DNA from: Halothiobacillus neapolitanus c2
GTDB lineage: Bacteria; Pseudomonadota; Gammaproteobacteria; Halothiobacillales; Halothiobacillaceae
Direction of reading: 5' to 3'
Length of the DNA stretch: 64,000 bases
NCBI RefSeq assembly: GCF_000024765.1
Contig: NC_013422.1
Coordinates: 1,941,501-2,005,500 of the forward strand
Each line of letters opens with the position of its first letter. Within the stretch, counting starts at the first letter, position 1. Below the pieces are notes generated by a model. It did no database searches. It was not told where the DNA came from and saw only the letters and a program-made list of their open reading frames with translations. The translations under genes were made by a program, and so were the position numbers. Positions 1 through 64,000 of the stretch are shown piece after piece.

Positions 1-232
1 GCTCGGCATCTTCATTAGGAATCGAATACTCGAACTCGTCGCGTGTCACGCCCAAGGTCATGCTCTTGATATTCAGATAGGCTCGATCGCCACCCATTCG
101 CACCCGCACCGACGCCTTGGCGCCTTCGGTCAGGGTGGTCAAATAACCTTGACTCAATCGGCGACTGGAAGTCACCGCCGCCCGCCAGCCATCATTTTTC
201 AGCAAAAACTTGCGTTCGATTTCCAGTGCCAT
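1..232 (-). CDS. CYTH domain phosphatase-like protein (partial, C-terminus outside window)
   Basis: The minus-strand frame starts at the ATG at 232 and runs off the left edge after about 77 codons. The protein opens with MALEIERKFLL, the ExExK signature of the CYTH superfamily (class IV adenylate cyclase, thiamine triphosphatase, inorganic triphosphatase). Further conserved basic pairs follow (SVRVRM, AYLNIK), as expected for the triphosphate tunnel. The family uses divalent metal to hydrolyse triphosphate groups. Short bacterial members are mostly tripolyphosphatases, but the exact substrate cannot be told from this fragment. It lies 20 bp downstream of fabH on the same strand and may be the last gene of that transcript. 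Confidence 0.85.
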   Translation of the reverse strand, partial: MALEIERKFLLKNDGWRAAVTSSRRLSQGYLTTLTEGAKASVRVRMGGDRAYLNIKSMTLGVTRDEFEYSIPNEDAE

Positions 233-252
233 GGTTGAATCCTTGAACGCAC

Positions 253-1224
253 TCAGAACTTGATGAGTGCCGAACCCCAGGTAAAGCCGCCACCAAACGC
301 TTCGAGCAGAATCGTATCGCCACGCTTGATGCGTCCATCGCGAACGGCGGTATCCAGTGCCAGAGGAACCGAAGCCGCAGAAGTATTGCCGTGTTTGTTA
401 ACGGTGACCACCACGCGTTCCATCGGCAAATCGAGCTTGCGTGCCGTTGCCTGAATGATGCGGATGTTGGCCTGATGGGGTACCAGCCAGTCGATGTCGG
501 CATAGGACATCCCGGCGGCATCCAAGGTTTCATCGACGATGCGACCGAGCGTATTTACCGCCATTTTGAACACTTCGTTACCGCGCATTTCAATGAACGC
601 CGTACCGTCGGCCAGTTTATCCAGATCGACATCGGGCCCGGGTTTTACCGTAGTCAGCAACGATTCGTACGCCCCATCGGCATGGATATGGGTGCTGATA
701 ATTCCGGGCTCTTCGCTGGCTTCGAGCACGACCGCACCGGCACCATCAGCAAACAGCACGCAGGTCCCTCGATCCTGCCAGTTAACGATGCGCGACAGGG
801 TTTCCGCTCCGATGACCAGTGCGCAACGGGCAGCACCGGTCTTGATGAATTTCTCTGCCACACTCAACGCATACACAAAGCCCGTGCAGACTGCCTGAAT
901 ATCAAAAGCAGGCGAGCCGTGAATGCCCAGTTTCTGCTGCAGTAGACAGGCCGTTGAAGGGAATACGCGATCAGGTGTTGTTGTCGCCACGATCAGCAGG
1001 TCAACATCAGACGGGATTTTGCCAGCCGCTTCCAGAGCACGGCGCGCCGCCGGCTCGGCCAAGTCGGACGTGAGCTGTCCTTTCTCGGCGATATGACGTT
1101 GCTCGATGCCCGTCCGCTCCCGAATCCAGGTGTCCGAAGTTTCAACCATCTTTTCCAGATCCTGATTCGTCAGGATCCGCTCAGGAAGGTAACTCCCTGT
1201 ACCGGTGATACGTGCATGAATCAT
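253..1224 (-). CDS. fabH: 3-oxoacyl-ACP synthase III (KAS III)
   Basis: FabH starts fatty acid synthesis by condensing acetyl-CoA with malonyl-ACP in the cytoplasm. The 323-residue length fits the family. The thiolase-fold triad is present: Cys113 in AVCTGF, His250 in VPHQAN and Asn280 in KHGNTS. The C-terminal [10 protein letters not shown] motif is also intact. The start overlaps the plsX stop by 4 bp (ATGA), so the two are translationally coupled. The order yceD-rpmF-plsX-fabH matches E. coli, except that fabD, fabG and acpP do not follow; a CYTH gene does instead. Confidence 0.97.
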
Positions 1225-2243
1225 GCTGTTTCCTTTTCATTCAATAGCTGGCCCAACCGCTGGTCGATGCGGCGCGGTACGTCTTTTTCGATCTCGCGCA
1301 GCGCCACGCCGAGCGCACTGGCGAAGGCCGAAACGTCGGCGCCGCCATGGCTTTTGATCACGATACCCTGCAGCCCCAAAAAACTGGCGCCATTATATCG
1401 GCCTGGGTCCAGTCTGTTTTTCAGACGTTTGAGCACAGGCAGCGCAAGGACGGCCGCCAACTTGGACAGTAAACCACGCCCGAATTCTTCGCGCAGGAAC
1501 TGAGTGATCATCTTGGCCAGCCCCTCGCTGGTCTTGAGCGCGACATTACCGACAAAACCATCGCATACAACGACATCCACATCCCCTTTGTAGATGTCGT
1601 CGCCTTCGACAAAACCGATATAGTTGATCGGCCCGTTTTCCAACAGTGCCGAGGCTGCCTTGACGGTATCGTTACCCTTGATGGACTCGGCACCGACGTT
1701 GAGCAGACCGACTCTGGGCGCGGGATTATCGTCATACGCTTCCACCAGCACCGAACCCATCACGGCAAACTGGAACAGATGGTCGGCGTTGCATTCAACA
1801 TTCGCACCCAGATCAAGCACATGGGTATGCCCCTTGCGACTCGGTAGAGCCGTGCAGATGGCCGGACGCTCAATACCGGGCAGGGTCTTGAGGACGAATT
1901 TGGCCGTAGCCATCAGCGCACCGGTATTTCCCGCACTCACAGCTGCCTGCGCCGAGCCGTCACGCACGCAGTCGACCGCAACGCGCATGGATGATTTCTT
2001 CTTAGTACGCAGTGCTACCGCGGGCGATTCGGCCATCTCGACAACTTCAGGCGCATGCACGACCTGAATGTGTTCGCCTTCAACCAGACCATGCGCGCTC
2101 ATTTGCGAACGCACGAGGGTTTCATCGCCTACCAGCAGCAGCGTCACGCTGGGATGCACCCTAAGGAATTGCGCCGCTGCCGCCAGCGTCACGACGGGGC
2201 CATGATCGCCACCCATCACATCGATCGCAATTTTAGCCTTCAT
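1221..2243 (-). CDS. plsX: phosphate acyltransferase PlsX
   Basis: PlsX makes acyl-phosphate from acyl-ACP, the first step of the PlsX/PlsY route to phosphatidic acid, and works at the cytoplasmic membrane face. The 340-residue protein opens with [13 protein letters not shown], the family's N-terminal signature, and contains GFVEGDDI and VCDGFVGNV motifs. It lies downstream of rpmF across about 180 bp and overlaps fabH by 4 bp. The rpmF terminator-like hairpin in the gap suggests that part of plsX-fabH expression comes from read-through or from a separate promoter in that gap. Confidence 0.97.
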
Positions 2244-2360
2244 GAAAAATATACAGCCTTAACAGATGCTTGATTTTAAATAAAAATTCAGGACTGATCC
2301 AAAACGAATGAACACACTTCAGATCAATCGAACGCACAGCATGCCAGAATGACAGGCATA

Positions 2361-2393
2361 ACAAAAACCTTGCGCACCCAGGCACGCAAGGTT
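2361..2393 (-). terminator. rho-independent terminator-like hairpin after rpmF
   Basis: A perfect 9-bp inverted repeat (2366-2374 with 2385-2393) has a 10-nt loop. Read on the minus strand, the stem is followed by a T-rich stretch (TTTTTGTT). It sits 32 bp after the rpmF stop and upstream of plsX, so it may attenuate transcription between the ribosomal gene and the lipid genes. Confidence 0.75.
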
Positions 2394-2425
2394 GGGATCA
2401 TCATGCACGACCACCCGGAGAGCGA

Positions 2426-2614
2426 TTACGCTTCGGCAGTTGCTTTTTCGGCAATCACGCGCTTGCCACGGTAAAACCCGTCCGCAGTCACTTGATGACG
2501 ACGATGAGTTTCACCACTGGTCGCATCCACTGACAAAGTGGGTTTGACGAGGGCATCGTGGGTACGACGTGAATCGCGACGCGCACGGCTCTTTTTATTT
2601 TGCTGAACAGCCAT
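2426..2614 (-). CDS. rpmF: 50S ribosomal protein L32 (bL32)
   Basis: This is a 62-residue basic protein starting [17 protein letters not shown], the usual L32 N-terminus, with the HRRHQV segment in the middle. It has no cysteine, so it is the zinc-independent form of bL32. It lies 92 bp downstream of yceD, the conserved partner order in proteobacteria, and is followed by a terminator-like hairpin. Confidence 0.97.
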
Positions 2615-2706
2615 TTCTCAACTCCTGATACTAAAAATCGCGTTTCTTTTACCAAAACGCCAAACTAAAATTCCGCGACCATAATCAATACACGATCGCG
2701 TTTACA

Positions 2707-3345
2707 CTATTGATCTTCACCCTTTTTGCCTGAACCTTTCGACCCCGGCGTGCGCCATTGTTCCGCTAATGCAGCAAAGGGATTAGGCCGCTCCGATCGC
2801 TCAACCAAGGGTTCAACGCCGTCGTCCTCGACTTCTTCTTGCCAAGCCGGTTGGCACTGATGCTCGTGCATCGACACCGTAGGGAGGGCCATCAACACTT
2901 CTTCTTCAAGCAAGTTTGAAATGGCCACCCCACCCTCGGCATCGACCAGAACAGGTTCACGAGCATCTCCAACCTGCTCTGCCTGATCGTCATTGTATAC
3001 AAACTGCAACAAGGACGACCCCACCAGGGGCAAGCTCATGGGTTGAAGGCAACGGGCACACTCGACCTGAACCGTTGTCTGCACGTCCAGCGTTGCCAGC
3101 AGTGCACGACCTTCGTCCCGAAAAAACCGCAGATCGAAATCAAGCGAAGTCTCCGGAGCTTCATGTGGCACAAAGGGCACCAACCGAGGCAACTCGGCCA
3201 AACGGACAGACGCAGAAAAAGCGCGCTCACTATCGCAAGCCATGCGCACCATCAATCTCGGCAAGCTTGCGGCGGATTGAAGCGGCCTGCTCGCCCCGCT
3301 GCCAGATTGGCCATCCAAAGGATATGATCCGTTGTCCACACTCAT
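2707..3345 (-). CDS. yceD: YceD family protein (DUF177), 23S rRNA accumulation factor
   Basis: YceD is needed for normal 23S rRNA accumulation and is usually coupled to rpmF. The 212-residue protein has the family's cysteine motif CARCLQP in the middle and the acidic segment after it, including the conserved LLEEEVLMALP region. It is longer than the E. coli protein (about 173 aa), mainly through a Gly/Ser-rich N-terminus and a Lys/Gly-rich tail. It is divergent from yceF, with about 145 bp between the starts, as in E. coli. Confidence 0.93.
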   Translation of the reverse strand: MSVDNGSYPLDGQSGSGASRPLQSAASLPRLMVRMACDSERAFSASVRLAELPRLVPFVPHEAPETSLDFDLRFFRDEGRALLATLDVQTTVQVECARCLQPMSLPLVGSSLLQFVYNDDQAEQVGDAREPVLVDAEGGVAISNLLEEEVLMALPTVSMHEHQCQPAWQEEVEDDGVEPLVERSERPNPFAALAEQWRTPGSKGSGKKGEDQ

Positions 3346-3490
3346 GCCAAATACCTACCTGCATGCAAGGCCAGAATTAATTGAATAAATGCAATTAATT
3401 CTGGACGAGAGCCTAAAATGCGGCCCGCACACACAGCATTCGCCAGACCAGAATCGTATAATATTAGCGATTTATTGCTTGGCACGCAAA

Positions 3491-4084
3491 ATGAATATGC
3501 AAAACAACCCCATTCTTGTACTCGCGTCCTCCTCCGTCACCCGTCGCGCCTTGCTTGACCGCCTCGGGTTACCCTACCAAATCGACAAGCCCGACATCGA
3601 CGAACGCGTCCATGAGCATGAAGCGGCCGACGCAGCTTGCTTGCGACTGGCACGGGAAAAAGCACGCGCGGTTGCCGAACGCCATCCCGGCTCGGTCGTC
3701 ATCGGGTCGGATCAACTGGTGTCCTGCAATGGCCGCATCATGGGCAAACCCCACGATATGCCACGCGCAACCGAGCAATTACGGTTCATGTCCGGCAAAG
3801 CCGTTTATTTTCACGTATCGGTCGCGGTTATCGACGCACACGGCGCCCTGCAGGAACACAGCGAAACCGTTACCGCACAACTTCGAATCCTCTCTGATTC
3901 GGAGATTCAACACTACCTCAACCGGGAGCAACCATTCGGCTCGGCGGGTAGCATGAAATCGGAGGGGCTGGGCACAGCGTTGCTCGATTCAATGCAATCG
4001 GATGACCCCACGGCAATCCTCGGGCTGCCCTTGATTGCCACCTTACGATTGCTCCGCGCAGCCGGCATAAATCCGCTGAGCTGA
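3491..4084 (+). CDS. yceF: Maf/YceF-type nucleoside triphosphate pyrophosphatase
   Basis: A 197-residue Maf-family protein. YceF-type enzymes hydrolyse 7-methyl-GTP and related modified nucleotides to the monophosphate and pyrophosphate. Visible motifs are the N-terminal LASSSVTRRALL phosphate-binding loop, the catalytic IGSDQ, and GKPHDMPRATEQL. The start was placed at ATG 3491 because homology begins with NPILVLASSS; an in-frame extension to 3389 lacks family similarity. Its position divergent from yceD supports YceF rather than YhdE. It converges with the MFS gene, the stops being 7 bp apart. Confidence 0.93.
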   Translation: MNMQNNPILVLASSSVTRRALLDRLGLPYQIDKPDIDERVHEHEAADAACLRLAREKARAVAERHPGSVVIGSDQLVSCNGRIMGKPHDMPRATEQLRFMSGKAVYFHVSVAVIDAHGALQEHSETVTAQLRILSDSEIQHYLNREQPFGSAGSMKSEGLGTALLDSMQSDDPTAILGLPLIATLRLLRAAGINPLS

Positions 4085-4091
4085 GCCCCTA

Positions 4092-5312
4092 TCAGTTCGG
4101 ACGACCGCCTCGAAGTCGCCAGACAGCCAGCGCGGCCATCCCCAACGTCACCACTGCTCCGAACCCGTAAGCTACGGCCACCGGGTTCATTCCCGCTTCG
4201 ATAGCCAGAAAATACACCCCGGCCATACCCAACATGGCCAGATTTTCGAAGAAATTCTGCACGGCCAACGTACGACCCGCACCGATGGTCTCGTGCCCCC
4301 GTTCCTGCAGGAGCGCATTCAACGGCACCACAAAGTAGCCACCCGCCACGCCCACCAACATGAGGATGACCGCCGCGGGAACGAATGCGTGCATAGGTGC
4401 CAGCAAAACGATCAACGGCCCCAGCGCCAAACCGCCCAGAATTGCCCGATTGGCCTGTTCCAGAAGCACGCTGACGGCAGCCAAACCGGCACCCACCACA
4501 ATACCGATAGACATCAATCCCATCAGGTTGGCTGGCGCCTGATTGTCAAGCAATGACAGCGCAACCGGAACCCAGGCAAAAATCAACAGCCGCAAGGATG
4601 CCCCCATGCCCCAGAACAAGCTTGTACCGATGATGGCAAAGCGCACATCGCCAATACGCCACAATACGACGAGGTTGTGAATAAACTGCTTCGGCAAGTG
4701 CGCCAGTTCATGCCGAACAAAGCGATGAATAACGGGCAACCTAGGAATGCCCAGATTCACGAGCGCGGCCAGAAGATACATACCCGCCGACACAGCCACG
4801 GCCAGCACCACAGACTGATCCGTAAGCCAACCGCCAGCCAACACACCCAACAAAATGGCGGCGATTGTCGAACCTTCTAACAATCCATTTGCCTTGACCA
4901 GGCGCTCGGGATGCACAAGTTGCGTGAGAATGCCGTACTTGGCAGGCGAGTAAATAGCCGCACCGATGCCTGCGATGGCATATCCCAATAGCGAGTTCGC
5001 GCCGAACAGGATCATCAGCGCGCCCAGCAATTTGATCAGGTTGGCGTAGAGCATTACTCGCCCCTTGGGAAAGGCATCGGCCACCGGCCCCACGTAAGGC
5101 GCCAAGACAATGAACGCGGCAACAAATACAACCTGTAACAGCGGCAGAAGCGCCTCGCCATGAGCCGCCGTTTTAAGCAGCGCAATAGCCGCCACGAACA
5201 GAAGGTTATCGGCCATCGCCGAAAGAAACTGCGCCACGAGCACGGCCAGCATGCCGCGCGATGCGAGTCCGTTTACTGCCGTGTCTTGTGCCGAAATCTG
5301 TGTTGTATCCAT
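4092..5312 (-). CDS. lplT: LplT-like MFS lysophospholipid transporter
   Basis: A 406-residue major facilitator protein with about 12 predicted membrane segments. The segment AIYSPAKYGILTQL (about residues 119-132) and the N-terminal FLSAMADNLLF are characteristic of LplT, which flips lysophospholipids across the inner membrane for reacylation. In E. coli LplT is coupled to the acyltransferase Aas; no aas gene is adjacent here. The function is inferred from family similarity. The gene is monocistronic and convergent with yceF. Confidence 0.85.
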   Translation of the reverse strand: MDTTQISAQDTAVNGLASRGMLAVLVAQFLSAMADNLLFVAAIALLKTAAHGEALLPLLQVVFVAAFIVLAPYVGPVADAFPKGRVMLYANLIKLLGALMILFGANSLLGYAIAGIGAAIYSPAKYGILTQLVHPERLVKANGLLEGSTIAAILLGVLAGGWLTDQSVVLAVAVSAGMYLLAALVNLGIPRLPVIHRFVRHELAHLPKQFIHNLVVLWRIGDVRFAIIGTSLFWGMGASLRLLIFAWVPVALSLLDNQAPANLMGLMSIGIVVGAGLAAVSVLLEQANRAILGGLALGPLIVLLAPMHAFVPAAVILMLVGVAGGYFVVPLNALLQERGHETIGAGRTLAVQNFFENLAMLGMAGVYFLAIEAGMNPVAVAYGFGAVVTLGMAALAVWRLRGGRPN

Positions 5313-5715
5313 ACTATGGTTTCCGCCCTATCGATCACGTGCCGTAAGTTAAATGAGGCAACTTTACCGCTTCGAACATACGCTTGCTGCACCCGAACGG
5401 ATGCTTGACGAGCAGCAGGCAGCAGGCTCTGCACAATTTAACGCATCTTCTTGTCTGCTTCGGCAGGCTACTTTGTTTGGCGTGGCCCAAGCTGGAAGCT
5501 CGATCTATTGATCCCTGAGCCTGCCCGACTTTAGGAATCGTAGCGAAAATCAAGCTAGTCGAGGGTAGATCTTGCAGAGTAGCAGCGGGCTCTATTATCC
5601 AAAAAGCGGTGAAATAGGTGCCTTCTGGATGGATTTGTGGCCGACTTTTGCTAAAGCCCGACAGGTTCCTCGGCCAAGGTCTTGGCGCGGACTCGTCAAA
5701 CGCAAAATTGAACAA
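5313..5715. other. intergenic region with no recognised gene
   Basis: About 400 bp separate the lplT start from the Spy-like gene's terminator. Open frames exist on both strands (for example 5335-5715 minus, 126 codons), but I recognise no family in them, and their composition (many Ser, Pro, Arg and Cys) looks like chance reading or gene decay. A promoter for lplT should lie near 5313-5400; I cannot pick it with confidence. Confidence 0.4.
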
Positions 5716-5731
5716 CCCCGCCGAGGCGGGG
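5716..5731 (-). terminator. GC-rich terminator hairpin after the Spy-like gene
   Basis: A 6-bp G/C stem (CCCCGC with GCGGGG) and a 4-nt loop lie 37 bp past the stop of the minus-strand periplasmic gene. On that strand a moderately T-rich tract follows. The stem is strong but the tail is imperfect. Confidence 0.6.
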
Positions 5732-5768
5732 TCATTCTTAACTTGGGTTCAATGCCGGATCGACACAA

Positions 5769-6347
5769 TCAATTAGGGCTGGATCGGCCCGCCATCCCAC
5801 CGGAACCATGTTGCATACCAGTTTTTTGACCATGAGCACCAAAATGCTTGTGCTGATGCTGACGCGCCATTTCATCCAGCACCTGCTGCTGATTCGGCGC
5901 AAGGGCCGCGCGCAGCTCGGATGTCGCCTTGCTCAGACGCGCCATTTTTTTCGCCATGAGTTGGACTCGTTCCGCACGGAATTGTGCCAGTTGGGCTGCA
6001 TTCATATCAGGGCCGGGACGTTTGAAATGCTTTGGCATCATGTCCATACGTACTTTTTTATATTCATCCCAAACAGCTTGCTGACTGGCCGTAATCTCCA
6101 GACGATTGGCCATGGTGTCGAGCGTTCTCTGCATGAAAGCAGCCCGATCCGCACGCATTTGTTCCGGATTCTTGCAGTAAGGCTGACCGGCTGGTGCAGC
6201 AGAACCGGCCGGTGCATTGGTCAAATTTTCAGCTTGGCTGACCGCAGCAAAGCCGCCGGCAAGGGTCATCAATGCCGTGGCGAGGACCGCCATGCGCAAT
6301 GCCGGGCGACGGGTTGAAATAATCTCGTTTGATGTTTGAAGGCTCAT
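5769..6347 (-). CDS. Spy/CpxP-like periplasmic LTXXQ protein
   Basis: A 192-residue exported protein. It has a long N-terminal signal (hydrophobic core at about residues 18-34, likely cleavage after SQA), then a helical, Met/Lys/Gln-rich body with two degenerate LTxxQ motifs (ITASQQ and LAPNQQ). The tail is His/Gly/Met-rich (HQHKHFGAHG), suggestive of metal binding. Family members are envelope-stress chaperones or metal-responsive regulators such as Spy and CpxP. It is divergent from an OmpR/EnvZ-type system with a 194-bp shared upstream region, so it is the likely target of that regulator. Confidence 0.8.
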   Translation of the reverse strand: MSLQTSNEIISTRRPALRMAVLATALMTLAGGFAAVSQAENLTNAPAGSAAPAGQPYCKNPEQMRADRAAFMQRTLDTMANRLEITASQQAVWDEYKKVRMDMMPKHFKRPGPDMNAAQLAQFRAERVQLMAKKMARLSKATSELRAALAPNQQQVLDEMARQHQHKHFGAHGQKTGMQHGSGGMAGRSSPN

Positions 6348-6458
6348 GGCTTCTACCTCGGGTCAATGGAACAAAGATTCACGGGAATCATTGAACCAAA
6401 CGACTGTAAACCGGCTATTTCAAGCCCGGCCCCACGTGTAAACGGAATGTAGGGGTTT

Positions 6459-6478
6459 TGTAATGTCAGGGAATTACA
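6459..6478. promoter_or_regulatory. inverted repeat between the Spy-like gene and the response regulator
   Basis: A 6-bp perfect inverted repeat (TGTAAT and ATTACA) with 8 nt between the arms, lies in the divergent intergenic region. Just upstream, GTAAA occurs twice (around 6407 and 6438), loosely recalling CpxR-type tandem boxes. This would fit autoregulation by the adjacent OmpR-family regulator. It is only a candidate. Confidence 0.35.
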
Positions 6479-6541
6479 TCGCTTTTCGGCCGCAGGGCTG
6501 GGCTAAGATAGCGCTCATTCATTAATGGACGAATCAAATTC

Positions 6542-7252
6542 ATGAAAACAATCCTTGTAGTAGATGACGATGCCGATCTGCGAAGCCTATTGCGGGCATA
6601 TCTGACCGATCAAGGCTATCACGTGATCGAGGCGGCAGAAGGGAGCGAGTTATGGACGCGACTCGAGAATTCGACGGTCGACCTGATCATTCTTGACCTG
6701 ATGTTGCCGGGTGAGGATGGCCTCGCCCTCTGCAGAACCATCCGGGCACGCCAGACCACCCCCATCCTGATGCTGACCGCGCGTGGCGATGAAATGGATC
6801 GCATCATCGGTCTTGAGATGGGTGCCGATGACTACATGCCCAAGCCATTTCACCCGCGCGAACTGCTGGCGCGGATTCGCAGCATTTTCCGACGATCGGA
6901 ACAGCAGAATCAGGCACAGCCACCTCGCCATCTGCACTTCAGCGGCTGGACGCTTGATCTGGCAGCCCGACATTTAATGAGTGCAGATCAGGTCGTCATT
7001 CCGTTGTCCACGGGTGAATTTCGACTACTCAAAACACTGGCAGAACATCCGAACACGGTGCTGTCTCGCGACCAACTCATGGACGCACTTGCGGGCAGAG
7101 AAGCCGATCCGCTCGACCGAACGATCGATGTCATGATGAGTCGCCTCCGCCGCCGCCTGGGTGATGACGCCCGCGAACCGACACTCATTAAAACCATTCG
7201 CAACGAGGGCTATATGCTCCTCACCCACCCACAAGGCGGGCAACCGGGGTGA
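6542..7252 (+). CDS. OmpR-family response regulator
   Basis: A 236-residue transcription regulator. The receiver domain (about 1-120) has the acidic pair in VVDDD, phosphoacceptor Asp52 in ILDLMLP, Thr79 in MLTARG and Lys101 in MPKPFHP. A winged-helix DNA-binding domain follows (about 140-230), with DRTIDVMMSRLRRRLGDD and RNEGYML. It overlaps the sensor kinase by 4 bp and is divergent from the Spy-like gene. Together these suggest an envelope- or metal-stress system, close in type to OmpR/CpxR/RstA; the signal is unknown. Confidence 0.93.
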   Translation: MKTILVVDDDADLRSLLRAYLTDQGYHVIEAAEGSELWTRLENSTVDLIILDLMLPGEDGLALCRTIRARQTTPILMLTARGDEMDRIIGLEMGADDYMPKPFHPRELLARIRSIFRRSEQQNQAQPPRHLHFSGWTLDLAARHLMSADQVVIPLSTGEFRLLKTLAEHPNTVLSRDQLMDALAGREADPLDRTIDVMMSRLRRRLGDDAREPTLIKTIRNEGYMLLTHPQGGQPG

Positions 7253-8739
7253 GCAAGATGCAAACCGTGGCATGGCGTATCTGGCCCCGCAGCCTGTTCG
7301 GTCAGGTATTGCTCATGCTGACTCTGGGCATTGTTGCGGCGCTCGTCCTGAGCTTGAGCTTACTGGTGGCTGATCGCGCCCGTCTGGGTGAGCGTCTGCT
7401 GGGCGACTACGCCATACTACGGATCGCCCAGATCATTCAGATTCAGAACGATACCGCAACAGATGAACGGCGCCGTCTTGCCCGCTGGATGAATACACCG
7501 CTGACCCACTTGATGTTTCGCCAACCTTGGCGTCAACCCGAGCAACAAGCCATCGGCCAACCGTATAACGGAGCGAGGGTGCTCGTGGAAAACACGATGA
7601 CCCGGCAGTTTGCACAACGCCTGCATGGCGCGTTGGAACAGCCGATACCGATCCAGGTTCTGGCCATTAACGGCGACGACCCGGATCGGCGCGCCGAGCG
7701 AACGCTTGAACCCGAAGCAGCGCCCATCCTGCTTCAGCAGGCACCCTGGAAGCTCGACCGTCATTGGCAGATGCAGCCACCGGCGCGCAATCACTGGGAA
7801 CATGCGCTGTTGATTCAGGCTCGACTCGATGACGGCAGTGTTTTGACGCTGCGCCATGCACTGCCGCCGCCCATGCGCTGGCCGTTTCAGACCATGGGAT
7901 GGCTTTTGCTGCTGGGGGTTATCGTGATCGCTGGCGTAGCCTGGATTCTACGCCGACTCACGCATCCACTCGATGCGCTGGTCGAAGCGGCCGTGCGTCT
8001 GCCGCAGAATCTGAATCAGGCGCCGCTGACCGAAGCCGGACCGACCGAAGTCAGTCGAGCGGCAAAGGCATTCAACCAGATGCAACGCGACATTCAACGA
8101 CTGATCGAAGTTCGTGGGCATGCACTGGCGGGCGTCTCGCACGATTTGCGATTACCAATCACCCGGTTGCGGTTGCGGCTCGCCCATCTCCCAGATGACG
8201 AGCTCAAACAAAAAATAGAAAACGACCTCACGGAAATGGATGAAATGATCGGCCACACCCTGGCCTTTTTGCGCGCCGGCACCACAACAGAGCCGCTTGT
8301 CGCACTCGATCTCGACGCACTGGTTGATTTGTTGTGTGAAGACATGGCCTTGCTGGGTGCACAAATTCGGCGGCATGGCGCGGCAGAAACCCCCGTCAAG
8401 GCAAGGCCTCAGGCACTTCAACGGGCGCTTCAAAACCTGCTCGATAATGCGCGGCGTTACAGCGATGACCCCGTTGATCTGTCGGTTGAAGTTCGCCCGA
8501 CTGACGTTGTTATTCGCATAGAGGATAGAGGTCCCGGTATTCCCGAAGCCGATCGGGAGCGGATATTCGAACCTTATGTGCGACTTGAAACCTCCCGTGC
8601 AAGGCATACGGGCGGCAGTGGACTTGGCCTCGCCATCGCACGCGCGTCCGTACGTGCCCAAGGTGGTGACATTCAAATTCTCGCACGCGAAGGCGGTGGC
8701 ACCTGCGTCGAAGTCACCCTGATGCGCAAGTGCTTGTAA
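7249..8739 (+). CDS. EnvZ-like sensor histidine kinase
   Basis: A 496-residue membrane kinase partnering the regulator just upstream. It has a transmembrane segment at about 20-41, a periplasmic sensor region of about 170 residues, a second membrane segment at about 214-235 and a HAMP linker. The HisKA box has His298 (GVSHDLRLPITRLRLRL), and the HATPase domain has Asn-box NLLDNA (around 397-400), DRGPGIP and GSGLGLAIA. The GTG at 7249 overlaps the regulator stop, GTGA style; an ATG at 7258 is an alternative. The H-box SHDLR(L/T)PITR(L/I) is close to EnvZ. The periplasmic domain is not recognised, so the ligand is open. Confidence 0.9.
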   Translation: MSKMQTVAWRIWPRSLFGQVLLMLTLGIVAALVLSLSLLVADRARLGERLLGDYAILRIAQIIQIQNDTATDERRRLARWMNTPLTHLMFRQPWRQPEQQAIGQPYNGARVLVENTMTRQFAQRLHGALEQPIPIQVLAINGDDPDRRAERTLEPEAAPILLQQAPWKLDRHWQMQPPARNHWEHALLIQARLDDGSVLTLRHALPPPMRWPFQTMGWLLLLGVIVIAGVAWILRRLTHPLDALVEAAVRLPQNLNQAPLTEAGPTEVSRAAKAFNQMQRDIQRLIEVRGHALAGVSHDLRLPITRLRLRLAHLPDDELKQKIENDLTEMDEMIGHTLAFLRAGTTTEPLVALDLDALVDLLCEDMALLGAQIRRHGAAETPVKARPQALQRALQNLLDNARRYSDDPVDLSVEVRPTDVVIRIEDRGPGIPEADRERIFEPYVRLETSRARHTGGSGLGLAIARASVRAQGGDIQILAREGGGTCVEVTLMRKCL

Positions 8740-8799
8740 AACAGGGCCTACACAAAGGGCCGCAAAATTTGGAGCAATTAAATCCAGTTGCCCGAATAT

Positions 8800-8835
8800 T
8801 TAGTTAAGGCTAAAATCAAATTTAGTCTTAACTAA
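8800..8835. promoter_or_regulatory. 36-bp palindrome upstream of mntH, probable DtxR/MntR-type double operator
   Basis: Positions 8800-8814 and 8821-8835 form a 15-bp inverted repeat with one G/T mismatch and a 6-nt centre, ending 15 bp before the mntH ATG. It can also be read as two overlapping copies of a TTTAG-N6-CTAAA-like box (8799-8814 and about 8821-8836). Each is a smaller dyad resembling the DtxR/IdeR/MntR box style. Its location over the probable promoter/leader suggests manganese- or iron-dependent repression of the transporter. The regulator is not in this window. Confidence 0.65.
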
Positions 8836-8850
8836 GAAATATATTAACGC

Positions 8851-10080
8851 ATGTCCATTCATACCCCGCTCCCCCGCTCGTCCAAACGCACACGCGCCCT
8901 GTTTCTAGGCCCAGCCTTTGTGGCGGCGATCGGCTATATCGACCCGGGCAATTACGCCACCAATATCCAGGCTGGCGCCGATTACGGTTATTTGTTGCTA
9001 TGGGTCGTGGTCTGGGCGAATCTCATGGCCGCGCTCATCCAGATGCTTTCCGCAAAGCTTGGTCTGGCGACTGGAGAGTCACTCGCCTCTATGCTGGGCA
9101 AACGTTTGCCGCGCTGGGCTGTTTACCCGTATTGGATACAGGCAGAGATTCTGGCCATGGCGACCGATATTGCCGAATTTATCGGCGCGGCGCTTGGCTT
9201 CAAGCTTCTGTTCGGCTTCACGTTGATGGAAGGGGCTGTCATCACCGCAATCATCAGTTGGGCCGTATTGAGCCTTGAAACCCGTAATCTCAAAACACTG
9301 CAAATCGTGATTGGCGGCATGTTGCTCACTGTTGCCCTGATCTACGTTGCCGAATTATTGTTCAGCCACCCGCACCCGGCTTCCGTGCTTGAAGGGGCAT
9401 TAATCCCCGGTTTTGATGGCCGGGACAGCGTTTTTCTGGCCGCAGGCATTTTAGGCGCGACGGTTATGCCGCACGTTATCTATCTGCATTCGGCGATGAG
9501 CAAGGCAGAACTGGTGAGATATGGCAAAATTCACCGCAAAACGATTTTCCGCAGCACCAAATGGGATGTCGCCATCGCCATGACCATCGCCGGATTCGTG
9601 AATCTGTCCATGCTCGCCATGGCCGCTGCGGTCTTTTATGGCAATCCCTCGGCCGAGTCAGGCAACATCGAGAATGCGCACGAAACGCTTACTCCTCTGC
9701 TGGGCACCATCGCAGCTCAAATCTTCGGTGCGAGCCTGCTCATTGCCGGCTTGGCCTCGACCATTGTCGGCACGCTGGCCGGGCAGGAGATCATGAGTGG
9801 TTTTGTGCGTTTCCGCATTCCGCTCTGGCTGCGGCGCGCCATCACCATGACGCCTTCGTTCATCATCATCGCGCTTGGTTTAAATGTGACCCAAGTGCTG
9901 GTCTACAGCCAGGTGGTGCTTTCATTCGGTATTGCGCTGGCGCTGATCCCGCTGGTGCTGTTTACCAGCGATCGACGTTTGATGCGCGGCTATGCTAACC
10001 CGGCCTGGGTTAAATGGTTGGGATGGAGCACCGTGGCGGTGGTGGTTAGTTTGAACGGCTATTTATTGGCGACCAGTTAA
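8851..10080 (+). CDS. mntH: Nramp-family Mn2+/Fe2+ transporter
   Basis: A 409-residue proton-coupled divalent metal importer with about 11 membrane helices. The metal-site residues are visible: Asp31 and Asn34 in the DPGN motif of helix 1, and Ala203 and Met206 in GATVMPH of helix 6, with His208. This is the canonical transition-metal selecting set rather than the Mg-type variant. The gene stands alone between the two-component genes and the convergent GGDEF/EAL gene, and is preceded by a striking palindromic operator. That suggests control by intracellular Mn or Fe. Confidence 0.93.
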   Translation: MSIHTPLPRSSKRTRALFLGPAFVAAIGYIDPGNYATNIQAGADYGYLLLWVVVWANLMAALIQMLSAKLGLATGESLASMLGKRLPRWAVYPYWIQAEILAMATDIAEFIGAALGFKLLFGFTLMEGAVITAIISWAVLSLETRNLKTLQIVIGGMLLTVALIYVAELLFSHPHPASVLEGALIPGFDGRDSVFLAAGILGATVMPHVIYLHSAMSKAELVRYGKIHRKTIFRSTKWDVAIAMTIAGFVNLSMLAMAAAVFYGNPSAESGNIENAHETLTPLLGTIAAQIFGASLLIAGLASTIVGTLAGQEIMSGFVRFRIPLWLRRAITMTPSFIIIALGLNVTQVLVYSQVVLSFGIALALIPLVLFTSDRRLMRGYANPAWVKWLGWSTVAVVVSLNGYLLATS

Positions 10081-10083
10081 GGC

Positions 10084-12552
10084 TTAAAAAGGGCGCTCAA
10101 GCGGCGGGTAGAAGTAATAGCCTTGCGAGTCGTCGATACCGATCTCGCAGACTTGGTGATAAATAGCCTCGTTGGATACGAATTCCGCCACCGTCCGAAT
10201 ACCCATTTCATGCGCAAAATCGCAGATGTGCTGCACGATAATCTGCGAATTACGATCATGCGGTAATGTCCTGATCAAGCTGCCATCGATCTTGAGGATA
10301 TCCATGTCCAACTTGATCAGATGATCGAAGTTCGAATAGCCGGAACCAAAGTCATCGATGGCGAACAGGCATCCTTTTGCCTTGAACCGTTGAATAAAGG
10401 CACTGACAACCTCGTAGTTGTTCACACCTTCGCTTTCCAGAATCTCAAACACGAGCAGATGGCCCATGCCGGTTTCCGTTAACCGCTGCGCGAGGTACTC
10501 CGATAATTCCTGATTCATCAAATCTTCGGTCGAAAGATTGATGCTGACCGGAATCGTGCTTTCCTTGAACACGTCCAGCACCTTGTCGATCATCATCCGG
10601 GTCAACTGGCTATAGAGTTTGGTTTTCTTCGCAACATCCAGAAACTGGTATGGGCTGATGACCTGACCATCCGTGTCGATCATGCGGATCAACGCCTCAT
10701 ACTTGGTCACTTTTTGCGTTTTGTTATCCACGATGGGTTGGAAGTAAGGCACGATCCGCGATGTTTCGATGGCATCTCTGATTCGCTTGTACCAGGCAAT
10801 GTTGTTTTCCTGCTGCCTCGTCGAATCCAAACCATCAAACAGGCCAATGCTCTGATGATCCAATTTAGCCTGCTTGATCGCAGCCGAAGCATGGGCCACA
10901 CCACGATCAACGCCGTGGGCCACACCCACCGTGATGGTCAGCACGATCTCCACGCCCGCCACCATGAATGCTGTATTAGCCGTTGCAGCGATCAAATCGA
11001 CAAAGAAGAGCCTGACTTCGGATAGCGATTCGGCAGATCTGAAATACAGCGCAAATTCATCACCCCCCATTTTGTACAGCTGAATATCTTCCCGGCCTTG
11101 GGCACGCGCTTTCAACCACAGTCCATACTTTTTCAGGAGCGCATCACCGATATCCACACCATAGACAGCGTTAATATCACTGAAACGATCAATATTGATC
11201 AAACCGATCAAACCACCGGAGTTGGTATTCATTTGGTCGATAAATGCCACTCGATTCGGCAAGCCGGTATCTGCATCGGTCGTCAGATGATGTTGTAACT
11301 GTTCGCGATATTCAAATGCTCGGATGGCAAAGCCGATATCCCCCGCAAGCTCCTCCAGCATCGCAATTTCCTGCAGATCAATACCTGACGCACGCAATGC
11401 GAAGACAACCAGCACGCCCATCGGATCATCATGAACATTTGAGATAAGCGGAAGCGCAATAACGGAACCTGCATCTTTTTGAGCCGCCAGCAACTGCCAG
11501 GGTGCACGAGGTAAATCGGGCGCCGTAGCATCATGCGATATCTGCTCAACCACGACGGCTCGCTTGGTCATAAACGCTTGGATAAACGGATTTCCCACAT
11601 CGAGCTCGGCACCGTCGGTCATCAAACGCCCGAGACATAATGGATTATCCTCATTAATAGAGCAGGCACGCACCATCAATTGCGCCTGCTCCGCTCGCAA
11701 GATCATGCAGACGCTATAGCCGGGATGACGCGCGAGCCGACTCACACTTTGATCCATTAATTCTCGGACATTTTTTGACGTAATAAGCAGCTGATTAATA
11801 TCAGCCACTGTCCGTAATACGCTATCGAGGTAAGTGGTACGCGCCAGCGACTGCTTTAATTCATACTGCTTTTGGCGTAAAGAGCCGAATGTATCATTGA
11901 GTGTTCGGTTCAACTCACTCAACTCGTCGATAAAAAAATAACCAAGCCGTGCATTTCCATCCCGCGCATCATTTATGATCCGCACGAACGGCACGGTAAT
12001 TATTCTATCCGCAACAATATAAACGGCTATGGCAATCAGACCCAAGGCAATAAATAGACTAAATCCATAAAAGAATGCGATCCGGTTCATGCGATCAAAA
12101 ACATACTGACTATCTAGCGTAATCAGCAATACAATTTGATTCGCATCTGTATTATTTTCGTAAAAATTTACTGTTTTCTGATAATGAACATGTCCTTTAA
12201 CAAAACCCTGCGCCAAATCGGTCATGGGAAAATAATTTTTCCCTAGCAACTGGCCAACCAAAGACCGCGAAGAAGAAACACTGATATGCACGCCATCAAC
12301 CGAAACAGAAATGACCGACAACGATTGATTGACTGCCACAGCCCGATCGAGCACGGTCTGTATCTGAGAGATTGGACTTTCACCAAGCGTATGGCGAAGA
12401 TCACTTTCGATATAAAATAAATTCTGATTCAGATCATCAGCCAATGATTGCAACATCAAATTGCGTTCAACAATAAAAAAACTTACAGCAAGGATTGTAA
12501 CCAGTATCCCAATACCGACGGCTGCCAATGAAGTGAATCGATTAATTTTCAT
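10084..12552 (-). CDS. membrane GAF-GGDEF-EAL c-di-GMP signalling protein
   Basis: An 822-residue inner-membrane protein. It has membrane segments at about 8-28 and 158-182 flanking a periplasmic sensor region, a linker, and a GAF-like domain (about 245-415). The GGDEF domain has intact GGDEF at 496-500. The EAL domain has EAL at 619-621 and the downstream NLS, FEILESEG, DDFGSG, KIDG, VAEF and QGYYF motifs, so cyclase and phosphodiesterase sites both look intact. The RxxD inhibitory site before GGDEF reads REDI, so product inhibition is probably lost. It lies 12 bp after a periplasmic binding-protein gene and was probably made with it as a sensor pair. Confidence 0.92.
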   Translation of the reverse strand: MKINRFTSLAAVGIGILVTILAVSFFIVERNLMLQSLADDLNQNLFYIESDLRHTLGESPISQIQTVLDRAVAVNQSLSVISVSVDGVHISVSSSRSLVGQLLGKNYFPMTDLAQGFVKGHVHYQKTVNFYENNTDANQIVLLITLDSQYVFDRMNRIAFFYGFSLFIALGLIAIAVYIVADRIITVPFVRIINDARDGNARLGYFFIDELSELNRTLNDTFGSLRQKQYELKQSLARTTYLDSVLRTVADINQLLITSKNVRELMDQSVSRLARHPGYSVCMILRAEQAQLMVRACSINEDNPLCLGRLMTDGAELDVGNPFIQAFMTKRAVVVEQISHDATAPDLPRAPWQLLAAQKDAGSVIALPLISNVHDDPMGVLVVFALRASGIDLQEIAMLEELAGDIGFAIRAFEYREQLQHHLTTDADTGLPNRVAFIDQMNTNSGGLIGLINIDRFSDINAVYGVDIGDALLKKYGLWLKARAQGREDIQLYKMGGDEFALYFRSAESLSEVRLFFVDLIAATANTAFMVAGVEIVLTITVGVAHGVDRGVAHASAAIKQAKLDHQSIGLFDGLDSTRQQENNIAWYKRIRDAIETSRIVPYFQPIVDNKTQKVTKYEALIRMIDTDGQVISPYQFLDVAKKTKLYSQLTRMMIDKVLDVFKESTIPVSINLSTEDLMNQELSEYLAQRLTETGMGHLLVFEILESEGVNNYEVVSAFIQRFKAKGCLFAIDDFGSGYSNFDHLIKLDMDILKIDGSLIRTLPHDRNSQIIVQHICDFAHEMGIRTVAEFVSNEAIYHQVCEIGIDDSQGYYFYPPLERPF

Positions 12553-12564
12553 GGATTATCATAA

Positions 12565-13461
12565 TCACGGGATTCTTTCATCAACACGCACCCCTTGTCT
12601 TTTCATATACTTAAGCATTTCCGGATCGACCTGTTGATCAAGCCAGACGATGTCGCGGGTTGACGCCATAAACTGATCGAATGTTTGTCCTTCCAGGTAG
12701 CCTTTAACACTGTCGTAGAAAGTTTTTGGGTCCGAATGGAACACGGCCAAAGCGCGATCGAAAATCTCTTTGAGTTTTACGAAATCCGCTCTGTTTTTAG
12801 CGTATACCTGTCGATTAACGAACAAGCCATCCACAACGATAAACGATTTAAGAGAACGCGTTGAAGCAATGGTTTGAAAACCATGCTGATGCAATTGCGT
12901 CAAATAGGGCGAATATGAAAGCACAAGCATGGGCGCGGGGCCGGGTTTTAACAACAGCATCATTTCCTGAGCGCGGTTGGTCAATTCGAAAGCATGATCC
13001 TTCAGGCCATTTTCATTGATGAACGCGTGGAACATATCCCGCTGGAGTGAATCTCGCTCCAGATAGACCTTGATTGGCTTTGATTCGGCTTGCAGGGCAG
13101 CGAGTGTCCGGTTGGAAAGAATGGCATCGGCGCCATTGGAACGATCAGTCAGAAAAACGGTTTCCAGCGCGTCAGGGTGCGCGAAGTGAAGCAGCTCATA
13201 TTGCGTGGCGGTGAAACCCTGCACAAAACCATTCTCGTAAAGCCGACGGTTTTCAGATAGGTCGACAAGCCACAAAAAACGAAACGGTGTGTTTTTTAGC
13301 CAACCCTTTTCCTGCGCATAGATAAAGGGGGTAAACCCCACCCAAGGATTTGAAGATATTCGAATCTCGGGATGATCAAGATTCTCGACATAACGATAAC
13401 CCAGCGCACTCGCAGCAATGATCAACAACCCCAGTAGTGCGATGTAGGTTTTACGCATCAC
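12565..13461 (-). CDS. periplasmic substrate-binding protein, NMT1/SsuA-like, c-di-GMP-protein associated
   Basis: A 298-residue exported or membrane-anchored protein with an N-terminal hydrophobic segment (about 7-22). Its mature part resembles ABC nitrate/sulfonate/taurine-type binding proteins (SSNPWVGFTPFIYAQEKGWL, then a GFTATQYELLHFA segment that fits the two-lobed fold). No permease or ATPase gene is near. Instead the membrane GGDEF/EAL gene follows by 12 bp, so the protein is likely a ligand sensor that feeds c-di-GMP signalling rather than an importer component. The ligand is unknown; oxyanion, sulfonate or pyrimidine-like compounds are possible. Confidence 0.8.
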   Translation of the reverse strand: MMRKTYIALLGLLIIAASALGYRYVENLDHPEIRISSNPWVGFTPFIYAQEKGWLKNTPFRFLWLVDLSENRRLYENGFVQGFTATQYELLHFAHPDALETVFLTDRSNGADAILSNRTLAALQAESKPIKVYLERDSLQRDMFHAFINENGLKDHAFELTNRAQEMMLLLKPGPAPMLVLSYSPYLTQLHQHGFQTIASTRSLKSFIVVDGLFVNRQVYAKNRADFVKLKEIFDRALAVFHSDPKTFYDSVKGYLEGQTFDQFMASTRDIVWLDQQVDPEMLKYMKRQGVRVDERIP

Positions 13462-13507
13462 TCAGTTCCAGGAAGGTCTTCACTCTAGCCACCAACCGGC
13501 TGCCGCG

Positions 13508-14029
13508 CTAATGCGCCACTAATTCATTGAGTCGTTTTTCAAGATCGGTGGGCGTGCAAACAGGGCTGAGTGCTGTGATGTTTGCGGATTTTAATTGAAT
13601 CCAATTCAAGCAATCCGCTTTCGGCTCGATGGTTGCGGGCACTTGATTAGCCTCGCGGATCAAAGCGACCGAATAAGTGCGTTCCTTCAATTTGGGTAGC
13701 GCAAACATCTTGCTGATCATCCACGGCATGCGGTGAATGTCGGAAAGGTAAACCAGATGATGGGCATCCATTTGCTTTTGACCAAACTTCGCCAACATCG
13801 GATCGGCCCATTCATCCACATCCTTGGCATTTGCAAAAACAATCACCGACGCATCGCCCGGCAATTGGACGGGCATATCGTGCTGATTGGTTAATTTCAG
13901 GCTGGGAAAGGGCTGCCCCACCACTTGAGATTCGTTCTGAGCAACAGCAGGAGGCGCATCTGCCCATGCCGAGATACTCAAAAAACTTACGCCACCTAAA
14001 GCGACAATAACAGCCAGCATGTAACGCAT
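13508..14029 (-). CDS. exported protein with thioredoxin-fold-like sequence, no CxxC
   Basis: A 173-residue protein with a signal peptide (cleavage probably after AWA, about residue 23). After it comes a segment that reads like the start of peroxiredoxin/thioredoxin-like domains (VGQPFPSLKLTNQHDMPVQL, then a hydrophobic strand VIVFANAKD). There is no CxxC; only two well-separated cysteines occur near the C-terminus (in KADCLNW and SPVCTP), which could form a disulfide. Function unknown. It lies in a row of periplasmic genes (binding protein and rhodanese, same strand) but is spaced from both. Confidence 0.65.
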   Translation of the reverse strand: MRYMLAVIVALGGVSFLSISAWADAPPAVAQNESQVVGQPFPSLKLTNQHDMPVQLPGDASVIVFANAKDVDEWADPMLAKFGQKQMDAHHLVYLSDIHRMPWMISKMFALPKLKERTYSVALIREANQVPATIEPKADCLNWIQLKSANITALSPVCTPTDLEKRLNELVAH

Positions 14030-14214
14030 ATCTATCTCTCGAAGTTGAATTAAGGAAACTTCATCACTGTATCTTGGAAATACGGCCTAAATCCATTTAT
14101 TGCGCCATGAAAACATCGGTTTTCACCAATTCTGTTGTACGAAGGTTTGTTCATATCCTCACGCAGCAAAATTTCAATCAACGTAGACCGCAAATACCAG
14201 CAACCATGCCGTGA

Positions 14215-15030
14215 TCACAGCGTATCGTAAAACGCCTTGGCACCGCCTTTCATAAACCAATAATTGTGCAAGCCTTGTTCTTTGAGGTAGTACTGCAACC
14301 ATTGCACCTGGTGGCCGGTGGCGTCGATAAAGAACATCGCACGGTTCTCCTGCTTGGACCGACTCACCCAATCCTCGAGTCGAGCGTTATCCAAAGGCAC
14401 ATGCACATCACGCATTTGGAACAAGGAAACACCCGCGCGCTGACCCGCATCCCGGATATCCAGCACAATCGCATTCGGATCACCCATGACGCGCTCATAA
14501 AAATCGCGCGGGCTCAAAAGGTGTGCCGCAAAATCAGCCTTCGAAATCAACTGGCCGGCCGACTGCATTTTCTTTCCAAGCAAATCGGTCTTGCCGGGGT
14601 TGGCTTCCGCCCAGTGAAAAATGCCTGCATCATAAACGAGTACCTGCTTCACACCCGACTGGATGGCGCGCACGGCAGCCTTGTAGGATTTTTCGCATGT
14701 CGTACCGTTGCAATAAAAGACCAAGGGCTTTTTCGTCTTGTCCGCCAATGCCTTAACACTCTGATCGAAACCCGGGGAAGACAAAGGCACCGATTCGGCG
14801 CCTTCGATGTGGAGTGTCTGGTATTCGTATTCCGAACGTGCGTCGATGATCGTGTAGTTATTAAAGTGGGCCAACAAATCTGCCGTGGAGATTGGTTTGA
14901 CACCCACCGTTTCATACTGCGCCCGCAGGGGAAATTTCATTTCATCAGCCGATGCCACGGCCATACCAACCGTTGCACCGCTCAACAGCAGAGCACAGGC
15001 AAGCCCCAAACCCGTTCGACCACAATACAT
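14215..15030 (-). CDS. periplasmic tandem-rhodanese sulfurtransferase
   Basis: A 271-residue exported protein (signal about 1-28). The first rhodanese domain (about 45-135) has catalytic Cys107 in the loop FYCNGTTC. The second (about 155-265) has the fold's DIRD and DATG strands but no cysteine in the loop (FIDATGHQVQ), so it is probably non-catalytic. The start at 15030 was chosen for the strong AAGGAG site 6 bp upstream; longer frames would lose the signal peptide. Rhodaneses move sulfane sulfur from thiosulfate or persulfides, which fits a sulfur oxidiser. It is divergent from a lipoprotein gene. Confidence 0.88.
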   Translation of the reverse strand: MYCGRTGLGLACALLLSGATVGMAVASADEMKFPLRAQYETVGVKPISTADLLAHFNNYTIIDARSEYEYQTLHIEGAESVPLSSPGFDQSVKALADKTKKPLVFYCNGTTCEKSYKAAVRAIQSGVKQVLVYDAGIFHWAEANPGKTDLLGKKMQSAGQLISKADFAAHLLSPRDFYERVMGDPNAIVLDIRDAGQRAGVSLFQMRDVHVPLDNARLEDWVSRSKQENRAMFFIDATGHQVQWLQYYLKEQGLHNYWFMKGGAKAFYDTL

Positions 15031-15205
15031 AACCAACTCCTTGATAGGTAAAAAAGAAACACGAGCACAAGAGCCAAGAGAACAACGAAATCTGCGCCAA
15101 TGGCTACGCGTGTCGACCTTCATGCTCAGGCACTTAAGCATCCATTTTGGCGGTGCATCTGATACATTGCGGCCTCATTCTTGTTCAGTTTTCAGGATCG
15201 CGCAA

Positions 15206-15919
15206 ATGTTCCGAAGCCCTATCAGCCGCATTTTTCCGATTTTTCAGCGCCTCATCGTCGCTCTGTTGCTGGGCACGGCCATTGCTGCCTGCACTGCGAA
15301 AGCGCCGGATCACCCCTTCTTGCCGTGGGATATCAAAGTGTTTCCGGACGGCACCAGTGCGGTTTTCGGCGTCCATTTGGGCAAGGACTCCCTGCTTGAA
15401 TTCAAACGGGTGTACGACCAGAAAGCAGATTTGGCCATCTTTGTGGATCCGGATAAGAGAGCCTCGCTTGAAGCGTATTTTGGCACCATGAACGTGGGCG
15501 CCTTGACAGCCAGTGTTGCCATCGTCGCCAAAACCGATCCAAAGGAACTGAACGAGTGGATTGCAAACAATCACGCCAAGCCGGACCCGACACCCAGCGG
15601 TGCCTGGAAGTACCCGATGACCGACGAACACATTCGCAAAGCGCAGTATTTCCCGATCGAGTCCATTACCTACCGGCCAGCCGCGAAATACACGACCGAC
15701 CTGATCGATCGCCATTTCGGCAAACCGGAGGAAATCCGGAACACCAAGGGCAGCACCCAGTACTGGCTCTATCCCAAGAAAGGCCTGCTGATCGTCGTCA
15801 ACAGCGATGGCAAGGATCTGTTCCAGTACATTTCACCCAAGGACTTCGGTGTTCTGGCGTCCACCATTGCATCAGACGCCCCGCCAAATACCAAAGCGGA
15901 GCAGCCCGCCAGTAAATAG
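15206..15919 (+). CDS. predicted lipoprotein of unknown function
   Basis: A 237-residue protein with a lipoprotein signal: a hydrophobic core at about 13-26 and a lipobox IAAC with Cys29. The body has no family I recognise. It is predicted mixed alpha/beta and ends in a Pro/Lys/Ala tail. The start at 15206 places the signal peptide at the N-terminus. It is divergent from the rhodanese gene (175 bp apart) and its stop is 2 bp from the convergent prfC stop, so it is monocistronic. Confidence 0.75.
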   Translation: MFRSPISRIFPIFQRLIVALLLGTAIAACTAKAPDHPFLPWDIKVFPDGTSAVFGVHLGKDSLLEFKRVYDQKADLAIFVDPDKRASLEAYFGTMNVGALTASVAIVAKTDPKELNEWIANNHAKPDPTPSGAWKYPMTDEHIRKAQYFPIESITYRPAAKYTTDLIDRHFGKPEEIRNTKGSTQYWLYPKKGLLIVVNSDGKDLFQYISPKDFGVLASTIASDAPPNTKAEQPASK

Positions 15920-15921
15920 GT

Positions 15922-17532
15922 TCACTCCGCCGAAGCGGTGTAATCGCCGTGCTCTCGCGTGGCGAGGAAACGCACATCCTTCCAGCGCTCCTGCGCCATT
16001 TGCAGGTTGACGCGCGTGGGGGCGATGTAGACGAGATCCCCCGCATGATCGAGCGCGAGGTTGGCTTCGTTTTTGTCTTTGAATTCCTCTAATCGCTTCG
16101 GGTCGTCGCATTCGATCCAGCGGGCCGTGGTTACGTTCACTTGTTCGAACTGGCAATCGACGGAATACTCGGTTTTCAACCGTTCGGAAACCACCTCAAA
16201 CTGCAACACGCCCACCGCACCTAGAATCAGATCATTGTTGATCATCGGCTTGTAGAGCTGGGTGGCACCCTCTTCACATAACTGGCTCAATCCCTTGAGC
16301 AATTGCTTGGACTTGAGCGGATCCCGGAGTCGCGCACGGCGGAACAGTTCCGGCGCAAAGTTCGGTATACCAGTGAAGGCCAGACGCTCGCCTTCGGTGA
16401 AGGTATCGCCAATGCGGATCGTGCCGTGGTTGTGGATACCGATGATGTCGCCCGGAAAGGCTTCTTCCAGCCGTTCACGGTCGGAGGACATGAACGTCAG
16501 CGCGTCGGGGATTTTGATGTCACGGTTCAAACGCACATGCTTGACCTTCATGCCGCGCGAAAACTTGCCCGAGCAGATGCGAAAAAACGCGATCCGGTCA
16601 CGGTGCTGCGGGTCCATGTTGGCCTGAATCTTAAACACGAAACCGGAGAACTTATCCTCGGTCGGCAACACCTCGCGCGCCGTGCTGGGACGTGGCTGCG
16701 GGCCGGGCGCGGCTTCAACGAACCCATCGAGCAATTCCTGCACACCAAAGTTATTCATGGCCGAGCCGAAATAAACCGGCGACAACTCACCGCGCAGATA
16801 CGCATCGTGGTCGTAGGTATCGGCCGCTCCCTGCACCAGCTCGATTTCCATGCGCAACTCATCGGCCTGATCGCCCAGCAGCTCGTCCAGTTCGGGGTTA
16901 TTCAAGCCCTTGATTTCGGTTTTGGACTGCGCACGCGTCGGCAATGATGGGCCGTACAGAATCACCCGATCTTCATACAGGTGATAAACCCCCTTGAAGC
17001 GTTTACCCATGCCAATCGGCCAGGTAATGGGCGCACAACGAATCTTCAAGACGGATTCGATTTCATCGAGCAGTTCCAGCGGCTCCTTGCCCTCGCGGTC
17101 CATCTTGTTGATGAACGAAATGATCGGCGTATCGCGCAGACGGCACACATCCATCAGCTTGATGGTGCGTGCCTCGACGCCCTTGGCCACATCGATCACC
17201 ATTAGCGCCGAATCCACCGCCGTCAATACGCGGTAGGTATCTTCCGAGAAGTCTTCGTGGCCCGGTGTGTCGAGCAGGTTGACGATGTGATCCTTGTACG
17301 GAAACTGCATCACGGAGCTGCTGACCGAAATCCCCCGCTCCTTCTCCATGGCCATCCAGTCGGAAGTCGCATGGCGGGTGGATTTACGCCCCTTGACCGT
17401 TCCGGCCATCTGAATGGCGCCGCCGAACAGCAGCAACTTCTCCGTAATCGTCGTTTTACCCGCATCGGGGTGCGAAATGATCGCAAAGGTGCGCCGACGC
17501 ATGGTTTCGGCAGCAAAATCAAGGGCAGTCAT
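15922..17532 (-). CDS. prfC: peptide chain release factor 3
   Basis: RF3 is the GTPase that recycles RF1/RF2 from the ribosome after termination. The 536-residue length is typical. G1 is HPDAGKT (21-27), followed by the RF3 switch-I segment [12 protein letters not shown], the G3 DTPGHEDF and the G4 NKMDRE. An EF-Tu-like domain 2 and the RF3 C-terminal domain follow. It is monocistronic and convergent with the lipoprotein gene. Confidence 0.97.
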
Positions 17533-17623
17533 AAAAATCCATCCGCTAGCGGAGAAAACAAAACCGGCATTCTAGCAGTATGCGCGCGCATCGCAGGATC
17601 TATGGGTATTTTGAACGGTCGAT

Positions 17624-17818
17624 ATGCCGCCCTTGGTGCAAGATCTCACGCTCATCAACCCGATGCGCTATCTCATGATTATCCTGATTATCCTGCGGGG
17701 CGGTTTTCTTGAAGGCAGCTCGTTTTACTCCCTGCTCGATGAATTTTGGCCTTTGGCGGCCATTAGGCTGATCACTCTGGCCAGCGCTGGCTGGTTATTC
17801 CACCATCGAATGAATTGA
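17624..17818 (+). pseudogene. C-terminal remnant of an ABC-2 type transporter permease
   Basis: About 65 in-frame codons resemble the last periplasmic loop and final membrane helix of ABC-2 permeases (YhhJ-like): MPPLVQDLTLINPMRYL, then LRGGFLEGSSF, and a closing helix ending in RMN. The family consensus has NPLRY followed by an RG(I/V)FLKG motif. There is no upstream open reading frame (a TGA lies 12 bp before) and no partner ATPase, so this is a 5'-truncated relic. A short duplicated stretch around 17676-17693 (ATTATCCTG twice) adds extra residues before RGGF. Confidence 0.5.
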
Positions 17819-17922
17819 TCATTACGGCGAAGCCATTGATCGTGACAGCAAAGCCTTGGTATTAAGCAGTGAATCGCCTGCGGTGCTATTCTTCCGTTTT
17901 CAGATTTACCGAAATAAACGAC

Positions 17923-18957
17923 ATGAATAACGAGTGGATACAGTTTTTGCAAGCACACCCGGAACCAGTTGATCCCGCCAGCTCATCTGCGGCTGGTTGG
18001 GCCCCGCTGGACACGCGAACCAGCTTGCTTGTCAGCGGAGAGGAAGCGGGCGAATTCCTGCAAGCCATGCTGACGCAAGAAATTTTGTTGCTCGATGGGA
18101 CTCATGCGGCACGCGGCGCGCTGTGTAACGCCAAGGGGCGAATTTCAACTACGGTGCTCATCCATCCGCTGCGACCGCAAGGCAGAGAACAAGGCAGCGA
18201 ACAAAGTATGACCTATCGCCTGACTGTGCCCTCCGAGCTTGCCGCCGATCTCTTAAAAACACTGAAGTTGTACGTGCTTCGTCGCCGTGTGGTTATCAAT
18301 GGTAACGACGACTGGCAAAATATTGGCGTTCTGAACCCCGATCCAGCCTTTCTAGCCGATTTGGGTATAGCTGCGTCAGCATCAGATCCACTCGCACAGA
18401 GCACTTTGCCCTCGGGCGTGATCGTGACATGGGAGCATATGGGTGACGACGCTCGACTTTCGTTACAGGGACCGACCAGTGTTCTGTTGACACTTGCCCC
18501 GCATTTGCCGCAACGCACCTCAAACAGCGCATGGCAATGCGCCGAAATTAACGATGGCATTCCAACCATCACCCAGGAAACGGCACTGCATTTCGTACCC
18601 CAGTGGCTAAACTTGGATCAATTGAACGCCGTGAGCTTCAAAAAGGGTTGTTATCCCGGCCAGGAGGTTGTCGCCAGACTGCATTATCTGGGTAAATCCA
18701 ATCGGCGCATGATCAAGGGTTCTACCCGTTTGACCGATCCGGTTACGCCACGATCAGTCATTTATCCTGCCAATAGCCCAGAGACCGAAGCAGGGGAAAT
18801 TGTACGCAGCGCGATTTGCCGGGTTGGCAACGAGAACATGCAGGTCTTTCTCGCGGTCATACGCTTGAATCATTTGCACGACGAACTCCTCATCGAAGGG
18901 CAACCGTGCACATTGCAACCCGGCCCTTTTCTTGAGACGGCAGAACAACGACACTGA
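17923..18957 (+). CDS. ygfZ: folate-binding Fe-S cluster protein YgfZ
   Basis: YgfZ is a tetrahydrofolate-binding protein related to GcvT that helps make or repair Fe-S enzymes such as MiaB. The 344-residue protein contains the diagnostic KGCYPGQE motif with Cys243. The N-terminal LLVSGEEAGEFLQAMLTQ segment matches the GcvT-like fold. The start at ATG 17923 was chosen because homology begins shortly after it. It is followed by thiG after 164 bp. That gap shows no TPP riboswitch. Confidence 0.93.
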   Translation: MNNEWIQFLQAHPEPVDPASSSAAGWAPLDTRTSLLVSGEEAGEFLQAMLTQEILLLDGTHAARGALCNAKGRISTTVLIHPLRPQGREQGSEQSMTYRLTVPSELAADLLKTLKLYVLRRRVVINGNDDWQNIGVLNPDPAFLADLGIAASASDPLAQSTLPSGVIVTWEHMGDDARLSLQGPTSVLLTLAPHLPQRTSNSAWQCAEINDGIPTITQETALHFVPQWLNLDQLNAVSFKKGCYPGQEVVARLHYLGKSNRRMIKGSTRLTDPVTPRSVIYPANSPETEAGEIVRSAICRVGNENMQVFLAVIRLNHLHDELLIEGQPCTLQPGPFLETAEQRH

Positions 18958-19121
18958 CAGCATATAGCCATCCGCCGGGTTGGACGATACGTGTAAAATC
19001 GGCACAACCCCAGCCGGAACCGCACATGGGGCACAAGGCAACCGATCCATCCCATCGATAGACAGCCGGAACGAATCCATACGAATCATTCGGCAAACAA
19101 AACACAAGGCAACCACGACTT

Positions 19122-19913
19122 ATGAACCCAAATGCATCCGATCTGCTCACCATCGGCAGCCGACAATTCCATTCTCGCCTACTGACCGGCACCGGGAAAT
19201 TCAAAGATTTGGCAGAAACAGAAGCCGCAACACAAGCCGCAGGCGCACAAATCGTTACCGTTGCCATTCGCCGCAGCAATATCGGCCAGAACCCGGACGA
19301 GCCCAATCTGCTGGATGTGCTGCCGCCAGAGCGATACACCATCCTGCCCAACACCGCAGGCTGCTACACCGCAGAAGATGCTGTGCGCACCTGCAAACTG
19401 GCGCGAGAACTGCTGGACGGACATAATCTCGTCAAACTCGAAGTGTTGGGCGATGCCAAAACCCTGTACCCGGATGTCGTCGCGACGCTCAAGGCAGCCG
19501 AATTACTGGTCGCCGATGGCTTTGAAGTGATGGTTTATACCTCGGACGATCCGATCCTATGCAAACGTCTGGAAGAAATCGGCTGTGTTGCCGTCATGCC
19601 TCTGGCCGCCCCCATCGGTTCGGGCCTCGGCATTCAAAACAAATACAACCTGCTCACGATTATTGAAAACGCCAAGGTTCCGATCATCGTCGATGCGGGC
19701 GTAGGCACCGCATCCGACGCGGCCATCGCCATGGAACTGGGTTGCGATGGCGTGTTGATGAATACCGCCATTGCCGCCGCACAAAACCCCGTATTGATGG
19801 CCTCGGCCATGAAAAAAGCCATTGAAGCCGGACGCGAAGCCTTCCTGGCCGGAAGGATGCCACGCAGGCGTTATGCCAGCGCTTCTTCCCCAGTCGATGG
19901 CCTGTTTCTCTGA
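19122..19913 (+). CDS. thiG: thiazole synthase
   Basis: ThiG builds the thiazole phosphate moiety of thiamine from DXP, dehydroglycine and ThiS-thiocarboxylate. The 263-residue TIM barrel has the Schiff-base Lys105 in LVKLEVLGD, the N-terminal [12 protein letters not shown] and the phosphate-binding [13 protein letters not shown]. No thiS is adjacent; the sulfur carrier must lie elsewhere or be very short. The gene is 7 bp before trmB and probably in one transcript with it and the YrhK-like gene. Confidence 0.97.
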
Positions 19914-19920
19914 TCGCATC

Positions 19921-20661
19921 ATGACCACAGACAATTCCTCCACACTCTCCCCGTCGACAGAAACGCCAACTCACCGTCCCATCCGCTCATTTATTCGGCG
20001 CGAGGGACGGCTGACCGCAGCCCAAATCCGCGCCATAAACGAACTGTTGCCAGCGATCGAACTCAAGGCGGACGGTGCGGTGCTTGACATGAACGTGCTA
20101 TTCGGACGCACCGCACCGGTCACCCTGGAAATCGGATTCGGCAATGGCGAAAGCCTGCTCGAGATGGCCGCAGCTGCGCCCAATGAAGACTTCATCGGCA
20201 TCGAAGTGCACCGACCCGGAGTCGGGCACTTGGCGCTGGGCATCGAACGATTGGGGTTGACGAACATTCGGATCGTGGCGGAAGACGCCGTACCTTTCAT
20301 CAGGGATCGCATCGCGGACGCCAGCCTCGACCGACTGTTGCTCTATTTCCCGGACCCTTGGCACAAGGCCCGACACCACAAACGCCGTATCGTACAGACC
20401 GAGTTTGCGAACCTGGTCGGCCAAAAGCTCAAAAAGGGCGGGTTATGGCACTTGGCAACCGACTGGGCGCCCTACGCCGAACACATGCGTACCGTACTCG
20501 ATGCACACCCTGATTTTTCATCGGAGCATGTCGGAATCGGAGAGGCAGCCCGTCCCAGCTGGCGCCCGGAAACCAAGTTCGAACGAAGAGGAATCCGTTT
20601 GCAGCATGCTGTTTTCGACCTACTTTATCGTCGAACAAATATGCCCGAGCCCACCGCATGA
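19921..20661 (+). CDS. trmB: tRNA (guanine-N7)-methyltransferase
   Basis: TrmB makes m7G46 in tRNA using SAM. The 246-residue protein shows the SAM motif LEIGFGNGESL and the family signature FPDPWHKARHHKRR, with the C-terminal TKFERRG. The start at 19921 was chosen as the first ATG after the thiG stop; upstream in-frame codons overlap thiG. It overlaps the next small membrane-protein gene by 4 bp. Confidence 0.96.
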   Translation: MTTDNSSTLSPSTETPTHRPIRSFIRREGRLTAAQIRAINELLPAIELKADGAVLDMNVLFGRTAPVTLEIGFGNGESLLEMAAAAPNEDFIGIEVHRPGVGHLALGIERLGLTNIRIVAEDAVPFIRDRIADASLDRLLLYFPDPWHKARHHKRRIVQTEFANLVGQKLKKGGLWHLATDWAPYAEHMRTVLDAHPDFSSEHVGIGEAARPSWRPETKFERRGIRLQHAVFDLLYRRTNMPEPTA

Positions 20662-20930
20662 GGGCGGCTCCAGATTCATCAGAAAGGGACATTGACATCA
20701 CCCTGGGAAAGGACGAGCTCGTTATCAGTCATCGGTACGAAACCGCGATCCTGTTCAACGATTTTCTCATTGCGCTTTGGTTTATTCTGGGTAGTGCTTT
20801 TTTTCTGATACCCGGTCTGGTGACAGCGGGCGCGTGGGTTTTTTTGATTGCCTCAATTCAATTTCTGATTCGCCCGACGATCGGCCTTATTCGGAATATC
20901 CACCTTAAACGATTCCGTTCGGCGTCATGA
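20658..20930 (+). CDS. YrhK-like small membrane protein
   Basis: A 90-residue protein coupled to trmB by a 4-bp ATGA overlap. Two closely spaced membrane helices (about 32-51 and 55-74) follow a short soluble N-terminus with a conserved RYE. The layout (RYE near the start, then two helices, then a short basic tail) fits the YrhK domain family, whose function is unknown. Confidence 0.7.
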   Translation: MRAAPDSSERDIDITLGKDELVISHRYETAILFNDFLIALWFILGSAFFLIPGLVTAGAWVFLIASIQFLIRPTIGLIRNIHLKRFRSAS

Positions 20931-21101
20931 CTTATTAGCCGAAATTTGGGCGAATGGGTAACGCGCAATCCATTTCACAAAGATCAACCCTAAGGTCATC
21001 AGTCACGGAGAGCTGAACCTGCTCAAGAAGTAGGTTAAGAAGGAGATCTGGAAGAAAAACAGGATCGATCCACGCCATCGTTCCTGACTTGCCTTGATCA
21101 T

Positions 21102-21815
21102 TCATGCGGGCCAAGGTGCGGGCTCACCTTCTTTGCCCAAAGTCACCAACCATGCTGCATGGGCAGCGCGCTCTTCCTCGTTGGCGGTAATCACGCGCAA
21201 CGGCGGCCGATCGGCGGGCAAACGAATAATCGACGCAGCCTGTTTGTGCTCATCACCCTGCCCGTGCTCGCTGTCAAAACCCAGCGTTTTTTGCCCGCCG
21301 GTCAGCGCCAGATACACATCAGCCAGGATTTCAGAATCCAGCAGCGCGCCATGCAGGGTGCGCGCACTGTTATCAATGCTGTATCGGCGGCACAAGGCAT
21401 CCAAGCTATTACGTTGGCCGGGATGTTTTTTGCGCGCAATGGCCAGCGAATCGGTCACGGAACCGGCAACATCAGCCAACCGACCGCCATTGGCGAGCCG
21501 GGCAAGCTCCGCATCGAGAAACCCCACGTCAAACTCGGCATTGTGAATGATCAGCTCAGCACCCGCGATAAACGCCAGAAACTCATCCACCACATCGGCG
21601 AATTTCGGCTTATCCGCCAAAAACGCATCGCTCAAACCGTGCACATTGAACGCGCCCTCATCCACCAGCCGCTCGGGGTTGAGGTAACAATGAAATGTCT
21701 TACCCGTCACACGTCGCTCGATCATCTCCACCGCACCAATCTCCACCAACCGATGCCCATCGGCAGCGGGCATCCCCGTGGTTTCGGTATCCAATACGAT
21801 TTGGCGTTCTGTCAT
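21102..21815 (-). CDS. dnaQ: DNA polymerase III epsilon subunit (proofreading exonuclease)
   Basis: The 3'-5' exonuclease of the replicative polymerase. The 237-residue protein has ExoI LDTETTGM (Asp9, Glu11), ExoII NAEFDVGFLDAEL and ExoIII HGALLDSEILADVY. The C-terminal tail, which tethers it to the alpha subunit, is present. It is downstream of rnhA on the same strand, the usual proteobacterial neighbourhood, but here separated by 350 bp. Confidence 0.96.
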   Translation of the reverse strand: MTERQIVLDTETTGMPAADGHRLVEIGAVEMIERRVTGKTFHCYLNPERLVDEGAFNVHGLSDAFLADKPKFADVVDEFLAFIAGAELIIHNAEFDVGFLDAELARLANGGRLADVAGSVTDSLAIARKKHPGQRNSLDALCRRYSIDNSARTLHGALLDSEILADVYLALTGGQKTLGFDSEHGQGDEHKQAASIIRLPADRPPLRVITANEEERAAHAAWLVTLGKEGEPAPWPA

Positions 21816-22166
21816 GGTTTTTTCCTGTCAGTGGGCGAGGTGAAATATCGGACAAGTTTACTGTAATAGGGGGGGACCTCGAGAATTTCTTGAGTCATCA
21901 AAAAACGCTTAAAAACGATGGCATACCACCAACTATCGATTCTGTCTTCGAGCCTTTCGGCCACCCGCGATCAAAACCCACCAAGGCAGTTGCGGCTCTC
22001 ATATCCATCACCCAAACAATTAAAATTACTTGAGTTCGGTGCAGTTTGCCCATTGTGAACGGCCTCTAAACAACTCAAAGTTGGGCTTTTGAGGTTCCCA
22101 AGATTAGACTCGGATAATCCACAAGTCCGCGCCGTTTTGTTTGACAATTCCCTCGCGCCCAAGAAT
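21816..22166. other. intergenic region between rnhA and dnaQ with no recognised gene
   Basis: About 350 bp with frames on both strands but no recognised family, no tRNA-like cloverleaf and no strong terminator. E. coli has tRNA-Asp (aspV) close to dnaQ; I looked and did not find a tRNA here. The dnaQ promoter should lie near its start at 21815. Confidence 0.4.
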
Positions 22167-22658
22167 TTAACCCTTCGGTGTGCCTTGGTTGGCGAGTTGG
22201 TCGGCGCGTTCGTTTTCTGGGTGTCCGGCGTGGCCTTTGATCCAGTGCCAATGCATGTCGTGCCGTTGGGCGGCTTCATCGAGTCGTGCCCAGAGGTCGG
22301 CATTTTTCACGGGCTGGCCGTCTGCGCGACGCCAATTCTTTTTGCGCCAGTTGGGCAGCCATTCGAGCATGCCTTGGCGCACGTATTGTGAGTCGGTGGT
22401 TAAGTGGACGGTGCAGGGGCGCTTGAGTGCTTCGAGCGCGCTGATGGCGGCCAGTAATTCCATGCGGTTGTTGGTGGTATGGGCTTCGCCGCCGCACAAT
22501 TCGCGTTCCGTATCACCATAACGCAGCAGGGCGCCCCAGCCGCCCGGGCCGGGGTTGCCTTTGCAGGCACCATCGGTCCAGATATGAACGGTTTGCGTGG
22601 CGGGTTGTGCATCCGCATTTTGCTGATCAGCCGATCCCTTTTTTAGTTCTATTGTCAT
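22167..22658 (-). CDS. rnhA: ribonuclease HI
   Basis: RNase HI degrades RNA in RNA-DNA hybrids. The 163-residue protein has the complete DEDD catalytic set: Asp29 (IWTDGAC), Glu67 (NRMELL), Asp89 (TTDSQYV) and Asp153 (ERADQLAN). A Gln/Ala-rich N-terminal stretch of about 20 residues precedes the core. Its start lies 2 bp after the stop of the methyltransferase gene, so the two are tightly coupled. Confidence 0.97.
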
Positions 22659-22659
22659 G

Positions 22660-23520
22660 CTATTTCTTGGACAGGTGAATGGAACGCCCGTTGGGTTGTC
22701 GTTTATGTGGGCTTATTGATTGGTAGGTGGTTTGATTGGCGACGGTGGCGCGGGTTTTGTTTGGCATCATTCGTGGCAAACGAAACGCGGGGCGAATGGC
22801 GGTTGGGGTGCTCACGCGGCGCACGGCGTCGATCACGTAAAAACCCTGCATGAACCACAGCCATTTGCTGCTTATCGTGCGCAGAGATCGCATTTTGTCG
22901 TAGAACCGGGGGCGTGTTGTCGGGCACAGGCCGCCTAGGTGTTCGACGCTTTGCACGTCGTAACCGAGCAGGCGCAACCAATCGACCACGCGCCAGGCCG
23001 CGCGATGCTGCCCGGCCAGATAGCCCGATTGGGCCATTTTATCTTTGCCCTGCCAGGTTTGCTGCCCGATTTTTTTCAGATTCCACAGGCTGACGGGGTT
23101 CACGCCGACAATCAACACCCGCCCTTCGGGCCGGATGATCCGATCCAGCTCGCGCATGATGTCATGCGGCTCGCGGGTGCTTTCGAGCACATGCAATGCA
23201 ATCACCAGATCCGCCGACTCGGTTTCAATCGGCAGATAATCAAAATCAGCCTGCACAGCCATTAAAGGGGTTTCGGCCAATTCTTCCCGCGTCGCGGCCA
23301 CTTGCGTGCGCGCCCGAATGCGCAGGCGCGGCTCACAGGGCAGCACGGCACCCACCATCACGGCGTGGTAACCGAAGGCGTCATCGGCCAATCGCCCAAG
23401 ACATGCAGCCAGGTCTTCTGCCAGCCGGGCGCCCATCGGGGTGTTGTACCAACGGGAAATCAGTTCGGTGGGGTGACGTGCGTGCACAAGGTCGTCGTTA
23501 CGCATGGCCCGTTCTCTCAA
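22660..23520 (-). CDS. SAM-dependent methyltransferase, YafS-like
   Basis: A 286-residue class I methyltransferase-like protein; the C-terminal half of the fold is the clearest part ([15 protein letters not shown], then [16 protein letters not shown]). The glycine-rich motif I is weak (MVGAVLP). E. coli has yafS next to rnhA and dnaQ, and this is its positional counterpart. The substrate is unknown. The C-terminal about 60 residues are basic and low complexity. The start could be Met1 (23520) or Met6 (23505). Confidence 0.82.
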
Positions 23521-23587
23521 TAGTGATCACGTTCAACTCAAGTCCTCAATGACCAGCCCCCGGGGGCCAAGGCCGGTCGCAAACCGG

Positions 23588-24793
23588 TTACACCCCATCC
23601 GTGAGAACCTCGCCCGCTGCAAACGTCGGTGCATCATCCATCAGCCGACGACAGGTGAACCACATTACCCCCGCCAGCACGGAAACGAAAGCCATCGACA
23701 AAAAGGCGCCGGTTGCCCCGACATGCGCCCATAAGAAACCCGCCAGCAATAACCCAACCGCTGCGCCGCCGCCGTAACTCAAGCCGGAAAAAATCGCTTG
23801 CCCACGTGCCTGCATCGGGCCGGAAAACTGCTGATGCATCACGGTAATGCCGACCGCATGCGTCAGCCCGAAGCTGGCCGCGTGCAGAAGTTGGGCCAGC
23901 AATAACCAGAACACCGAATCAATCAAGGTGCCGATCATCACCCAGCGCAACGCCATCAGGCCAATCGCCAACAGAAACAACGTGCTCAAAGCAAATCGAC
24001 CCAAAAATCGCGGCAGCACGAAAAACAACACAATCTCCGCCACCACACCCAAAGCCCAGAGCAGGCCGATCACGCCCGCAGAATACCCCTTCGAAGCGAG
24101 ATAAATACTGAAAAAAGCATAGTAAACGCCGTGCGCCACGTTCACTAGAAACTGCATCGACAAGAATCCCAGCATCGGCGGGCGGCGCAGATGCCGCCAG
24201 AACCCCGGCCAGAAATGCGCCGAGGATAAGTTGGGCGTCGGCACCGTTTTCGGTTCGGGCATAGCAAGCAGGAACATCAGCAGCCCGAACAAAAACAGCA
24301 ACATGAATCCACTGATGAGTGTGGTTTTGTAGTTGGGGAGTAGATTAATCATCCACCCAAGACCAACTGAAGCGGCAATAAAACCAATCGAACCCCACGC
24401 CCGGATCGCCGAATAGGCATGGCTGTCGTCGGCCACAATGCGCAGCGTGAGCACATCCAGTTGCGAGAGAATCGGCTGCCAAACCAAGCCGAACAGCAAC
24501 AACACAACCAGCCACCAGACAAAAGGCGCTGAAATCAACGTCAAGCCGATGACCGCAGCGAATAACAGCAAGGATAAAAACGCCGTGCTGCGCAAGGCTG
24601 GCATCAGGCGATTACTGTGATCGACCCACCAACCTAATAAAAGCGGCCCGAATATCTTGGCGAACATAACCGCCGCCAGCAGCGCCCCGACTTGTTGCGC
24701 GTTAAAACCCTGCGCTTGCAGGTACGGGCTGAAGAACGGCAGAAAAACCCCGAAGCTGAGGAAATAGACGAACAGAACGGTGCGCATCATCAA
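23588..24793 (-). CDS. MFS transporter, HcaT-like
   Basis: A 401-residue protein with 12 predicted membrane segments. Its N-terminus (FVYFLSFGVFLPFFSPYLQAQGFNAQQVGALLA) and the loop RAWGSIGFIAASVGLGWM resemble the MFS_1-like/3-phenylpropionate permease (HcaT) group often found in proteobacteria. The real substrate is unknown; gene context (aroC, yafS-rnhA) does not help. It is followed by the methyltransferase gene after 67 bp. Confidence 0.8.
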   Translation of the reverse strand: MMMRTVLFVYFLSFGVFLPFFSPYLQAQGFNAQQVGALLAAVMFAKIFGPLLLGWWVDHSNRLMPALRSTAFLSLLLFAAVIGLTLISAPFVWWLVVLLLFGLVWQPILSQLDVLTLRIVADDSHAYSAIRAWGSIGFIAASVGLGWMINLLPNYKTTLISGFMLLFLFGLLMFLLAMPEPKTVPTPNLSSAHFWPGFWRHLRRPPMLGFLSMQFLVNVAHGVYYAFFSIYLASKGYSAGVIGLLWALGVVAEIVLFFVLPRFLGRFALSTLFLLAIGLMALRWVMIGTLIDSVFWLLLAQLLHAASFGLTHAVGITVMHQQFSGPMQARGQAIFSGLSYGGGAAVGLLLAGFLWAHVGATGAFLSMAFVSVLAGVMWFTCRRLMDDAPTFAAGEVLTDGV

Positions 24794-24842
24794 AAAATCA
24801 GCACCTCAGCAAAATTTATCCTTCAATACAGAACAACAAGAC

Positions 24843-25463
24843 TCACATATGTTCGAAAAAAGAGCGAAACACGTCGCCACTCAACGGGGAAAGTACCCAA
24901 AAGAAGCCTGCTACGTTGACGATCACCGTCAACCAGAAAACCGTCTGAAAAGGCTGCTTTTTTGTTTTATGCCGAAAGATATTCTGTGCAATCAAGGCGC
25001 CCGGCCAGCCACCAAAAAGCGAGAAAAGATGAAGTGTATTCTCCTGAGTACGCCAGCGATTGTGCTGAGCCGCCGACTTATCCAAGCCATAAGCCAAAAT
25101 CGTAATCAGGCTGAGCACGACGTAAAAACCAAACAGTACCAACGGCACTCTGTCCATTAAAGACAGCACACCCAACACAATCAGGAACAACAATGAGAGC
25201 AGAATACCTGCACCGATAGCAGTCTGTTTTCTCTCGGAAGGAGGTGCCTCTCCGGCGAATACTATGTCGCTAGCCCGCTTACGATTCTGGGCATCATGTT
25301 CAACGGTATAGGTGACAATCTCACCGTCTACCGGCCTTCTCTGACGATTTGTGAATGAGCGAATATGCACGAACACATCCGCACCACCATCCAATGGATG
25401 AATAAAGCCAAAACCTTTCGCATCCTGCCAACGAACAATTTTACCTTTGGCTCGCATATCCAT
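24843..25463 (-). CDS. cold-shock domain / DUF1294 membrane fusion protein
   Basis: A 206-residue protein. Residues about 4-65 are a cold-shock (OB-fold) domain with KGFGFIHPLDGGADVFVHIRSF, containing the RNP1- and RNP2-like motifs. It is then linked to three to four membrane helices of the DUF1294 type (YGLDKSAAQHNRWRTQENTLH, then LFGGWPGALIAQ and RHKTKKQPF). This fusion is widespread in proteobacteria, but its role is unknown. It may bring single-stranded nucleic acid binding to the inner membrane. Confidence 0.9.
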   Translation of the reverse strand: MDMRAKGKIVRWQDAKGFGFIHPLDGGADVFVHIRSFTNRQRRPVDGEIVTYTVEHDAQNRKRASDIVFAGEAPPSERKQTAIGAGILLSLLFLIVLGVLSLMDRVPLVLFGFYVVLSLITILAYGLDKSAAQHNRWRTQENTLHLFSLFGGWPGALIAQNIFRHKTKKQPFQTVFWLTVIVNVAGFFWVLSPLSGDVFRSFFEHM

Positions 25464-25483
25464 TTCCCCTGCGGTCGATGGCC

Positions 25484-26581
25484 TTATTTCTTGGCCGGAA
25501 TCACCGGCGAGCCGCTATTCACACCGCCGCATTGGCCGCGATGGCGCAGGGCGTGATCGAGCAGGGTAAGTGCCATCATGGCTTCGGCGATTGGTGTAGC
25601 GCGAATGCCGACGCAGGGATCGTGGCGACCTGTGGTAATCACTTCTGCCGCCGCGCCGGTTACGTCCACGCTTTGGCCGGGCAAGCGGATGCTGGAGGTG
25701 GGCTTGAGCGCGATATGGGCCACGATGTCCTGCCCACTGGAAATGCCACCGAGAATGCCGCCTGCGTGGTTACTCAAAAACCCATCGGGGGTGATTTCAT
25801 CACGGAACTCGGTTCCCCGCGCGGCCACGCAATCAAAGCCCGAACCGATTTCCACGCCCTTGACCGCATTGATGCTCATCAAGGCATGGGCCAGTTCGGC
25901 ATCGAGCCGATCGAACACCGGCTCACCCCAACCCGGCGGGCAGCCTGTGGCCATCACAGTAACTTTGGCGCCAACCGAATCGCCGCTTTTGCGCAGATCA
26001 TCCATGAATGCTTCCAGCGCAGGCACTTGCGCCGCATCGGGCCAGAAAAACGGGTTGGTTTCGATGACAGCCGCATCAAAACCCTCGGCTTTGATCGGGC
26101 CGATCTGCGACAGATACCCCTGAATGTGTACACCGAACGATTCACGCAGCACTTTGCGGGCAATGGCGCCAGCGGCCACGCGCATGGCGGTTTCCCGCGC
26201 CGATGAGCGCCCGCCACCGCGATAGTCACGGATGCCGTATTTTTGCAGGTAGGTGTAATCGGCGTGGCCGGGGCGGAACTGATCGGCGATCTTGCCGTAA
26301 TCTTTCGAGCGTTGGTCGGTATTTTCGATAACCAAGCCAATCGGTGTGCCAGTGGTTTTGCCTTCGAACACGCCCGATAGAATCTTGACCTCATCCGCTT
26401 CGCGCCGTTGCGTGGTGTGGCGCGAGGTGCCCGGTTTGCGCCGATCAAGGTCGATCTGCAAATCCGCCTCGCTGATCTCGATGCCCGGCGGGCAACCATC
26501 CACAATCGCGCCCAGCGCAAGGCCATGCGATTCGCCGAAGGTAGTTACCGTGAACAGTTTTCCAAACGTATTGCCGGACAT
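25484..26581 (-). CDS. aroC: chorismate synthase
   Basis: AroC converts EPSP to chorismate, the last shikimate step, with reduced FMN. The 365-residue protein has GESHG near the N-terminus, the RPGHADYTY motif, the [10 protein letters not shown] motif and the C-terminal [10 protein letters not shown]. It is divergent from the acyl-CoA ligase with 120 bp between the starts. Confidence 0.97.
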
Positions 26582-26701
26582 AATGTGTCATCTCTTTTTT
26601 GGGGCGCGAATCAAACCGATGCGGCAGCGCGCGCCTTGTTAAAATAAAAGTAGACCTATTATACGCACCCAAATACCCATTCGACCGAGAACACACCCAC
26701 C

Positions 26702-28291
26702 ATGCCGCCCGACCTGATTGCCCACCTGCTGCACCACGCTGAACATCGACCGCAGCGCATGGCATTGCGGGAAGGTAACCGTGAACTCAATTACGCTGAA
26801 CTCGCCTATCGCGTGCTGGCCATGGCAGCGGCTTTGCGCCAAATGGGTATCAAACCACAGGCGCGGCTTATCGTGTGGGCGAACAAGCGGCTGGAAACCG
26901 TGGTGGCATTGTTGGCGGCACTGGCTGCGGATATCGTCTTCGTGCCGCTTCACCCTGCCCTGCGCGCACCGCAAGTGCGAGACATCTTTAATCGCGCACA
27001 GGCTCATGGGCTGTTGGTGGATGCGCCGCATGCAGTGGCCTTGGGCTTTTCTGAACCCTTCACCGGCGAACTGAGGTTTTCGCCACATCCTGATCAACTC
27101 CCGCAGGAATTACCCGAAACAGAAGTAAGCACCCATCCGCCCGCCCTGTCGAATGGCGATCCACACCGCCTCGCGGCCTTGCTGTACACCTCCGGCAGCA
27201 CAGGTTTGCCCAAAGGCGTGATGGTCACCCGCGCCAATCTGAATGGTGGCGCGAACGCGGTTAGCCGGTATCTCGATTTGAACGCGCACGATGAGTTACT
27301 CGCTATCTTGCCGCTTTCATTCGATTACGGCCTCTCGCAAATCACCACCGCGCTGACGGTCGGTGCGGGCATCACGCTGCAAGATTACCTGCTGCCGAAC
27401 GATCTGAAAAAGCCCTTGCTCGATGGCGGCATCACCGTTATGGCGGGCACGCCGGGCCTGCTGATTCCACTGGCACGTCAAGCCTGGCTTAGCGAGGCAC
27501 CAAACCTGCGCTTAATAACAAATTCTGGCGGAAAATTACCCGTGGCGAGCGTTCACGCCTTGCGCAGCACCCGCCCACAGACAAAGATTTTTCTGATGTA
27601 TGGCCTAACGGAAGCCTTTCGCGCCAGCTTCCTGCCGCCTCAAGAAGTGGACGATCACCCCGATTCCATCGGTCGGGCATTTGAAGGCAGTCATCTGGAA
27701 CTGGTGGATGCAACCGGGCGCTTGCTCCCGGCGCAGGCGGCGGGCGAAGGCGAACTGTTGCAAGGCGGGCCGCTCGTGACCGCCGGTTACTTCAACGATC
27801 CAGAGGCCACGGCCCAGCGCTTCCGTGCGCCACCAGCGGGCTGGCCCCATCCTGAAGATGATCGGGTTGTCTATTCGGGTGATCGGATGCGGCGCGATGC
27901 ACAAGGCCGTTTGTATTTTCTGGGCCGCATGGACGAGCAGATCAAATCGCAGGGCATGCGCGTCAGCCCCGAAGAAATCGAAGGTGTCGCTTTGCAATTC
28001 GACGGCGTAACCGAAGCGCTGGCATTCGGCTATCAAACCGATGGCGAGGAAACCCGAATCGGGCTTGTTGTCGCACCCGAAACCATTGCCACCAATGCAC
28101 TTCAAACATGGCTCCAAGCGCGGCTCGCGCCCTTCCAGATGCCCGCCGCCACGGTGGCCGTCGATGCCCTGCCCCGCTCGAACAACGGAAAACTAGATCG
28201 ACAGGCAAGTCGCGCGCTGTTTCTTGATCGACGCGCGGCATCTTCAACAAAACGGGCCTCAAGTCCAAATTCGGGCACACTGGCGCCATGA
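26702..28291 (+). CDS. acyl-CoA ligase (AMP-forming), exosortase-A-associated family
   Basis: A 529-residue ANL-family adenylating enzyme. Visible motifs are the P-loop YTSGSTGLPKGV, YGLTEAF, the YSGDRMRRDAQGRLYFLGRMDEQIKS block and the C-terminal catalytic Lys in SNNGKLD. The N-terminal part matches the ligase that, with a PLP decarboxylase, occurs beside exosortase A gene clusters. No exosortase or PEP-CTERM gene is seen here. It overlaps the decarboxylase by 4 bp. The two enzymes likely act in sequence, activating and then processing an amino-acid-like carboxylate; the substrate is unknown. Confidence 0.82.
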   Translation: MPPDLIAHLLHHAEHRPQRMALREGNRELNYAELAYRVLAMAAALRQMGIKPQARLIVWANKRLETVVALLAALAADIVFVPLHPALRAPQVRDIFNRAQAHGLLVDAPHAVALGFSEPFTGELRFSPHPDQLPQELPETEVSTHPPALSNGDPHRLAALLYTSGSTGLPKGVMVTRANLNGGANAVSRYLDLNAHDELLAILPLSFDYGLSQITTALTVGAGITLQDYLLPNDLKKPLLDGGITVMAGTPGLLIPLARQAWLSEAPNLRLITNSGGKLPVASVHALRSTRPQTKIFLMYGLTEAFRASFLPPQEVDDHPDSIGRAFEGSHLELVDATGRLLPAQAAGEGELLQGGPLVTAGYFNDPEATAQRFRAPPAGWPHPEDDRVVYSGDRMRRDAQGRLYFLGRMDEQIKSQGMRVSPEEIEGVALQFDGVTEALAFGYQTDGEETRIGLVVAPETIATNALQTWLQARLAPFQMPAATVAVDALPRSNNGKLDRQASRALFLDRRAASSTKRASSPNSGTLAP

Positions 28292-29580
28292 ACAATCAAG
28301 CAGCACAATCCGCTACCGGGCTCGATGTGCTCCACCATTGTCTTGGCCCAGCAGCAAGCGCTTGGCCGCAGGCAAACGGACGGCTGTTGCACGGCAGCGA
28401 ACCGCTGGGCGACTGGTTGAAGCGCAGCGGCCAATCGACCCCGGCTTATGTCTACCATCTGGCTGCCATCGACCAGCAAGTTGCTGTCGTTCGCGCCGTG
28501 TTGCCCTCGAATCTTCATCTGCATTATGCGATCAAAGCGAATCCGAATCAGCGAATTATCCAGCATCTGTCACGGCAGATAGATGGATTCGATTGCGCTT
28601 CGCTGGCCGAAATGCAGCAGATTATCGCCATCGCGCCGGATAAGGCGGCTCAGGCCAGCATTGCCGGGCCGGCCAAATCCGACGACGAACTGGCCTTCGC
28701 CATCAGTCACGGCATCTTGATTAATGCCGAATCGGCCAACGAATTGCGGCGCATCCAAGCCTTAGCTGCTCAAAAAAAGCAACGCGCCCGCGTAGCCTTA
28801 CGGATCAACCCGCCGTTTGAGGTCAAGGGTTCAGGCATGAAAATGGGCGGCGGCGCGCGGCCATTCGGCATCGATAGCGAGGACATCCCCACGTTGATTC
28901 GCCAATGGCAGGCAGAGACATCATCATGGATTGATCTGGAAGGCTTTCATCTTTACACCGGCTCGCAAAACCGCGATGCGACGGCACTCGGCGCCGGTTT
29001 CCGTGCGGCAATGGATTTGATTATCGAATTGAGTCAGGCTTGCGATTTCACCCCACGGCATCTGAATCTCGGCGGCGGATTTGGTGTGGTTTATCACCCG
29101 CAGGACGCGCCGCTGGATTTGGCCGCGCTTCAGCCTGCGCTACTTGAGGTCAGCGCCACCGCGCAAACGCATTGGCCCGGTGTGCGGCTCAATCTGGAAC
29201 TGGGGCGCTATCTGGTGGCGGGTGCGGGCATCTACCTGACGCGCATCGTCGATAAAAAAACATCCCGCGGCAAAACCTATCTGCTCTGCGACGGCGGCAT
29301 GCACCACCACCTCGCCCTTTCAGGCAACTTGGGCCAGATTTTGCGCCGCAACTGGCCGATTATCGCCATCGATCAACTCAATGCACCCTGCACTCATCCA
29401 TTTGATCTTGCCGGCCCCTTGTGTACGCCGCTGGACGTACTCGGCCAGAATCAGGAACTGCCTGAGCTGGCTGTCAGCGATGTGATCGGGGTACTGCAAT
29501 CCGGCGCGTATGGTTTAAGTGCATCGCCGAACGGCTTTTTATCCCACCCGGCTTGCGGAGAATATTTTTTACGCGATTGA
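28288..29580 (+). CDS. PLP-dependent decarboxylase, exosortase-A-associated (LysA/alanine-racemase fold)
   Basis: A 430-residue fold type III decarboxylase. PLP is held by Lys83 (HYAIKANPN). The substrate-binding Cys is in LAGPLCTPLDVLG. The segment MKMGGGARPFGIDSEDIP matches the exosortase-A-associated family. The fold resembles diaminopimelate and ornithine decarboxylases, but no LysA activity can be claimed. It is translationally coupled to the ligase. A weak hairpin lies after its stop, before the convergent metW. Confidence 0.85.
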   Translation: MNNQAAQSATGLDVLHHCLGPAASAWPQANGRLLHGSEPLGDWLKRSGQSTPAYVYHLAAIDQQVAVVRAVLPSNLHLHYAIKANPNQRIIQHLSRQIDGFDCASLAEMQQIIAIAPDKAAQASIAGPAKSDDELAFAISHGILINAESANELRRIQALAAQKKQRARVALRINPPFEVKGSGMKMGGGARPFGIDSEDIPTLIRQWQAETSSWIDLEGFHLYTGSQNRDATALGAGFRAAMDLIIELSQACDFTPRHLNLGGGFGVVYHPQDAPLDLAALQPALLEVSATAQTHWPGVRLNLELGRYLVAGAGIYLTRIVDKKTSRGKTYLLCDGGMHHHLALSGNLGQILRRNWPIIAIDQLNAPCTHPFDLAGPLCTPLDVLGQNQELPELAVSDVIGVLQSGAYGLSASPNGFLSHPACGEYFLRD

Positions 29581-29594
29581 ACGATCTAATTTAA

Positions 29595-29610
29595 CAGGCA
29601 GGAATGCCTG
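29595..29610. terminator. small inverted repeat between convergent genes
   Basis: A perfect 6-bp stem (CAGGCA and TGCCTG) with a GGAA loop lies between the decarboxylase and metW stops. It is A/T-rich on both sides, so it may act as a weak bidirectional terminator. Confidence 0.4.
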
Positions 29611-29640
29611 AATAGTTTACGGGTTTCGAGAATCAGACAC

Positions 29641-30243
29641 TCAGGTTTTACGCTGTATGCGGTAGATGGCGTGCTCACCGAACCAGTTGGGGAACGCGCG
29701 CAGCAAGGTCGATTCGCGGTGGGCACTGTCCACGACGGCTCGATCGAGTATTTGAATCCCAAGCTCTTGGCAAAGTGATTCAAAGTCACTCAAGGTGCAG
29801 AGGTGAATATTGGGCGTGTTGTACCAGGGATTCGGCAATGCACGGTTGATCGGCATGTGCCCGAGCAACCCGAGTTGCACCCGGTTGCGCCAGTACCCCA
29901 TGTTCGGGAAGGTGACGATGCCCTCGCGGGCGATGGTGAGCATGTCGGCCAGCAGGCGCTCGGGGTGTCGCATGGCCTGAATTGTCTGGCTCACGATCAC
30001 AAAATCGAAGGACATGGGCGCGAACCAGTCACTGATACCGCTATCGAGATCTTCCTGAATGATGTTCAACCCGCGCTCGATTCCGGATGCGACCTTATCA
30101 TCATCAAGCTCAAGCCCAACGGCGGAAACCTGCCGCCGCTCAATCAGATGAGACAACAGGGCCCCGTCACCGCACCCCAGATCAAGTACCCGGCTCTTGG
30201 ACGTGATCCACTGTTCGACGATGTGCCAGTCGGGGCGAATCAT
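29641..30243 (-). CDS. metW: methionine biosynthesis protein MetW
   Basis: A 200-residue class I methyltransferase-like protein with the motif [11 protein letters not shown] near the N-terminus. MetW works with MetX in homoserine acylation, apparently as a partner subunit. It overlaps metX by 4 bp, the standard arrangement in Pseudomonas and related bacteria. Confidence 0.95.
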
Positions 30244-31460
30244 ACGGCACCCCCCGTGCTGTATACCGGGCTCGAAACGCCGCGCGGCGTGGAGGCGAAA
30301 TCGATATTGGCCATATAACCTGCCAGTACACGGTGGTAGTAGGGAATCGTCATCAGGAAGGCGTCATGGCCGTGATTCGACTCGATTTCGGCATAAGAAA
30401 CCTGCTTTCCGGACGCCAGCAGGGCACGCACGATCTCCCGGGATCGCTCGGGCGAGAAACGCCAGTCCGATGTAAACGAAACCACAAGGAAATGCGCCTT
30501 AACCTCGGCCAGTGCGGCGACCAGATCATCATTACTGGCCTGTGCCGGATCGAAGTAATCCAACGCCTTGGTCATCAGCAGGTACGTATTGGCATCGAAA
30601 CGATCAACGAAACTGGTGCCTTGATATCGCAGATAACTTTCAACCTGAAACTCGACATCGAACCCGTACTGCACCTGCCCCGCGCGCAGTTCCCGACCGA
30701 ACTTGGCTCGCATTGCATCGTCGGATAAGTACGTAATGTGCCCCAGCATCCGGGCAAGCATCAGCCCCCGGCGCGGCAATGCATTGTGATCCGCGTAACG
30801 CCCGCCATAAAACTCCGGATCGGTGATGATGGCCTGACGCGCCACTTCGTTGAACGCAATGTTTTGCGCCGACAAGCGCGGAGCCGCAGCGATTACGACA
30901 GCATGGGCGACTGCATCAGGATAAGTAATCGACCACTGCAAAACCTGCATGCCGCCCAAACTGCCACCGATCACCGCCGCCCAACCGGACAACCCCAGGT
31001 ACTGCATAAGTCGATATTGGGCGTGCACCCAGTCTTTCACCGTCACGATCGGAAAGTCCGGCCCGTAGGGTTTGCCGCTGGCCGGATCGACGCTTAACGG
31101 GCCGGTCGATCCCTTGCAGCCACCCAAGTTGTTCAGACACACCACAAAAAACCGATCCGTATCGATCGGTTTCCCGGGCCCGATGGCCGAATCCCACCAC
31201 CCCGGCTTGCGGTCGGTTTCTGCGTGGAAACCTGCCGCATGGTGATCGCCCGACAAGGCATGGCAGATCAGCACCGCATTACTGCCCTCATCATTAAGCT
31301 GACCGTAGGTTTCGTAAACCAGCTCATAGGAGGGCAGTGAACGACCACAATCCAAGGCCAACGGCTCGGAAAATCGGGCCGTCTTCGGCTCGACGATCCC
31401 CACAGATCGGCTTAAGACGGATTGCGCTAATTTCTCAGATGCATCACTCAATGCCGACAC
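30240..31460 (-). CDS. metX: homoserine O-acyltransferase (MetX, probably succinyl type)
   Basis: A 406-residue alpha/beta hydrolase that activates homoserine for methionine synthesis. The nucleophile is Ser167 in IGGSLGGMQ, and the C-terminal His lies in ESNHGHDAF. Whether it prefers succinyl- or acetyl-CoA depends on a few active-site residues; the metW partner and gammaproteobacterial origin favour succinyl, but that is inference. It follows yggT by 43 bp. Confidence 0.95.
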
Positions 31461-31503
31461 CTTAAATCTTGGAAGAACAGGAAACTCATCGCACAGACCC
31501 CGA

Positions 31504-32055
31504 TTATCCCATCAATAAATTACCCACAAAAATCTGTAGCACCTGAATTGCAATCAGTACCGCCAAGGGGCTCAGATCGATCCCGCCCAAAGGGGGCAAT
31601 ATTTTTTGCACCGGCTGCAGGATCGGATCGGTCAGATCTTCCAGCAAGGCGACGCCCGGTGAGCGCCCATTCCCGATCCATGAAGCGATGGCGCGCATCA
31701 GTATCGTCCAGAAGAAGAGATCGGTCACCAACAGAAAGGCAAAGTACAGCGAGTTGAAAATCAAAGCCGCGGCTGAAACGCTGCCGACGCTCATCATGCC
31801 CAATACCCAGACCATCAACACGATCAACACGAGCGTGACCAATAACGACGCGAAATCGTGGCGACGGCTCTTGGGTAAAAAACGACGCAACGGGTTGAGA
31901 ACCGGATTGGTCAGCTTGACCAGCGATTGCGTGATCGAATTGAAAAAGTTGGCGTGGAACAGTTGCAGAAAATAACGCACCATCACCACGAAAATCACCA
32001 GTTCGAACAGAGTCCGAACCAGGAACATCATCGGATCACCGAAACTGCCGCTCAT
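31504..32055 (-). CDS. yggT: YggT family membrane protein
   Basis: A 183-residue protein with four to six membrane segments arranged as two YggT repeats. Each ends in a loop with a positively charged proline motif ([12 protein letters not shown] and [13 protein letters not shown]). It is thought to aid ion or osmotic balance or septum-related membrane assembly; evidence is limited. It overlaps proC by 4 bp and precedes metX. Confidence 0.9.
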
Positions 32056-32900
32056 GCCCTAACCTCGCCGGCGCTCAACTCGCGCCCCAATTCAATACTT
32101 CGCTGATGCGCTGCCGACAAAGCCTGCGCAAACGCATCTCTTAACCCGGCCTGTTCCAGCGCCGCAATACCGCGCTCGGTTGTGCCGTTCGGCGAGGTCA
32201 CGCGAGCACGCAATTGTGCGGGCGATTCATCGGCAGACATGGCCAGGCGCGCAGCACCAAATACCGTTTCCAAGGTAAGCAATCGCGCCGTTTCTGCAGG
32301 TAGTCCCAAGTCCTCTGCCGCCGCCTGCATCGCTTCCATCACAAGGAAGATATAGGCCGGACCACTGCCAGACAGCGCGGTTACGGCATCGATATCGGCC
32401 TCGCGCTCGACCCACTGAACCAAACCAACCGCTCGCATCAGCGATTCGGCGAGATTTCGCTGGGTCGGGGTCAGCATGGACGAGGCATACAACCCGGTCG
32501 CTCCACAGCCCACCATCGCGGGTGTATTCGGCATGGCGCGAACGACGGCCACATGCCCGCCAAGCCAACGTTGCAATGCTTCGATGGTAATTCCCGCTGC
32601 AACCGAAACAACCAACTGGTGCGGCTTAACAACTGTGGCTATTTCCTGGGCAATGGCATAAATCTGATTGGGTTTGACCGCGAGCACAATCAGATCGGCC
32701 GAATCAACCGCCGTAGCGTTCTTGGCCGAACAGAGCACGCCATAGAGCGAGGTCAGGAGTTCGCGACGCGTCTCGGACGGATCAGACACCACCAGAGCCG
32801 GGGCATGTGTTGCGTCATCTGCCTGATTTTTTCGCAAGCCTTCTATTAACGCAGCAGCCATGTTGCCGCCCCCAATAAACGCAATTCGTGCTGCCTGCAT
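32052..32900 (-). CDS. proC: pyrroline-5-carboxylate reductase
   Basis: ProC makes proline from pyrroline-5-carboxylate with NAD(P)H. The start at 32900 is set by a strong GGGAGGT site 8 bp upstream, giving 282 residues that begin with the Rossmann motif IAFIGGGNMAAALIEGL. The C-terminal LSGSGPAYIFL and TSPNGTTERGI motifs are intact. Part of the yggS-proC-yggT-metX-metW block. Confidence 0.96.
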   Translation of the reverse strand: MQAARIAFIGGGNMAAALIEGLRKNQADDATHAPALVVSDPSETRRELLTSLYGVLCSAKNATAVDSADLIVLAVKPNQIYAIAQEIATVVKPHQLVVSVAAGITIEALQRWLGGHVAVVRAMPNTPAMVGCGATGLYASSMLTPTQRNLAESLMRAVGLVQWVEREADIDAVTALSGSGPAYIFLVMEAMQAAAEDLGLPAETARLLTLETVFGAARLAMSADESPAQLRARVTSPNGTTERGIAALEQAGLRDAFAQALSAAHQRSIELGRELSAGEVRA

Positions 32901-33184
32901 AAACACCTCCCGGAAACGCTTCACACCAAAAATCGGTGTGCTATTGAAATCATCATCTCACTCGAAGCACGCATCAACACGGTCATCGAGGGAGCGCACA
33001 ACAAATCTGTTCATCGGCTGAATGCACAGGACTTCTGACTTTATTATCAAGCAAAAGCCTTCTATTACGATCGGTCACAGGATCGCGGCATTTAAAAGGG
33101 AAATCACAGCGCTACACGAGCGCACTCTGAAACACTCAGCGAGGACAGGTTGAATCGTGCCTAAAAGTACCATGTTTCGCCCGC

Positions 33185-33856
33185 TTACTGGCGAGGACCG
33201 AACAAGGCCGAACCCACACGAACATGCGTGCTGCCTGCCGCAATGGCCGCCTCAAAATCGTCACTCATCCCCATGGACAGAACCGGAAGCGGTGATTCGA
33301 GACGGGCATTGAGTGCGGCCAAGCGACAAAATCCGTCAGAGGAGCCCGGCGCAGGAATCGCCATCAAACCCATCAGCTTCAAGCGAGGGAGATTTTGAAA
33401 GATGTCTACCATCCCAGGCAACTGCTCGGGCAGTACGCCCGACTTGCTGGCTTCGCCATCGATATTGACTTCGATCAGGACATTCAGCGGTGGCAATTCG
33501 ATCGGGCGCTGGTCGTTTAAGCGCTGCGCAATTTTAGGTCGATCCACACTATGCACCCAAGAAAAATTCTCGGCTATTCCTCGTGTTTTATTGGACTGTA
33601 TCGGCCCGATAAAATGCCAGACTATCGATGCTCCAACCGGCTGATCAGCCAGAGCCGACTGCTTATCCAAAGCCTCTTGCAGATAGCTTTCGCCGAAATC
33701 ACGCTGCCCCAGGCTGGCCAGTTGCGCCATGGCTTCAATCGTTTGTCGCTTGCTGACAGCGATCAAAACCACAGAGCCATCGGGTCGCCCAACAGCATGT
33801 GATGCACGTTCGATACGGTTTTTTATACTGGAGAAGCGCTCATGTAGTGAATTCAA
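33185..33856 (-). CDS. yggS: pyridoxal phosphate homeostasis protein YggS
   Basis: A 223-residue PLP-binding, TIM-barrel protein without catalysis of its own that buffers PLP levels. PLP-lysine is Lys36 in LIAVSKRQT. Further conserved segments are FGESYLQEA, WHFIGPIQSNKTRGI and MGMSDDFEAAI. It lies 284 bp before proC and is divergent from pilT, as in Pseudomonas. Confidence 0.96.
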   Translation of the reverse strand: MNSLHERFSSIKNRIERASHAVGRPDGSVVLIAVSKRQTIEAMAQLASLGQRDFGESYLQEALDKQSALADQPVGASIVWHFIGPIQSNKTRGIAENFSWVHSVDRPKIAQRLNDQRPIELPPLNVLIEVNIDGEASKSGVLPEQLPGMVDIFQNLPRLKLMGLMAIPAPGSSDGFCRLAALNARLESPLPVLSMGMSDDFEAAIAAGSTHVRVGSALFGPRQ

Positions 33857-34110
33857 GTTGCACCCCGCGACGGTTCGATTTATTTTGTGATCTGGTTTGT
33901 TACATAAAGCACAGGGAACTTGATCTTTTGCATGTTTCGGGCATTTTGCATCACAGTGGCTCGCGCATCAAAAAGTGCGACGAACCCGTTACCTTTGCAG
34001 CAGAAAACAGAATCCCTAGCCCTATGCAGACAAATGCGAGAAAGTTCAGGTACAGTCCGCATTGGCTAGACCAAAATGGCCTGACCAAACCTCAAGTAGA
34101 CTGAGCTTAG

Positions 34111-34142
34111 CCCCCGATAGCATCCTATTGGGGGATTGTTTT
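34111..34142 (+). terminator. strong hairpin with T-tract in the pilT leader (terminator or attenuator)
   Basis: A 10-bp stem (34111-34120 with 34125-34134, one G-T pair), a CATC loop and an ATTGTTTT tract make a good intrinsic terminator. It sits only 28 bp before the pilT ATG. It therefore either ends an upstream short transcript from the 33857-34110 region or conditionally blocks pilT. No convincing gene is seen in that 254-bp leader. Confidence 0.65.
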
Positions 34143-34170
34143 AAGGATTAGCACACAAGGACCTTCGATC

Positions 34171-35220
34171 ATGGCAGAACAACGCGGTATTGATTCCCTT
34201 CTTACGTTTTCAGTAAAAAACGGCGCCTCAGATCTTCATCTGTCTGCCGGTGAGCAGCCTCGCGTGCGGATCGACGGCGATGTGCGCAAAGTCAACGTGC
34301 CCGTTATGGAGCACAAAGACGTGCACGCCATGGTGTACGACATCATGAACGACAAGCAACGCAAGGAATACGAAGATAATCTTGAGGTGGATTTTTCGTT
34401 CGAACTTCCCGGCGTGGCTCGCTTCCGGGTTAACGCATTCAACCAGAACCGCGGAGCGGCTGCGGTATTTCGAACCATTCCCAGTGAAATCCTATCTCTT
34501 GAACAATTGGCCACGCCAAGTGTGTTCAAGGATTTGTGCCTGTTTCCGCGCGGCATCGTGCTGGTCACCGGCCCGACGGGTTCCGGTAAATCAACGACTC
34601 TGGCCGCGATGATCGATTACATCAACGATAATCGTAACGACCACATTCTGACGATCGAAGACCCGATCGAATTCGTTCACAACAGTAAAAAGTGCCTGAT
34701 CAACCAACGTGAAGTGCATCGCGATACCCACAGTTTCAATGCGGCACTTCGCTCGGCCTTACGCGAAGATCCCGATGTGATTCTGGTCGGCGAGTTGCGC
34801 GATCTGGAAACCATCCGTCTGGCGCTCACCGCAGCGGAAACCGGCCACCTGGTGTTTGCGACCTTGCACACAAGTTCTGCCGCCAAAACCATCGACCGCG
34901 TGGTGGATGTGTTCCCCGCTGCGGAGAAAGATATGGTTCGTTCGATGCTGTCAGAATCACTACGCGCTGTAATCTCCCAAACACTGCTCAAGAAAATCGG
35001 TGGTGGGCGGATTGCTGCGCACGAGATCATGCTGGGCAGCCCGGCGATTCGTAACCTGATCCGTGAAAACAAAATCGCCCAAATGTACTCGGCCATTCAA
35101 ACCGGCCAAACACAGGGCATGCAGACACTCGATCAGAACTTGCAGCAGCTCGTCAAACGCGGGCTGGTCGCTAAAGACGAAGCCCGTGCCAGAGCACAAA
35201 ACAAAACGGACTTCATGTAA
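34171..35220 (+). CDS. pilT: type IV pilus retraction ATPase PilT
   Basis: A 349-residue hexameric ATPase that depolymerises the pilus. Motifs are Walker A GPTGSGKS (134-141), Asp box ILTIEDPIEF, the Walker B-like DVILVGELRD, the HLVFATLHT histidine box and the PilT-specific AIRNLIREN near residue 290. It is divergent from yggS and heads a row of three PilT/PilU-type genes. Confidence 0.97.
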   Translation: MAEQRGIDSLLTFSVKNGASDLHLSAGEQPRVRIDGDVRKVNVPVMEHKDVHAMVYDIMNDKQRKEYEDNLEVDFSFELPGVARFRVNAFNQNRGAAAVFRTIPSEILSLEQLATPSVFKDLCLFPRGIVLVTGPTGSGKSTTLAAMIDYINDNRNDHILTIEDPIEFVHNSKKCLINQREVHRDTHSFNAALRSALREDPDVILVGELRDLETIRLALTAAETGHLVFATLHTSSAAKTIDRVVDVFPAAEKDMVRSMLSESLRAVISQTLLKKIGGGRIAAHEIMLGSPAIRNLIRENKIAQMYSAIQTGQTQGMQTLDQNLQQLVKRGLVAKDEARARAQNKTDFM

Positions 35221-35273
35221 CTTCTTCACTAAGATCAAAGACGTTATATCCACACACCAAGGAACGCGCATTC

Positions 35274-36419
35274 ATGGATCGCCAGCAAGCAGCTAACTAC
35301 GTTCAGGGCTTATTACGCAAAGCAGTGGAGCTTGATGCCTCCGACCTATTCGTAACGGTAGGCGCCCCACCGAGTGCAAAAATCAACGGGGAAATCACCC
35401 ACCTGACCGAAACAAGCTTGTCGACCAACCATACCCAAATGTTGGTTCGGTCGATCATGACCGACAAGCAGATCGCCTCGTTTGAAGAAACGCGCGAAGC
35501 GAATTTCGCGATTTCTCTGCCCGGTGTCGCCCGCTTCCGTGTCAATGCGTTCATGCAGCGCGGCAGTGTGGGGATGGTTCTGCGGATGATTCGATCCGAC
35601 GTGCCCAAATTCTCCGAATTGTTATTACCAGAAATCCTCGAAACCATTTCCATGACCAAACGTGGCTTGGTGATTTTCGTTGGCGCGACCAGCTCGGGGA
35701 AGTCGACCTCGCTTGCTGCCATGCTCGATTACCGCAACGAAAACTCGGCAGGCCACATTGTTACCATCGAAGACCCGATTGAATACGTGCACCGACACAA
35801 AGGTTGCCTTGTGACCCAGCGTGAAGTGGGCGTGGACACCGATACGTTCGAATCGGCGTTGAAAAACACCCTTCGACAAGCGCCAGATGTCATCCTGATT
35901 GGCGAAATCAGGGATCGCGAAACGATGGATCATGCCATTGCCTTCGCCGAAACCGGGCATCTTTGCCTGGCTACGCTGCACGCCAACAACACCAATCAGG
36001 CACTGGACCGCATCATCAACTTCTTTCCGGAAGAACGTCGCCATCAACTGCTGATGGACCTTTCCCTGAACCTGAAATCGGTTGTTTCCCAACGGCTGCT
36101 GCGCAAGGAAGACGGTAACGGCCGCGTTCCAGCGGTCGAAGTGTTGATCAACACGCCATTGATCGGCGACCTGATCTTCAAGGGCGACGTGCACGAAATC
36201 AAGGAAGTGATGAAACGCTCCCGCGAACACGGCATGCAAACTTTCGACCAAGCGTTGCTGGATCTGTACGACGAAGGCCTGGTGTCCTTCCAGGAAGCCC
36301 TGCGCAATGCGGATTCACAAAACGACCTTCGCCTTAATATCAAACTGCACAGTCGTCGCGGCCTACCGAAGGACTTCGAGGATGGGAACGATCAATTGCG
36401 CGTTGAAAGTGATGATTGA
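35274..36419 (+). CDS. pilU: PilU-type pilus retraction ATPase
   Basis: A 381-residue PilT paralogue. The Walker A reads GATSSGKS (137-144), as in PilU rather than the PilT GPTGSGKS. The Asp and His boxes and Walker B-like VILIGEIRD are intact, and it has a charged C-terminal tail. In other bacteria PilU forms a second ring on PilT and adds retraction force. It lies 53 bp after pilT with an acceptable site (CAAGGAAC). Confidence 0.95.
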   Translation: MDRQQAANYVQGLLRKAVELDASDLFVTVGAPPSAKINGEITHLTETSLSTNHTQMLVRSIMTDKQIASFEETREANFAISLPGVARFRVNAFMQRGSVGMVLRMIRSDVPKFSELLLPEILETISMTKRGLVIFVGATSSGKSTSLAAMLDYRNENSAGHIVTIEDPIEYVHRHKGCLVTQREVGVDTDTFESALKNTLRQAPDVILIGEIRDRETMDHAIAFAETGHLCLATLHANNTNQALDRIINFFPEERRHQLLMDLSLNLKSVVSQRLLRKEDGNGRVPAVEVLINTPLIGDLIFKGDVHEIKEVMKRSREHGMQTFDQALLDLYDEGLVSFQEALRNADSQNDLRLNIKLHSRRGLPKDFEDGNDQLRVESDD

Positions 36420-36521
36420 TTCCCTTTCCAAATAGCCATCGCCTGGCCCACGCGCCAAAATGATCAAATAGACAAATCATAGTATCGTCGTCCAGCCCGA
36501 CGATTTTGTAAGGAAGCAAAA

Positions 36522-37685
36522 ATGAACGAATCCGCTCTCGACCCCTTTCTGAAGCTGCTGGCTGAAAAGGAAGGCTCGGACTTGTATTTCAGTACCGGTG
36601 CGTTGCCTGCGGTCAAAATTCAGGGCGAATTGCGATTCATCGGCAAGGAACGGCTCAAGCCGGGCCAGGTCGAGGGTTATGCAAAATCCATCCTCAGCCC
36701 CGAACAAACTGATGCGTTCTATCGCGATCTGGAACTCAACCTGGCATTAAGCCGCCCGTCCCTTGGCCGATTCCGCGTCAACATTTTCATGCAGCGAGGC
36801 GAATGGTCCATGGTGATTCGCTTTATCAAGAGCGAAATCCCGCGTATTGCCGACCTCAATCTCCCGCAAGTCATCGAAAAACTGGTTGAAGAACGCCGCG
36901 GATTGATTTTGGTGGTGGGTGCCACCGGCTCAGGCAAATCAACCACGCTCGCCGCCATGATTGATTACCGGGCAGAAGCGCGGCCCGGACACATCCTGAC
37001 CATTGAAGATCCGATGGAGTACGCCTTTAGGCACAGAAACTCCGTTGTCAACCAACGCGAAGTCGGTGTCGATACGCACAGCTACGCCGCCGCTCTGAAA
37101 GAAGCACTGCGCGAAGCGCCAGACGTCATCATGATCGGCGAGGTGCGTGACAAGGCCACCATGGAACATGCACTGGCCTACGCCGATACCGGTCATTTAT
37201 GCGTATCGACGCTTCATGCGACCAATGCTCATCAGGCACTGGACCGAATCATTCGATTCTTCCCTCCGGAATCGAGAGATCAGTTATTGATGGATCTCTC
37301 CTTGAATCTGCGCGCAATCATCTCCCAGCGCCTTGTCATCGGCAGCCAGGGGATGCGTGTGCCGGCCGTTGAAATCATGGTCAATACACCGTTCATCGCC
37401 GATCTGATTAAACGAGGCGAGATTGACGAGATGAAAGAAGCCATGGAGAAAAACGAACTGGAAGGCTCGCAAACTTTCGACATGTCTCTGCACGCGCTAT
37501 GGAAGGCCGGCAACATCGAACGCGAAGAAGCGTTAAAAGCAGCAGACAGCCGAGCCAACCTGGAATGGCGGATGAACTTTGGCGCGGGGAAAGATGAACT
37601 CCGAGCCTCTGCCGCGCAGGCATCCACAAAGAACACCATGAAATCCAGCGCCACGCATGACGGTGAGCTACCTCCGCTGGATTGA
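36522..37685 (+). CDS. second PilU-type ATPase (third PilT-family gene)
   Basis: A 387-residue PilT/PilU paralogue with complete ATPase motifs: Walker A GATGSGKS (133-140), LTIEDPMEY, VIMIGEVRD and CVSTLHATN. Its sequence sides with PilU (QRGEWSMVIRFIKSEIP, NQREVGVDTHSY). It has a distinct polar C-terminal tail of about 40 residues. It follows pilU by about 100 bp with its own ribosome site and is followed by a terminator. A third tandem copy is unusual and suggests specialised retraction. Confidence 0.93.
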   Translation: MNESALDPFLKLLAEKEGSDLYFSTGALPAVKIQGELRFIGKERLKPGQVEGYAKSILSPEQTDAFYRDLELNLALSRPSLGRFRVNIFMQRGEWSMVIRFIKSEIPRIADLNLPQVIEKLVEERRGLILVVGATGSGKSTTLAAMIDYRAEARPGHILTIEDPMEYAFRHRNSVVNQREVGVDTHSYAAALKEALREAPDVIMIGEVRDKATMEHALAYADTGHLCVSTLHATNAHQALDRIIRFFPPESRDQLLMDLSLNLRAIISQRLVIGSQGMRVPAVEIMVNTPFIADLIKRGEIDEMKEAMEKNELEGSQTFDMSLHALWKAGNIEREEALKAADSRANLEWRMNFGAGKDELRASAAQASTKNTMKSSATHDGELPPLD

Positions 37686-37778
37686 GCGCGCATCAACTGC
37701 AATAAAATGCACTGCTTCGTCGCATAATTCATCCCTTAAGCACCCTGGGCTCAAACGCTCAAAAGCATTTTACTGATT

Positions 37779-37802
37779 GCCCCGAACATCGGGGCTTCTT
37801 TC
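37779..37802 (+). terminator. rho-independent terminator after the pil genes
   Basis: A 7-bp G/C-rich stem (GCCCCGA and TCGGGGC) with a 3-nt loop, then CTTCTTTC. It lies 94 bp after the stop of the third pil gene and ends the pilT-pilU-pilU2 transcript. Confidence 0.75.
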
Positions 37803-37977
37803 AGTGCTGATCGTGACATCAAACCTTGAATGCCATTACCACCGAGCTGTGACTGATTGACAGGGTATACAACCACTCGCACCCGAAATGCTCATAAAAT
37901 CAGCTGCTTACCCCCCTCTTTCACCAAAAAAACCGCCCAGCACCACCGCTGACACCAGACGCTGTTCACCTGCAATA

Positions 37978-38097
37978 GGGCACCTCGAAATACCCGTGAT
38001 TCGTCGTTCCCGCGAAAGCAGGAACCCAGAAAAATCAAGGCGCTGGATTCCCGCCTACGCGGGAATGACGGGTTTTTCTAACTTCCCAATAGTGCCC
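37978..38097. repeat. palindromic dispersed repeat, copy 1 (MITE-like)
   Basis: About 120 bp nearly identical to 57763-57872; roughly 96 of the first 99 positions match. It holds two convergent hairpin motifs of the type CGTTCCCGCGAAAGC-GGAA and ATTCCCGCCTACGCGGGAAT. Its ends are partly inverted (GGGCAC and GTGCCC). This is the widespread intergenic nonautonomous palindrome family of proteobacteria. Copy 1 has extra bases near its right end and sits between the pilU-like gene and fccA. Confidence 0.9.
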
Positions 38098-38557
38098 CTC
38101 ATGCTTGTTCAGCAAACGACTGAATTTATTTTTTGGGTGCGTTGAATAACGCCACCACGACATTTCAAAGGGTGTATCTCGGGATATCCGAGCACAGCAC
38201 CACCCCACCTCAATTATAAGAAATATCTATAGCAATCCCCGTAAAGAACCCAATCAACCGACATCACGTCGCGCTAACAACAAATATCCTCATGAATATC
38301 GAAGTCAATAAATAGCACGTAAAACCATACATAATGGGGGAAAGGGCGATTTTCGACGCCCAGCCATCCGAATTGTCATAAATAGAATTTTGTCGATATT
38401 TTTCTTTATTAATAAATAAATCTTATCTAAAATAATCTCTGATGGATGAGCAGATCGGGGCAATCAGGTCGCAATTTCAACCGGGCAAGCTTTCTGGCAA
38501 AGCAAGCCAATGCGCGATCGACTCATCGAGTAACTCCAACAAAGAGGTATGTCTGAC
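38098..38557 (+). other. AT-rich leader/promoter region of the fcc locus
   Basis: About 460 bp upstream of fccA, with a marked A/T rise between about 38200 and 38450 compared with the genes on either side. It contains a small hairpin (GGGCG and CGCCC, 38344-38361) and a T/A-rich run at 38400-38435 that would suit a promoter. No gene is recognised. Strong AT upstream tracts and distance suggest tight control of the fcc operon, but I cannot name the regulator. Confidence 0.5.
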
Positions 38558-38908
38558 ATGAACTACTCGCTTACAGGAATCCTGGGCGCCGCTCTCGGTC
38601 TTGCTCTTCTGCCCCAAACCGCTGCGGCAGAAACAGCAAATAACCTTGCTCAATCCCCCCGCAGCGCCATGCTCGCGCAAACCTGTGCCGGTTGTCATGG
38701 CACGCAAGGTTATCTGCAAAACAACGCATTCATGCCCTTGGCCGGCATGCCGCCGACCCAGTTTGTGACTGCAATGAAGTCGTTTGCCGATGGCTCTCGT
38801 CCATCAACGGTCATGGGACCGCTGGCACAAGCATTTTCGGCGGAGGAAATACAGGCCATGGCCGCGTATTTCGCCCAATTCCCTAAAGACGCAACTGAAG
38901 CGAAGTGA
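38558..38908 (+). CDS. fccA: monoheme cytochrome c subunit of flavocytochrome c sulfide dehydrogenase
   Basis: A 116-residue exported cytochrome c. The signal peptide cleaves after TAAA (about residue 24). Heme is bound at Cys43, Cys46 and His47 (CAGCH), and a Met ligand could come from the MPLAGMPP segment. Only one heme motif is present, as in the small monoheme FccA of green sulfur bacteria, not the diheme form of Allochromatium. The start at 38558 was preferred to 38549 because the AAAGAGG site lies 10 bp before it but only 1 bp before the other. fccB follows 8 bp later. Confidence 0.9.
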   Translation: MNYSLTGILGAALGLALLPQTAAAETANNLAQSPRSAMLAQTCAGCHGTQGYLQNNAFMPLAGMPPTQFVTAMKSFADGSRPSTVMGPLAQAFSAEEIQAMAAYFAQFPKDATEAK

Positions 38909-38916
38909 GGCCGAGC

Positions 38917-40275
38917 ATGAACACAATGAATCGTCGTAATTTCCTGAAACTGACTACCGCGGCAACCGCAGCGGCCGCAACGTTTGGTGCAGGCTCGGCA
39001 GTCGCCAAAGACGCGCCTCATGTCGTTGTGATTGGTGGCGGCGTTGGTGGAGCTACGTTCGCCAAATACATGAAAATGTATTCACCAGAAACCCACGTCA
39101 CCATCATCGAGAAAAACAAGGAATACCAGCGACCCTACGGTTCGAGCGAAGTGATTGTTGGCCGCATCGGGATGAACGACATCACCATTTCCTACGATGA
39201 TCTCAAAAACAAACATGGGGTTAATTTTGTTTTCGATACCGTCACCGGCGTCGATTACGACAAACGTGAAGTCAAAACCGCTGGCGGTACAACCCTTAAA
39301 TACGATCGTTTGCTCGTAGCGCCGGGCGTTTCGTTCGATTACAGCCAGATACCCGGCATGGATTCGAACGAGGCACAATCGAAAATCGTCCACGGTTGGG
39401 ATGCAGGCGACCAACTGCTCACACTGCAAAAACAACTTCAAGCCGTACCGGTCGATGGAACGGTCGTGGTCATCCCGCCGCCAAATCCCTATCGCTGCCC
39501 GCCCGGCCCGTACGAACGTTCCGGCCTGATCGCCCAGTGGTTTATTAATCGCGGCGATAAGAACGCCAAAGTCATCATTCTTGACCCAAAAAACGGCTTT
39601 ACCGTCGATCGCACCATGTTGCAAGCATGGAACCGGCTGTATGGTTTTAATCTGCCAGAAAGCTTCAAGGGTTATACCGCCGAGGAACGCGCCACATTCA
39701 AAAAATACGATACGCACGGAAAAATCCAGTGGGTTACCGCCGACGAAGGCGGCCGCGTAGTCAAAATCGACCCCGCCACGATGACCGTTGAAACCGAAGT
39801 GAGTGTATTCAAGGCCGACATGATCAATCTGATTCCGCCGCTCAAGGCCGGAAAAATCGCTCTGGACATGGGCTTGGCAGATAAATCCGGCTGGTGCCCC
39901 GTCGATCAAAAAACATTCGAATCTACCATCCAGCCGAATGTGCATGTGATCGGGGATGCCTGCATTGCAGGCCAAATGCCTAAATCCGGCTACGCGGCCA
40001 ACAGCCAAGCCAAAGTTGCGGCGCTACAGATCAAGGCGTTGCTGGCAGGCCAAGAACCGATTGAGCCGGCATTCCAGAACACCTGTTACGCACTGGCGGG
40101 CCGAGACGACTATGGCATGTTCGTTGCGGATTTCTTCCGCCTCAAGAACGGCGTCATCACACGCGATGACTATCCGCGTTATCTGCCATTCAAAGCAAGT
40201 GATGCGCAATACCAATTGTCGGCGGTTTATCTGCATGCCTGGATGAAGAGTTTCACAGAAGACATTTTTTCGTGA
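38917..40275 (+). CDS. fccB: flavocytochrome c sulfide dehydrogenase, flavin subunit (FccB/SoxF family)
   Basis: A 452-residue exported flavoprotein that oxidises sulfide and passes electrons to its cytochrome. It has a Tat signal (RRNFLK, 6-11), the FAD Rossmann motif VVVIGGGVGGAT and the redox-active disulfide pair Cys194 (RCPPGPYER) and Cys327 (GWCPVD). GDACIA follows. The position that carries the covalent FAD-linking Cys in Allochromatium reads Pro here (RPYGSSEV), so the flavin is probably held noncovalently. ATG 38917 follows GAGG; a GTG at 38905 is possible. Confidence 0.92.
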   Translation: MNTMNRRNFLKLTTAATAAAATFGAGSAVAKDAPHVVVIGGGVGGATFAKYMKMYSPETHVTIIEKNKEYQRPYGSSEVIVGRIGMNDITISYDDLKNKHGVNFVFDTVTGVDYDKREVKTAGGTTLKYDRLLVAPGVSFDYSQIPGMDSNEAQSKIVHGWDAGDQLLTLQKQLQAVPVDGTVVVIPPPNPYRCPPGPYERSGLIAQWFINRGDKNAKVIILDPKNGFTVDRTMLQAWNRLYGFNLPESFKGYTAEERATFKKYDTHGKIQWVTADEGGRVVKIDPATMTVETEVSVFKADMINLIPPLKAGKIALDMGLADKSGWCPVDQKTFESTIQPNVHVIGDACIAGQMPKSGYAANSQAKVAALQIKALLAGQEPIEPAFQNTCYALAGRDDYGMFVADFFRLKNGVITRDDYPRYLPFKASDAQYQLSAVYLHAWMKSFTEDIFS

Positions 40276-40321
40276 TGAAGGGGTCTTTGCGGTCACCTGT
40301 TACCGACAAAGCAAAATAAAA

Positions 40322-40378
40322 AAAAGGGGCAAGCCTTTCGTGATGGGTCGTTAACCTCACCCAAGCAAAGCCCCTTTT
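40322..40378 (+). terminator. long-loop inverted repeat between fccB and the oxidase-like genes
   Basis: A perfect 9-bp repeat (AAAAGGGGC and GCCCCTTTT; 40322-40330 and 40370-40378) encloses 39 nt with a further small G/C pairing inside. The right arm runs into T-rich DNA, so it may be a partial terminator that lowers expression of the downstream genes, or an RNA-processing site. Confidence 0.5.
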
Positions 40379-40404
40379 CAGTCTTAAAAGACGGGAGTCA
40401 TACG

Positions 40405-41886
40405 ATGGACCTAATTGGTTTATATCCCACCTGGTACGAACCGGGTATCGGCAGCGGCTGGGTGATCGGCATCATCGCCACCATCCATGTGCTTTTCTCA
40501 CACACCGCCGTTGGCGCGGCCCTACTGTTCACTTATCTGGCCTATTTAGGCTATCGTGACGACCGGCCGGAACTGCTCGATTTCATTAAGAAATACGGCC
40601 TGTTCCTGCTGGTCTTCTCTTACATTCTGGGTTCGATTACCGGCCCGGGCATTTGGTATTCGACTACGGTCGGCAGCCCGCGTGGCATTTCGGCACTCAT
40701 CCATAACTTCGTCTGGAAATGGGCGACCGAATGGGTATTCTTCGTCATCGAAGTCGTTGGCGTGTACATGATGGTGTACCTCGTCGGCAAAGTGGATAAA
40801 GCCACCTACCTGCGCATTGCCATTACCTTCGGCATGGCCTCGTTTGCCACCATGTTGGCCATCGTCGGCATTCTATCGTTCATGATGGAACCGGGCATGC
40901 CGGATTGGGCCGAAAAAGGTGGTTATCTGTTGGGCTTCTATGGTGATAACACCTTCGCTCAGTTGGCCATTCGAATTGCCTTCATGTTCACCATGACAGC
41001 GGTAGTTGGCGGCATTGTGGTTGCCGGCTTGAAAGATCAGGTGTTCAAAACCTGGCTGGCTCGCCGCTTGGCCGTTCTGGGTATTGTTTCAACGGTTGTG
41101 GGTATTGCATTTTACCCTTGGTATCTCAACACCTTGCCCGCCCAAGCCCAGATTGTGATGGAAAATCGCATTCCGGATTATTACGGCACGGCGATTTTGA
41201 CGGTCTTGTTGTCAACGATTGCGTACTTTGCATTCACGCTGTTCAAGCCGCGCATGTTGACGGCCTCGATTGCCGGTTTTGCCACCCTGTCGATCTTGAT
41301 CTTGGGCTTGTTCCCCGGTGAAACCATTCGCGAATCGGCACGCAAACCGTTCGTGGCCGGTGAGTACCTGTACTCGAATCAGGTCATCGCCAAAGATGTG
41401 CCCGGCATGACGATCAAATCGGAAATCCCAACGCTGGAAAAAGTCGGCTTTACGCACGCCTCGGTTTTCTGGCCAGAAACGCAGCGTGATATCACAGTCA
41501 ACAACGCGCATGAAGTGGGCCGTACGCTGGCTATCGCCGCCTGCAGTAACTGTCATTCGCTCTCGCCTACCGGCATCCGTCCCATTGCGGGCTATTTTGG
41601 CGGCATGACCGATATCCCACGCATCAAGACGTATCTCTTGGGCGCACTGGCTACCGGCAACACCATGTACATGCCAAAAATCCCGCTGCAAGACAAAGAA
41701 GCGGAAGCACTGGCGCTGTATTTAGCCAGTTTGGCTGACCCGACAGTCGTCGCGCGCTATATCGAAGAAAACAGCAAAACAGCGGATGCACCGCAAAAAG
41801 TGCTGCCAGCCATCGACGATAAAACAGCCGCATCGCCCGTTGCCCGCGCGCATGTTTCTTTCTTAACTACTGGTTCAGAGGAGTAA
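40405..41886 (+). CDS. cytochrome bd-superfamily-like membrane subunit fused to cytochrome c
   Basis: A 493-residue protein with about eight membrane helices in residues 1-300, then a cytochrome c domain with CxxCH at 380-384 (CSNCH). Helical His28, His33 and His100 and Glu109/Glu116 (TEWVFFVIEV) recall the heme- and proton-site residues of CydA, and RESARKPF echoes the CydA RxPW region. It lacks an evident quinol-binding loop. It resembles cytochrome bd superfamily members with a C-terminal heme c described from genome surveys. Electron donor, hemes and acceptor are unproved. It starts 129 bp after fccB with site GGGAG and its stop is 4 bp before subunit II. Confidence 0.7.
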   Translation: MDLIGLYPTWYEPGIGSGWVIGIIATIHVLFSHTAVGAALLFTYLAYLGYRDDRPELLDFIKKYGLFLLVFSYILGSITGPGIWYSTTVGSPRGISALIHNFVWKWATEWVFFVIEVVGVYMMVYLVGKVDKATYLRIAITFGMASFATMLAIVGILSFMMEPGMPDWAEKGGYLLGFYGDNTFAQLAIRIAFMFTMTAVVGGIVVAGLKDQVFKTWLARRLAVLGIVSTVVGIAFYPWYLNTLPAQAQIVMENRIPDYYGTAILTVLLSTIAYFAFTLFKPRMLTASIAGFATLSILILGLFPGETIRESARKPFVAGEYLYSNQVIAKDVPGMTIKSEIPTLEKVGFTHASVFWPETQRDITVNNAHEVGRTLAIAACSNCHSLSPTGIRPIAGYFGGMTDIPRIKTYLLGALATGNTMYMPKIPLQDKEAEALALYLASLADPTVVARYIEENSKTADAPQKVLPAIDDKTAASPVARAHVSFLTTGSEE

Positions 41887-41890
41887 CCCG

Positions 41891-43120
41891 ATGGACGCTT
41901 CCATGCTCTACGCGCTGCGCGACCCCCTTGGGGTTCCGGCTGCGCCCATTATCTTCCTGCTTTTAGGCGTATTGACCTGGGCGTTGCACATTGCAGCCGT
42001 CCACGTTCTGTTGGGCGCATCAGGTTTGACTTTATTCGGCTCGCTGAACAAAAACCCGCATTGGCGCCGCCTGGCCGATGCCATGGTCAGCACCGCAAAA
42101 ATCGCGGTTTCCGTTGCCATCGTGTTAGGCGTGGCGCCCTTGCTGTTCGTGCAGGTTATTTACGATCCGTTCTGGTACACCTCCAACGTGCTATCGGCTT
42201 GGTGGGTGATCGGGTTCATCGCGTTTTTGATAATCGGCAGTTTGCTGCTGTTTACCTTCTACGCCTTGAATTCAAGCATGAAAACCCAGCCCAAAACCCG
42301 CTGCCCCGGTGCCATGCTGGCGGCAATCGCGTTCTTCTTGGTTGTGGGCTTCATCATGCATGCCCTATCGGTGCAGATGTTAAAGCCGGAAAAGTGGATG
42401 GAATGGTACGCCCCCGGCGGCATTGTTGACGCATCAGGACGCGCATTACATGCCTACAATTTCTGGCGCTTTGGCTTCTTTATTTCGCTGTCTGCGCCCG
42501 TTATCGGCCTGTGGCTGATTGCCTACCGTCGTTACCTGCTCGGTCGTGAAAACGAAGATCAAGGCTACTTAGCCTTCGTTCGTCGGCTGGCCATGCCGCT
42601 GATCAGCATTGGCGGCATCATCGCCTTGGCGCTGTATGCCGGCTGGATGGCTACCCTGGACCAAAACGTTGCAAGTTTCGCGCTTAGCTTCTGGTCCATC
42701 ATCACCGTTGCCATGCTCCTGCTCGCGGTCGCCGTGCCCTTTGTGCTGAACAAAAAGCTCGATACGGGTTTCTGGGGCTATGTTCCTTTTGCAGTCGGCG
42801 CGGTGGCGTTGATTGTTGTCGGCGCTATGCGTGAAGCCTTGCGTTGGGTCACGCTGTATGGCGTCCATGGCTACAACGCGCTCGACTACAAACTGCACAT
42901 GGATTGGTACAGCACCCTGATGTTCTTCCTAACCTTTGCGGCCATTGGCGGCGCCGTGTTGGCGTACCTGCTCACCGTTTCATGGAAAGCGGGGCAAACC
43001 AAAGGGATGTATGTCGCCTCACCGATGGTCAATCGCATGGGCACGATCGGCATCTCCCTGCTGGCCGTGTGGATTATTCAGTACTTCGCCATTGGTCTCT
43101 GGGTGGCCTACAGCGGTTAA
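41891..43120 (+). CDS. polytopic membrane subunit II of the oxidase-like complex
   Basis: A 409-residue protein with about ten membrane helices and no CxxCH. His53 and His58 (WALHIAAVHVLL) parallel the paired histidines of the first subunit's N-terminus, and MREALRW near residue 315 echoes the REPW-type motif of the cytochrome bd superfamily. So both subunits may be distant homologues of each other. The role as the pseudo-symmetric partner is an inference. The start lies 4 bp after the first subunit's stop with a GAGGAG site inside that gene's end. Confidence 0.65.
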   Translation: MDASMLYALRDPLGVPAAPIIFLLLGVLTWALHIAAVHVLLGASGLTLFGSLNKNPHWRRLADAMVSTAKIAVSVAIVLGVAPLLFVQVIYDPFWYTSNVLSAWWVIGFIAFLIIGSLLLFTFYALNSSMKTQPKTRCPGAMLAAIAFFLVVGFIMHALSVQMLKPEKWMEWYAPGGIVDASGRALHAYNFWRFGFFISLSAPVIGLWLIAYRRYLLGRENEDQGYLAFVRRLAMPLISIGGIIALALYAGWMATLDQNVASFALSFWSIITVAMLLLAVAVPFVLNKKLDTGFWGYVPFAVGAVALIVVGAMREALRWVTLYGVHGYNALDYKLHMDWYSTLMFFLTFAAIGGAVLAYLLTVSWKAGQTKGMYVASPMVNRMGTIGISLLAVWIIQYFAIGLWVAYSG

Positions 43121-43185
43121 TCCTATTTTTCTGAGTTTCACCCGCCGCTCCAACCGAGGCGACGGGCGAATTGGAGTTAAGCATA

Positions 43186-43902
43186 ATGAAAAAAATCACT
43201 TTGGCGTTTTTGTTAAGTCTTGGCAGTGCGAGCTTGGCCGTGGCCGCCGAGCACACGGCGCACGATATTGTTCAGTGGACACCCACCACCTGGGCCGAAG
43301 CGCAACGCGACATGCCGAAAGGCGACGTAGCCGCCGGTGAGAAACTGCACAGCACGATGTTTTGCGCTTCCTGTCATGGCGCAAAGGGAGAGTCGACCAC
43401 CAATAACTGGCCTTCTTTGACCGGACAAAGCGCGGCATACACCTACAAGCAGCTTTTGGATTACAAGAGCCATTTGCGCAACGAAGATGATCGTGCGCAC
43501 ATCATGGTCGTCGTGGCCAAGATGCTCTCCAAGCAAGACATGGCCGATCTAGCCGCTTTTTACGCCGATCAACCATTGCCCTGCCCCAACGGCCTGTCCA
43601 AGCCGGCACCATCCTTGGTTACGGTTGGTGATCCCAAACGCCTGATTACCCCATGCGCCGCCTGTCATGGCGCCAACGGACAGGGCGGCGTCAACGAAAC
43701 CACGGCTCTGCGCGGCATGCCAAGAGACTACTTCATCCGCACCATGGAAATGTTCCGCGAAGGACATCGTAACAACGACACCTTCAAAGGCATGAGCCAA
43801 TTCGCCAAGCCCCTGACCGATCAGGAGATTGCCATGCTCGCGGATTACTATGCCTGTGATGGCAAAAAAGAAACCGCCAGCAACCAAGCCAGCGCGAAAT
43901 AA
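43186..43902 (+). CDS. diheme cytochrome c4-like electron carrier
   Basis: A 238-residue periplasmic cytochrome with a signal peptide (cleavage after AVAA, about residue 21) and two class I domains. Heme motifs are CASCH (60-64) and CAACH (157-161); likely axial Met residues lie in AKMLSK and KGMSQF. The layout is that of cytochrome c4. Last gene of the fccAB-oxidase row and followed by a terminator, it likely shuttles electrons between FccAB and the membrane complex. ATG 43186 was chosen for the GGAG site 11 bp before. Confidence 0.9.
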   Translation: MKKITLAFLLSLGSASLAVAAEHTAHDIVQWTPTTWAEAQRDMPKGDVAAGEKLHSTMFCASCHGAKGESTTNNWPSLTGQSAAYTYKQLLDYKSHLRNEDDRAHIMVVVAKMLSKQDMADLAAFYADQPLPCPNGLSKPAPSLVTVGDPKRLITPCAACHGANGQGGVNETTALRGMPRDYFIRTMEMFREGHRNNDTFKGMSQFAKPLTDQEIAMLADYYACDGKKETASNQASAK

Positions 43903-43925
43903 CTTTTGTTGGGATGCTCAACGAT

Positions 43926-43955
43926 AAAAAACCAAAGCAGCTGATTTGGTTTTTG
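43926..43955. terminator. bidirectional terminator after the cytochrome operon
   Basis: Inverted repeat AAAACCAAA and TTTGGTTTT with an 8-nt centre. A run of A precedes it and a run of T follows, so it would work on either strand. It is 24 bp after the cytochrome c4-like stop. Confidence 0.75.
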
Positions 43956-44049
43956 TAATGAGCACATCCTTCACTAATTATTCAAGAAGGGCGCCTTTGA
44001 CTGAATCGAAGATTTCGATTTAAGAAGTGTCTTGTCGTTCCCTCATCAC

Positions 44050-44080
44050 AATCCCGCCAGTGCTTGACGGGATTTTTTTG
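44050..44080 (+). terminator. rho-independent terminator (second) downstream of the cytochrome operon
   Basis: A 7-bp stem (AATCCCG and CGGGATT) with an 11-nt loop runs into seven T residues. It is 148 bp after the cytochrome gene and before the small hypothetical gene; a short RNA between the two terminators is possible but unsupported. Confidence 0.7.
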
Positions 44081-44135
44081 TTTTAGGCGCAAAATTTGAC
44101 TAAGGTAATACTAAAATTATCTTGCAAAAGACAAT

Positions 44136-44378
44136 TTGGAATACAACGCTTTAATTAAACCAAGTGAAAGTACCAAACCGACGCCCTCAATTATCGGAAC
44201 GGCCATCAGTCAGGCGTTCTTAATTGAGCGCACTGATGTAGAACTAGCTCAGGCAGGCAAAGTGCTGGCATTCGATTTCGATGAACATGGGCAGATCATC
44301 CAAATAGAAGCGGACAGTGCCGCCCTCGCACATCTCTCTCATGTCAAATCAGCCGCTGCTGCTGACTCAGTCTCCTGA
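44136..44378 (+). CDS. small hypothetical protein (uncertain)
   Basis: An 80-codon frame starting with TTG and ending 12 bp inside the convergent yggX gene. The product is soluble, Ala- and acid-rich, with no recognised family, no signal and no Cys. No good ribosome site precedes it. It could be a real small gene or chance; only its position in an otherwise empty 460-bp gap with terminators supports it. Confidence 0.3.
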
Positions 44379-44648
44379 CGGCGGCACGTAGCCCTCGGGC
44401 TGAGTTACCTCTCCGCCGCCGAAGAGGAATTTCTCCATTTCTTCCTCAAGAAATTTTCTGGCCTTCGGATCGATTGGCGACAGGCGATACTCGTTGATCA
44501 ACATGGTCTGATGACTACGCCAGGCCAACCAGGCCGATTCGGAAACCTGTTCGAATATCCGCTGCCCCAACTCGCCCGGATAAGGCGGTTTAGCCAGCCC
44601 TTTGGCTTCACATTGCAGACGAGCACAAAATACGACGCGATCATTCAT
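44367..44648 (-). CDS. yggX: Fe(2+)-trafficking protein YggX
   Basis: A 93-residue protein that protects Fe-S enzymes from oxidation. It has the family's [10 protein letters not shown]-terminus with the conserved Cys8, the [10 protein letters not shown] segment and LINEYRL. It lies 22 bp after mutY as in E. coli and Pseudomonas, where both are linked to repair of oxidative damage. Confidence 0.95.
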
Positions 44649-44670
44649 ATAAATTCCTATTTAATTGGGT

Positions 44671-45816
44671 TTATGGCGTGCATGAACTCTGGGATGACTT
44701 CAGCGCCGGATAGTCCGACAAAAAACGGCTCATTGGTTTGGGCAACCCCAAAAGCGGCGCGCGCGCTGCCAACTCAATCAATGGCAACCAGAGCACATCG
44801 GGATTGTCCTCGACGCTCGATGTGCGAGAAACCACCATGTGATCAATGCGGGCATCGAGCAAATAATGCGTGAATCGATGTTCGAATGTTGTCAAGGGCG
44901 AAGTTGGGCCGCGCTGTTTCAGCCGATGTATCGAAAGCATCGACTGCTGGCCTGAATTATCTTTCGCCTGTTTACCTGAAACGGCCGAATCGAGTGTGTG
45001 TTCCTGCGACACACAGTCATCGGCGGGAATATACTCGGGCAGACACCACAACCCACCCCAGATCCCCGTCGGAGGACGGCGAATCAGCATCAGGCGTTCC
45101 GCTTCATCCTCGATCGCCATGAAGACAGCACGACGGGTCGGCACGGGTTGACGCCTGCGCCGAACGGGCAAGGATTCAACCCGATTGGACGCGAACGCCA
45201 CGCAGTCCGCAGAAACGGGGCAAGCCGAGCATCCCGGCGAATGGCGTGTGCACAGGGTTGCACCGAGATCCATAATAGCCTGCGTGTAATCGGCCACGCG
45301 GGTCTGCGGCGTATGTAATTTGGCAACTTCGTACAGCGCCTGAATAGTCGAAGCCTGCTCGATGGGACGATCTATACCGGCATGGCGTGCCAGCACGCGT
45401 TTAACGTTTCCATCCAGAATCGTTTCCGGCACATCGAATGCCTGCGCCATGATCGCAGCGGCTGTGGAAGGCCCTACACTAGGCAATGCCTGCCAACCGG
45501 CGCGCGTTTCTGGAACGCCTTGCTGCGCCATGATTTGCGCGGCGGCGTGCAGATTGCGGGCGCGGGCGTAATAGCCAAGTCCAGACCACAACGCCAACAC
45601 CTCATCCACCGGTGCGGCAGCCAATACGTCCAACGATGGGAAGCGCTGCATGAATCGATTGAAATACCCGATCACCGTCGCCACTTGCGTTTGCTGCAAC
45701 ATGATCTCGGAGATCCAGACGCGGTAGGGTGTCCTGGGATGCTGCCAGGGCAAATCGTGCCGGCCGTGCCGATCGAACCAGTCGAGCAGGCGGCTGTGAA
45801 AATCGCTTGCCGACAT
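44671..45816 (-). CDS. mutY: A/G-specific adenine glycosylase
   Basis: MutY removes adenine mispaired with 8-oxoguanine. The 381-residue protein has catalytic Glu37 (ISEIMLQQTQV), the helix-hairpin-helix LPSVGPSTAAAI, catalytic Asp135 and the [4Fe-4S] ligands Cys189, Cys196, Cys199 and Cys205. The C-terminal 8-oxoG-recognition domain (about 230-370) is present. It is downstream of asmA and upstream of yggX. Confidence 0.96.
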   Translation of the reverse strand: MSASDFHSRLLDWFDRHGRHDLPWQHPRTPYRVWISEIMLQQTQVATVIGYFNRFMQRFPSLDVLAAAPVDEVLALWSGLGYYARARNLHAAAQIMAQQGVPETRAGWQALPSVGPSTAAAIMAQAFDVPETILDGNVKRVLARHAGIDRPIEQASTIQALYEVAKLHTPQTRVADYTQAIMDLGATLCTRHSPGCSACPVSADCVAFASNRVESLPVRRRRQPVPTRRAVFMAIEDEAERLMLIRRPPTGIWGGLWCLPEYIPADDCVSQEHTLDSAVSGKQAKDNSGQQSMLSIHRLKQRGPTSPLTTFEHRFTHYLLDARIDHMVVSRTSSVEDNPDVLWLPLIELAARAPLLGLPKPMSRFLSDYPALKSSQSSCTP

Positions 45817-45849
45817 TAACGATGACCCAAACTACAACGACAACCCAAA

Positions 45850-48243
45850 CTACAATCCTAGCCCCTTGAGCAGGTTTTTCACTGGAGCGGCCTTGTCGCC
45901 AAGGCGTTTATCCAGCTCGGTGTTGATTTTATCTTCCACTTTCTGCTTGGCCTGATCTTTGAAGACGGACTGCATGTCAATGCCGAACTTAGGCTGAGCA
46001 AACGTGCCGGTAATCTTGATCGGCACATTGAGCTGCTTGAGTTTTTCCAGTGCCTTACCATCCTGCCCGGTTGCCGTGTTAACCACGGTGGCATTGAGCA
46101 GATAGTCGATTGTTTCACGCGACAAATCCACATCGCCTTTGCCCGTTACCCGCAACAACGGCGATGCGCCTTTAAGATCATCGTTGCGCACAACGCCATT
46201 GTTGATAACCGCACTACCGGTAATGGCCGAAAAATCGGTGGCCTGCGTTTTCGGTACGGCCGTTGTTTCGCCCTGTAATCTAGCTTGTGCGGCGCGCAGC
46301 ATGTAACCCAAGTCGAGCCCCTTGATCTGACCATCGCGTAACGAGAAATTGGCCGTGCCATCCAGAGCCGACTTGAGTTTGCTAAGGCGTGAACCTTGGG
46401 TTCGCAGATCAAAACGCACATCGCCAGCACCGGAGAGACGATCCTCATTCATCGCAGCCATCAAGGCCGGTTGTAGCGAAATATTTTGGGCATTGAGTTT
46501 TGCCTGCCAATCGGGAACCGAACCGCGCACATCCAAACCGGCCTGGCTTTGTATTGCGCCATCAAACGACTTGAAATCCAGTTGTTTGATATTGATTTTT
46601 CCACCCGAAGCGAGCACGGCAAGTGCCAACTGTTTGAGCTGATATTTCTGATAAGTCAGTTGATCAAGCGTGATTTCGGCATCGAGATTCAGCTTGCGCA
46701 ATGCCTCCACGGGGAGCGGAATTTCCATATCAGCCGAAGCAACTGGCTTTGGCTGATCCGTCAAGGAACCCTGAGCTCCAGCCGGTTTGTGCTCAGATGG
46801 CTTTGCCGAAGCACTCCCCGGCGGCAGATACGGATTGACATCGAAGGCACCGCCTTTGAGGCGGGCGTACATCCGGTTGGTTTTCAGATCACTGATGCCC
46901 ACGGTCCCGTTCAGATCATGACCATCCAGACTGAACACCAAATGATCCAGCATGGCCTGACTTGATGTGACACGCACATCAGCCTTCACCGCACATTGCG
47001 TCAATGCCTTGTCCGATTGCATCGCCGGTACGCGATACTTGAGCGCTTCGGCCAACTGGCGGGGATTGAACGGCATGATTGCCAGCGGGCCGGTCACCGA
47101 TAGGTTCTTTCCGAGGCCCATGACATCCAATGAAGTTTTGACGACCAACGGGGTGGATTCGATCTGCCAGTTCGGCAGGCTGATATTCCCCTTGTTCATA
47201 TCCGCCGCCACGCCACCATGGGCTGAAAAGTCCAGTTCACCCGTGTGTGTGGGCATACCTTGCATTTTCCCGGCAAGCGATAGCTTGTCACTCGAATACA
47301 GCCCCTTTTGCCAATCTGCCGAGAGCGCTCCCTTGGCGGTCAACGCGGCATGCGTCATACCAAATCCTTTTTCCATATCAACGGTGGCATCCATCGCGGA
47401 GAGATTGACCGAATGCTTGGGCAGATCAACCGTTACCTCAGGCACGGATAGATCGAGCTCCGTCTTAGCGGGCAGTGCATTGGGGTTGTGTTGTGGATCG
47501 GGCACCACACTGGCATGAAATTTCATGGATTTAGCTGAGAACTGTTCGCCATTGGTTTTCATGTCGAATGTGCTGCTCAGACGGACGTCGCCCGTGAGCT
47601 TGCCCAACTTAGAATCTTGCGTGGCGTAACTGAAGTTGAGGGACATATCGACCGCCTGCCCAAGGCGAATCGCACCACTGTCGAGGTTCAGATGCTGCAA
47701 CGCCAACGATTGCCCGGTAACTGCGTCTTGCCAATCAAGGGTCGCATCATTGATTGCCACGCCACCGATGGCCAGAGACGTCGCATTCCGCGTGGCAGCC
47801 GGAGCAGAACCGGGCGAAGCGCCGGATTCAGATGCTGATGGACGGGCTAACAAATCCGCCCAATTGGTCACTCCGTCGCTGTTCCGAGCCAAATGGATGG
47901 TTGCCCCATCGAGGACAAGTTTCCCGACTTCAAACTGGCCCTTAAGCAGAGGAAGAAACGCGGCTTTCACTTCGACCGTTTTGGCCGTAACCATGTCCTT
48001 TGGGGAAAAGCCCGGCGCATTACCCAGAGCAACATCTCGCACCGACACGCCCAGCCACGGAAACAGCGTGAGCTTGATCGGCCCGCCCAACTCAATGCTC
48101 CGTCCGGTCTTTTCCTGCACGAGGCTGGAAATTTTATCTTTGTAATCATTGGGATCGAACGTGGCGACAAAGGCAACCGCTGCAATGACCAACACCAGAA
48201 TCAGAGCAACGACCCACATAACAATTCGTTTGATCCACTTCAT
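45850..48243 (-). CDS. asmA: AsmA family protein
   Basis: A 797-residue inner-membrane anchored periplasmic protein. One membrane segment (about 7-29) is followed by FDPNDYKDKISSLVQEKTGRSI, the usual AsmA/TamB-like N-terminal signature, and a long beta-rich body ending in another conserved AsmA domain (VDLSRETIDYLLNATVVNT). It is implicated in outer-membrane lipid transport between membranes. It lies upstream of mutY with a 33-bp gap. Confidence 0.92.
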   Translation of the reverse strand: MKWIKRIVMWVVALILVLVIAAVAFVATFDPNDYKDKISSLVQEKTGRSIELGGPIKLTLFPWLGVSVRDVALGNAPGFSPKDMVTAKTVEVKAAFLPLLKGQFEVGKLVLDGATIHLARNSDGVTNWADLLARPSASESGASPGSAPAATRNATSLAIGGVAINDATLDWQDAVTGQSLALQHLNLDSGAIRLGQAVDMSLNFSYATQDSKLGKLTGDVRLSSTFDMKTNGEQFSAKSMKFHASVVPDPQHNPNALPAKTELDLSVPEVTVDLPKHSVNLSAMDATVDMEKGFGMTHAALTAKGALSADWQKGLYSSDKLSLAGKMQGMPTHTGELDFSAHGGVAADMNKGNISLPNWQIESTPLVVKTSLDVMGLGKNLSVTGPLAIMPFNPRQLAEALKYRVPAMQSDKALTQCAVKADVRVTSSQAMLDHLVFSLDGHDLNGTVGISDLKTNRMYARLKGGAFDVNPYLPPGSASAKPSEHKPAGAQGSLTDQPKPVASADMEIPLPVEALRKLNLDAEITLDQLTYQKYQLKQLALAVLASGGKINIKQLDFKSFDGAIQSQAGLDVRGSVPDWQAKLNAQNISLQPALMAAMNEDRLSGAGDVRFDLRTQGSRLSKLKSALDGTANFSLRDGQIKGLDLGYMLRAAQARLQGETTAVPKTQATDFSAITGSAVINNGVVRNDDLKGASPLLRVTGKGDVDLSRETIDYLLNATVVNTATGQDGKALEKLKQLNVPIKITGTFAQPKFGIDMQSVFKDQAKQKVEDKINTELDKRLGDKAAPVKNLLKGLGL

Positions 48244-48458
48244 TACAGCACCTATCTTGGTAAAACCACGTTTCGTGAAACAGCCGGGGAATTTTCGGGC
48301 GTCAACCCCCTCAAAAGTTCACAGAAATTTCAGACAAATCTTTGCTTGGGGCCAACTTTAGCAGACAATAAGTTGTGACGGGCACTATGCAAGGATCAGG
48401 CAAGGATTTGGTGATCCGTTTCCAATTCATCCATCAAGACCGAGTAACCAAACGCTTC

Positions 48459-48686
48459 ATGGGCATTACCATAAAACTTTTCGCCAGCCTGCGTGAGCAG
48501 TTCGCGCGCGATGAGCTGAAAACAACTGACACACCAGCCACCGTACACGATGCTTGGCTACGCATCACGCAGAAAGAGCGACCCGCCAATATTCTGGCTG
48601 CGGTAAATCACGAATACGTCAACTTTGATCACCCCTTAAATGATGGCGATGAAGTGGCATTTTTTCCGCCGGTGACCGGTGGCTAG
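48459..48686 (+). CDS. moaD: MoaD/ThiS-family sulfur carrier (molybdopterin synthase small subunit-like)
   Basis: A 75-residue ubiquitin-fold sulfur carrier ending in the GlyGly tail (FFPPVTGG), which is adenylated and thiocarboxylated. The ITIKLFASLREQF start is MoaD-like. MoaE and other molybdenum cofactor genes are not adjacent, so the partner is uncertain; as no thiS is near thiG, a ThiS role cannot be dismissed. The start at 48459 was chosen because the homology begins there. It is divergent from asmA. Confidence 0.85.
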   Translation: MGITIKLFASLREQFARDELKTTDTPATVHDAWLRITQKERPANILAAVNHEYVNFDHPLNDGDEVAFFPPVTGG

Positions 48687-48696
48687 AGAGCAGAAC

Positions 48697-49026
48697 ATGA
48701 CTCCAGAAATCCAACAGATGCTGGCGCGCCGCCAACGATTCATCAAGCGATGGCCTGTCGTCGCCCTGGTTGCTGCTGCCGTAACCCTGAGCTTTTATGC
48801 ATGGGCATTCATCAAGCAGCCGATACTCGTAAACCCCGTTCACGTCGTTCACCTGATTCAGAACAACGCACTGGATAGTGCGACTCAATCACTTCTAGCC
48901 ATCGTCGCGCCGCTGATGTTTTTGACTGTCGGCGCGCTCCTTCTTCTACTGCTGTTATTCGTGACCGTCGGACTGATCAACGAAGGCCGTCTGATCCGTC
49001 TTCTGGAGCAAAAACAAGCGCCCTAA
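48697..49026 (+). CDS. small two-helix membrane protein of unknown function
   Basis: A 109-residue protein with two membrane segments (about 19-41 and 69-94) joined by a short periplasmic loop and ending in a charged cytoplasmic helix. No family recognised. ATG 48697 follows a GAGAG site; a GTG at 48679, overlapping moaD, is possible. It comes 10 bp after moaD and may share its transcript. Confidence 0.65.
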   Translation: MTPEIQQMLARRQRFIKRWPVVALVAAAVTLSFYAWAFIKQPILVNPVHVVHLIQNNALDSATQSLLAIVAPLMFLTVGALLLLLLLFVTVGLINEGRLIRLLEQKQAP

Positions 49027-49150
49027 ATCCTTTGCGTAAATCTTTATTTTTTGTGATCATCCTGTAAAACAAAAAGTATAAAAAGGAACATGATTTCAGG
49101 CAGGCTCGGTTCGACGACTTATCCCGATCACATTTCATGGAGAAAACAGC

Positions 49151-49462
49151 ATGTCCCTCATCAAAAAACCACTGAAAACACGTCCGGTTTGCAAAGTCAC
49201 CTTCACCTTGCCGCCTGCTTATGGAGTAGAGGCAGAGGCTGTAACGTTGGTTGGCGATTTCAACGAATGGTCACAAGAAAGCCATCCCCTGAAAAAAGGG
49301 AAAAGTGACGGGAGCTTCAGCATCACGGTTGATCTTCCCGTCAACGAGAAATTCCAGTTTCGATATCTGATCAACGGCGCCACTTGGATAAATGATGATC
49401 AGGCCGACGAGTACACCCCTTCACCATTCGGCAACGAAAGTAACAGCGTCGTTCGCACCTGA
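49151..49462 (+). CDS. stand-alone CBM48/glycogen-binding E-set domain protein
   Basis: A 103-residue protein that is one immunoglobulin-like carbohydrate-binding domain of the CBM48/AMPK-beta type: VTLVGDFNEWSQE, the FQFRYLINGATW strand and a closing segment. There is no catalytic domain, so it probably binds glycogen or a related alpha-glucan and acts as an adaptor or regulator. It lies 60 bp before the hexose mutarotase gene. Start has a GGAG site 9 bp upstream. Confidence 0.85.
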   Translation: MSLIKKPLKTRPVCKVTFTLPPAYGVEAEAVTLVGDFNEWSQESHPLKKGKSDGSFSITVDLPVNEKFQFRYLINGATWINDDQADEYTPSPFGNESNSVVRT

Positions 49463-49522
49463 AAAGATAGGCGCATACCCGCGTGAATTTACTAAAACCC
49501 GAACGGACGCCAGAGGAACATC

Positions 49523-50416
49523 ATGGACGCGCTTGAAACACTTAACTATAAATTCGCAGATTGCGAGGGTCTTGAATTCGTCAAGATCGGTGATCTTACC
49601 CTTGCAAAAATCGATACCCCGCTTACCCAAGCAATCGTCGCCGTTCAAGGTGCACAAATTGTCGAATGGAAACCTGCCAATGAAGACCAACTTGTTGTCT
49701 GGCGGGCAAAGGAACCGACTTACGAAACGGGTAAATCCGTGCGTGGCGGCGTACCGATCTGCTGGCCGTGGTTTGGTAATCACCCCAATCTGACCATGGC
49801 GCATGGTTTTGTGCGATTCAAGGATTGGATTCTGATGAACGCCCAATGCGACTCCGATGGCCAGATGCACATGCACTGGCGAATCACGGACGATGCCGAG
49901 TCCCTTGCTTTATGGCCACACCGCTTCGAGTTGGATGTGATCATGCATATCGGCACCGAGTTGCGCATCCAGTTGGTGACCCACAACACCGGGGACGAAT
50001 CGTTCAGCATCACTCAGGGGATGCACACCTACCTGAATCTCGGCGATACGCGCAGCACGGTCATTCGCGGGCTGGAAGGCGGATACTATCTGGACAAGCT
50101 AAAAGGGTTCGCCCGCACACCGCAAGACGACATTATCACCATCACCGGCGCCATGGACCGTATCTATTTCGGCACCACGCACACCGTCGAGGTGGAAGAC
50201 GCCGAATTCAATAGAGTCATTGTCGTGGCCAAAGAAGGAAGTCATTCGACCGTCGTCTGGAACCCGGACGAAAATGTGCCATCCGGCATGCTTCCTGAGG
50301 AGTCGAGAAACATGGTTTGCGTTGAAGCCGTGAATGCCGCCGACGATACCGTCTCGATCGCTCCGGGCGAACGCAAGATACTGGGCACCACAATCTCAGT
50401 CCGGCCAATGAACTGA
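49523..50416 (+). CDS. yeaD: D-hexose-6-phosphate mutarotase (aldose 1-epimerase family)
   Basis: A 297-residue beta-sandwich enzyme of the YeaD type that interconverts alpha and beta anomers of glucose-6-phosphate. Family features are the RGGVPICWPWFG motif, catalytic His94 (AHGFVRF) and His168 (QGMHTYLNLGD), and Glu in the C-terminal VCVEAVNA. Positioned after the CBM48 protein, it points to sugar-phosphate or glycogen handling. It converges with the YcgR gene. Confidence 0.92.
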   Translation: MDALETLNYKFADCEGLEFVKIGDLTLAKIDTPLTQAIVAVQGAQIVEWKPANEDQLVVWRAKEPTYETGKSVRGGVPICWPWFGNHPNLTMAHGFVRFKDWILMNAQCDSDGQMHMHWRITDDAESLALWPHRFELDVIMHIGTELRIQLVTHNTGDESFSITQGMHTYLNLGDTRSTVIRGLEGGYYLDKLKGFARTPQDDIITITGAMDRIYFGTTHTVEVEDAEFNRVIVVAKEGSHSTVVWNPDENVPSGMLPEESRNMVCVEAVNAADDTVSIAPGERKILGTTISVRPMN

Positions 50417-50456
50417 ACAAAGGGCCAGCGCTATCTTTCATCCCGAGCAGACTGCT

Positions 50457-51158
50457 TCAAATCAAGTATCGCTGTAACCGCATGACGACCCGATCCAACT
50501 GCTGCGACTCAAGCGGGCCAAGATCGACAAACTCGGCCCCAAAGATCCACTCGCCCGGGGAAACAATGCGCTGATTGCGAATCACGAGATTCACCGACAG
50601 ATCGGCAAAACCATCAATGGACAATTTCACCGGGGACAATTGCACCCCTAAATCCAAACCGATAGCCTGATCGGGACGCAGTGCGATTGCACAACCGCCG
50701 GCAGAAAGATCATCTAAACGCCCGACCCAAAGGGTACTTGTTGTCGGCTGGAAAAACTCCACCACACCAATGACATCAGGTGGAATATGCACTCGAAACA
50801 CATTCCGGCGTTGCAAACGATCTATTTGAGCAGGGTAGGGAATCTCAAAGTACCGGTCGGTGCCCTCAATCTTCTCTTTAAGATCATTGACATAAAACCA
50901 TGAAACCAACTGGTCGATAACCGCCTGCACCCGAATCCGGCCGGAAGCCTTGAGGTGCCTCAAGGGGACTTCCTTAGGCTGGTCAATTAAAAAACGGCGG
51001 TTTTCCGGATCATTAGAGACCATCTGAACCGCAATCTGAAAATCTTCATCCCCTTCAGGGATCAACCAGAAATGCCCACGTTCCTCAAAATGTCGCGCAA
51101 GTATCTTGTCGATGATGCGGGGGCTCCGTGCCGTAATAATGGTATCTTGCTGACTCAT
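50457..51158 (-). CDS. ycgR: YcgR-type PilZ protein (c-di-GMP effector)
   Basis: A 233-residue two-domain protein. The N-terminal half is the YcgR_N (PilZN) domain. The C-terminal PilZ domain has the c-di-GMP motifs RLQRRNVFRV and DDLSAGGC. In enterics YcgR brakes the flagellar motor on c-di-GMP binding; with pilus ATPases in this window, a pilus or flagellum role is open. It lies downstream of the PFK gene on the same strand. Confidence 0.9.
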   Translation of the reverse strand: MSQQDTIITARSPRIIDKILARHFEERGHFWLIPEGDEDFQIAVQMVSNDPENRRFLIDQPKEVPLRHLKASGRIRVQAVIDQLVSWFYVNDLKEKIEGTDRYFEIPYPAQIDRLQRRNVFRVHIPPDVIGVVEFFQPTTSTLWVGRLDDLSAGGCAIALRPDQAIGLDLGVQLSPVKLSIDGFADLSVNLVIRNQRIVSPGEWIFGAEFVDLGPLESQQLDRVVMRLQRYLI

Positions 51159-51267
51159 AAGTAAGGGCGCATCCGGAAGGCCTGCTCAAAATAATGAGCT
51201 AGCATAACGAGCCTTACCCGCAACGGGCAAGAACTCATCATCGTTCTCCTTATCACCGCCGGATGGA

Positions 51268-52524
51268 TCACGGCTTCCCGCCCCACTCGGGCAGTCGCTT
51301 AACTGCCAGTTCAAAGTTCAACTGCGCAAACACAGGCAAGCCATTTCTGAACGGCGGCAGATCCTCACCTTGGATGAGAGGTTGCATATAACGCCGCGCC
51401 GCATCGGTAATACCGTAGCCATCGGCTCGAATATAAGCCGGTGGCACTGGCAACTCGACATCGGCCACATCATCGAGTGGCACCGCGCCGAGCGACCAGA
51501 GATACGGTTCGTCTGACAACCGTTCAATGGCGACCATCACATCCGACTGACCCGCCATGGCATAGGTGATGGCTGCCGCCCCGCAGGCATAGGCCTGGTC
51601 CACATCCACCCGTGAAGCAAGATGGCGCGCCGAACGCTGAAAATAATCAGAAACGGCCCAATGAGTTTTATACCCAAGCCCACGGCTCATGGCGGCAATC
51701 TGTGGCGCCATGCCGCCCAGTTGTTCATGGCCGAAGGTCGAGCTGGTTTGCTCCTGGGCACAGAAGGTTCCGTCAGCGCACAGCAAACCTTCTGCCACGA
51801 TAACGATACAGCAACCATAGTGCTGAACACGTAACTGCAGGGCCGCAAGAAAGTCGGCAGGATTAAAAGACCGCTCCGGAAACAGAAGCAACAAGGGTGG
51901 ATCGTCCGTCTCGAATGCCAGTCCGGCCGCCGCAGCCAGCCAGCCTGCATGACGCCCCATGACTTCAAGCACAAAGACCTTGGTCGAGGTTCCAGACATC
52001 GCAGCAAGATCGCGCGCCACTTCCCGAACACTGGTCGCGATATATTTTGCCGCCGAGCCAAACCCGGGACTCGTGTCGGTCATTGGCAGATCGTTATCGA
52101 TGGTTTTGGGCACGCCGATGACGGTCAGATCAAGGTTCCGGGCACGGGCGAAGCGCGCCACCTTGGCCGCAGTCAACATCGAGCCGCCCCCGCCGTTATA
52201 AATAAAGGTGCCAATGTCATGCGCTTGGATCACATCAAGCAACCGCTCATACTGCGCAGGATGCGTATCCGGCTCACCAAGATCGGCTCGACAAGAACCG
52301 AATGCGCCACCGGGAGTATGCCGCAACGCCGCGATTTCCGCCGGGCTCACGCCTGACAAGTCATATAGCTCCTCGCGCAAAATGCCGAGAATCCCATCAC
52401 GCGCGGCAAATACTTTCCCGAAGTACTCGGGGTGCCTCTGCGCCGTTTCAATCACCCCGCACGCACTGGCGTTGATGACTGCGGTAACCCCGCCAGACTG
52501 CGCATACAAAACGTTGTGTGACAT
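51268..52524 (-). CDS. pyrophosphate-type 6-phosphofructokinase
   Basis: A 418-residue PFK-family enzyme that phosphorylates fructose-6-phosphate. PKTIDND (139-145) has Lys where ATP enzymes have Gly, a mark of PPi dependence, and MGRHAGW (189-195) and PGFGSAAKY are intact. The first loop reads GGGGS (111-115), where the usual sequence is GGDGS (ATP) or GG(D/N)DS/T (PPi), so the Asp that binds Mg or selects the donor is absent. Its start at 52524 was set by homology ([12 protein letters not shown]). It is divergent from fbp by 96 bp, so one promoter region controls opposite reactions. Confidence 0.88.
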
Positions 52525-52620
52525 AGAACCTCGGAGTTTCGATTGTGGCACGGTGGACATGAGGCTATTATGCACAATGATTATCAAGACTATATTGCAA
52601 CTTACCTTAAGGAGTTCGGG

Positions 52621-53625
52621 ATGCAGATCGGCACCAGCCTCACCCATTGTTTAATCGAAAAACAGCAAGCTCACCCAGATGCGTCTGGTGAATTCACACT
52701 CCTGATGAATGATATCGTCAGCGCGTGCAAGGTCATTTCAAGCTACGTCAACAAAGGCAACCTGATCGGCATTCTGGGCTCGGCAGAAACTGAAAACGTA
52801 CAAGGTGAAACCCAGAAAAAACTCGACATCATTTCCAACGATGTCTTCACCGATACCCTGATGCAAGGCACCCAGGTCGCCGCTCTGGCATCAGAGGAAA
52901 TGGACGATGTGTACCACCTGCCCGCCAACGCCAAGCGGGGCAAATACCTCTGCGTATATGATCCGCTGGATGGTTCGTCAAATATTGATGTCAACGTCAC
53001 GGTCGGCACCATTTTCTCGGTTTTGCGCGCGCCAGAAGGCGTTGAAAATCCCAGCGAGCAGGATTTCCTGCAGCCAGGCACCACGCAAGTGGCCGCTGGT
53101 TACTGCATCTATGGCCCCTCGACCATCATGGTATTGACCACCGGCGAGGGCGTGAATGGCTTTACGCTCGACATGGACATCGGCGAGTTCAAACTGACGC
53201 ACCCGAACATCACCATTCCGGAAGACACCAAAGAATTTGCCATCAACATGTCGAATCAGCGGTTCTGGGATGCGCCGGTCAAACGTTATATCGACGAATG
53301 CCTGATCGGTAAAGAAGGCCCGCGCGGCAAAGACTTCAACATGCGCTGGGTGGCGTCCATGGTGGCTGAAGTTCACCGTATCCTGACCCGCGGTGGCGTG
53401 TTCCTGTACCCCATCGACAGCAAGATCCGCGCACAAGGCGGCAAGCTGCGCTTGATGTACGAAGCGAACCCGATGGCCATGATCGTAGAACAGGCCGGCG
53501 GCATGGCGATTACCGGCCCTGAACGCATCATGGACATCAAACCGCACAAACTGCATCAGCGTGTTCCGGTCATCCTTGGCTCCAAGAATGAAGTTCAGAT
53601 CCTGTCGGATTATCACAAAGCCTGA
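52621..53625 (+). CDS. fbp: class I fructose-1,6-bisphosphatase
   Basis: Fbp makes fructose-6-phosphate in gluconeogenesis and in the Calvin cycle. The 334-residue protein has the metal-site motif [13 protein letters not shown] and the substrate-binding segments [10 protein letters not shown] and [10 protein letters not shown]. The start at 52621 was chosen for an AAGGAG site 5 bp upstream; upstream in-frame ATGs (52543, 52570) lack one. It is divergent from the PPi-type PFK and followed by a strong terminator. Confidence 0.96.
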
Positions 53626-53680
53626 TTGCGGCTGGTCATTAGTCACAAAGACGCTCTGACCACCAAGCATTAGCGCTAAC

Positions 53681-53709
53681 AAAAAGCCCCGTTAAACGGG
53701 GCTTTTTTC
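53681..53709. terminator. bidirectional terminator after fbp
   Basis: An 8-bp stem (AGCCCCGT and ACGGGGCT) with a TAA loop, with A-tract before and T-tract after, so it can end both fbp and the convergent minus-strand gene. Confidence 0.9.
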
Positions 53710-53728
53710 TTGATCAGTTGGAAAACGA

Positions 53729-54304
53729 TTATTTGGCCGATGCTACTTTGCCACCACCCGGGCAAGACGTTTTGCTGGAAGCCACTTTACCGGTCAGCAG
53801 AAGAAAATCGCCGAATGGCCCCATCACGTTGGCAGCCTCCATTTTCGGCCCTTCAAACTGGAGTTTGCCCGACATCATTGCGCCCATGGCGCCGCAGCCC
53901 CACGAACCTTTGCCCATACACGTCCAATCCGCATCGCTGGCATGCATCAGATAATCCACGCTGGAATTGAGCTTGGTCGTCTTGACCGGCCCGGCATAGA
54001 CGCACATCGCCTTGCCATCCTTCGGCGCGATATCCAGCTCGACGCGCGTCGAGGCACCACAACCATCGCGGTACATTTGCAGTGCCTTGTACCCCTTGCC
54101 GCCGTTGTTGGAAACCCAACCATCTTTGCCGCCAAGGTCGGTGGTCAGTGTTTGATTCTGATTCCACTGGCTGCAAACCTGCTGTGCCCATTTGTCGTCC
54201 ATGAAGCTGTCTGCATGTGCGGACGCAGCAGCGAAGGCAACCAGACCGAGCGCAGCCACGATACGCGACAAAGGGAATGAGCGAGATAAAACGAATGAAG
54301 ACAT
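53729..54304 (-). CDS. exported protein with SCP2-like C-terminal region
   Basis: A 191-residue protein with a signal peptide (cleaved after SAHA, about residue 31). The middle has four or more cysteines, and the C-terminal third has MMSGKLQFEGPKMEAANVMGPFGDFLLLTGKV, which resembles the lipid-pocket end of SCP2 sterol-carrier domains. Lipid binding in the periplasm is plausible but inferred from that segment. It is convergent with fbp. Confidence 0.65.
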   Translation of the reverse strand: MSSFVLSRSFPLSRIVAALGLVAFAAASAHADSFMDDKWAQQVCSQWNQNQTLTTDLGGKDGWVSNNGGKGYKALQMYRDGCGASTRVELDIAPKDGKAMCVYAGPVKTTKLNSSVDYLMHASDADWTCMGKGSWGCGAMGAMMSGKLQFEGPKMEAANVMGPFGDFLLLTGKVASSKTSCPGGGKVASAK

Positions 54305-54492
54305 GCCTGAACTCCTGTGGTGGTTTTTGTTTTTTACAGAAACCCAAGGACGGCATTTATTGCGAGAACGACACGTTCATGTAGCACATGAGCTGGCAGC
54401 CGATCCTTGGCATTTCGTTTTACGATGATGCACAAGCACGGACGTGTCTGCCAGCAGATATTTTTTGTAGTCGATAAAAGTAGCGTTCCTTT

Positions 54493-54939
54493 TCAGTGCT
54501 GGCCTTGCCGATACATGGCGACCACTTTCTTGAATTGCTCTGCTGTTAGTTGCTCTCGCAGCGTTTCAACACATAATGAACGCATCATCACCAGATGGGC
54601 GGTTTCGGCACCAATCTGCTGAACCAGGTGGTCTCGTTGATCCCTCGTACCGCCATCGAGCAGGACATGACGTAACTCGATCCGCAGTTCGGCAAGGTGA
54701 TGTTCGACCGATTCACGCCGTGGTGGCATCTTTTTCACCCAGTCGGCAAAAAAAGCTTTCTGTTTGGCATCCAACCCGAGTGCCTGCTCATTGTTCAGAA
54801 CAATCGGCATCAGCGCGACGATCGGTGGTGCAAGTTCGGCCCGTGTCGAAGCGCTCAACTCGGCTTGTGCGGGCAAGACCATACCGAAGGATAAAGCCAT
54901 GCCGGCAAGACCGCCGACCCATTTTGTTTTCAAACGCAT
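54493..54939 (-). CDS. CpxP/Spy-like small periplasmic protein
   Basis: A 148-residue exported protein (signal cleaved after AQA, about residue 26), mostly helical, with motifs LDAKQKAFFADWV and LTAEQFKKVVAMY (an LTxxQ box). It therefore belongs to the CpxP/Spy-like periplasmic chaperone or metal-sensor group, like the gene at 5769-6347, but much shorter and without the His-rich tail. Promoter region not recognised. Confidence 0.75.
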   Translation of the reverse strand: MRLKTKWVGGLAGMALSFGMVLPAQAELSASTRAELAPPIVALMPIVLNNEQALGLDAKQKAFFADWVKKMPPRRESVEHHLAELRIELRHVLLDGGTRDQRDHLVQQIGAETAHLVMMRSLCVETLREQLTAEQFKKVVAMYRQGQH

Positions 54940-55004
54940 CTAAAGACTCCCCTAACTCTTGTTAATCTCAACATTAATAATCGGAATATATCAAACCGGA
55001 AAAC

Positions 55005-57707
55005 CTACAAGCGCCGCGAGATCCGGATAGCGTCCTTGTCGGATTCGAGCACTTGCTCGCTGAACCCCGTCCGGGCCGCCAGTTGCCTCATTGGCTCGTT
55101 TTGCAACAGAACATCCCCGAACAGATAGCGCACGCCACGCTGCCGGGCGTAATCGATGAGCATTTCGAGCAGATGGCTGCCAAGGCCACGTCCGTGCCAC
55201 TCGTCCGCCACCACCAGGGCAAATTCGGCGCTTTCGCCATCCGGCTCCAGGCTGTATCGCGTCACGCCGACTTCCACCGCTTCACCATCCTCTGGTGTGT
55301 ACAAGGCAATAAAGGCCATTTCGCGGTCGTAGTCGATCTGGGTAAATCTGACCAGCATTTCCGGTGTGAGTTCGTTCAGCATCCGCATGAAACGAAAATA
55401 CCGCGTTTCCTCGGATAGCCCGCGCACGAAACACTGCTCGATCTCGGCATCTTCAGGGCGAATGGGACGCACCTTGATGACCTGACCATTATCCAGCACG
55501 ATCTCTCGTTGGAACGAAGCCGGATAGGGATGTATCGCCAAGTGGGCATAAGGATCCTGAATCGGCATGCGTTCGGTCAGTTCAATCCGGGCATCAACGG
55601 CCACGACAGAAAACTCACCAGCCAGAAGCGGGTTGATATCAATACCGGCTACTTCAGGCAATTCACAAACCAGCTCGGAAACCCGCATCAGAATTTGATC
55701 CAATGATTTGCGATCAACAGCAGGCTCATCCCGGAACGGGCCGAGCATCCGGGCGGCGTGCGTCTGCGCGATCAATCGATCGATCAACAAGCCATTCAAA
55801 GGGGGAAGCGCAAGGGCTCGATCGCGCAATACTTCGACGGCAATGCCGCCCATACCGAAGGCGATGACCGGCCCGAAAACCGGATCGCGCGTCACGCCCA
55901 GCAGCAATTCACGGGCGTGGCCGACCTCGGCCATCCGCTCGACCGTGATTCCTTCAATTTGCGCCTCGGGGTGTTGTGCCCGAACACGATCAAGCATCTC
56001 CTGGGCCTGTTGCCGCGTGGTTTGCACGCTGCGCACATTCAAACGCACGCCGCCGACATCGGTTTTGTGCGTCAACGTCGGTGCACTGATTTTCAGGGCA
56101 ACCGGGAACCCGAGCGACTCGGCCGCCAGCATGGCTTCGTCCGCGTCTCGCGCTAAGATCGTTTGTGTGGTGGGAATATGAAACGCATTGAGAATCGCCT
56201 TGGACTCTCGCGTGGTGAGCACCTTGCGACCCGCACTGCGCGCCGCGGCCAGAATCATTCTCGCGCCCGCAACATCCGGATATTTTTCAGCCAGGGCGGG
56301 TCCCGGCGTCTGCATCAACACCTGACGATTGCGTCGATGTGCGAGCAAGTAGGAAAGTGCCTCGACTGCCGTTTCGGGCGAACGAAACTGCGGGATATTC
56401 GCGGCATCGAACATATCTCGAGCTTCGTTCACCAACTTTTCACCCATCCAGCAGGCAAGTACCGGTTTTTTATACCCCGTTTGGGAATTGACTACATCGA
56501 TGACGGCCTGGGCACAGGCGGTCGGATCGGTCATGGCTTGTGGCGTCAGCATCACAATGATCATATCCACGCCCGGATCAGCCAACGAAAGGCGTAACGC
56601 CGTATCGTAACGCTCGGCCGTCGCGTCCCCGATGATGTCCATCGGGTTGCCGTGCGACCAGGTCGCAGGCAATGCAGCATTCAGCGCGGTAACGGTTCCG
56701 TCACTCAATTTTGCTAAAGGCACATTCAGATCGGCCGCGCGGTCGGTAGCCATTACGCCCGGCCCGCCGCCATTGGTGAGAATCAGGAGCTGATCGCCCC
56801 GCAAGCTCAGGCTGCTGGCCAATATTTGTGCGGCTGAAAACCACTGGGTAATGCGTTCGACCCGAACGACACCGGCCCGCGTGAGCGCCGCGTCGAACAC
56901 ATCATCCGCGCCGATCAACGCCCCGGTATGGGTTGCGGCCGCTTTTGAACCGGCTGCGTGACGTGCAGATTTGAGCACGATCACCGGTTTCATGCGCGCC
57001 GCGGCCCGCAAGCCACTCAAAAAGTGGCGGGCGTCCTTGATGCCTTCGATGTAAAGCAAAATGCCGGTGGTTTGCGTATCCAGCGCCAGATAATCCAGCA
57101 GGTCACCAAAATCGAGGTCTGCCGCATCGCCAGTCGAAGCAATCGCGGAGAACCCGACCCCGCGGCTTTGTGCCCAATCCAGCACCGCCGTCACCAGGGC
57201 GCCCGATTGCGACACCAACGCCAACTTACCAGGAAAAGCCTGATTGTGGCTGAATGTCGCATTCAGGCCGATACTGGGGCGCATCAACCCAAGGCAGTTC
57301 GGCCCCATCAGACGCATACCGAACTGCTGCGCCAATTCCAGACTCTCGCGCATCAGCCGCTTGCCATCGGAACGGTCGGCTTCCCCGCCCTCACCAAACC
57401 CCGCAGAGAGAATCACCGCCGACTTAACGCCCGCCATACCGCATTGCCGCAGAATTCCCGGAACAGAAACAGATGGTGTCGCGATGACGGCCAAATCAAC
57501 CGGCTGATCGAGGTGCAGAAGATCCGGCACGCAAGGCAAACCCTGAACCTGCGTGTACTTGGGATTGACCGGGACAATCGCGCCCTTGAATCCCGCATCC
57601 ACCAAATTCGCAAGCACCATGGTGCCCACGGCACCCTTGCGCTCACTGGCACCAAAAATGGCCACGCCACGGGGATTGAACATCGGTTGGAGAATATGTC
57701 CTGTCAT
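55005..57707 (-). CDS. acetate-CoA ligase (ADP-forming)-like / GNAT protein acetyltransferase (Pat/YfiQ-type)
   Basis: A 900-residue fusion. In order: CoA-binding Rossmann domain (about 8-130, VAIFGASERKGAVG), two succinyl-CoA-ligase-like domains (130-450), an ATP-grasp domain (about 490-710, LTHKTDVGGVRLN) and a C-terminal GNAT domain (about 745-895, DEWHGRGLGSHLL). This is the Pat/YfiQ layout that acetylates acetyl-CoA synthetase and other proteins. His260 (ATHTGAL) at the catalytic position of ADP-forming ligases is kept, so ligase activity cannot be excluded. It is divergent from an HDAC-family gene. Confidence 0.92.
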   Translation of the reverse strand: MTGHILQPMFNPRGVAIFGASERKGAVGTMVLANLVDAGFKGAIVPVNPKYTQVQGLPCVPDLLHLDQPVDLAVIATPSVSVPGILRQCGMAGVKSAVILSAGFGEGGEADRSDGKRLMRESLELAQQFGMRLMGPNCLGLMRPSIGLNATFSHNQAFPGKLALVSQSGALVTAVLDWAQSRGVGFSAIASTGDAADLDFGDLLDYLALDTQTTGILLYIEGIKDARHFLSGLRAAARMKPVIVLKSARHAAGSKAAATHTGALIGADDVFDAALTRAGVVRVERITQWFSAAQILASSLSLRGDQLLILTNGGGPGVMATDRAADLNVPLAKLSDGTVTALNAALPATWSHGNPMDIIGDATAERYDTALRLSLADPGVDMIIVMLTPQAMTDPTACAQAVIDVVNSQTGYKKPVLACWMGEKLVNEARDMFDAANIPQFRSPETAVEALSYLLAHRRNRQVLMQTPGPALAEKYPDVAGARMILAAARSAGRKVLTTRESKAILNAFHIPTTQTILARDADEAMLAAESLGFPVALKISAPTLTHKTDVGGVRLNVRSVQTTRQQAQEMLDRVRAQHPEAQIEGITVERMAEVGHARELLLGVTRDPVFGPVIAFGMGGIAVEVLRDRALALPPLNGLLIDRLIAQTHAARMLGPFRDEPAVDRKSLDQILMRVSELVCELPEVAGIDINPLLAGEFSVVAVDARIELTERMPIQDPYAHLAIHPYPASFQREIVLDNGQVIKVRPIRPEDAEIEQCFVRGLSEETRYFRFMRMLNELTPEMLVRFTQIDYDREMAFIALYTPEDGEAVEVGVTRYSLEPDGESAEFALVVADEWHGRGLGSHLLEMLIDYARQRGVRYLFGDVLLQNEPMRQLAARTGFSEQVLESDKDAIRISRRL

Positions 57708-57762
57708 TAACTAACCCTCGGTGGCCCATGGTTTGCTGAATCTCAGATCACGATCGACCATA

Positions 57763-57872
57763 GGGCACCTCGAAATACCCGTGATTCGTCGTTCCCGCGA
57801 AAGCGGGAGCCCAGAAAAATCAAGGCGCTGGATTTCCGCCTACGCGGGAATGACGGGTTTTTCGAAGTGCCC
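57763..57872. repeat. palindromic dispersed repeat, copy 2 (MITE-like)
   Basis: About 110 bp nearly identical to 37978-38097, with terminal inverted repeats GGGCACCTCGAAA and TTTCGAAGTGCCC (12 of 13 pairing). Inside are the two hairpin motifs (CGCGAAAGCGGG type and CGCCTACGCGGG type). It lies between the Pat-like and HDAC-like gene starts. Confidence 0.9.
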
Positions 57873-57974
57873 AAGCAAGATTCAATTGTGCGCTATCTTG
57901 CTCTGATCGATGCGCCCGCGCAAAATAGATTCACATGATAAGCGCACACGATAATCTTCAATGATGGCAACCCG

Positions 57975-58907
57975 ATGAATCTTGCTTACATAACACATCC
58001 GGATTGCCTGCTGCACAGTAATGGCCTCATCAGTGGCATGCCGCATCCGGAAAACCAACGTCGACTCACTGAAATTCAGGATCATCTGATCGCCCAGGGC
58101 ATCGAACCCTGGCTGGTTCATCTGACTGCTCCGGTTGCCACCAAAGAGCAACTCTGCCTTGCTCATGATCAGGCGTATGTCGAAGATGTTTTTCAGAATG
58201 CGCCGGAGGTTGGCGGGTTTTTGTACGATCAGGACGTCGTGATGATGCCGCACACGCTCTCCGCCGCGCGTCATGCAGCCGGCAGCGGCATTGCCGCCGT
58301 CGACTGGGTTATGGCTCAACCGAACCGACGCGCCTTCTGCGCCATCCGCCCACCGGGGCATCATGCAGGAAAACACAAAGCAGCCGGGTTCTGCCTGTTC
58401 AACAATGCGGCCATCGCCTGCTATCACGCGCTGACGAATGCTGGAATCGAGCGGGTGGCCATAGTCGATTTCGATGTGCACCATGGTGATGGCACGGAAG
58501 ACATCGTGGCGGGCGACGAGCGAATCCTGTTCTGCTCAAGCTTTCAGCATCCGTTCTATCCGTATAGCGGCGTTTCGCCCTCTGCCGAGAACTGTCTCCC
58601 CGTTCCCCTGCCCCAAGGCACCCGGGGCGATACTTGGCGTAGCGCCGTATCGGCAGCGTGGTTCGAACGCCTCGATGCCTTCGCACCCCAGCTGATTGTT
58701 ATCTCAGCAGGTTTCGACGGCCACCTGCTCGATGACATGGGCGGTTGGGGGCTGGTAGAGGCCGACTATGAATGGCTGACACAGCAATTGGTACACATCG
58801 CCAACCGCCATGCCAAGGGCAGAACAATTTCTTTACTGGAAGGCGGTTATGAACCGCACGCGCTGGCACGCAGCGTGGCTGCGCATATCACGGCATTACA
58901 GGCCTGA
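57975..58907 (+). CDS. histone deacetylase family protein (acetylpolyamine/lysine deacetylase-like)
   Basis: A 310-residue zinc hydrolase of the class II HDAC/AcuC type. The His pair in RPPGHHA, the zinc ligands in DFDVHHGDG (Asp and His) and AGFDGH (Asp), and the C-terminal LEGGYE are all present, so it looks catalytic. Substrate may be acetyl-lysine or acetylpolyamine. It is divergent from the Pat-like acetyltransferase (267-bp gap), which hints at an acetylation/deacetylation pair. Confidence 0.92.
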   Translation: MNLAYITHPDCLLHSNGLISGMPHPENQRRLTEIQDHLIAQGIEPWLVHLTAPVATKEQLCLAHDQAYVEDVFQNAPEVGGFLYDQDVVMMPHTLSAARHAAGSGIAAVDWVMAQPNRRAFCAIRPPGHHAGKHKAAGFCLFNNAAIACYHALTNAGIERVAIVDFDVHHGDGTEDIVAGDERILFCSSFQHPFYPYSGVSPSAENCLPVPLPQGTRGDTWRSAVSAAWFERLDAFAPQLIVISAGFDGHLLDDMGGWGLVEADYEWLTQQLVHIANRHAKGRTISLLEGGYEPHALARSVAAHITALQA

Positions 58908-59039
58908 CCCACGCAAGTCGCCGGACCCAAAGCACCAATGAGGATGACAAAATGGTAATCCAAAGCCACCTGCATCGGTCAACCGATTTAGGGTAAGCTT
59001 GCGGGCTTGTTTTGCCGGCCTATCGCTGAGGAATATGCC

Positions 59040-59840
59040 ATGATGTTGCCCGACTGGCTCACCGCCGCCGTTCTTGGTCTGGTTGAGGGTGCCACAGAAT
59101 TTTTACCGATTTCATCCACCGGTCATTTGATCATTGCCGCGGATTTTCTCGGCTATACCGGCGATGGTGCCAAGGTATTCGAGATTTTCATTCAGCTAGG
59201 TGCGATTCTGGCGGTTATGTGGTTCTATCGACAAAAACTAACCAGCGTTCTGGTGGGTTTACCCCGTGAGCGCAGCGCACAAAAATTCACTCTGAATCTT
59301 ATAGTAGCCTTCATCCCCGCCGCCATTATCGGGCTGGCAACACATAGCTATATCAAAGCGCATCTGTTCAATCCGCTCTTTGTGGCCGTTGCCTTGATTA
59401 TCGGCGGGTTCATAATTTTGCTGGTCGAACGGTTCGCGCCTGCGCCGCGCATCCACCATGTGGACGACATGAGCTGGAAAGATGCCCTTAAAGTGGGTGT
59501 AGCGCAATGCTTCGCGCTGATTCCGGGCACCTCGCGCTCCGGCTCGACGATCATGGGCGGCATGATGTTCGGCCTGTCGCGGACCACGGCAACCGAGTTC
59601 TCGTTTTTCCTTGCCATCCCAACCATGCTCGCCGCCACGCTGTTCGACCTGATCAAACACATGCACCTGCTGCATCCCGAAGACATCCACATGATGATCA
59701 TCGGCTTCATTGCCGCCTTTATTTCCGGCCTGGTGTTTGTGAGCATGCTGCTGCACTACATCAGCAAACATACCTTCAAGGGCTTTGCTTATTACCGGAT
59801 TGTGTTCGGTGCGCTGGTGTTGTGGTATTTCTGGCCCTGA
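59040..59840 (+). CDS. uppP: undecaprenyl-diphosphatase
   Basis: UppP (BacA) recycles undecaprenyl diphosphate for cell wall synthesis. The 266-residue membrane protein has the two catalytic motifs [15 protein letters not shown] (around 18-32) and PGTSRSGST (around 161-169), with about eight helices. ATG 59040 was chosen for the GAGG site 8 bp upstream. A terminator follows. Confidence 0.96.
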
Positions 59841-59870
59841 TGCATAGAAAAAGAGCAAACCGAAAAATAA

Positions 59871-59898
59871 AAAGGCCGGGCATTGCCCGGCATTTTGT
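59871..59898. terminator. terminator between uppP and nusB
   Basis: A 7-bp stem (GCCGGGC and GCCCGGC) with an ATT loop, then ATTTTGTTA. On the opposite strand, A/T-rich DNA precedes it, so it can serve both convergent genes. Confidence 0.85.
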
Positions 59899-59907
59899 TA
59901 GTGGATT

Positions 59908-60498
59908 TTAGCGTCTCGGCTCGTTCAAACGAACGCGATCGGCCAGTTTATCCAGCACGCCGTTGATGTATTTGTGGCTCTCTGTCGCACCGTACAGCTT
60001 CGCCATTTCAACCGCTTCGTTGATGGCCACCGCGCGCGGGATTTCCGGCGTATGGATCAGCTCGAATGCGCCGAGACGCAAGATCGCTTGCTCGATCGGA
60101 TCGATTTCCGCCAGCGGGCGATCCAGCAAGGGCGAGTAGGCCTCGTCCAGTGATTCCTCGTTCGCCGAAACACCCCGCACGATTCTGCGGAACAGCTCCA
60201 GATCGACCTTGAGCATGAAGGCGTCTTCCATGAACTGCGCATCCAGCAAATCGACGGGCGTATGGTTCAGGATTTGTTGATACAGCGCTTGAACAGCTCG
60301 CTCGCGCGCCCAGCGCCAGCGCTTCTTCGGCGATGGCTTGCGGGGCGGGTGGCTTGATCTGGATTTTGACCTGGATTTCGACGTGGCAGGTGCTGCCTCT
60401 TCCTGCGCCACATCATCGGATACGGGCTCAAAAGCACCTACAGAATCAGCTAAAGACGCTTTCGATTTTTCCCAAGGGAATTCAGAGAGTTTAGTCAC
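59908..60498 (-). CDS. nusB: transcription antitermination factor NusB with N-terminal extension
   Basis: NusB, with NusE and others, supports rRNA antitermination. Residues about 60-196 are the all-helical domain ([14 protein letters not shown], then [17 protein letters not shown] and [18 protein letters not shown]). A 55-60 residue N-terminal extension is Ser/Lys/Arg/Pro-rich and probably disordered ([10 protein letters not shown]), not usual in NusB. It overlaps ribH by 4 bp in the riboflavin operon. Confidence 0.94.
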
Positions 60499-60986
60499 TC
60501 GATATGATCCAGTTGCTTGACAAGATTGACCATCTCAATGGCCGTGGCGGCGGCTTCACTGCCTTTGTTGCCTGCTTTGGTGCCGGCACGCTCGATCGAT
60601 TGCTCAATAGTGTCGGTCGTTAGTACACCAAAAATGACGGGCAAGTCGAAATCCATAGACACAGCGGCAATACCTTTGGCCGCTTCGCCGGCAACGTAAT
60701 CGAAATGTGCCGTCGAGCCCCGAATCACCGCCCCCAAACAAATGATGGCATCAAAACGTTCGCTGGCCGCCGCGCGTTGAGCAACCAAGGGGATCTCATA
60801 TGCACCCGGCACTTTGACGAGGGTAATGGCATCGGTCGGCACACCCGAACGCTTGAGGGTGTCGATGGCCCCTTCAACCAGACGATCCACAATAAACGCG
60901 TTCCATCGAGTAGACAGAATGGCGTAACGCGCCTCGCCCGTGGCGGTCAGCCCGCCTTCAATCACCTTAATTCCGGCCATGCTCAT
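60495..60986 (-). CDS. ribH: 6,7-dimethyl-8-ribityllumazine synthase
   Basis: RibH condenses the dihydroxybutanone phosphate product of RibB with the ribitylaminopyrimidine. The 163-residue protein has [14 protein letters not shown], the phosphate-binding [11 protein letters not shown] with catalytic His, and ISVSMDF-like strands. It lies 24 bp after ribB and overlaps nusB by 4 bp. Confidence 0.97.
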
Positions 60987-61010
60987 GTGTTTGCTCCCGC
61001 GATCAATGTG

Positions 61011-62144
61011 TTATTTTGCCATTTCGGCAGTCGCTTCAGCGACTTCATCATAAATGTAATCCACCACTTCCAAGCCATAACCTGCCAGGGCGTGGAAGCG
61101 TTTCGGGGCACTCATCACGCGCATGCGCTGAACGCCCAAGTCTTTTAAAATTTGTGCTCCCACACCATAGGTGCGCACATGATCTTTGGCGGGTGTGGTT
61201 GGGCTTTGGCCGGTTTGCCAATGACGAAGCTGCTCGCTGACATCCGCTTCATCCAGCTCAGGGCGCAAAATAACGGCAACGCCCACATCCATTTGCCCCA
61301 AGCGCGCCATCACATCAGACAACGGCCAACCACAATCGGAACCCAACGGTTCGAGCAAATCACAGACCGGTTGGTGCACATGCACACGAACCGGCACGGG
61401 CATATCGGGTGTCGGCTTGCCGCGAACCAGAGCCAGATGCGTTTGTCCCGTACTGTGGTCCTTGTAACTCACCAAACGGAACGTCCCCCACCGCGTATCG
61501 ATCTCGGATTCGGCGATGCGCTCGATGGAGCGTTCATGCTTCATGCGGTAGCGAATTAGGTCTTCGATCGAGCCGATCTTGAGTTGGTGCGTCTGCGCGA
61601 ACACTTCAAGATCAGGCCGACGCGCCATGCTGCCATCCTCGTTGAGGATTTCAACGATCACCGCCGCAGGCTCCTGGGCGCCCGCCAAGCGGGCCAGATC
61701 CACACCCGCTTCGGTGTGCCCGGCTCGGGTCAGTACGCCACCTGCGCGCGCCATCAGTGGAAAGACATGTCCGGGTTGAACGATATCGGTGGGCTTGGCA
61801 TCCACCGCCACCGCCGCCTGCACCGTTCGTGCGCGATCTTGCGCGGAAATCCCGGTAGTAACACCTTGTGCCGCCTCGATGGACACGGTGAATGCAGTCG
61901 AAAATTGTTCGTTATTATGCGACACCATCAAGGGTAACTTAAGTTGGCTGCATCGTGCTTCGGTGAGTGTCAGGCAGATCAACCCGCGCCCGAATCGCGC
62001 CATGAAGTTGATGTCTTCTGGCCGGGCTTTTTCTGCCAGCATCAGCAAATCGCCTTCATTTTCGCGATCTTCATCATCCACAATAATGACCATGCGCCCT
62101 GCGGCGAGGTCATCGAGAATTTCATCGATTGAACTGAAGCTCAT
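61011..62144 (-). CDS. ribB: 3,4-dihydroxy-2-butanone-4-phosphate synthase with degenerate GTP cyclohydrolase II domain
   Basis: The N-terminal RibB domain (about 1-200) has VDDEDRENEGDLL and GHTEAGVDLARLAG and looks active. The C-terminal half (about 210-370) has the GTP cyclohydrolase II fold but lacks the zinc-binding HSECLTGD-type motif with its cysteine set: the region reads VHVHQPVCDLLEPLGSDCG, so the GCH II reaction is unlikely. Such RibB proteins with a degenerate second domain are known in gammaproteobacteria, which need a separate RibA. It sits between ribE and ribH. Confidence 0.94.
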   Translation of the reverse strand: MSFSSIDEILDDLAAGRMVIIVDDEDRENEGDLLMLAEKARPEDINFMARFGRGLICLTLTEARCSQLKLPLMVSHNNEQFSTAFTVSIEAAQGVTTGISAQDRARTVQAAVAVDAKPTDIVQPGHVFPLMARAGGVLTRAGHTEAGVDLARLAGAQEPAAVIVEILNEDGSMARRPDLEVFAQTHQLKIGSIEDLIRYRMKHERSIERIAESEIDTRWGTFRLVSYKDHSTGQTHLALVRGKPTPDMPVPVRVHVHQPVCDLLEPLGSDCGWPLSDVMARLGQMDVGVAVILRPELDEADVSEQLRHWQTGQSPTTPAKDHVRTYGVGAQILKDLGVQRMRVMSAPKRFHALAGYGLEVVDYIYDEVAEATAEMAK

Positions 62145-62237
62145 TTATATCGGGCTCGTTTAGGTCAAAGGATGAATTCTAGCATTTGCAGAGGCCTGAT
62201 CGCGTGAAAACCCGTTACGCTCGGCAAAAATCACGGC

Positions 62238-62888
62238 TCAACCAGCCGAATAAGGTGAACCCAGCAGGTCGGCATAGGGATGTTTGGCAGAATGCGCTTG
62301 CCCTGCCAGCAATCGTTCGAGATAACGTGCCACCACGTCGATTTCGAGATTAACCGAGCCTCCCGCCTGATACCGCCCCATGATGGTTTGCTCCAATGTA
62401 TGCGGGATGATGGTCAGTCGGAATCGAGCGCCATCGACATCATTGACAGTCAGGCTGACGCCATCGATGGTCACCGATCCTTTTTTCGCGATGTACTTCG
62501 ATAAATCATCGGGCGCCCGCAGCCAGAAACTGGTCGCCCGCGCGTCCTCGCTGCGTGATTCCACCTCGGCCAGACCATCGACATGACCACTCACCAAATG
62601 CCCACCCAACGGCGTGGACAAGGTCAGTGCCGTTTCAAGATTCACCGGCGAACCCGGTTTCAGATGACCAAGCGTGGTGAACTTTAGCGTCTCGCGCGAA
62701 CAATCCACGGTAAAACTATGCGCGTCAAAAGCTGTGACGGTCAAACATACGCCATTAACCGCGATGCTGTCACCCAAGGCGATCTTGTTCATATCCAGCT
62801 TGCCCGCATCGATCGTCAATTGGATATCACCGCCCTTGGGCGCCAAGGTTTGCATTGACCCTACAGACTGAATAATGCCGGTAAACAT
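62238..62888 (-). CDS. ribE: riboflavin synthase alpha subunit
   Basis: This trimeric enzyme dismutates two lumazines to riboflavin. The 216-residue protein has two lumazine-binding repeats, beginning MFTGIIQSVG and (around residue 100) HLVSGHVDGLAEV. It lies 89 bp after ribD and before ribB. No FMN riboswitch is visible upstream. Confidence 0.96.
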   Translation of the reverse strand: MFTGIIQSVGSMQTLAPKGGDIQLTIDAGKLDMNKIALGDSIAVNGVCLTVTAFDAHSFTVDCSRETLKFTTLGHLKPGSPVNLETALTLSTPLGGHLVSGHVDGLAEVESRSEDARATSFWLRAPDDLSKYIAKKGSVTIDGVSLTVNDVDGARFRLTIIPHTLEQTIMGRYQAGGSVNLEIDVVARYLERLLAGQAHSAKHPYADLLGSPYSAG

Positions 62889-62977
62889 GGCTTTTCTCCC
62901 GAAAACGATTTATCCAAAAAGATGATCAAGGAACATTACTGGTTTGCTGCACACCTTATGCAGAGGCCTCTAGCGCA

Positions 62978-64000
62978 TCATCCAGCAACACCGGATGAAT
63001 CGACGAGTGGCACCAGCGTGATGCGAATATCCTGCCCCACTGGCGTGGTGTCCCGAATCTGCCAGCGGGGTGCGTCATCGAGCCGAATTGGCGATGCCAA
63101 ATCAAGGCAGGGTTGGGCTTTATGCCCCAACAACACCGGCGCTTGATAGATGATCAATTCATCCACCCAACCCTGATCGACAAAGGCACCCGCCAGTTTT
63201 GGCCCTGATTCAACCAGAACCTCACTGATGCCCTGCAGGGCCAGATCACGCAGGATGAACCCAAGATCCAGACCAAATTCAGCCTGTGGCGCTGCGACCA
63301 ATTGAACGCCCCGCGCGGTCAAACCATCATGATGAATACCCGCATCCACATCACGTGTGTAGATACGCACCTCGCCTTGCACATCAAATATTGGTGCGAA
63401 CGGTGGCAAGCGCAAGCCGCTATCGAGCACGACCCGCAACGGTTGGCGCACAGCGCCGTCAATCGCAAGCGCCTCGGGCGATAACCGCACATTGAGACGC
63501 GCATCATCGGTTAGCACAGTGTCCACGCCGGTCAAAACTGCCGCGTGGCGCGCACGCAGAAACTGCACATCGTGCCGGGCCGCTTCACCCGTAATCCAGC
63601 GGCTTTCGCCATTGGCAAGCGCCGTGCGGCCATCAAGCGATTGGGCAATCTTGACCGTGACCCAAGGACGCCCGCGCTCGATACGGGATAAAAACCCGCG
63701 ATTAAGCCAACGCGCCTCGGCTTCCAGCAAGCCAGACTCAACCTGCACGCCCGCTGTGCGCAGAATGGCATGCCCTTCCCCCGCTACGCGCGGATCGGGA
63801 TCAGTCATGGCGGTGACCACACGGCGAACCCCGGCGTCAGCCAATTGCGGTGCGCAAGCGGGCGTTCTTCCCACATGCGCGCAGGGTTCGAGTGTGACGT
63901 AGGCGGTCGCCCCCTTGGCGCGCTCGCCCGCCTCTTGCAAGGCGAACACTTCGGCATGGGGGCCACCTGCGAGCGCATGAAACCCCCGACCAACGACTTC
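62978..64000 (-). CDS. ribD: bifunctional deaminase/reductase RibD (5' end outside window)
   Basis: The window's right edge cuts the N-terminus; the frame is open to position 64000. Visible parts are the deaminase zinc motifs HAE (63950s) and PCAHVGRTPAC, then the reductase domain (WVTVKIAQSLDGR, then VLTGVDTVLTDD, and EVLVESGPKLAGAF). It carries out two steps between GTP cyclohydrolase II product and the ribitylaminopyrimidine. First visible gene of the riboflavin operon. Confidence 0.96.
   Translation of the reverse strand, partial: EVVGRGFHALAGGPHAEVFALQEAGERAKGATAYVTLEPCAHVGRTPACAPQLADAGVRRVVTAMTDPDPRVAGEGHAILRTAGVQVESGLLEAEARWLNRGFLSRIERGRPWVTVKIAQSLDGRTALANGESRWITGEAARHDVQFLRARHAAVLTGVDTVLTDDARLNVRLSPEALAIDGAVRQPLRVVLDSGLRLPPFAPIFDVQGEVRIYTRDVDAGIHHDGLTARGVQLVAAPQAEFGLDLGFILRDLALQGISEVLVESGPKLAGAFVDQGWVDELIIYQAPVLLGHKAQPCLDLASPIRLDDAPRWQIRDTTPVGQDIRITLVPLVDSSGVAG

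Follow-up and report, generated by a model that had tools for sequence, protein, structure and literature searches.

Several relatives of the cytochrome bd oxidases differ from the canonical quinol-oxidising enzyme. A heme-c family of the bd superfamily, OR-C, was reportedly named by Murali, Gennis and Hemp (2021), and family names are given in citing papers (PMC10839748, PMC11707229, PMC12342949). OR-C proteins have a CydA-like core and a C-terminal heme c, and lack the quinol loop. The OR-N CydAA' complexes of Nitrospirota and Nitrospinota consist of two CydA-type subunits, and cytochrome c was proposed as their donor (PMC10839748, PMC12342949). To our knowledge, there is no biochemical precedent for a bd-type complex fed by a periplasmic cytochrome c. 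Flavocytochrome c sulfide dehydrogenase (FCSD) is usually pictured as passing its electrons to a soluble cytochrome c, and from there to an oxidase left unspecified. The FCSD purified from Thiobacillus sp. W5 is monoheme and membrane-bound (Visser 1997, as cited by PMC5744179 and PMC8056087). No report of FCSD joined to a bd-like complex was found in the open-access literature searched, most subscription papers being outside the scope of that search; publications bearing on the question without this link include PMC10952691, PMC10696704 and PMC9032823.

Here we describe a five-gene module from Halothiobacillus neapolitanus c2, found in a 64,000-nucleotide stretch of its genome (NC_013422.1, positions 1,941,501 to 2,005,500; below, the window). 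The fold of its membrane subunits, its gene linkage, its conserved residues and the loss of the quinol loop are shown by the analysis. It likely encodes a sulfide:cytochrome c:oxygen chain (probability about 0.72); oxygen reduction, each electron step and the heme types are inferred, and there is no experiment.

Layout of the locus

The original prediction was a row of five genes on one strand, from fccA to a diheme cytochrome gene, between an AT-rich leader and a strong terminator. The genes and their positions were confirmed, all on the plus strand (Table 1). The leader is relatively AT-rich, with GC content 0.41 at 38200-38399 and 0.45 at 38400-38599, compared to 0.46-0.60 in the genes. Downstream of the last gene, there are terminator-like hairpins at 43915-43964 (z -2.46) and at 44050-44074, the latter followed by a T-run (z -1.57). 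However, the consensus terminator scan produced 12 hits, where shuffled sequences gave 8.5 on average (sd 3.2). This is the chance level, and thus a strong terminator is plausible, not shown. The promoter scan was also at the chance level (4 hits, 4.8 in shuffles). The 129-nt gap between fccB and orA folds no better than shuffled sequences (z -1.24), and thus a single transcript is not shown. An ATG at 38549 is a possible alternative start of fccA.

Table 1. Features of the module, in window coordinates
Feature	Position	Strand	Description
FccA	38558..38908	+	exported monoheme cytochrome c subunit of FCSD; one CxxCH
FccB	38917..40275	+	FAD subunit of FCSD, Tat signal; redox Cys pair present
fccB-orA gap	40276..40404	+	long inverted repeat, role unknown
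OrA	40405..41886	+	CydA-fold subunit with C-terminal heme c
H28 of OrA	40486..40488	+	aligned with heme-d His of CydA
E116 of OrA	40750..40752	+	aligned with second active-site Glu of CydA
E310 of OrA, in RExxRKP	41332..41334	+	candidate heme b595 ligand (CydA ExGRQPW)
CSNCH heme c site of OrA	41542..41556	+	residues 380-384; invariant, 40 rows
OrB	41891..43120	+	second CydA-fold subunit; without heme c in this genome
c4-like diheme cytochrome c	43186..43902	+	exported; two CxxCH; two Cytochrom_C stretches
Two candidate terminator hairpins	43915..44074	+	fold z-scores; not above chance in consensus scan

The first two genes encode FCSD with a monoheme FccA, as shown by the FCSD domains and the redox Cys pair of FccB. 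FccB exceeds the Pfam cut-offs for FCSD_central, FCSD-flav_bind and the Tat signal, and matches PDB entries 5n1t, 3vrd and 1fcd with E-values of 5e-100 to 1e-99. FccA scores just below the Pfam cytochrome c cut-off (26.8 against 27 bits); across the loci of the module, 72 of 74 FccA ORFs have a single CxxCH. The position of Cys42 of 1fcd, which we take to be the FAD-linking Cys, is occupied by Pro in the window's FccB, and among 72 linked FccBs there are 45 Pro, 23 Cys, 3 Gly and 1 Ala. The fifth gene meets the criterion for cytochrome c4, having two c domains (Pfam) and being exported (signal peptide judged by eye).

Fold and heme residues of the membrane subunits

OrA has eight predicted transmembrane helices, and is a CydA homologue, and thus a member of the bd superfamily, by both structure and sequence, the structure being compared as an AF2 model (mean pLDDT 80.3). 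The model matches 7ose_A with Z 27.2 over 312 residues (rmsd 3.2), and CydA chains overall with Z 24.6-27.2. The OrA profile matches 5doq_A with E 1.7e-4 and canonical CydA with E 1e-4 over the whole length and 3.5e-6 in the N-terminal half; one OrA of the distant group B scores 28.4 bits with Pfam CydA, above its cut-off of 26.2. Single-sequence Pfam and NCBIfam scans of the OrA membrane part and of OrB gave no useful match and no CydA. The OrA tail scores 17.3-17.5 bits against Pfam cytochrome c, below the cut-off.

OrB is a second CydA-fold subunit. This is shown by structure and via OrA only: its AF2 model (mean pLDDT 77.7) matches 9r2g_A with Z 25.5 over 336 residues (rmsd 3.9) and CydA chains overall with Z 22.6-25.5, and the OrA and OrB profiles match each other with E 1.3e-7. 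However, the direct comparison of the OrB profile with CydA was negative (E 0.22), and a PDB search with this profile found nothing. The possibility that OrB is CydB was rejected, as in the ten bd entries listed the best chain is CydA for both models. Thus the predicted bd-superfamily relation held for both proteins; the CydA-like nature of the second subunit had been missed.

The predicted heme ligands held in part. H28 and E116 are conserved in all 40 OrA rows, matching 9 of 9 CydA rows. The b595 Glu is likely retained as the invariant E310, on the evidence of the motif and a 15-column local profile alignment (E 0.009) only; the end points of the structural alignments with CydA are further evidence for E310 as a candidate. 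Whole-length MAFFT did not place E310 at the b595 Glu. No Glu of OrA aligns with the first active-site Glu of CydA, E109 being one residue off. Of the b558 ligands, His186 has no His at or near the aligned position, and Met393 falls in a gap. The heme types of OrA (d versus b) are inferred.

The absence of the quinol loop, predicted originally, was confirmed: the loop between TM6 and TM7 has 17 residues, versus about 75-145 in nine canonical CydAs. Residues C380, C383 and H384 of the C-terminal CxxCH are invariant in 40 rows; M423 is a possible second ligand of this heme. Lys and Arg residues number 4 on the N-terminal side and 8 on the opposite side, and thus both termini of OrA should be outside, with the heme c in the periplasm beside FccAB.

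One alternative is that OrAB is a cytochrome c:quinone oxidoreductase, reducing quinones with FCSD electrons to supply reverse electron flow. Indeed, both models resemble, more weakly, membrane subunits of alternative complex III (Z about 17) and polysulfide reductase (about 15; range 14.6-17.8), and a novel type of quinone site cannot be excluded from sequence. However, CydA is the closest fold by 7-10 Z units, the heme-d His and an active-site Glu are present, the quinol loop is missing, and in genomes G013 and G017 a heme-copper oxidase stands at the corresponding place. This makes the alternative very unlikely.

Linkage to fcc genes across genomes

The best 80 of 374 relatives yielded a set of 79 loci, which by this selection leans to close kin. 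FccB adjoins OrA in 71 of them, and the other 8 are cut by a contig edge; thus the linkage holds in 71/71 testable loci of the OrA clade. An explanation of the linkage as a local accident was rejected on this count. All five genes lie on one strand in 69 loci, 63 with one gene order and 6 with another. The OrAs of linked loci group in a single clade (SH-aLRT 92; the fragments L091 and L112 were left out of the tree, and six contig-edge loci were assigned to no group). In the Halothiobacillaceae sample, FCSD is present in 13 of 13 genomes with this OrA.

More distant pairs behave differently. Among 369 genomes of the class sample, which partly overlaps the locus set (L050, L058, L071, L113), there are ten matches, seven of them linked; linkage is missing in G552, G550 and G659, as well as in all seven group-B loci. 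Genomes G008 and G659 encode a related pair and no FCSD at all. The phylum sample (398 genomes) produced 20 matches at E 0.001, near full length only in the window's own genome, G139 and G242. The same pair in genomes without fcc genes would have counted against the original prediction; such pairs occur in other clades, and no tested locus of the window's own clade lacks fcc. Thus the linkage marks one subfamily.

The OrA-linked FccBs fall in one clade of a 116-row tree (support 100), which also includes 5 of the 43 FCSDs classed as not linked to OrA. A smaller tree, with 72 linked FCSDs and 29 unlinked ones, split cleanly (support 99); it omitted FCSD matches without a locus, and after 14 of those were added, exclusivity of these FccBs to OrA had to be rejected. 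The FccB tree dropped 11 loci as linked, or presumed linked for L190 (G004, contig edge), and three short FccBs (under 350 residues, read as L180, L186 and L221). The G550 FccB was re-added as L243, and two 62-residue pieces from G015 were never added. The 116-row tree has long branches at L237/L238 and L235/L236/L239.

Two of these 5 FccBs come from G013 and G017, genomes without an OrA. There, FccAB has COX2, COX1 and a c4-like gene downstream of it. A heme-copper oxidase in the place of OrA suggests an oxidase role for OrAB, and close relatives that differ by this swap lend themselves to comparison. L022 has a COX1-c4-Cu-ATPase-SCO1 run upstream of fccA, and in L232-L234 FccB of this subfamily stands alone. 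The original prediction had missed both these heme-copper neighbours and the wide occurrence of the five-gene set.

It could be argued that OrAB is an oxidase acting on the general cytochrome c pool, with fccAB and the c4 gene merely co-regulated neighbours feeding this pool. This is supported by the group-B and G659-type pairs without linked fcc, by the two genomes lacking FCSD, and by the FccBs found alone or beside a heme-copper oxidase. However, linkage in every testable locus of the clade, in two gene orders, exceeds what shared regulation requires, and we consider this reading unlikely.

Finally, the substrate reduced by OrAB might be a different small molecule, for example NO, or its main task might be to remove oxygen or sulfide for protection and not for energy. 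Bd-type enzymes have detoxifying side roles. Moreover, the H. neapolitanus c2 genome encodes four other oxidases (three COX1 and one canonical CydA), so the OrAB branch is not the sole oxidase of the cell. Against this stand the strict coupling to FCSD and c4 and the wide spread of the module in lithotrophic sulfur oxidisers; this explanation, too, is very unlikely.

Proposed chain and comparison with known systems

In the preferred reading, a sulfide-to-oxygen chain, FccAB in the periplasm would oxidise sulfide to sulfur or polysulfide. Electrons would pass from FAD to the FccA heme c and then to the c4-like cytochrome, or directly from FccA, to the heme c on the periplasmic tail of OrA, its two-heme site and oxygen, with OrB as the CydA-like partner replacing CydB. 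The OrB homologue of G550 carries a fused c4-like diheme domain (E 6e-22), which we count in favour of c4 as the partner of OrAB. The complex would avoid quinone and bc1, and energy would be kept by charge separation if scalar protons were drawn from the cytoplasm, like in cytochrome bd. Respiration of sulfide might then proceed at levels poisoning the other oxidases of the cell, since bd-type oxidases resist sulfide and heme-copper oxidases do not: in E. coli, the IC50 of H2S for bo3 is 1.1 uM, and bd-I and bd-II are insensitive (PMC8657789). The energy yield, the sulfide resistance, oxygen as the acceptor and docking of FccAB to OrAB are all inferred. The predicted chain is supported, with its acceptor and the direct contact still resting on inference.

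A bolder inference, towards which we are slightly more sceptical than favourable, is that FccAB, c4 and OrAB form one membrane-held, quinone-free sulfide:oxygen oxidoreductase. If true, it would explain the purification of the Thiobacillus W5 FCSD as a membrane protein. Such a complex would also be the first cytochrome c-fed bd-type enzyme with an identified physiological donor, and sulfur oxidisers would respire sulfide where heme-copper oxidases shut down. The module names the step after FCSD and suggests how sulfide oxidisers may not poison their own respiration. For a branch of the bd superfamily that is uncharacterised, it supplies a candidate donor testable in culturable aerobes carrying the module, such as Halothiobacillus, Thiomicrorhabdus chilensis or Guyparkeria hydrothermalis.

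Like OR-C proteins, OrA combines a CydA-like core and a C-terminal CxxCH with the absence of the quinol loop; the window's OrA clade shows, in addition, linkage to fccAB and to a c4-like gene. It is not certain that this link is new relative to the 2021 paper. With the canonical CydAB quinol oxidase OrA shares the CydA fold, the heme-d His and an active-site Glu, whereas it lacks the quinol loop and the b558 His and has gained a heme c, and its partner is CydA-like, not CydB. OR-N CydAA' also has two CydA-type subunits, but it belongs to another lineage with another linkage, and in the module the heme c resides in OrA. The fold and the redox Cys pair of FccB are as in the Allochromatium and Thermochromatium enzymes (1fcd, 3vrd), whereas the window's FccA is monoheme, Pro replaces the FAD-linking Cys, and oxidase genes are attached. 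The FCSD of Thiobacillus sp. W5, a related sulfur oxidiser, is monoheme like that of the window and membrane-associated, and its membrane anchor may possibly be a complex of the OrAB type.

The five-gene module and its conservation

All five genes, fccA, fccB, orA, orB and the gene for a c4-like diheme cytochrome, were found on one strand in the order originally predicted, in a genome that is a single contig of 2,582,886 bases, of which the window covers positions 1941501-2005500. FccB is the flavoprotein of flavocytochrome c sulfide dehydrogenase (FCSD); its closest solved structures are 5n1t, 3vrd and 1fcd (E 5e-100 to 1e-99). Both redox cysteines are retained, and proline is aligned with the 3vrd cysteine that holds FAD. 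FccA has one heme site and the fifth gene two. Elsewhere in the window are three tandem PilT/PilU-family ATPases (34171-37685), each above the NCBIfam cut-off, and a 25-base palindromic repeat (38045-38069 and 57830-57854; none in 100 shuffles).

The locus survey found 374 relatives, of which the best 79 loci were retained. The hosts are sulfur oxidisers and their relatives among the Gamma- and Betaproteobacteria, e.g. Thiomicrorhabdus, Thiomonas, Thiothrix, Hydrogenophaga, Rhodoferax and Thiocapsa. FccB adjoins OrA in 71 loci, and the remaining eight stop at a contig edge 0-1738 bases past OrA. All five genes lie on one strand in 69 of the 79 loci, 63 having the order OrA-OrB-FccA-FccB-c4 and six, the close kin of the window, FccA-FccB-OrA-OrB-c4. 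As the order has changed and the membership is unbroken, this argues for a functional tie and against simple co-inheritance of a DNA segment. In one locus (L085) the module restarts 5.8 kb downstream with equally scoring OrA and OrB, by tandem duplication or assembly artefact.

This OrA is present in 13 genomes of a 57-genome sample of relatives, all 13 with FCSD; 15 others have FCSD without it. A class sample of 369 genomes yielded ten hits, seven linked to fcc and three not (G552, G550, G659). G552 has OrA-OrB-c4 with FCSD 537 kb distant, and G659 has no FCSD. A single branch with SH-aLRT 92 separates the 72 linked OrAs from all other rows of a 90-row tree, G552 being the closest outsider. 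G550 encodes a fusion of an OrB homologue with a c4-like diheme domain (E 6e-22 with c4 as query), which suggests that c4 is a direct partner.

Group B, a second OR-C-like (heme-c bd family) pair of Halothiobacillaceae, has the order OrA-OrB-monoheme cytochrome c without fcc in 7/7 loci (L033-L039); one genome with it, G008, lacks FCSD. The original prediction was to be refuted by the same pair in genomes without fcc genes. More distant pairs do occur so (G008, G659), and among the 79 closest loci every exception to linkage is cut by a contig edge. Distant OR-C-like pairs of family f75 were observed in another class (L139, L140); in L140, OrB also carries a CxxCH.

Oxidase neighbours of the FccB subfamily

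In the FccB tree (116 rows), one clade (SH-aLRT 100) contains every one of the 72 linked FccBs, the second FccB copy of locus L049 and five FCSDs out of 43 that were classed as unlinked. Three of these five stand alone in Halothiobacillus genomes; such FccA-FccB copies are L232-L234, and the full module is also present in G003 and G006. The other two, in G013 and G017, are from genomes without OrA, where FccB is followed by COX2, COX1 and the gene for a c4-like diheme protein; a metal ATPase (Pfam) follows as well in G013. In L022, a COX1-c4-like-metal ATPase-SCO1 run (Pfam) lies directly upstream of fccA-fccB-orA-orB-c4. In L024 and L216, genes resemble this run by size and order alone.

Features in other genomes
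Feature	Position	Strand	Remark
FccAB of the same subfamily beside COX2-COX1-c4-like, then large ORF	L230 6456-13839; L231 6389-13849		genomes without OrA; Pfam identifies the large ORF of L230 as a metal ATPase
OrB homologue fused to c4-like diheme domain, 606 residues	L213 6367-8184	-	
OrA-OrB-c4 without fccAB	L212 5976-9215	-	nearest outsider to linked clade

Thus, given the neighbourhoods in G013, G017 and L022, the FccAB subfamily accompanies terminal oxidases of two unrelated kinds. The heme-copper company weakens the view that FccAB serves only OrAB, and strengthens the view that OrAB is an oxidase. Since these effects oppose each other, they leave the standing of the chain FccAB to c4/FccA to OrAB to O2 unchanged: it remains likely (roughly 0.72), with O2 reduction and the electron steps being inferred.

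Relation of OrA and OrB to cytochrome bd

The proposed bd-superfamily relation of both membrane proteins held, for OrA by profile and structure, for OrB by structure and via OrA. Single-sequence scans of OrA and OrB did not detect CydA; two group-A OrA rows reach 18 bits, below the Pfam CydA cut-off of 26.2, and the paralogous group-B OrA of G010 exceeds it (28.4). A 40-row OrA profile matches 5doq_A (E 1.7e-4) and canonical CydA (E 1e-4 whole, 3.5e-6 for the N-terminal half). In structure searches CydA chains match the predicted models of OrA (Z 24.6-27.2) and OrB (Z 22.6-25.5), the next-best fold being alternative complex III (Z about 17). In each of ten bd entries, both models fit the CydA chain better than the CydB chain, and the profile of OrA aligns with that of OrB across 296 columns (E 1.3e-7). 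Thus the complex is predicted to be a pair of CydA-type subunits. Direct comparison of OrB with CydA sequences, including solved structures, gave no match.

The ligands are partly retained. OrA H28 aligns with the CydA heme-d histidine and E116 with the second active-site glutamate (each in 40/40 OrA and 9/9 CydA rows). H100 occupies the position of the first active-site glutamate in 38/40 OrA rows; the adjacent E109 falls in a gap. E310, within an invariant RExxRKP, is paired with the CydA ExGRQPW by a 15-column local alignment (E 0.009) but not by whole-length MAFFT. Four E. coli structural alignments end at the pair 327-462 or 326-461 (OrA-E. coli CydA), giving 310-445 if the helix is gap-free. 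The b558 histidine and methionine are absent and the TM6-TM7 loop has only 17 residues, in agreement with the predicted lack of an evident quinol loop; hence OrA lacks the CydA quinol site. OrB retains H33 (39/39 rows) and, in nearly all or all rows, E315/R318, so it may hold heme too, an inference from sequence alone. K+R counts point to an N-out, C-out topology of OrA, and FccAB and c4 have export signals; by inference, the OrA heme c is on the same membrane side as FccAB and c4.

Comparison with known systems

The host genome already has three COX1 genes and one canonical CydA, so OrAB would be an additional oxidase branch. An H2S concentration of 1.1 uM halves the activity of the E. coli oxidase bo3, whereas bd-I and bd-II are not inhibited (PMC8657789). 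The heme-c bd relatives are already known, having been named in 2021 according to later papers citing that work. No paper joining them to FCSD was found in the literature searched, which excluded the 2021 naming paper; the novelty of the link is thus not certain. A membrane-bound monoheme FCSD has been reported in Thiobacillus sp. W5 (as cited in PMC5744179 and PMC8056087), and the five-gene module offers that enzyme a possible membrane partner.
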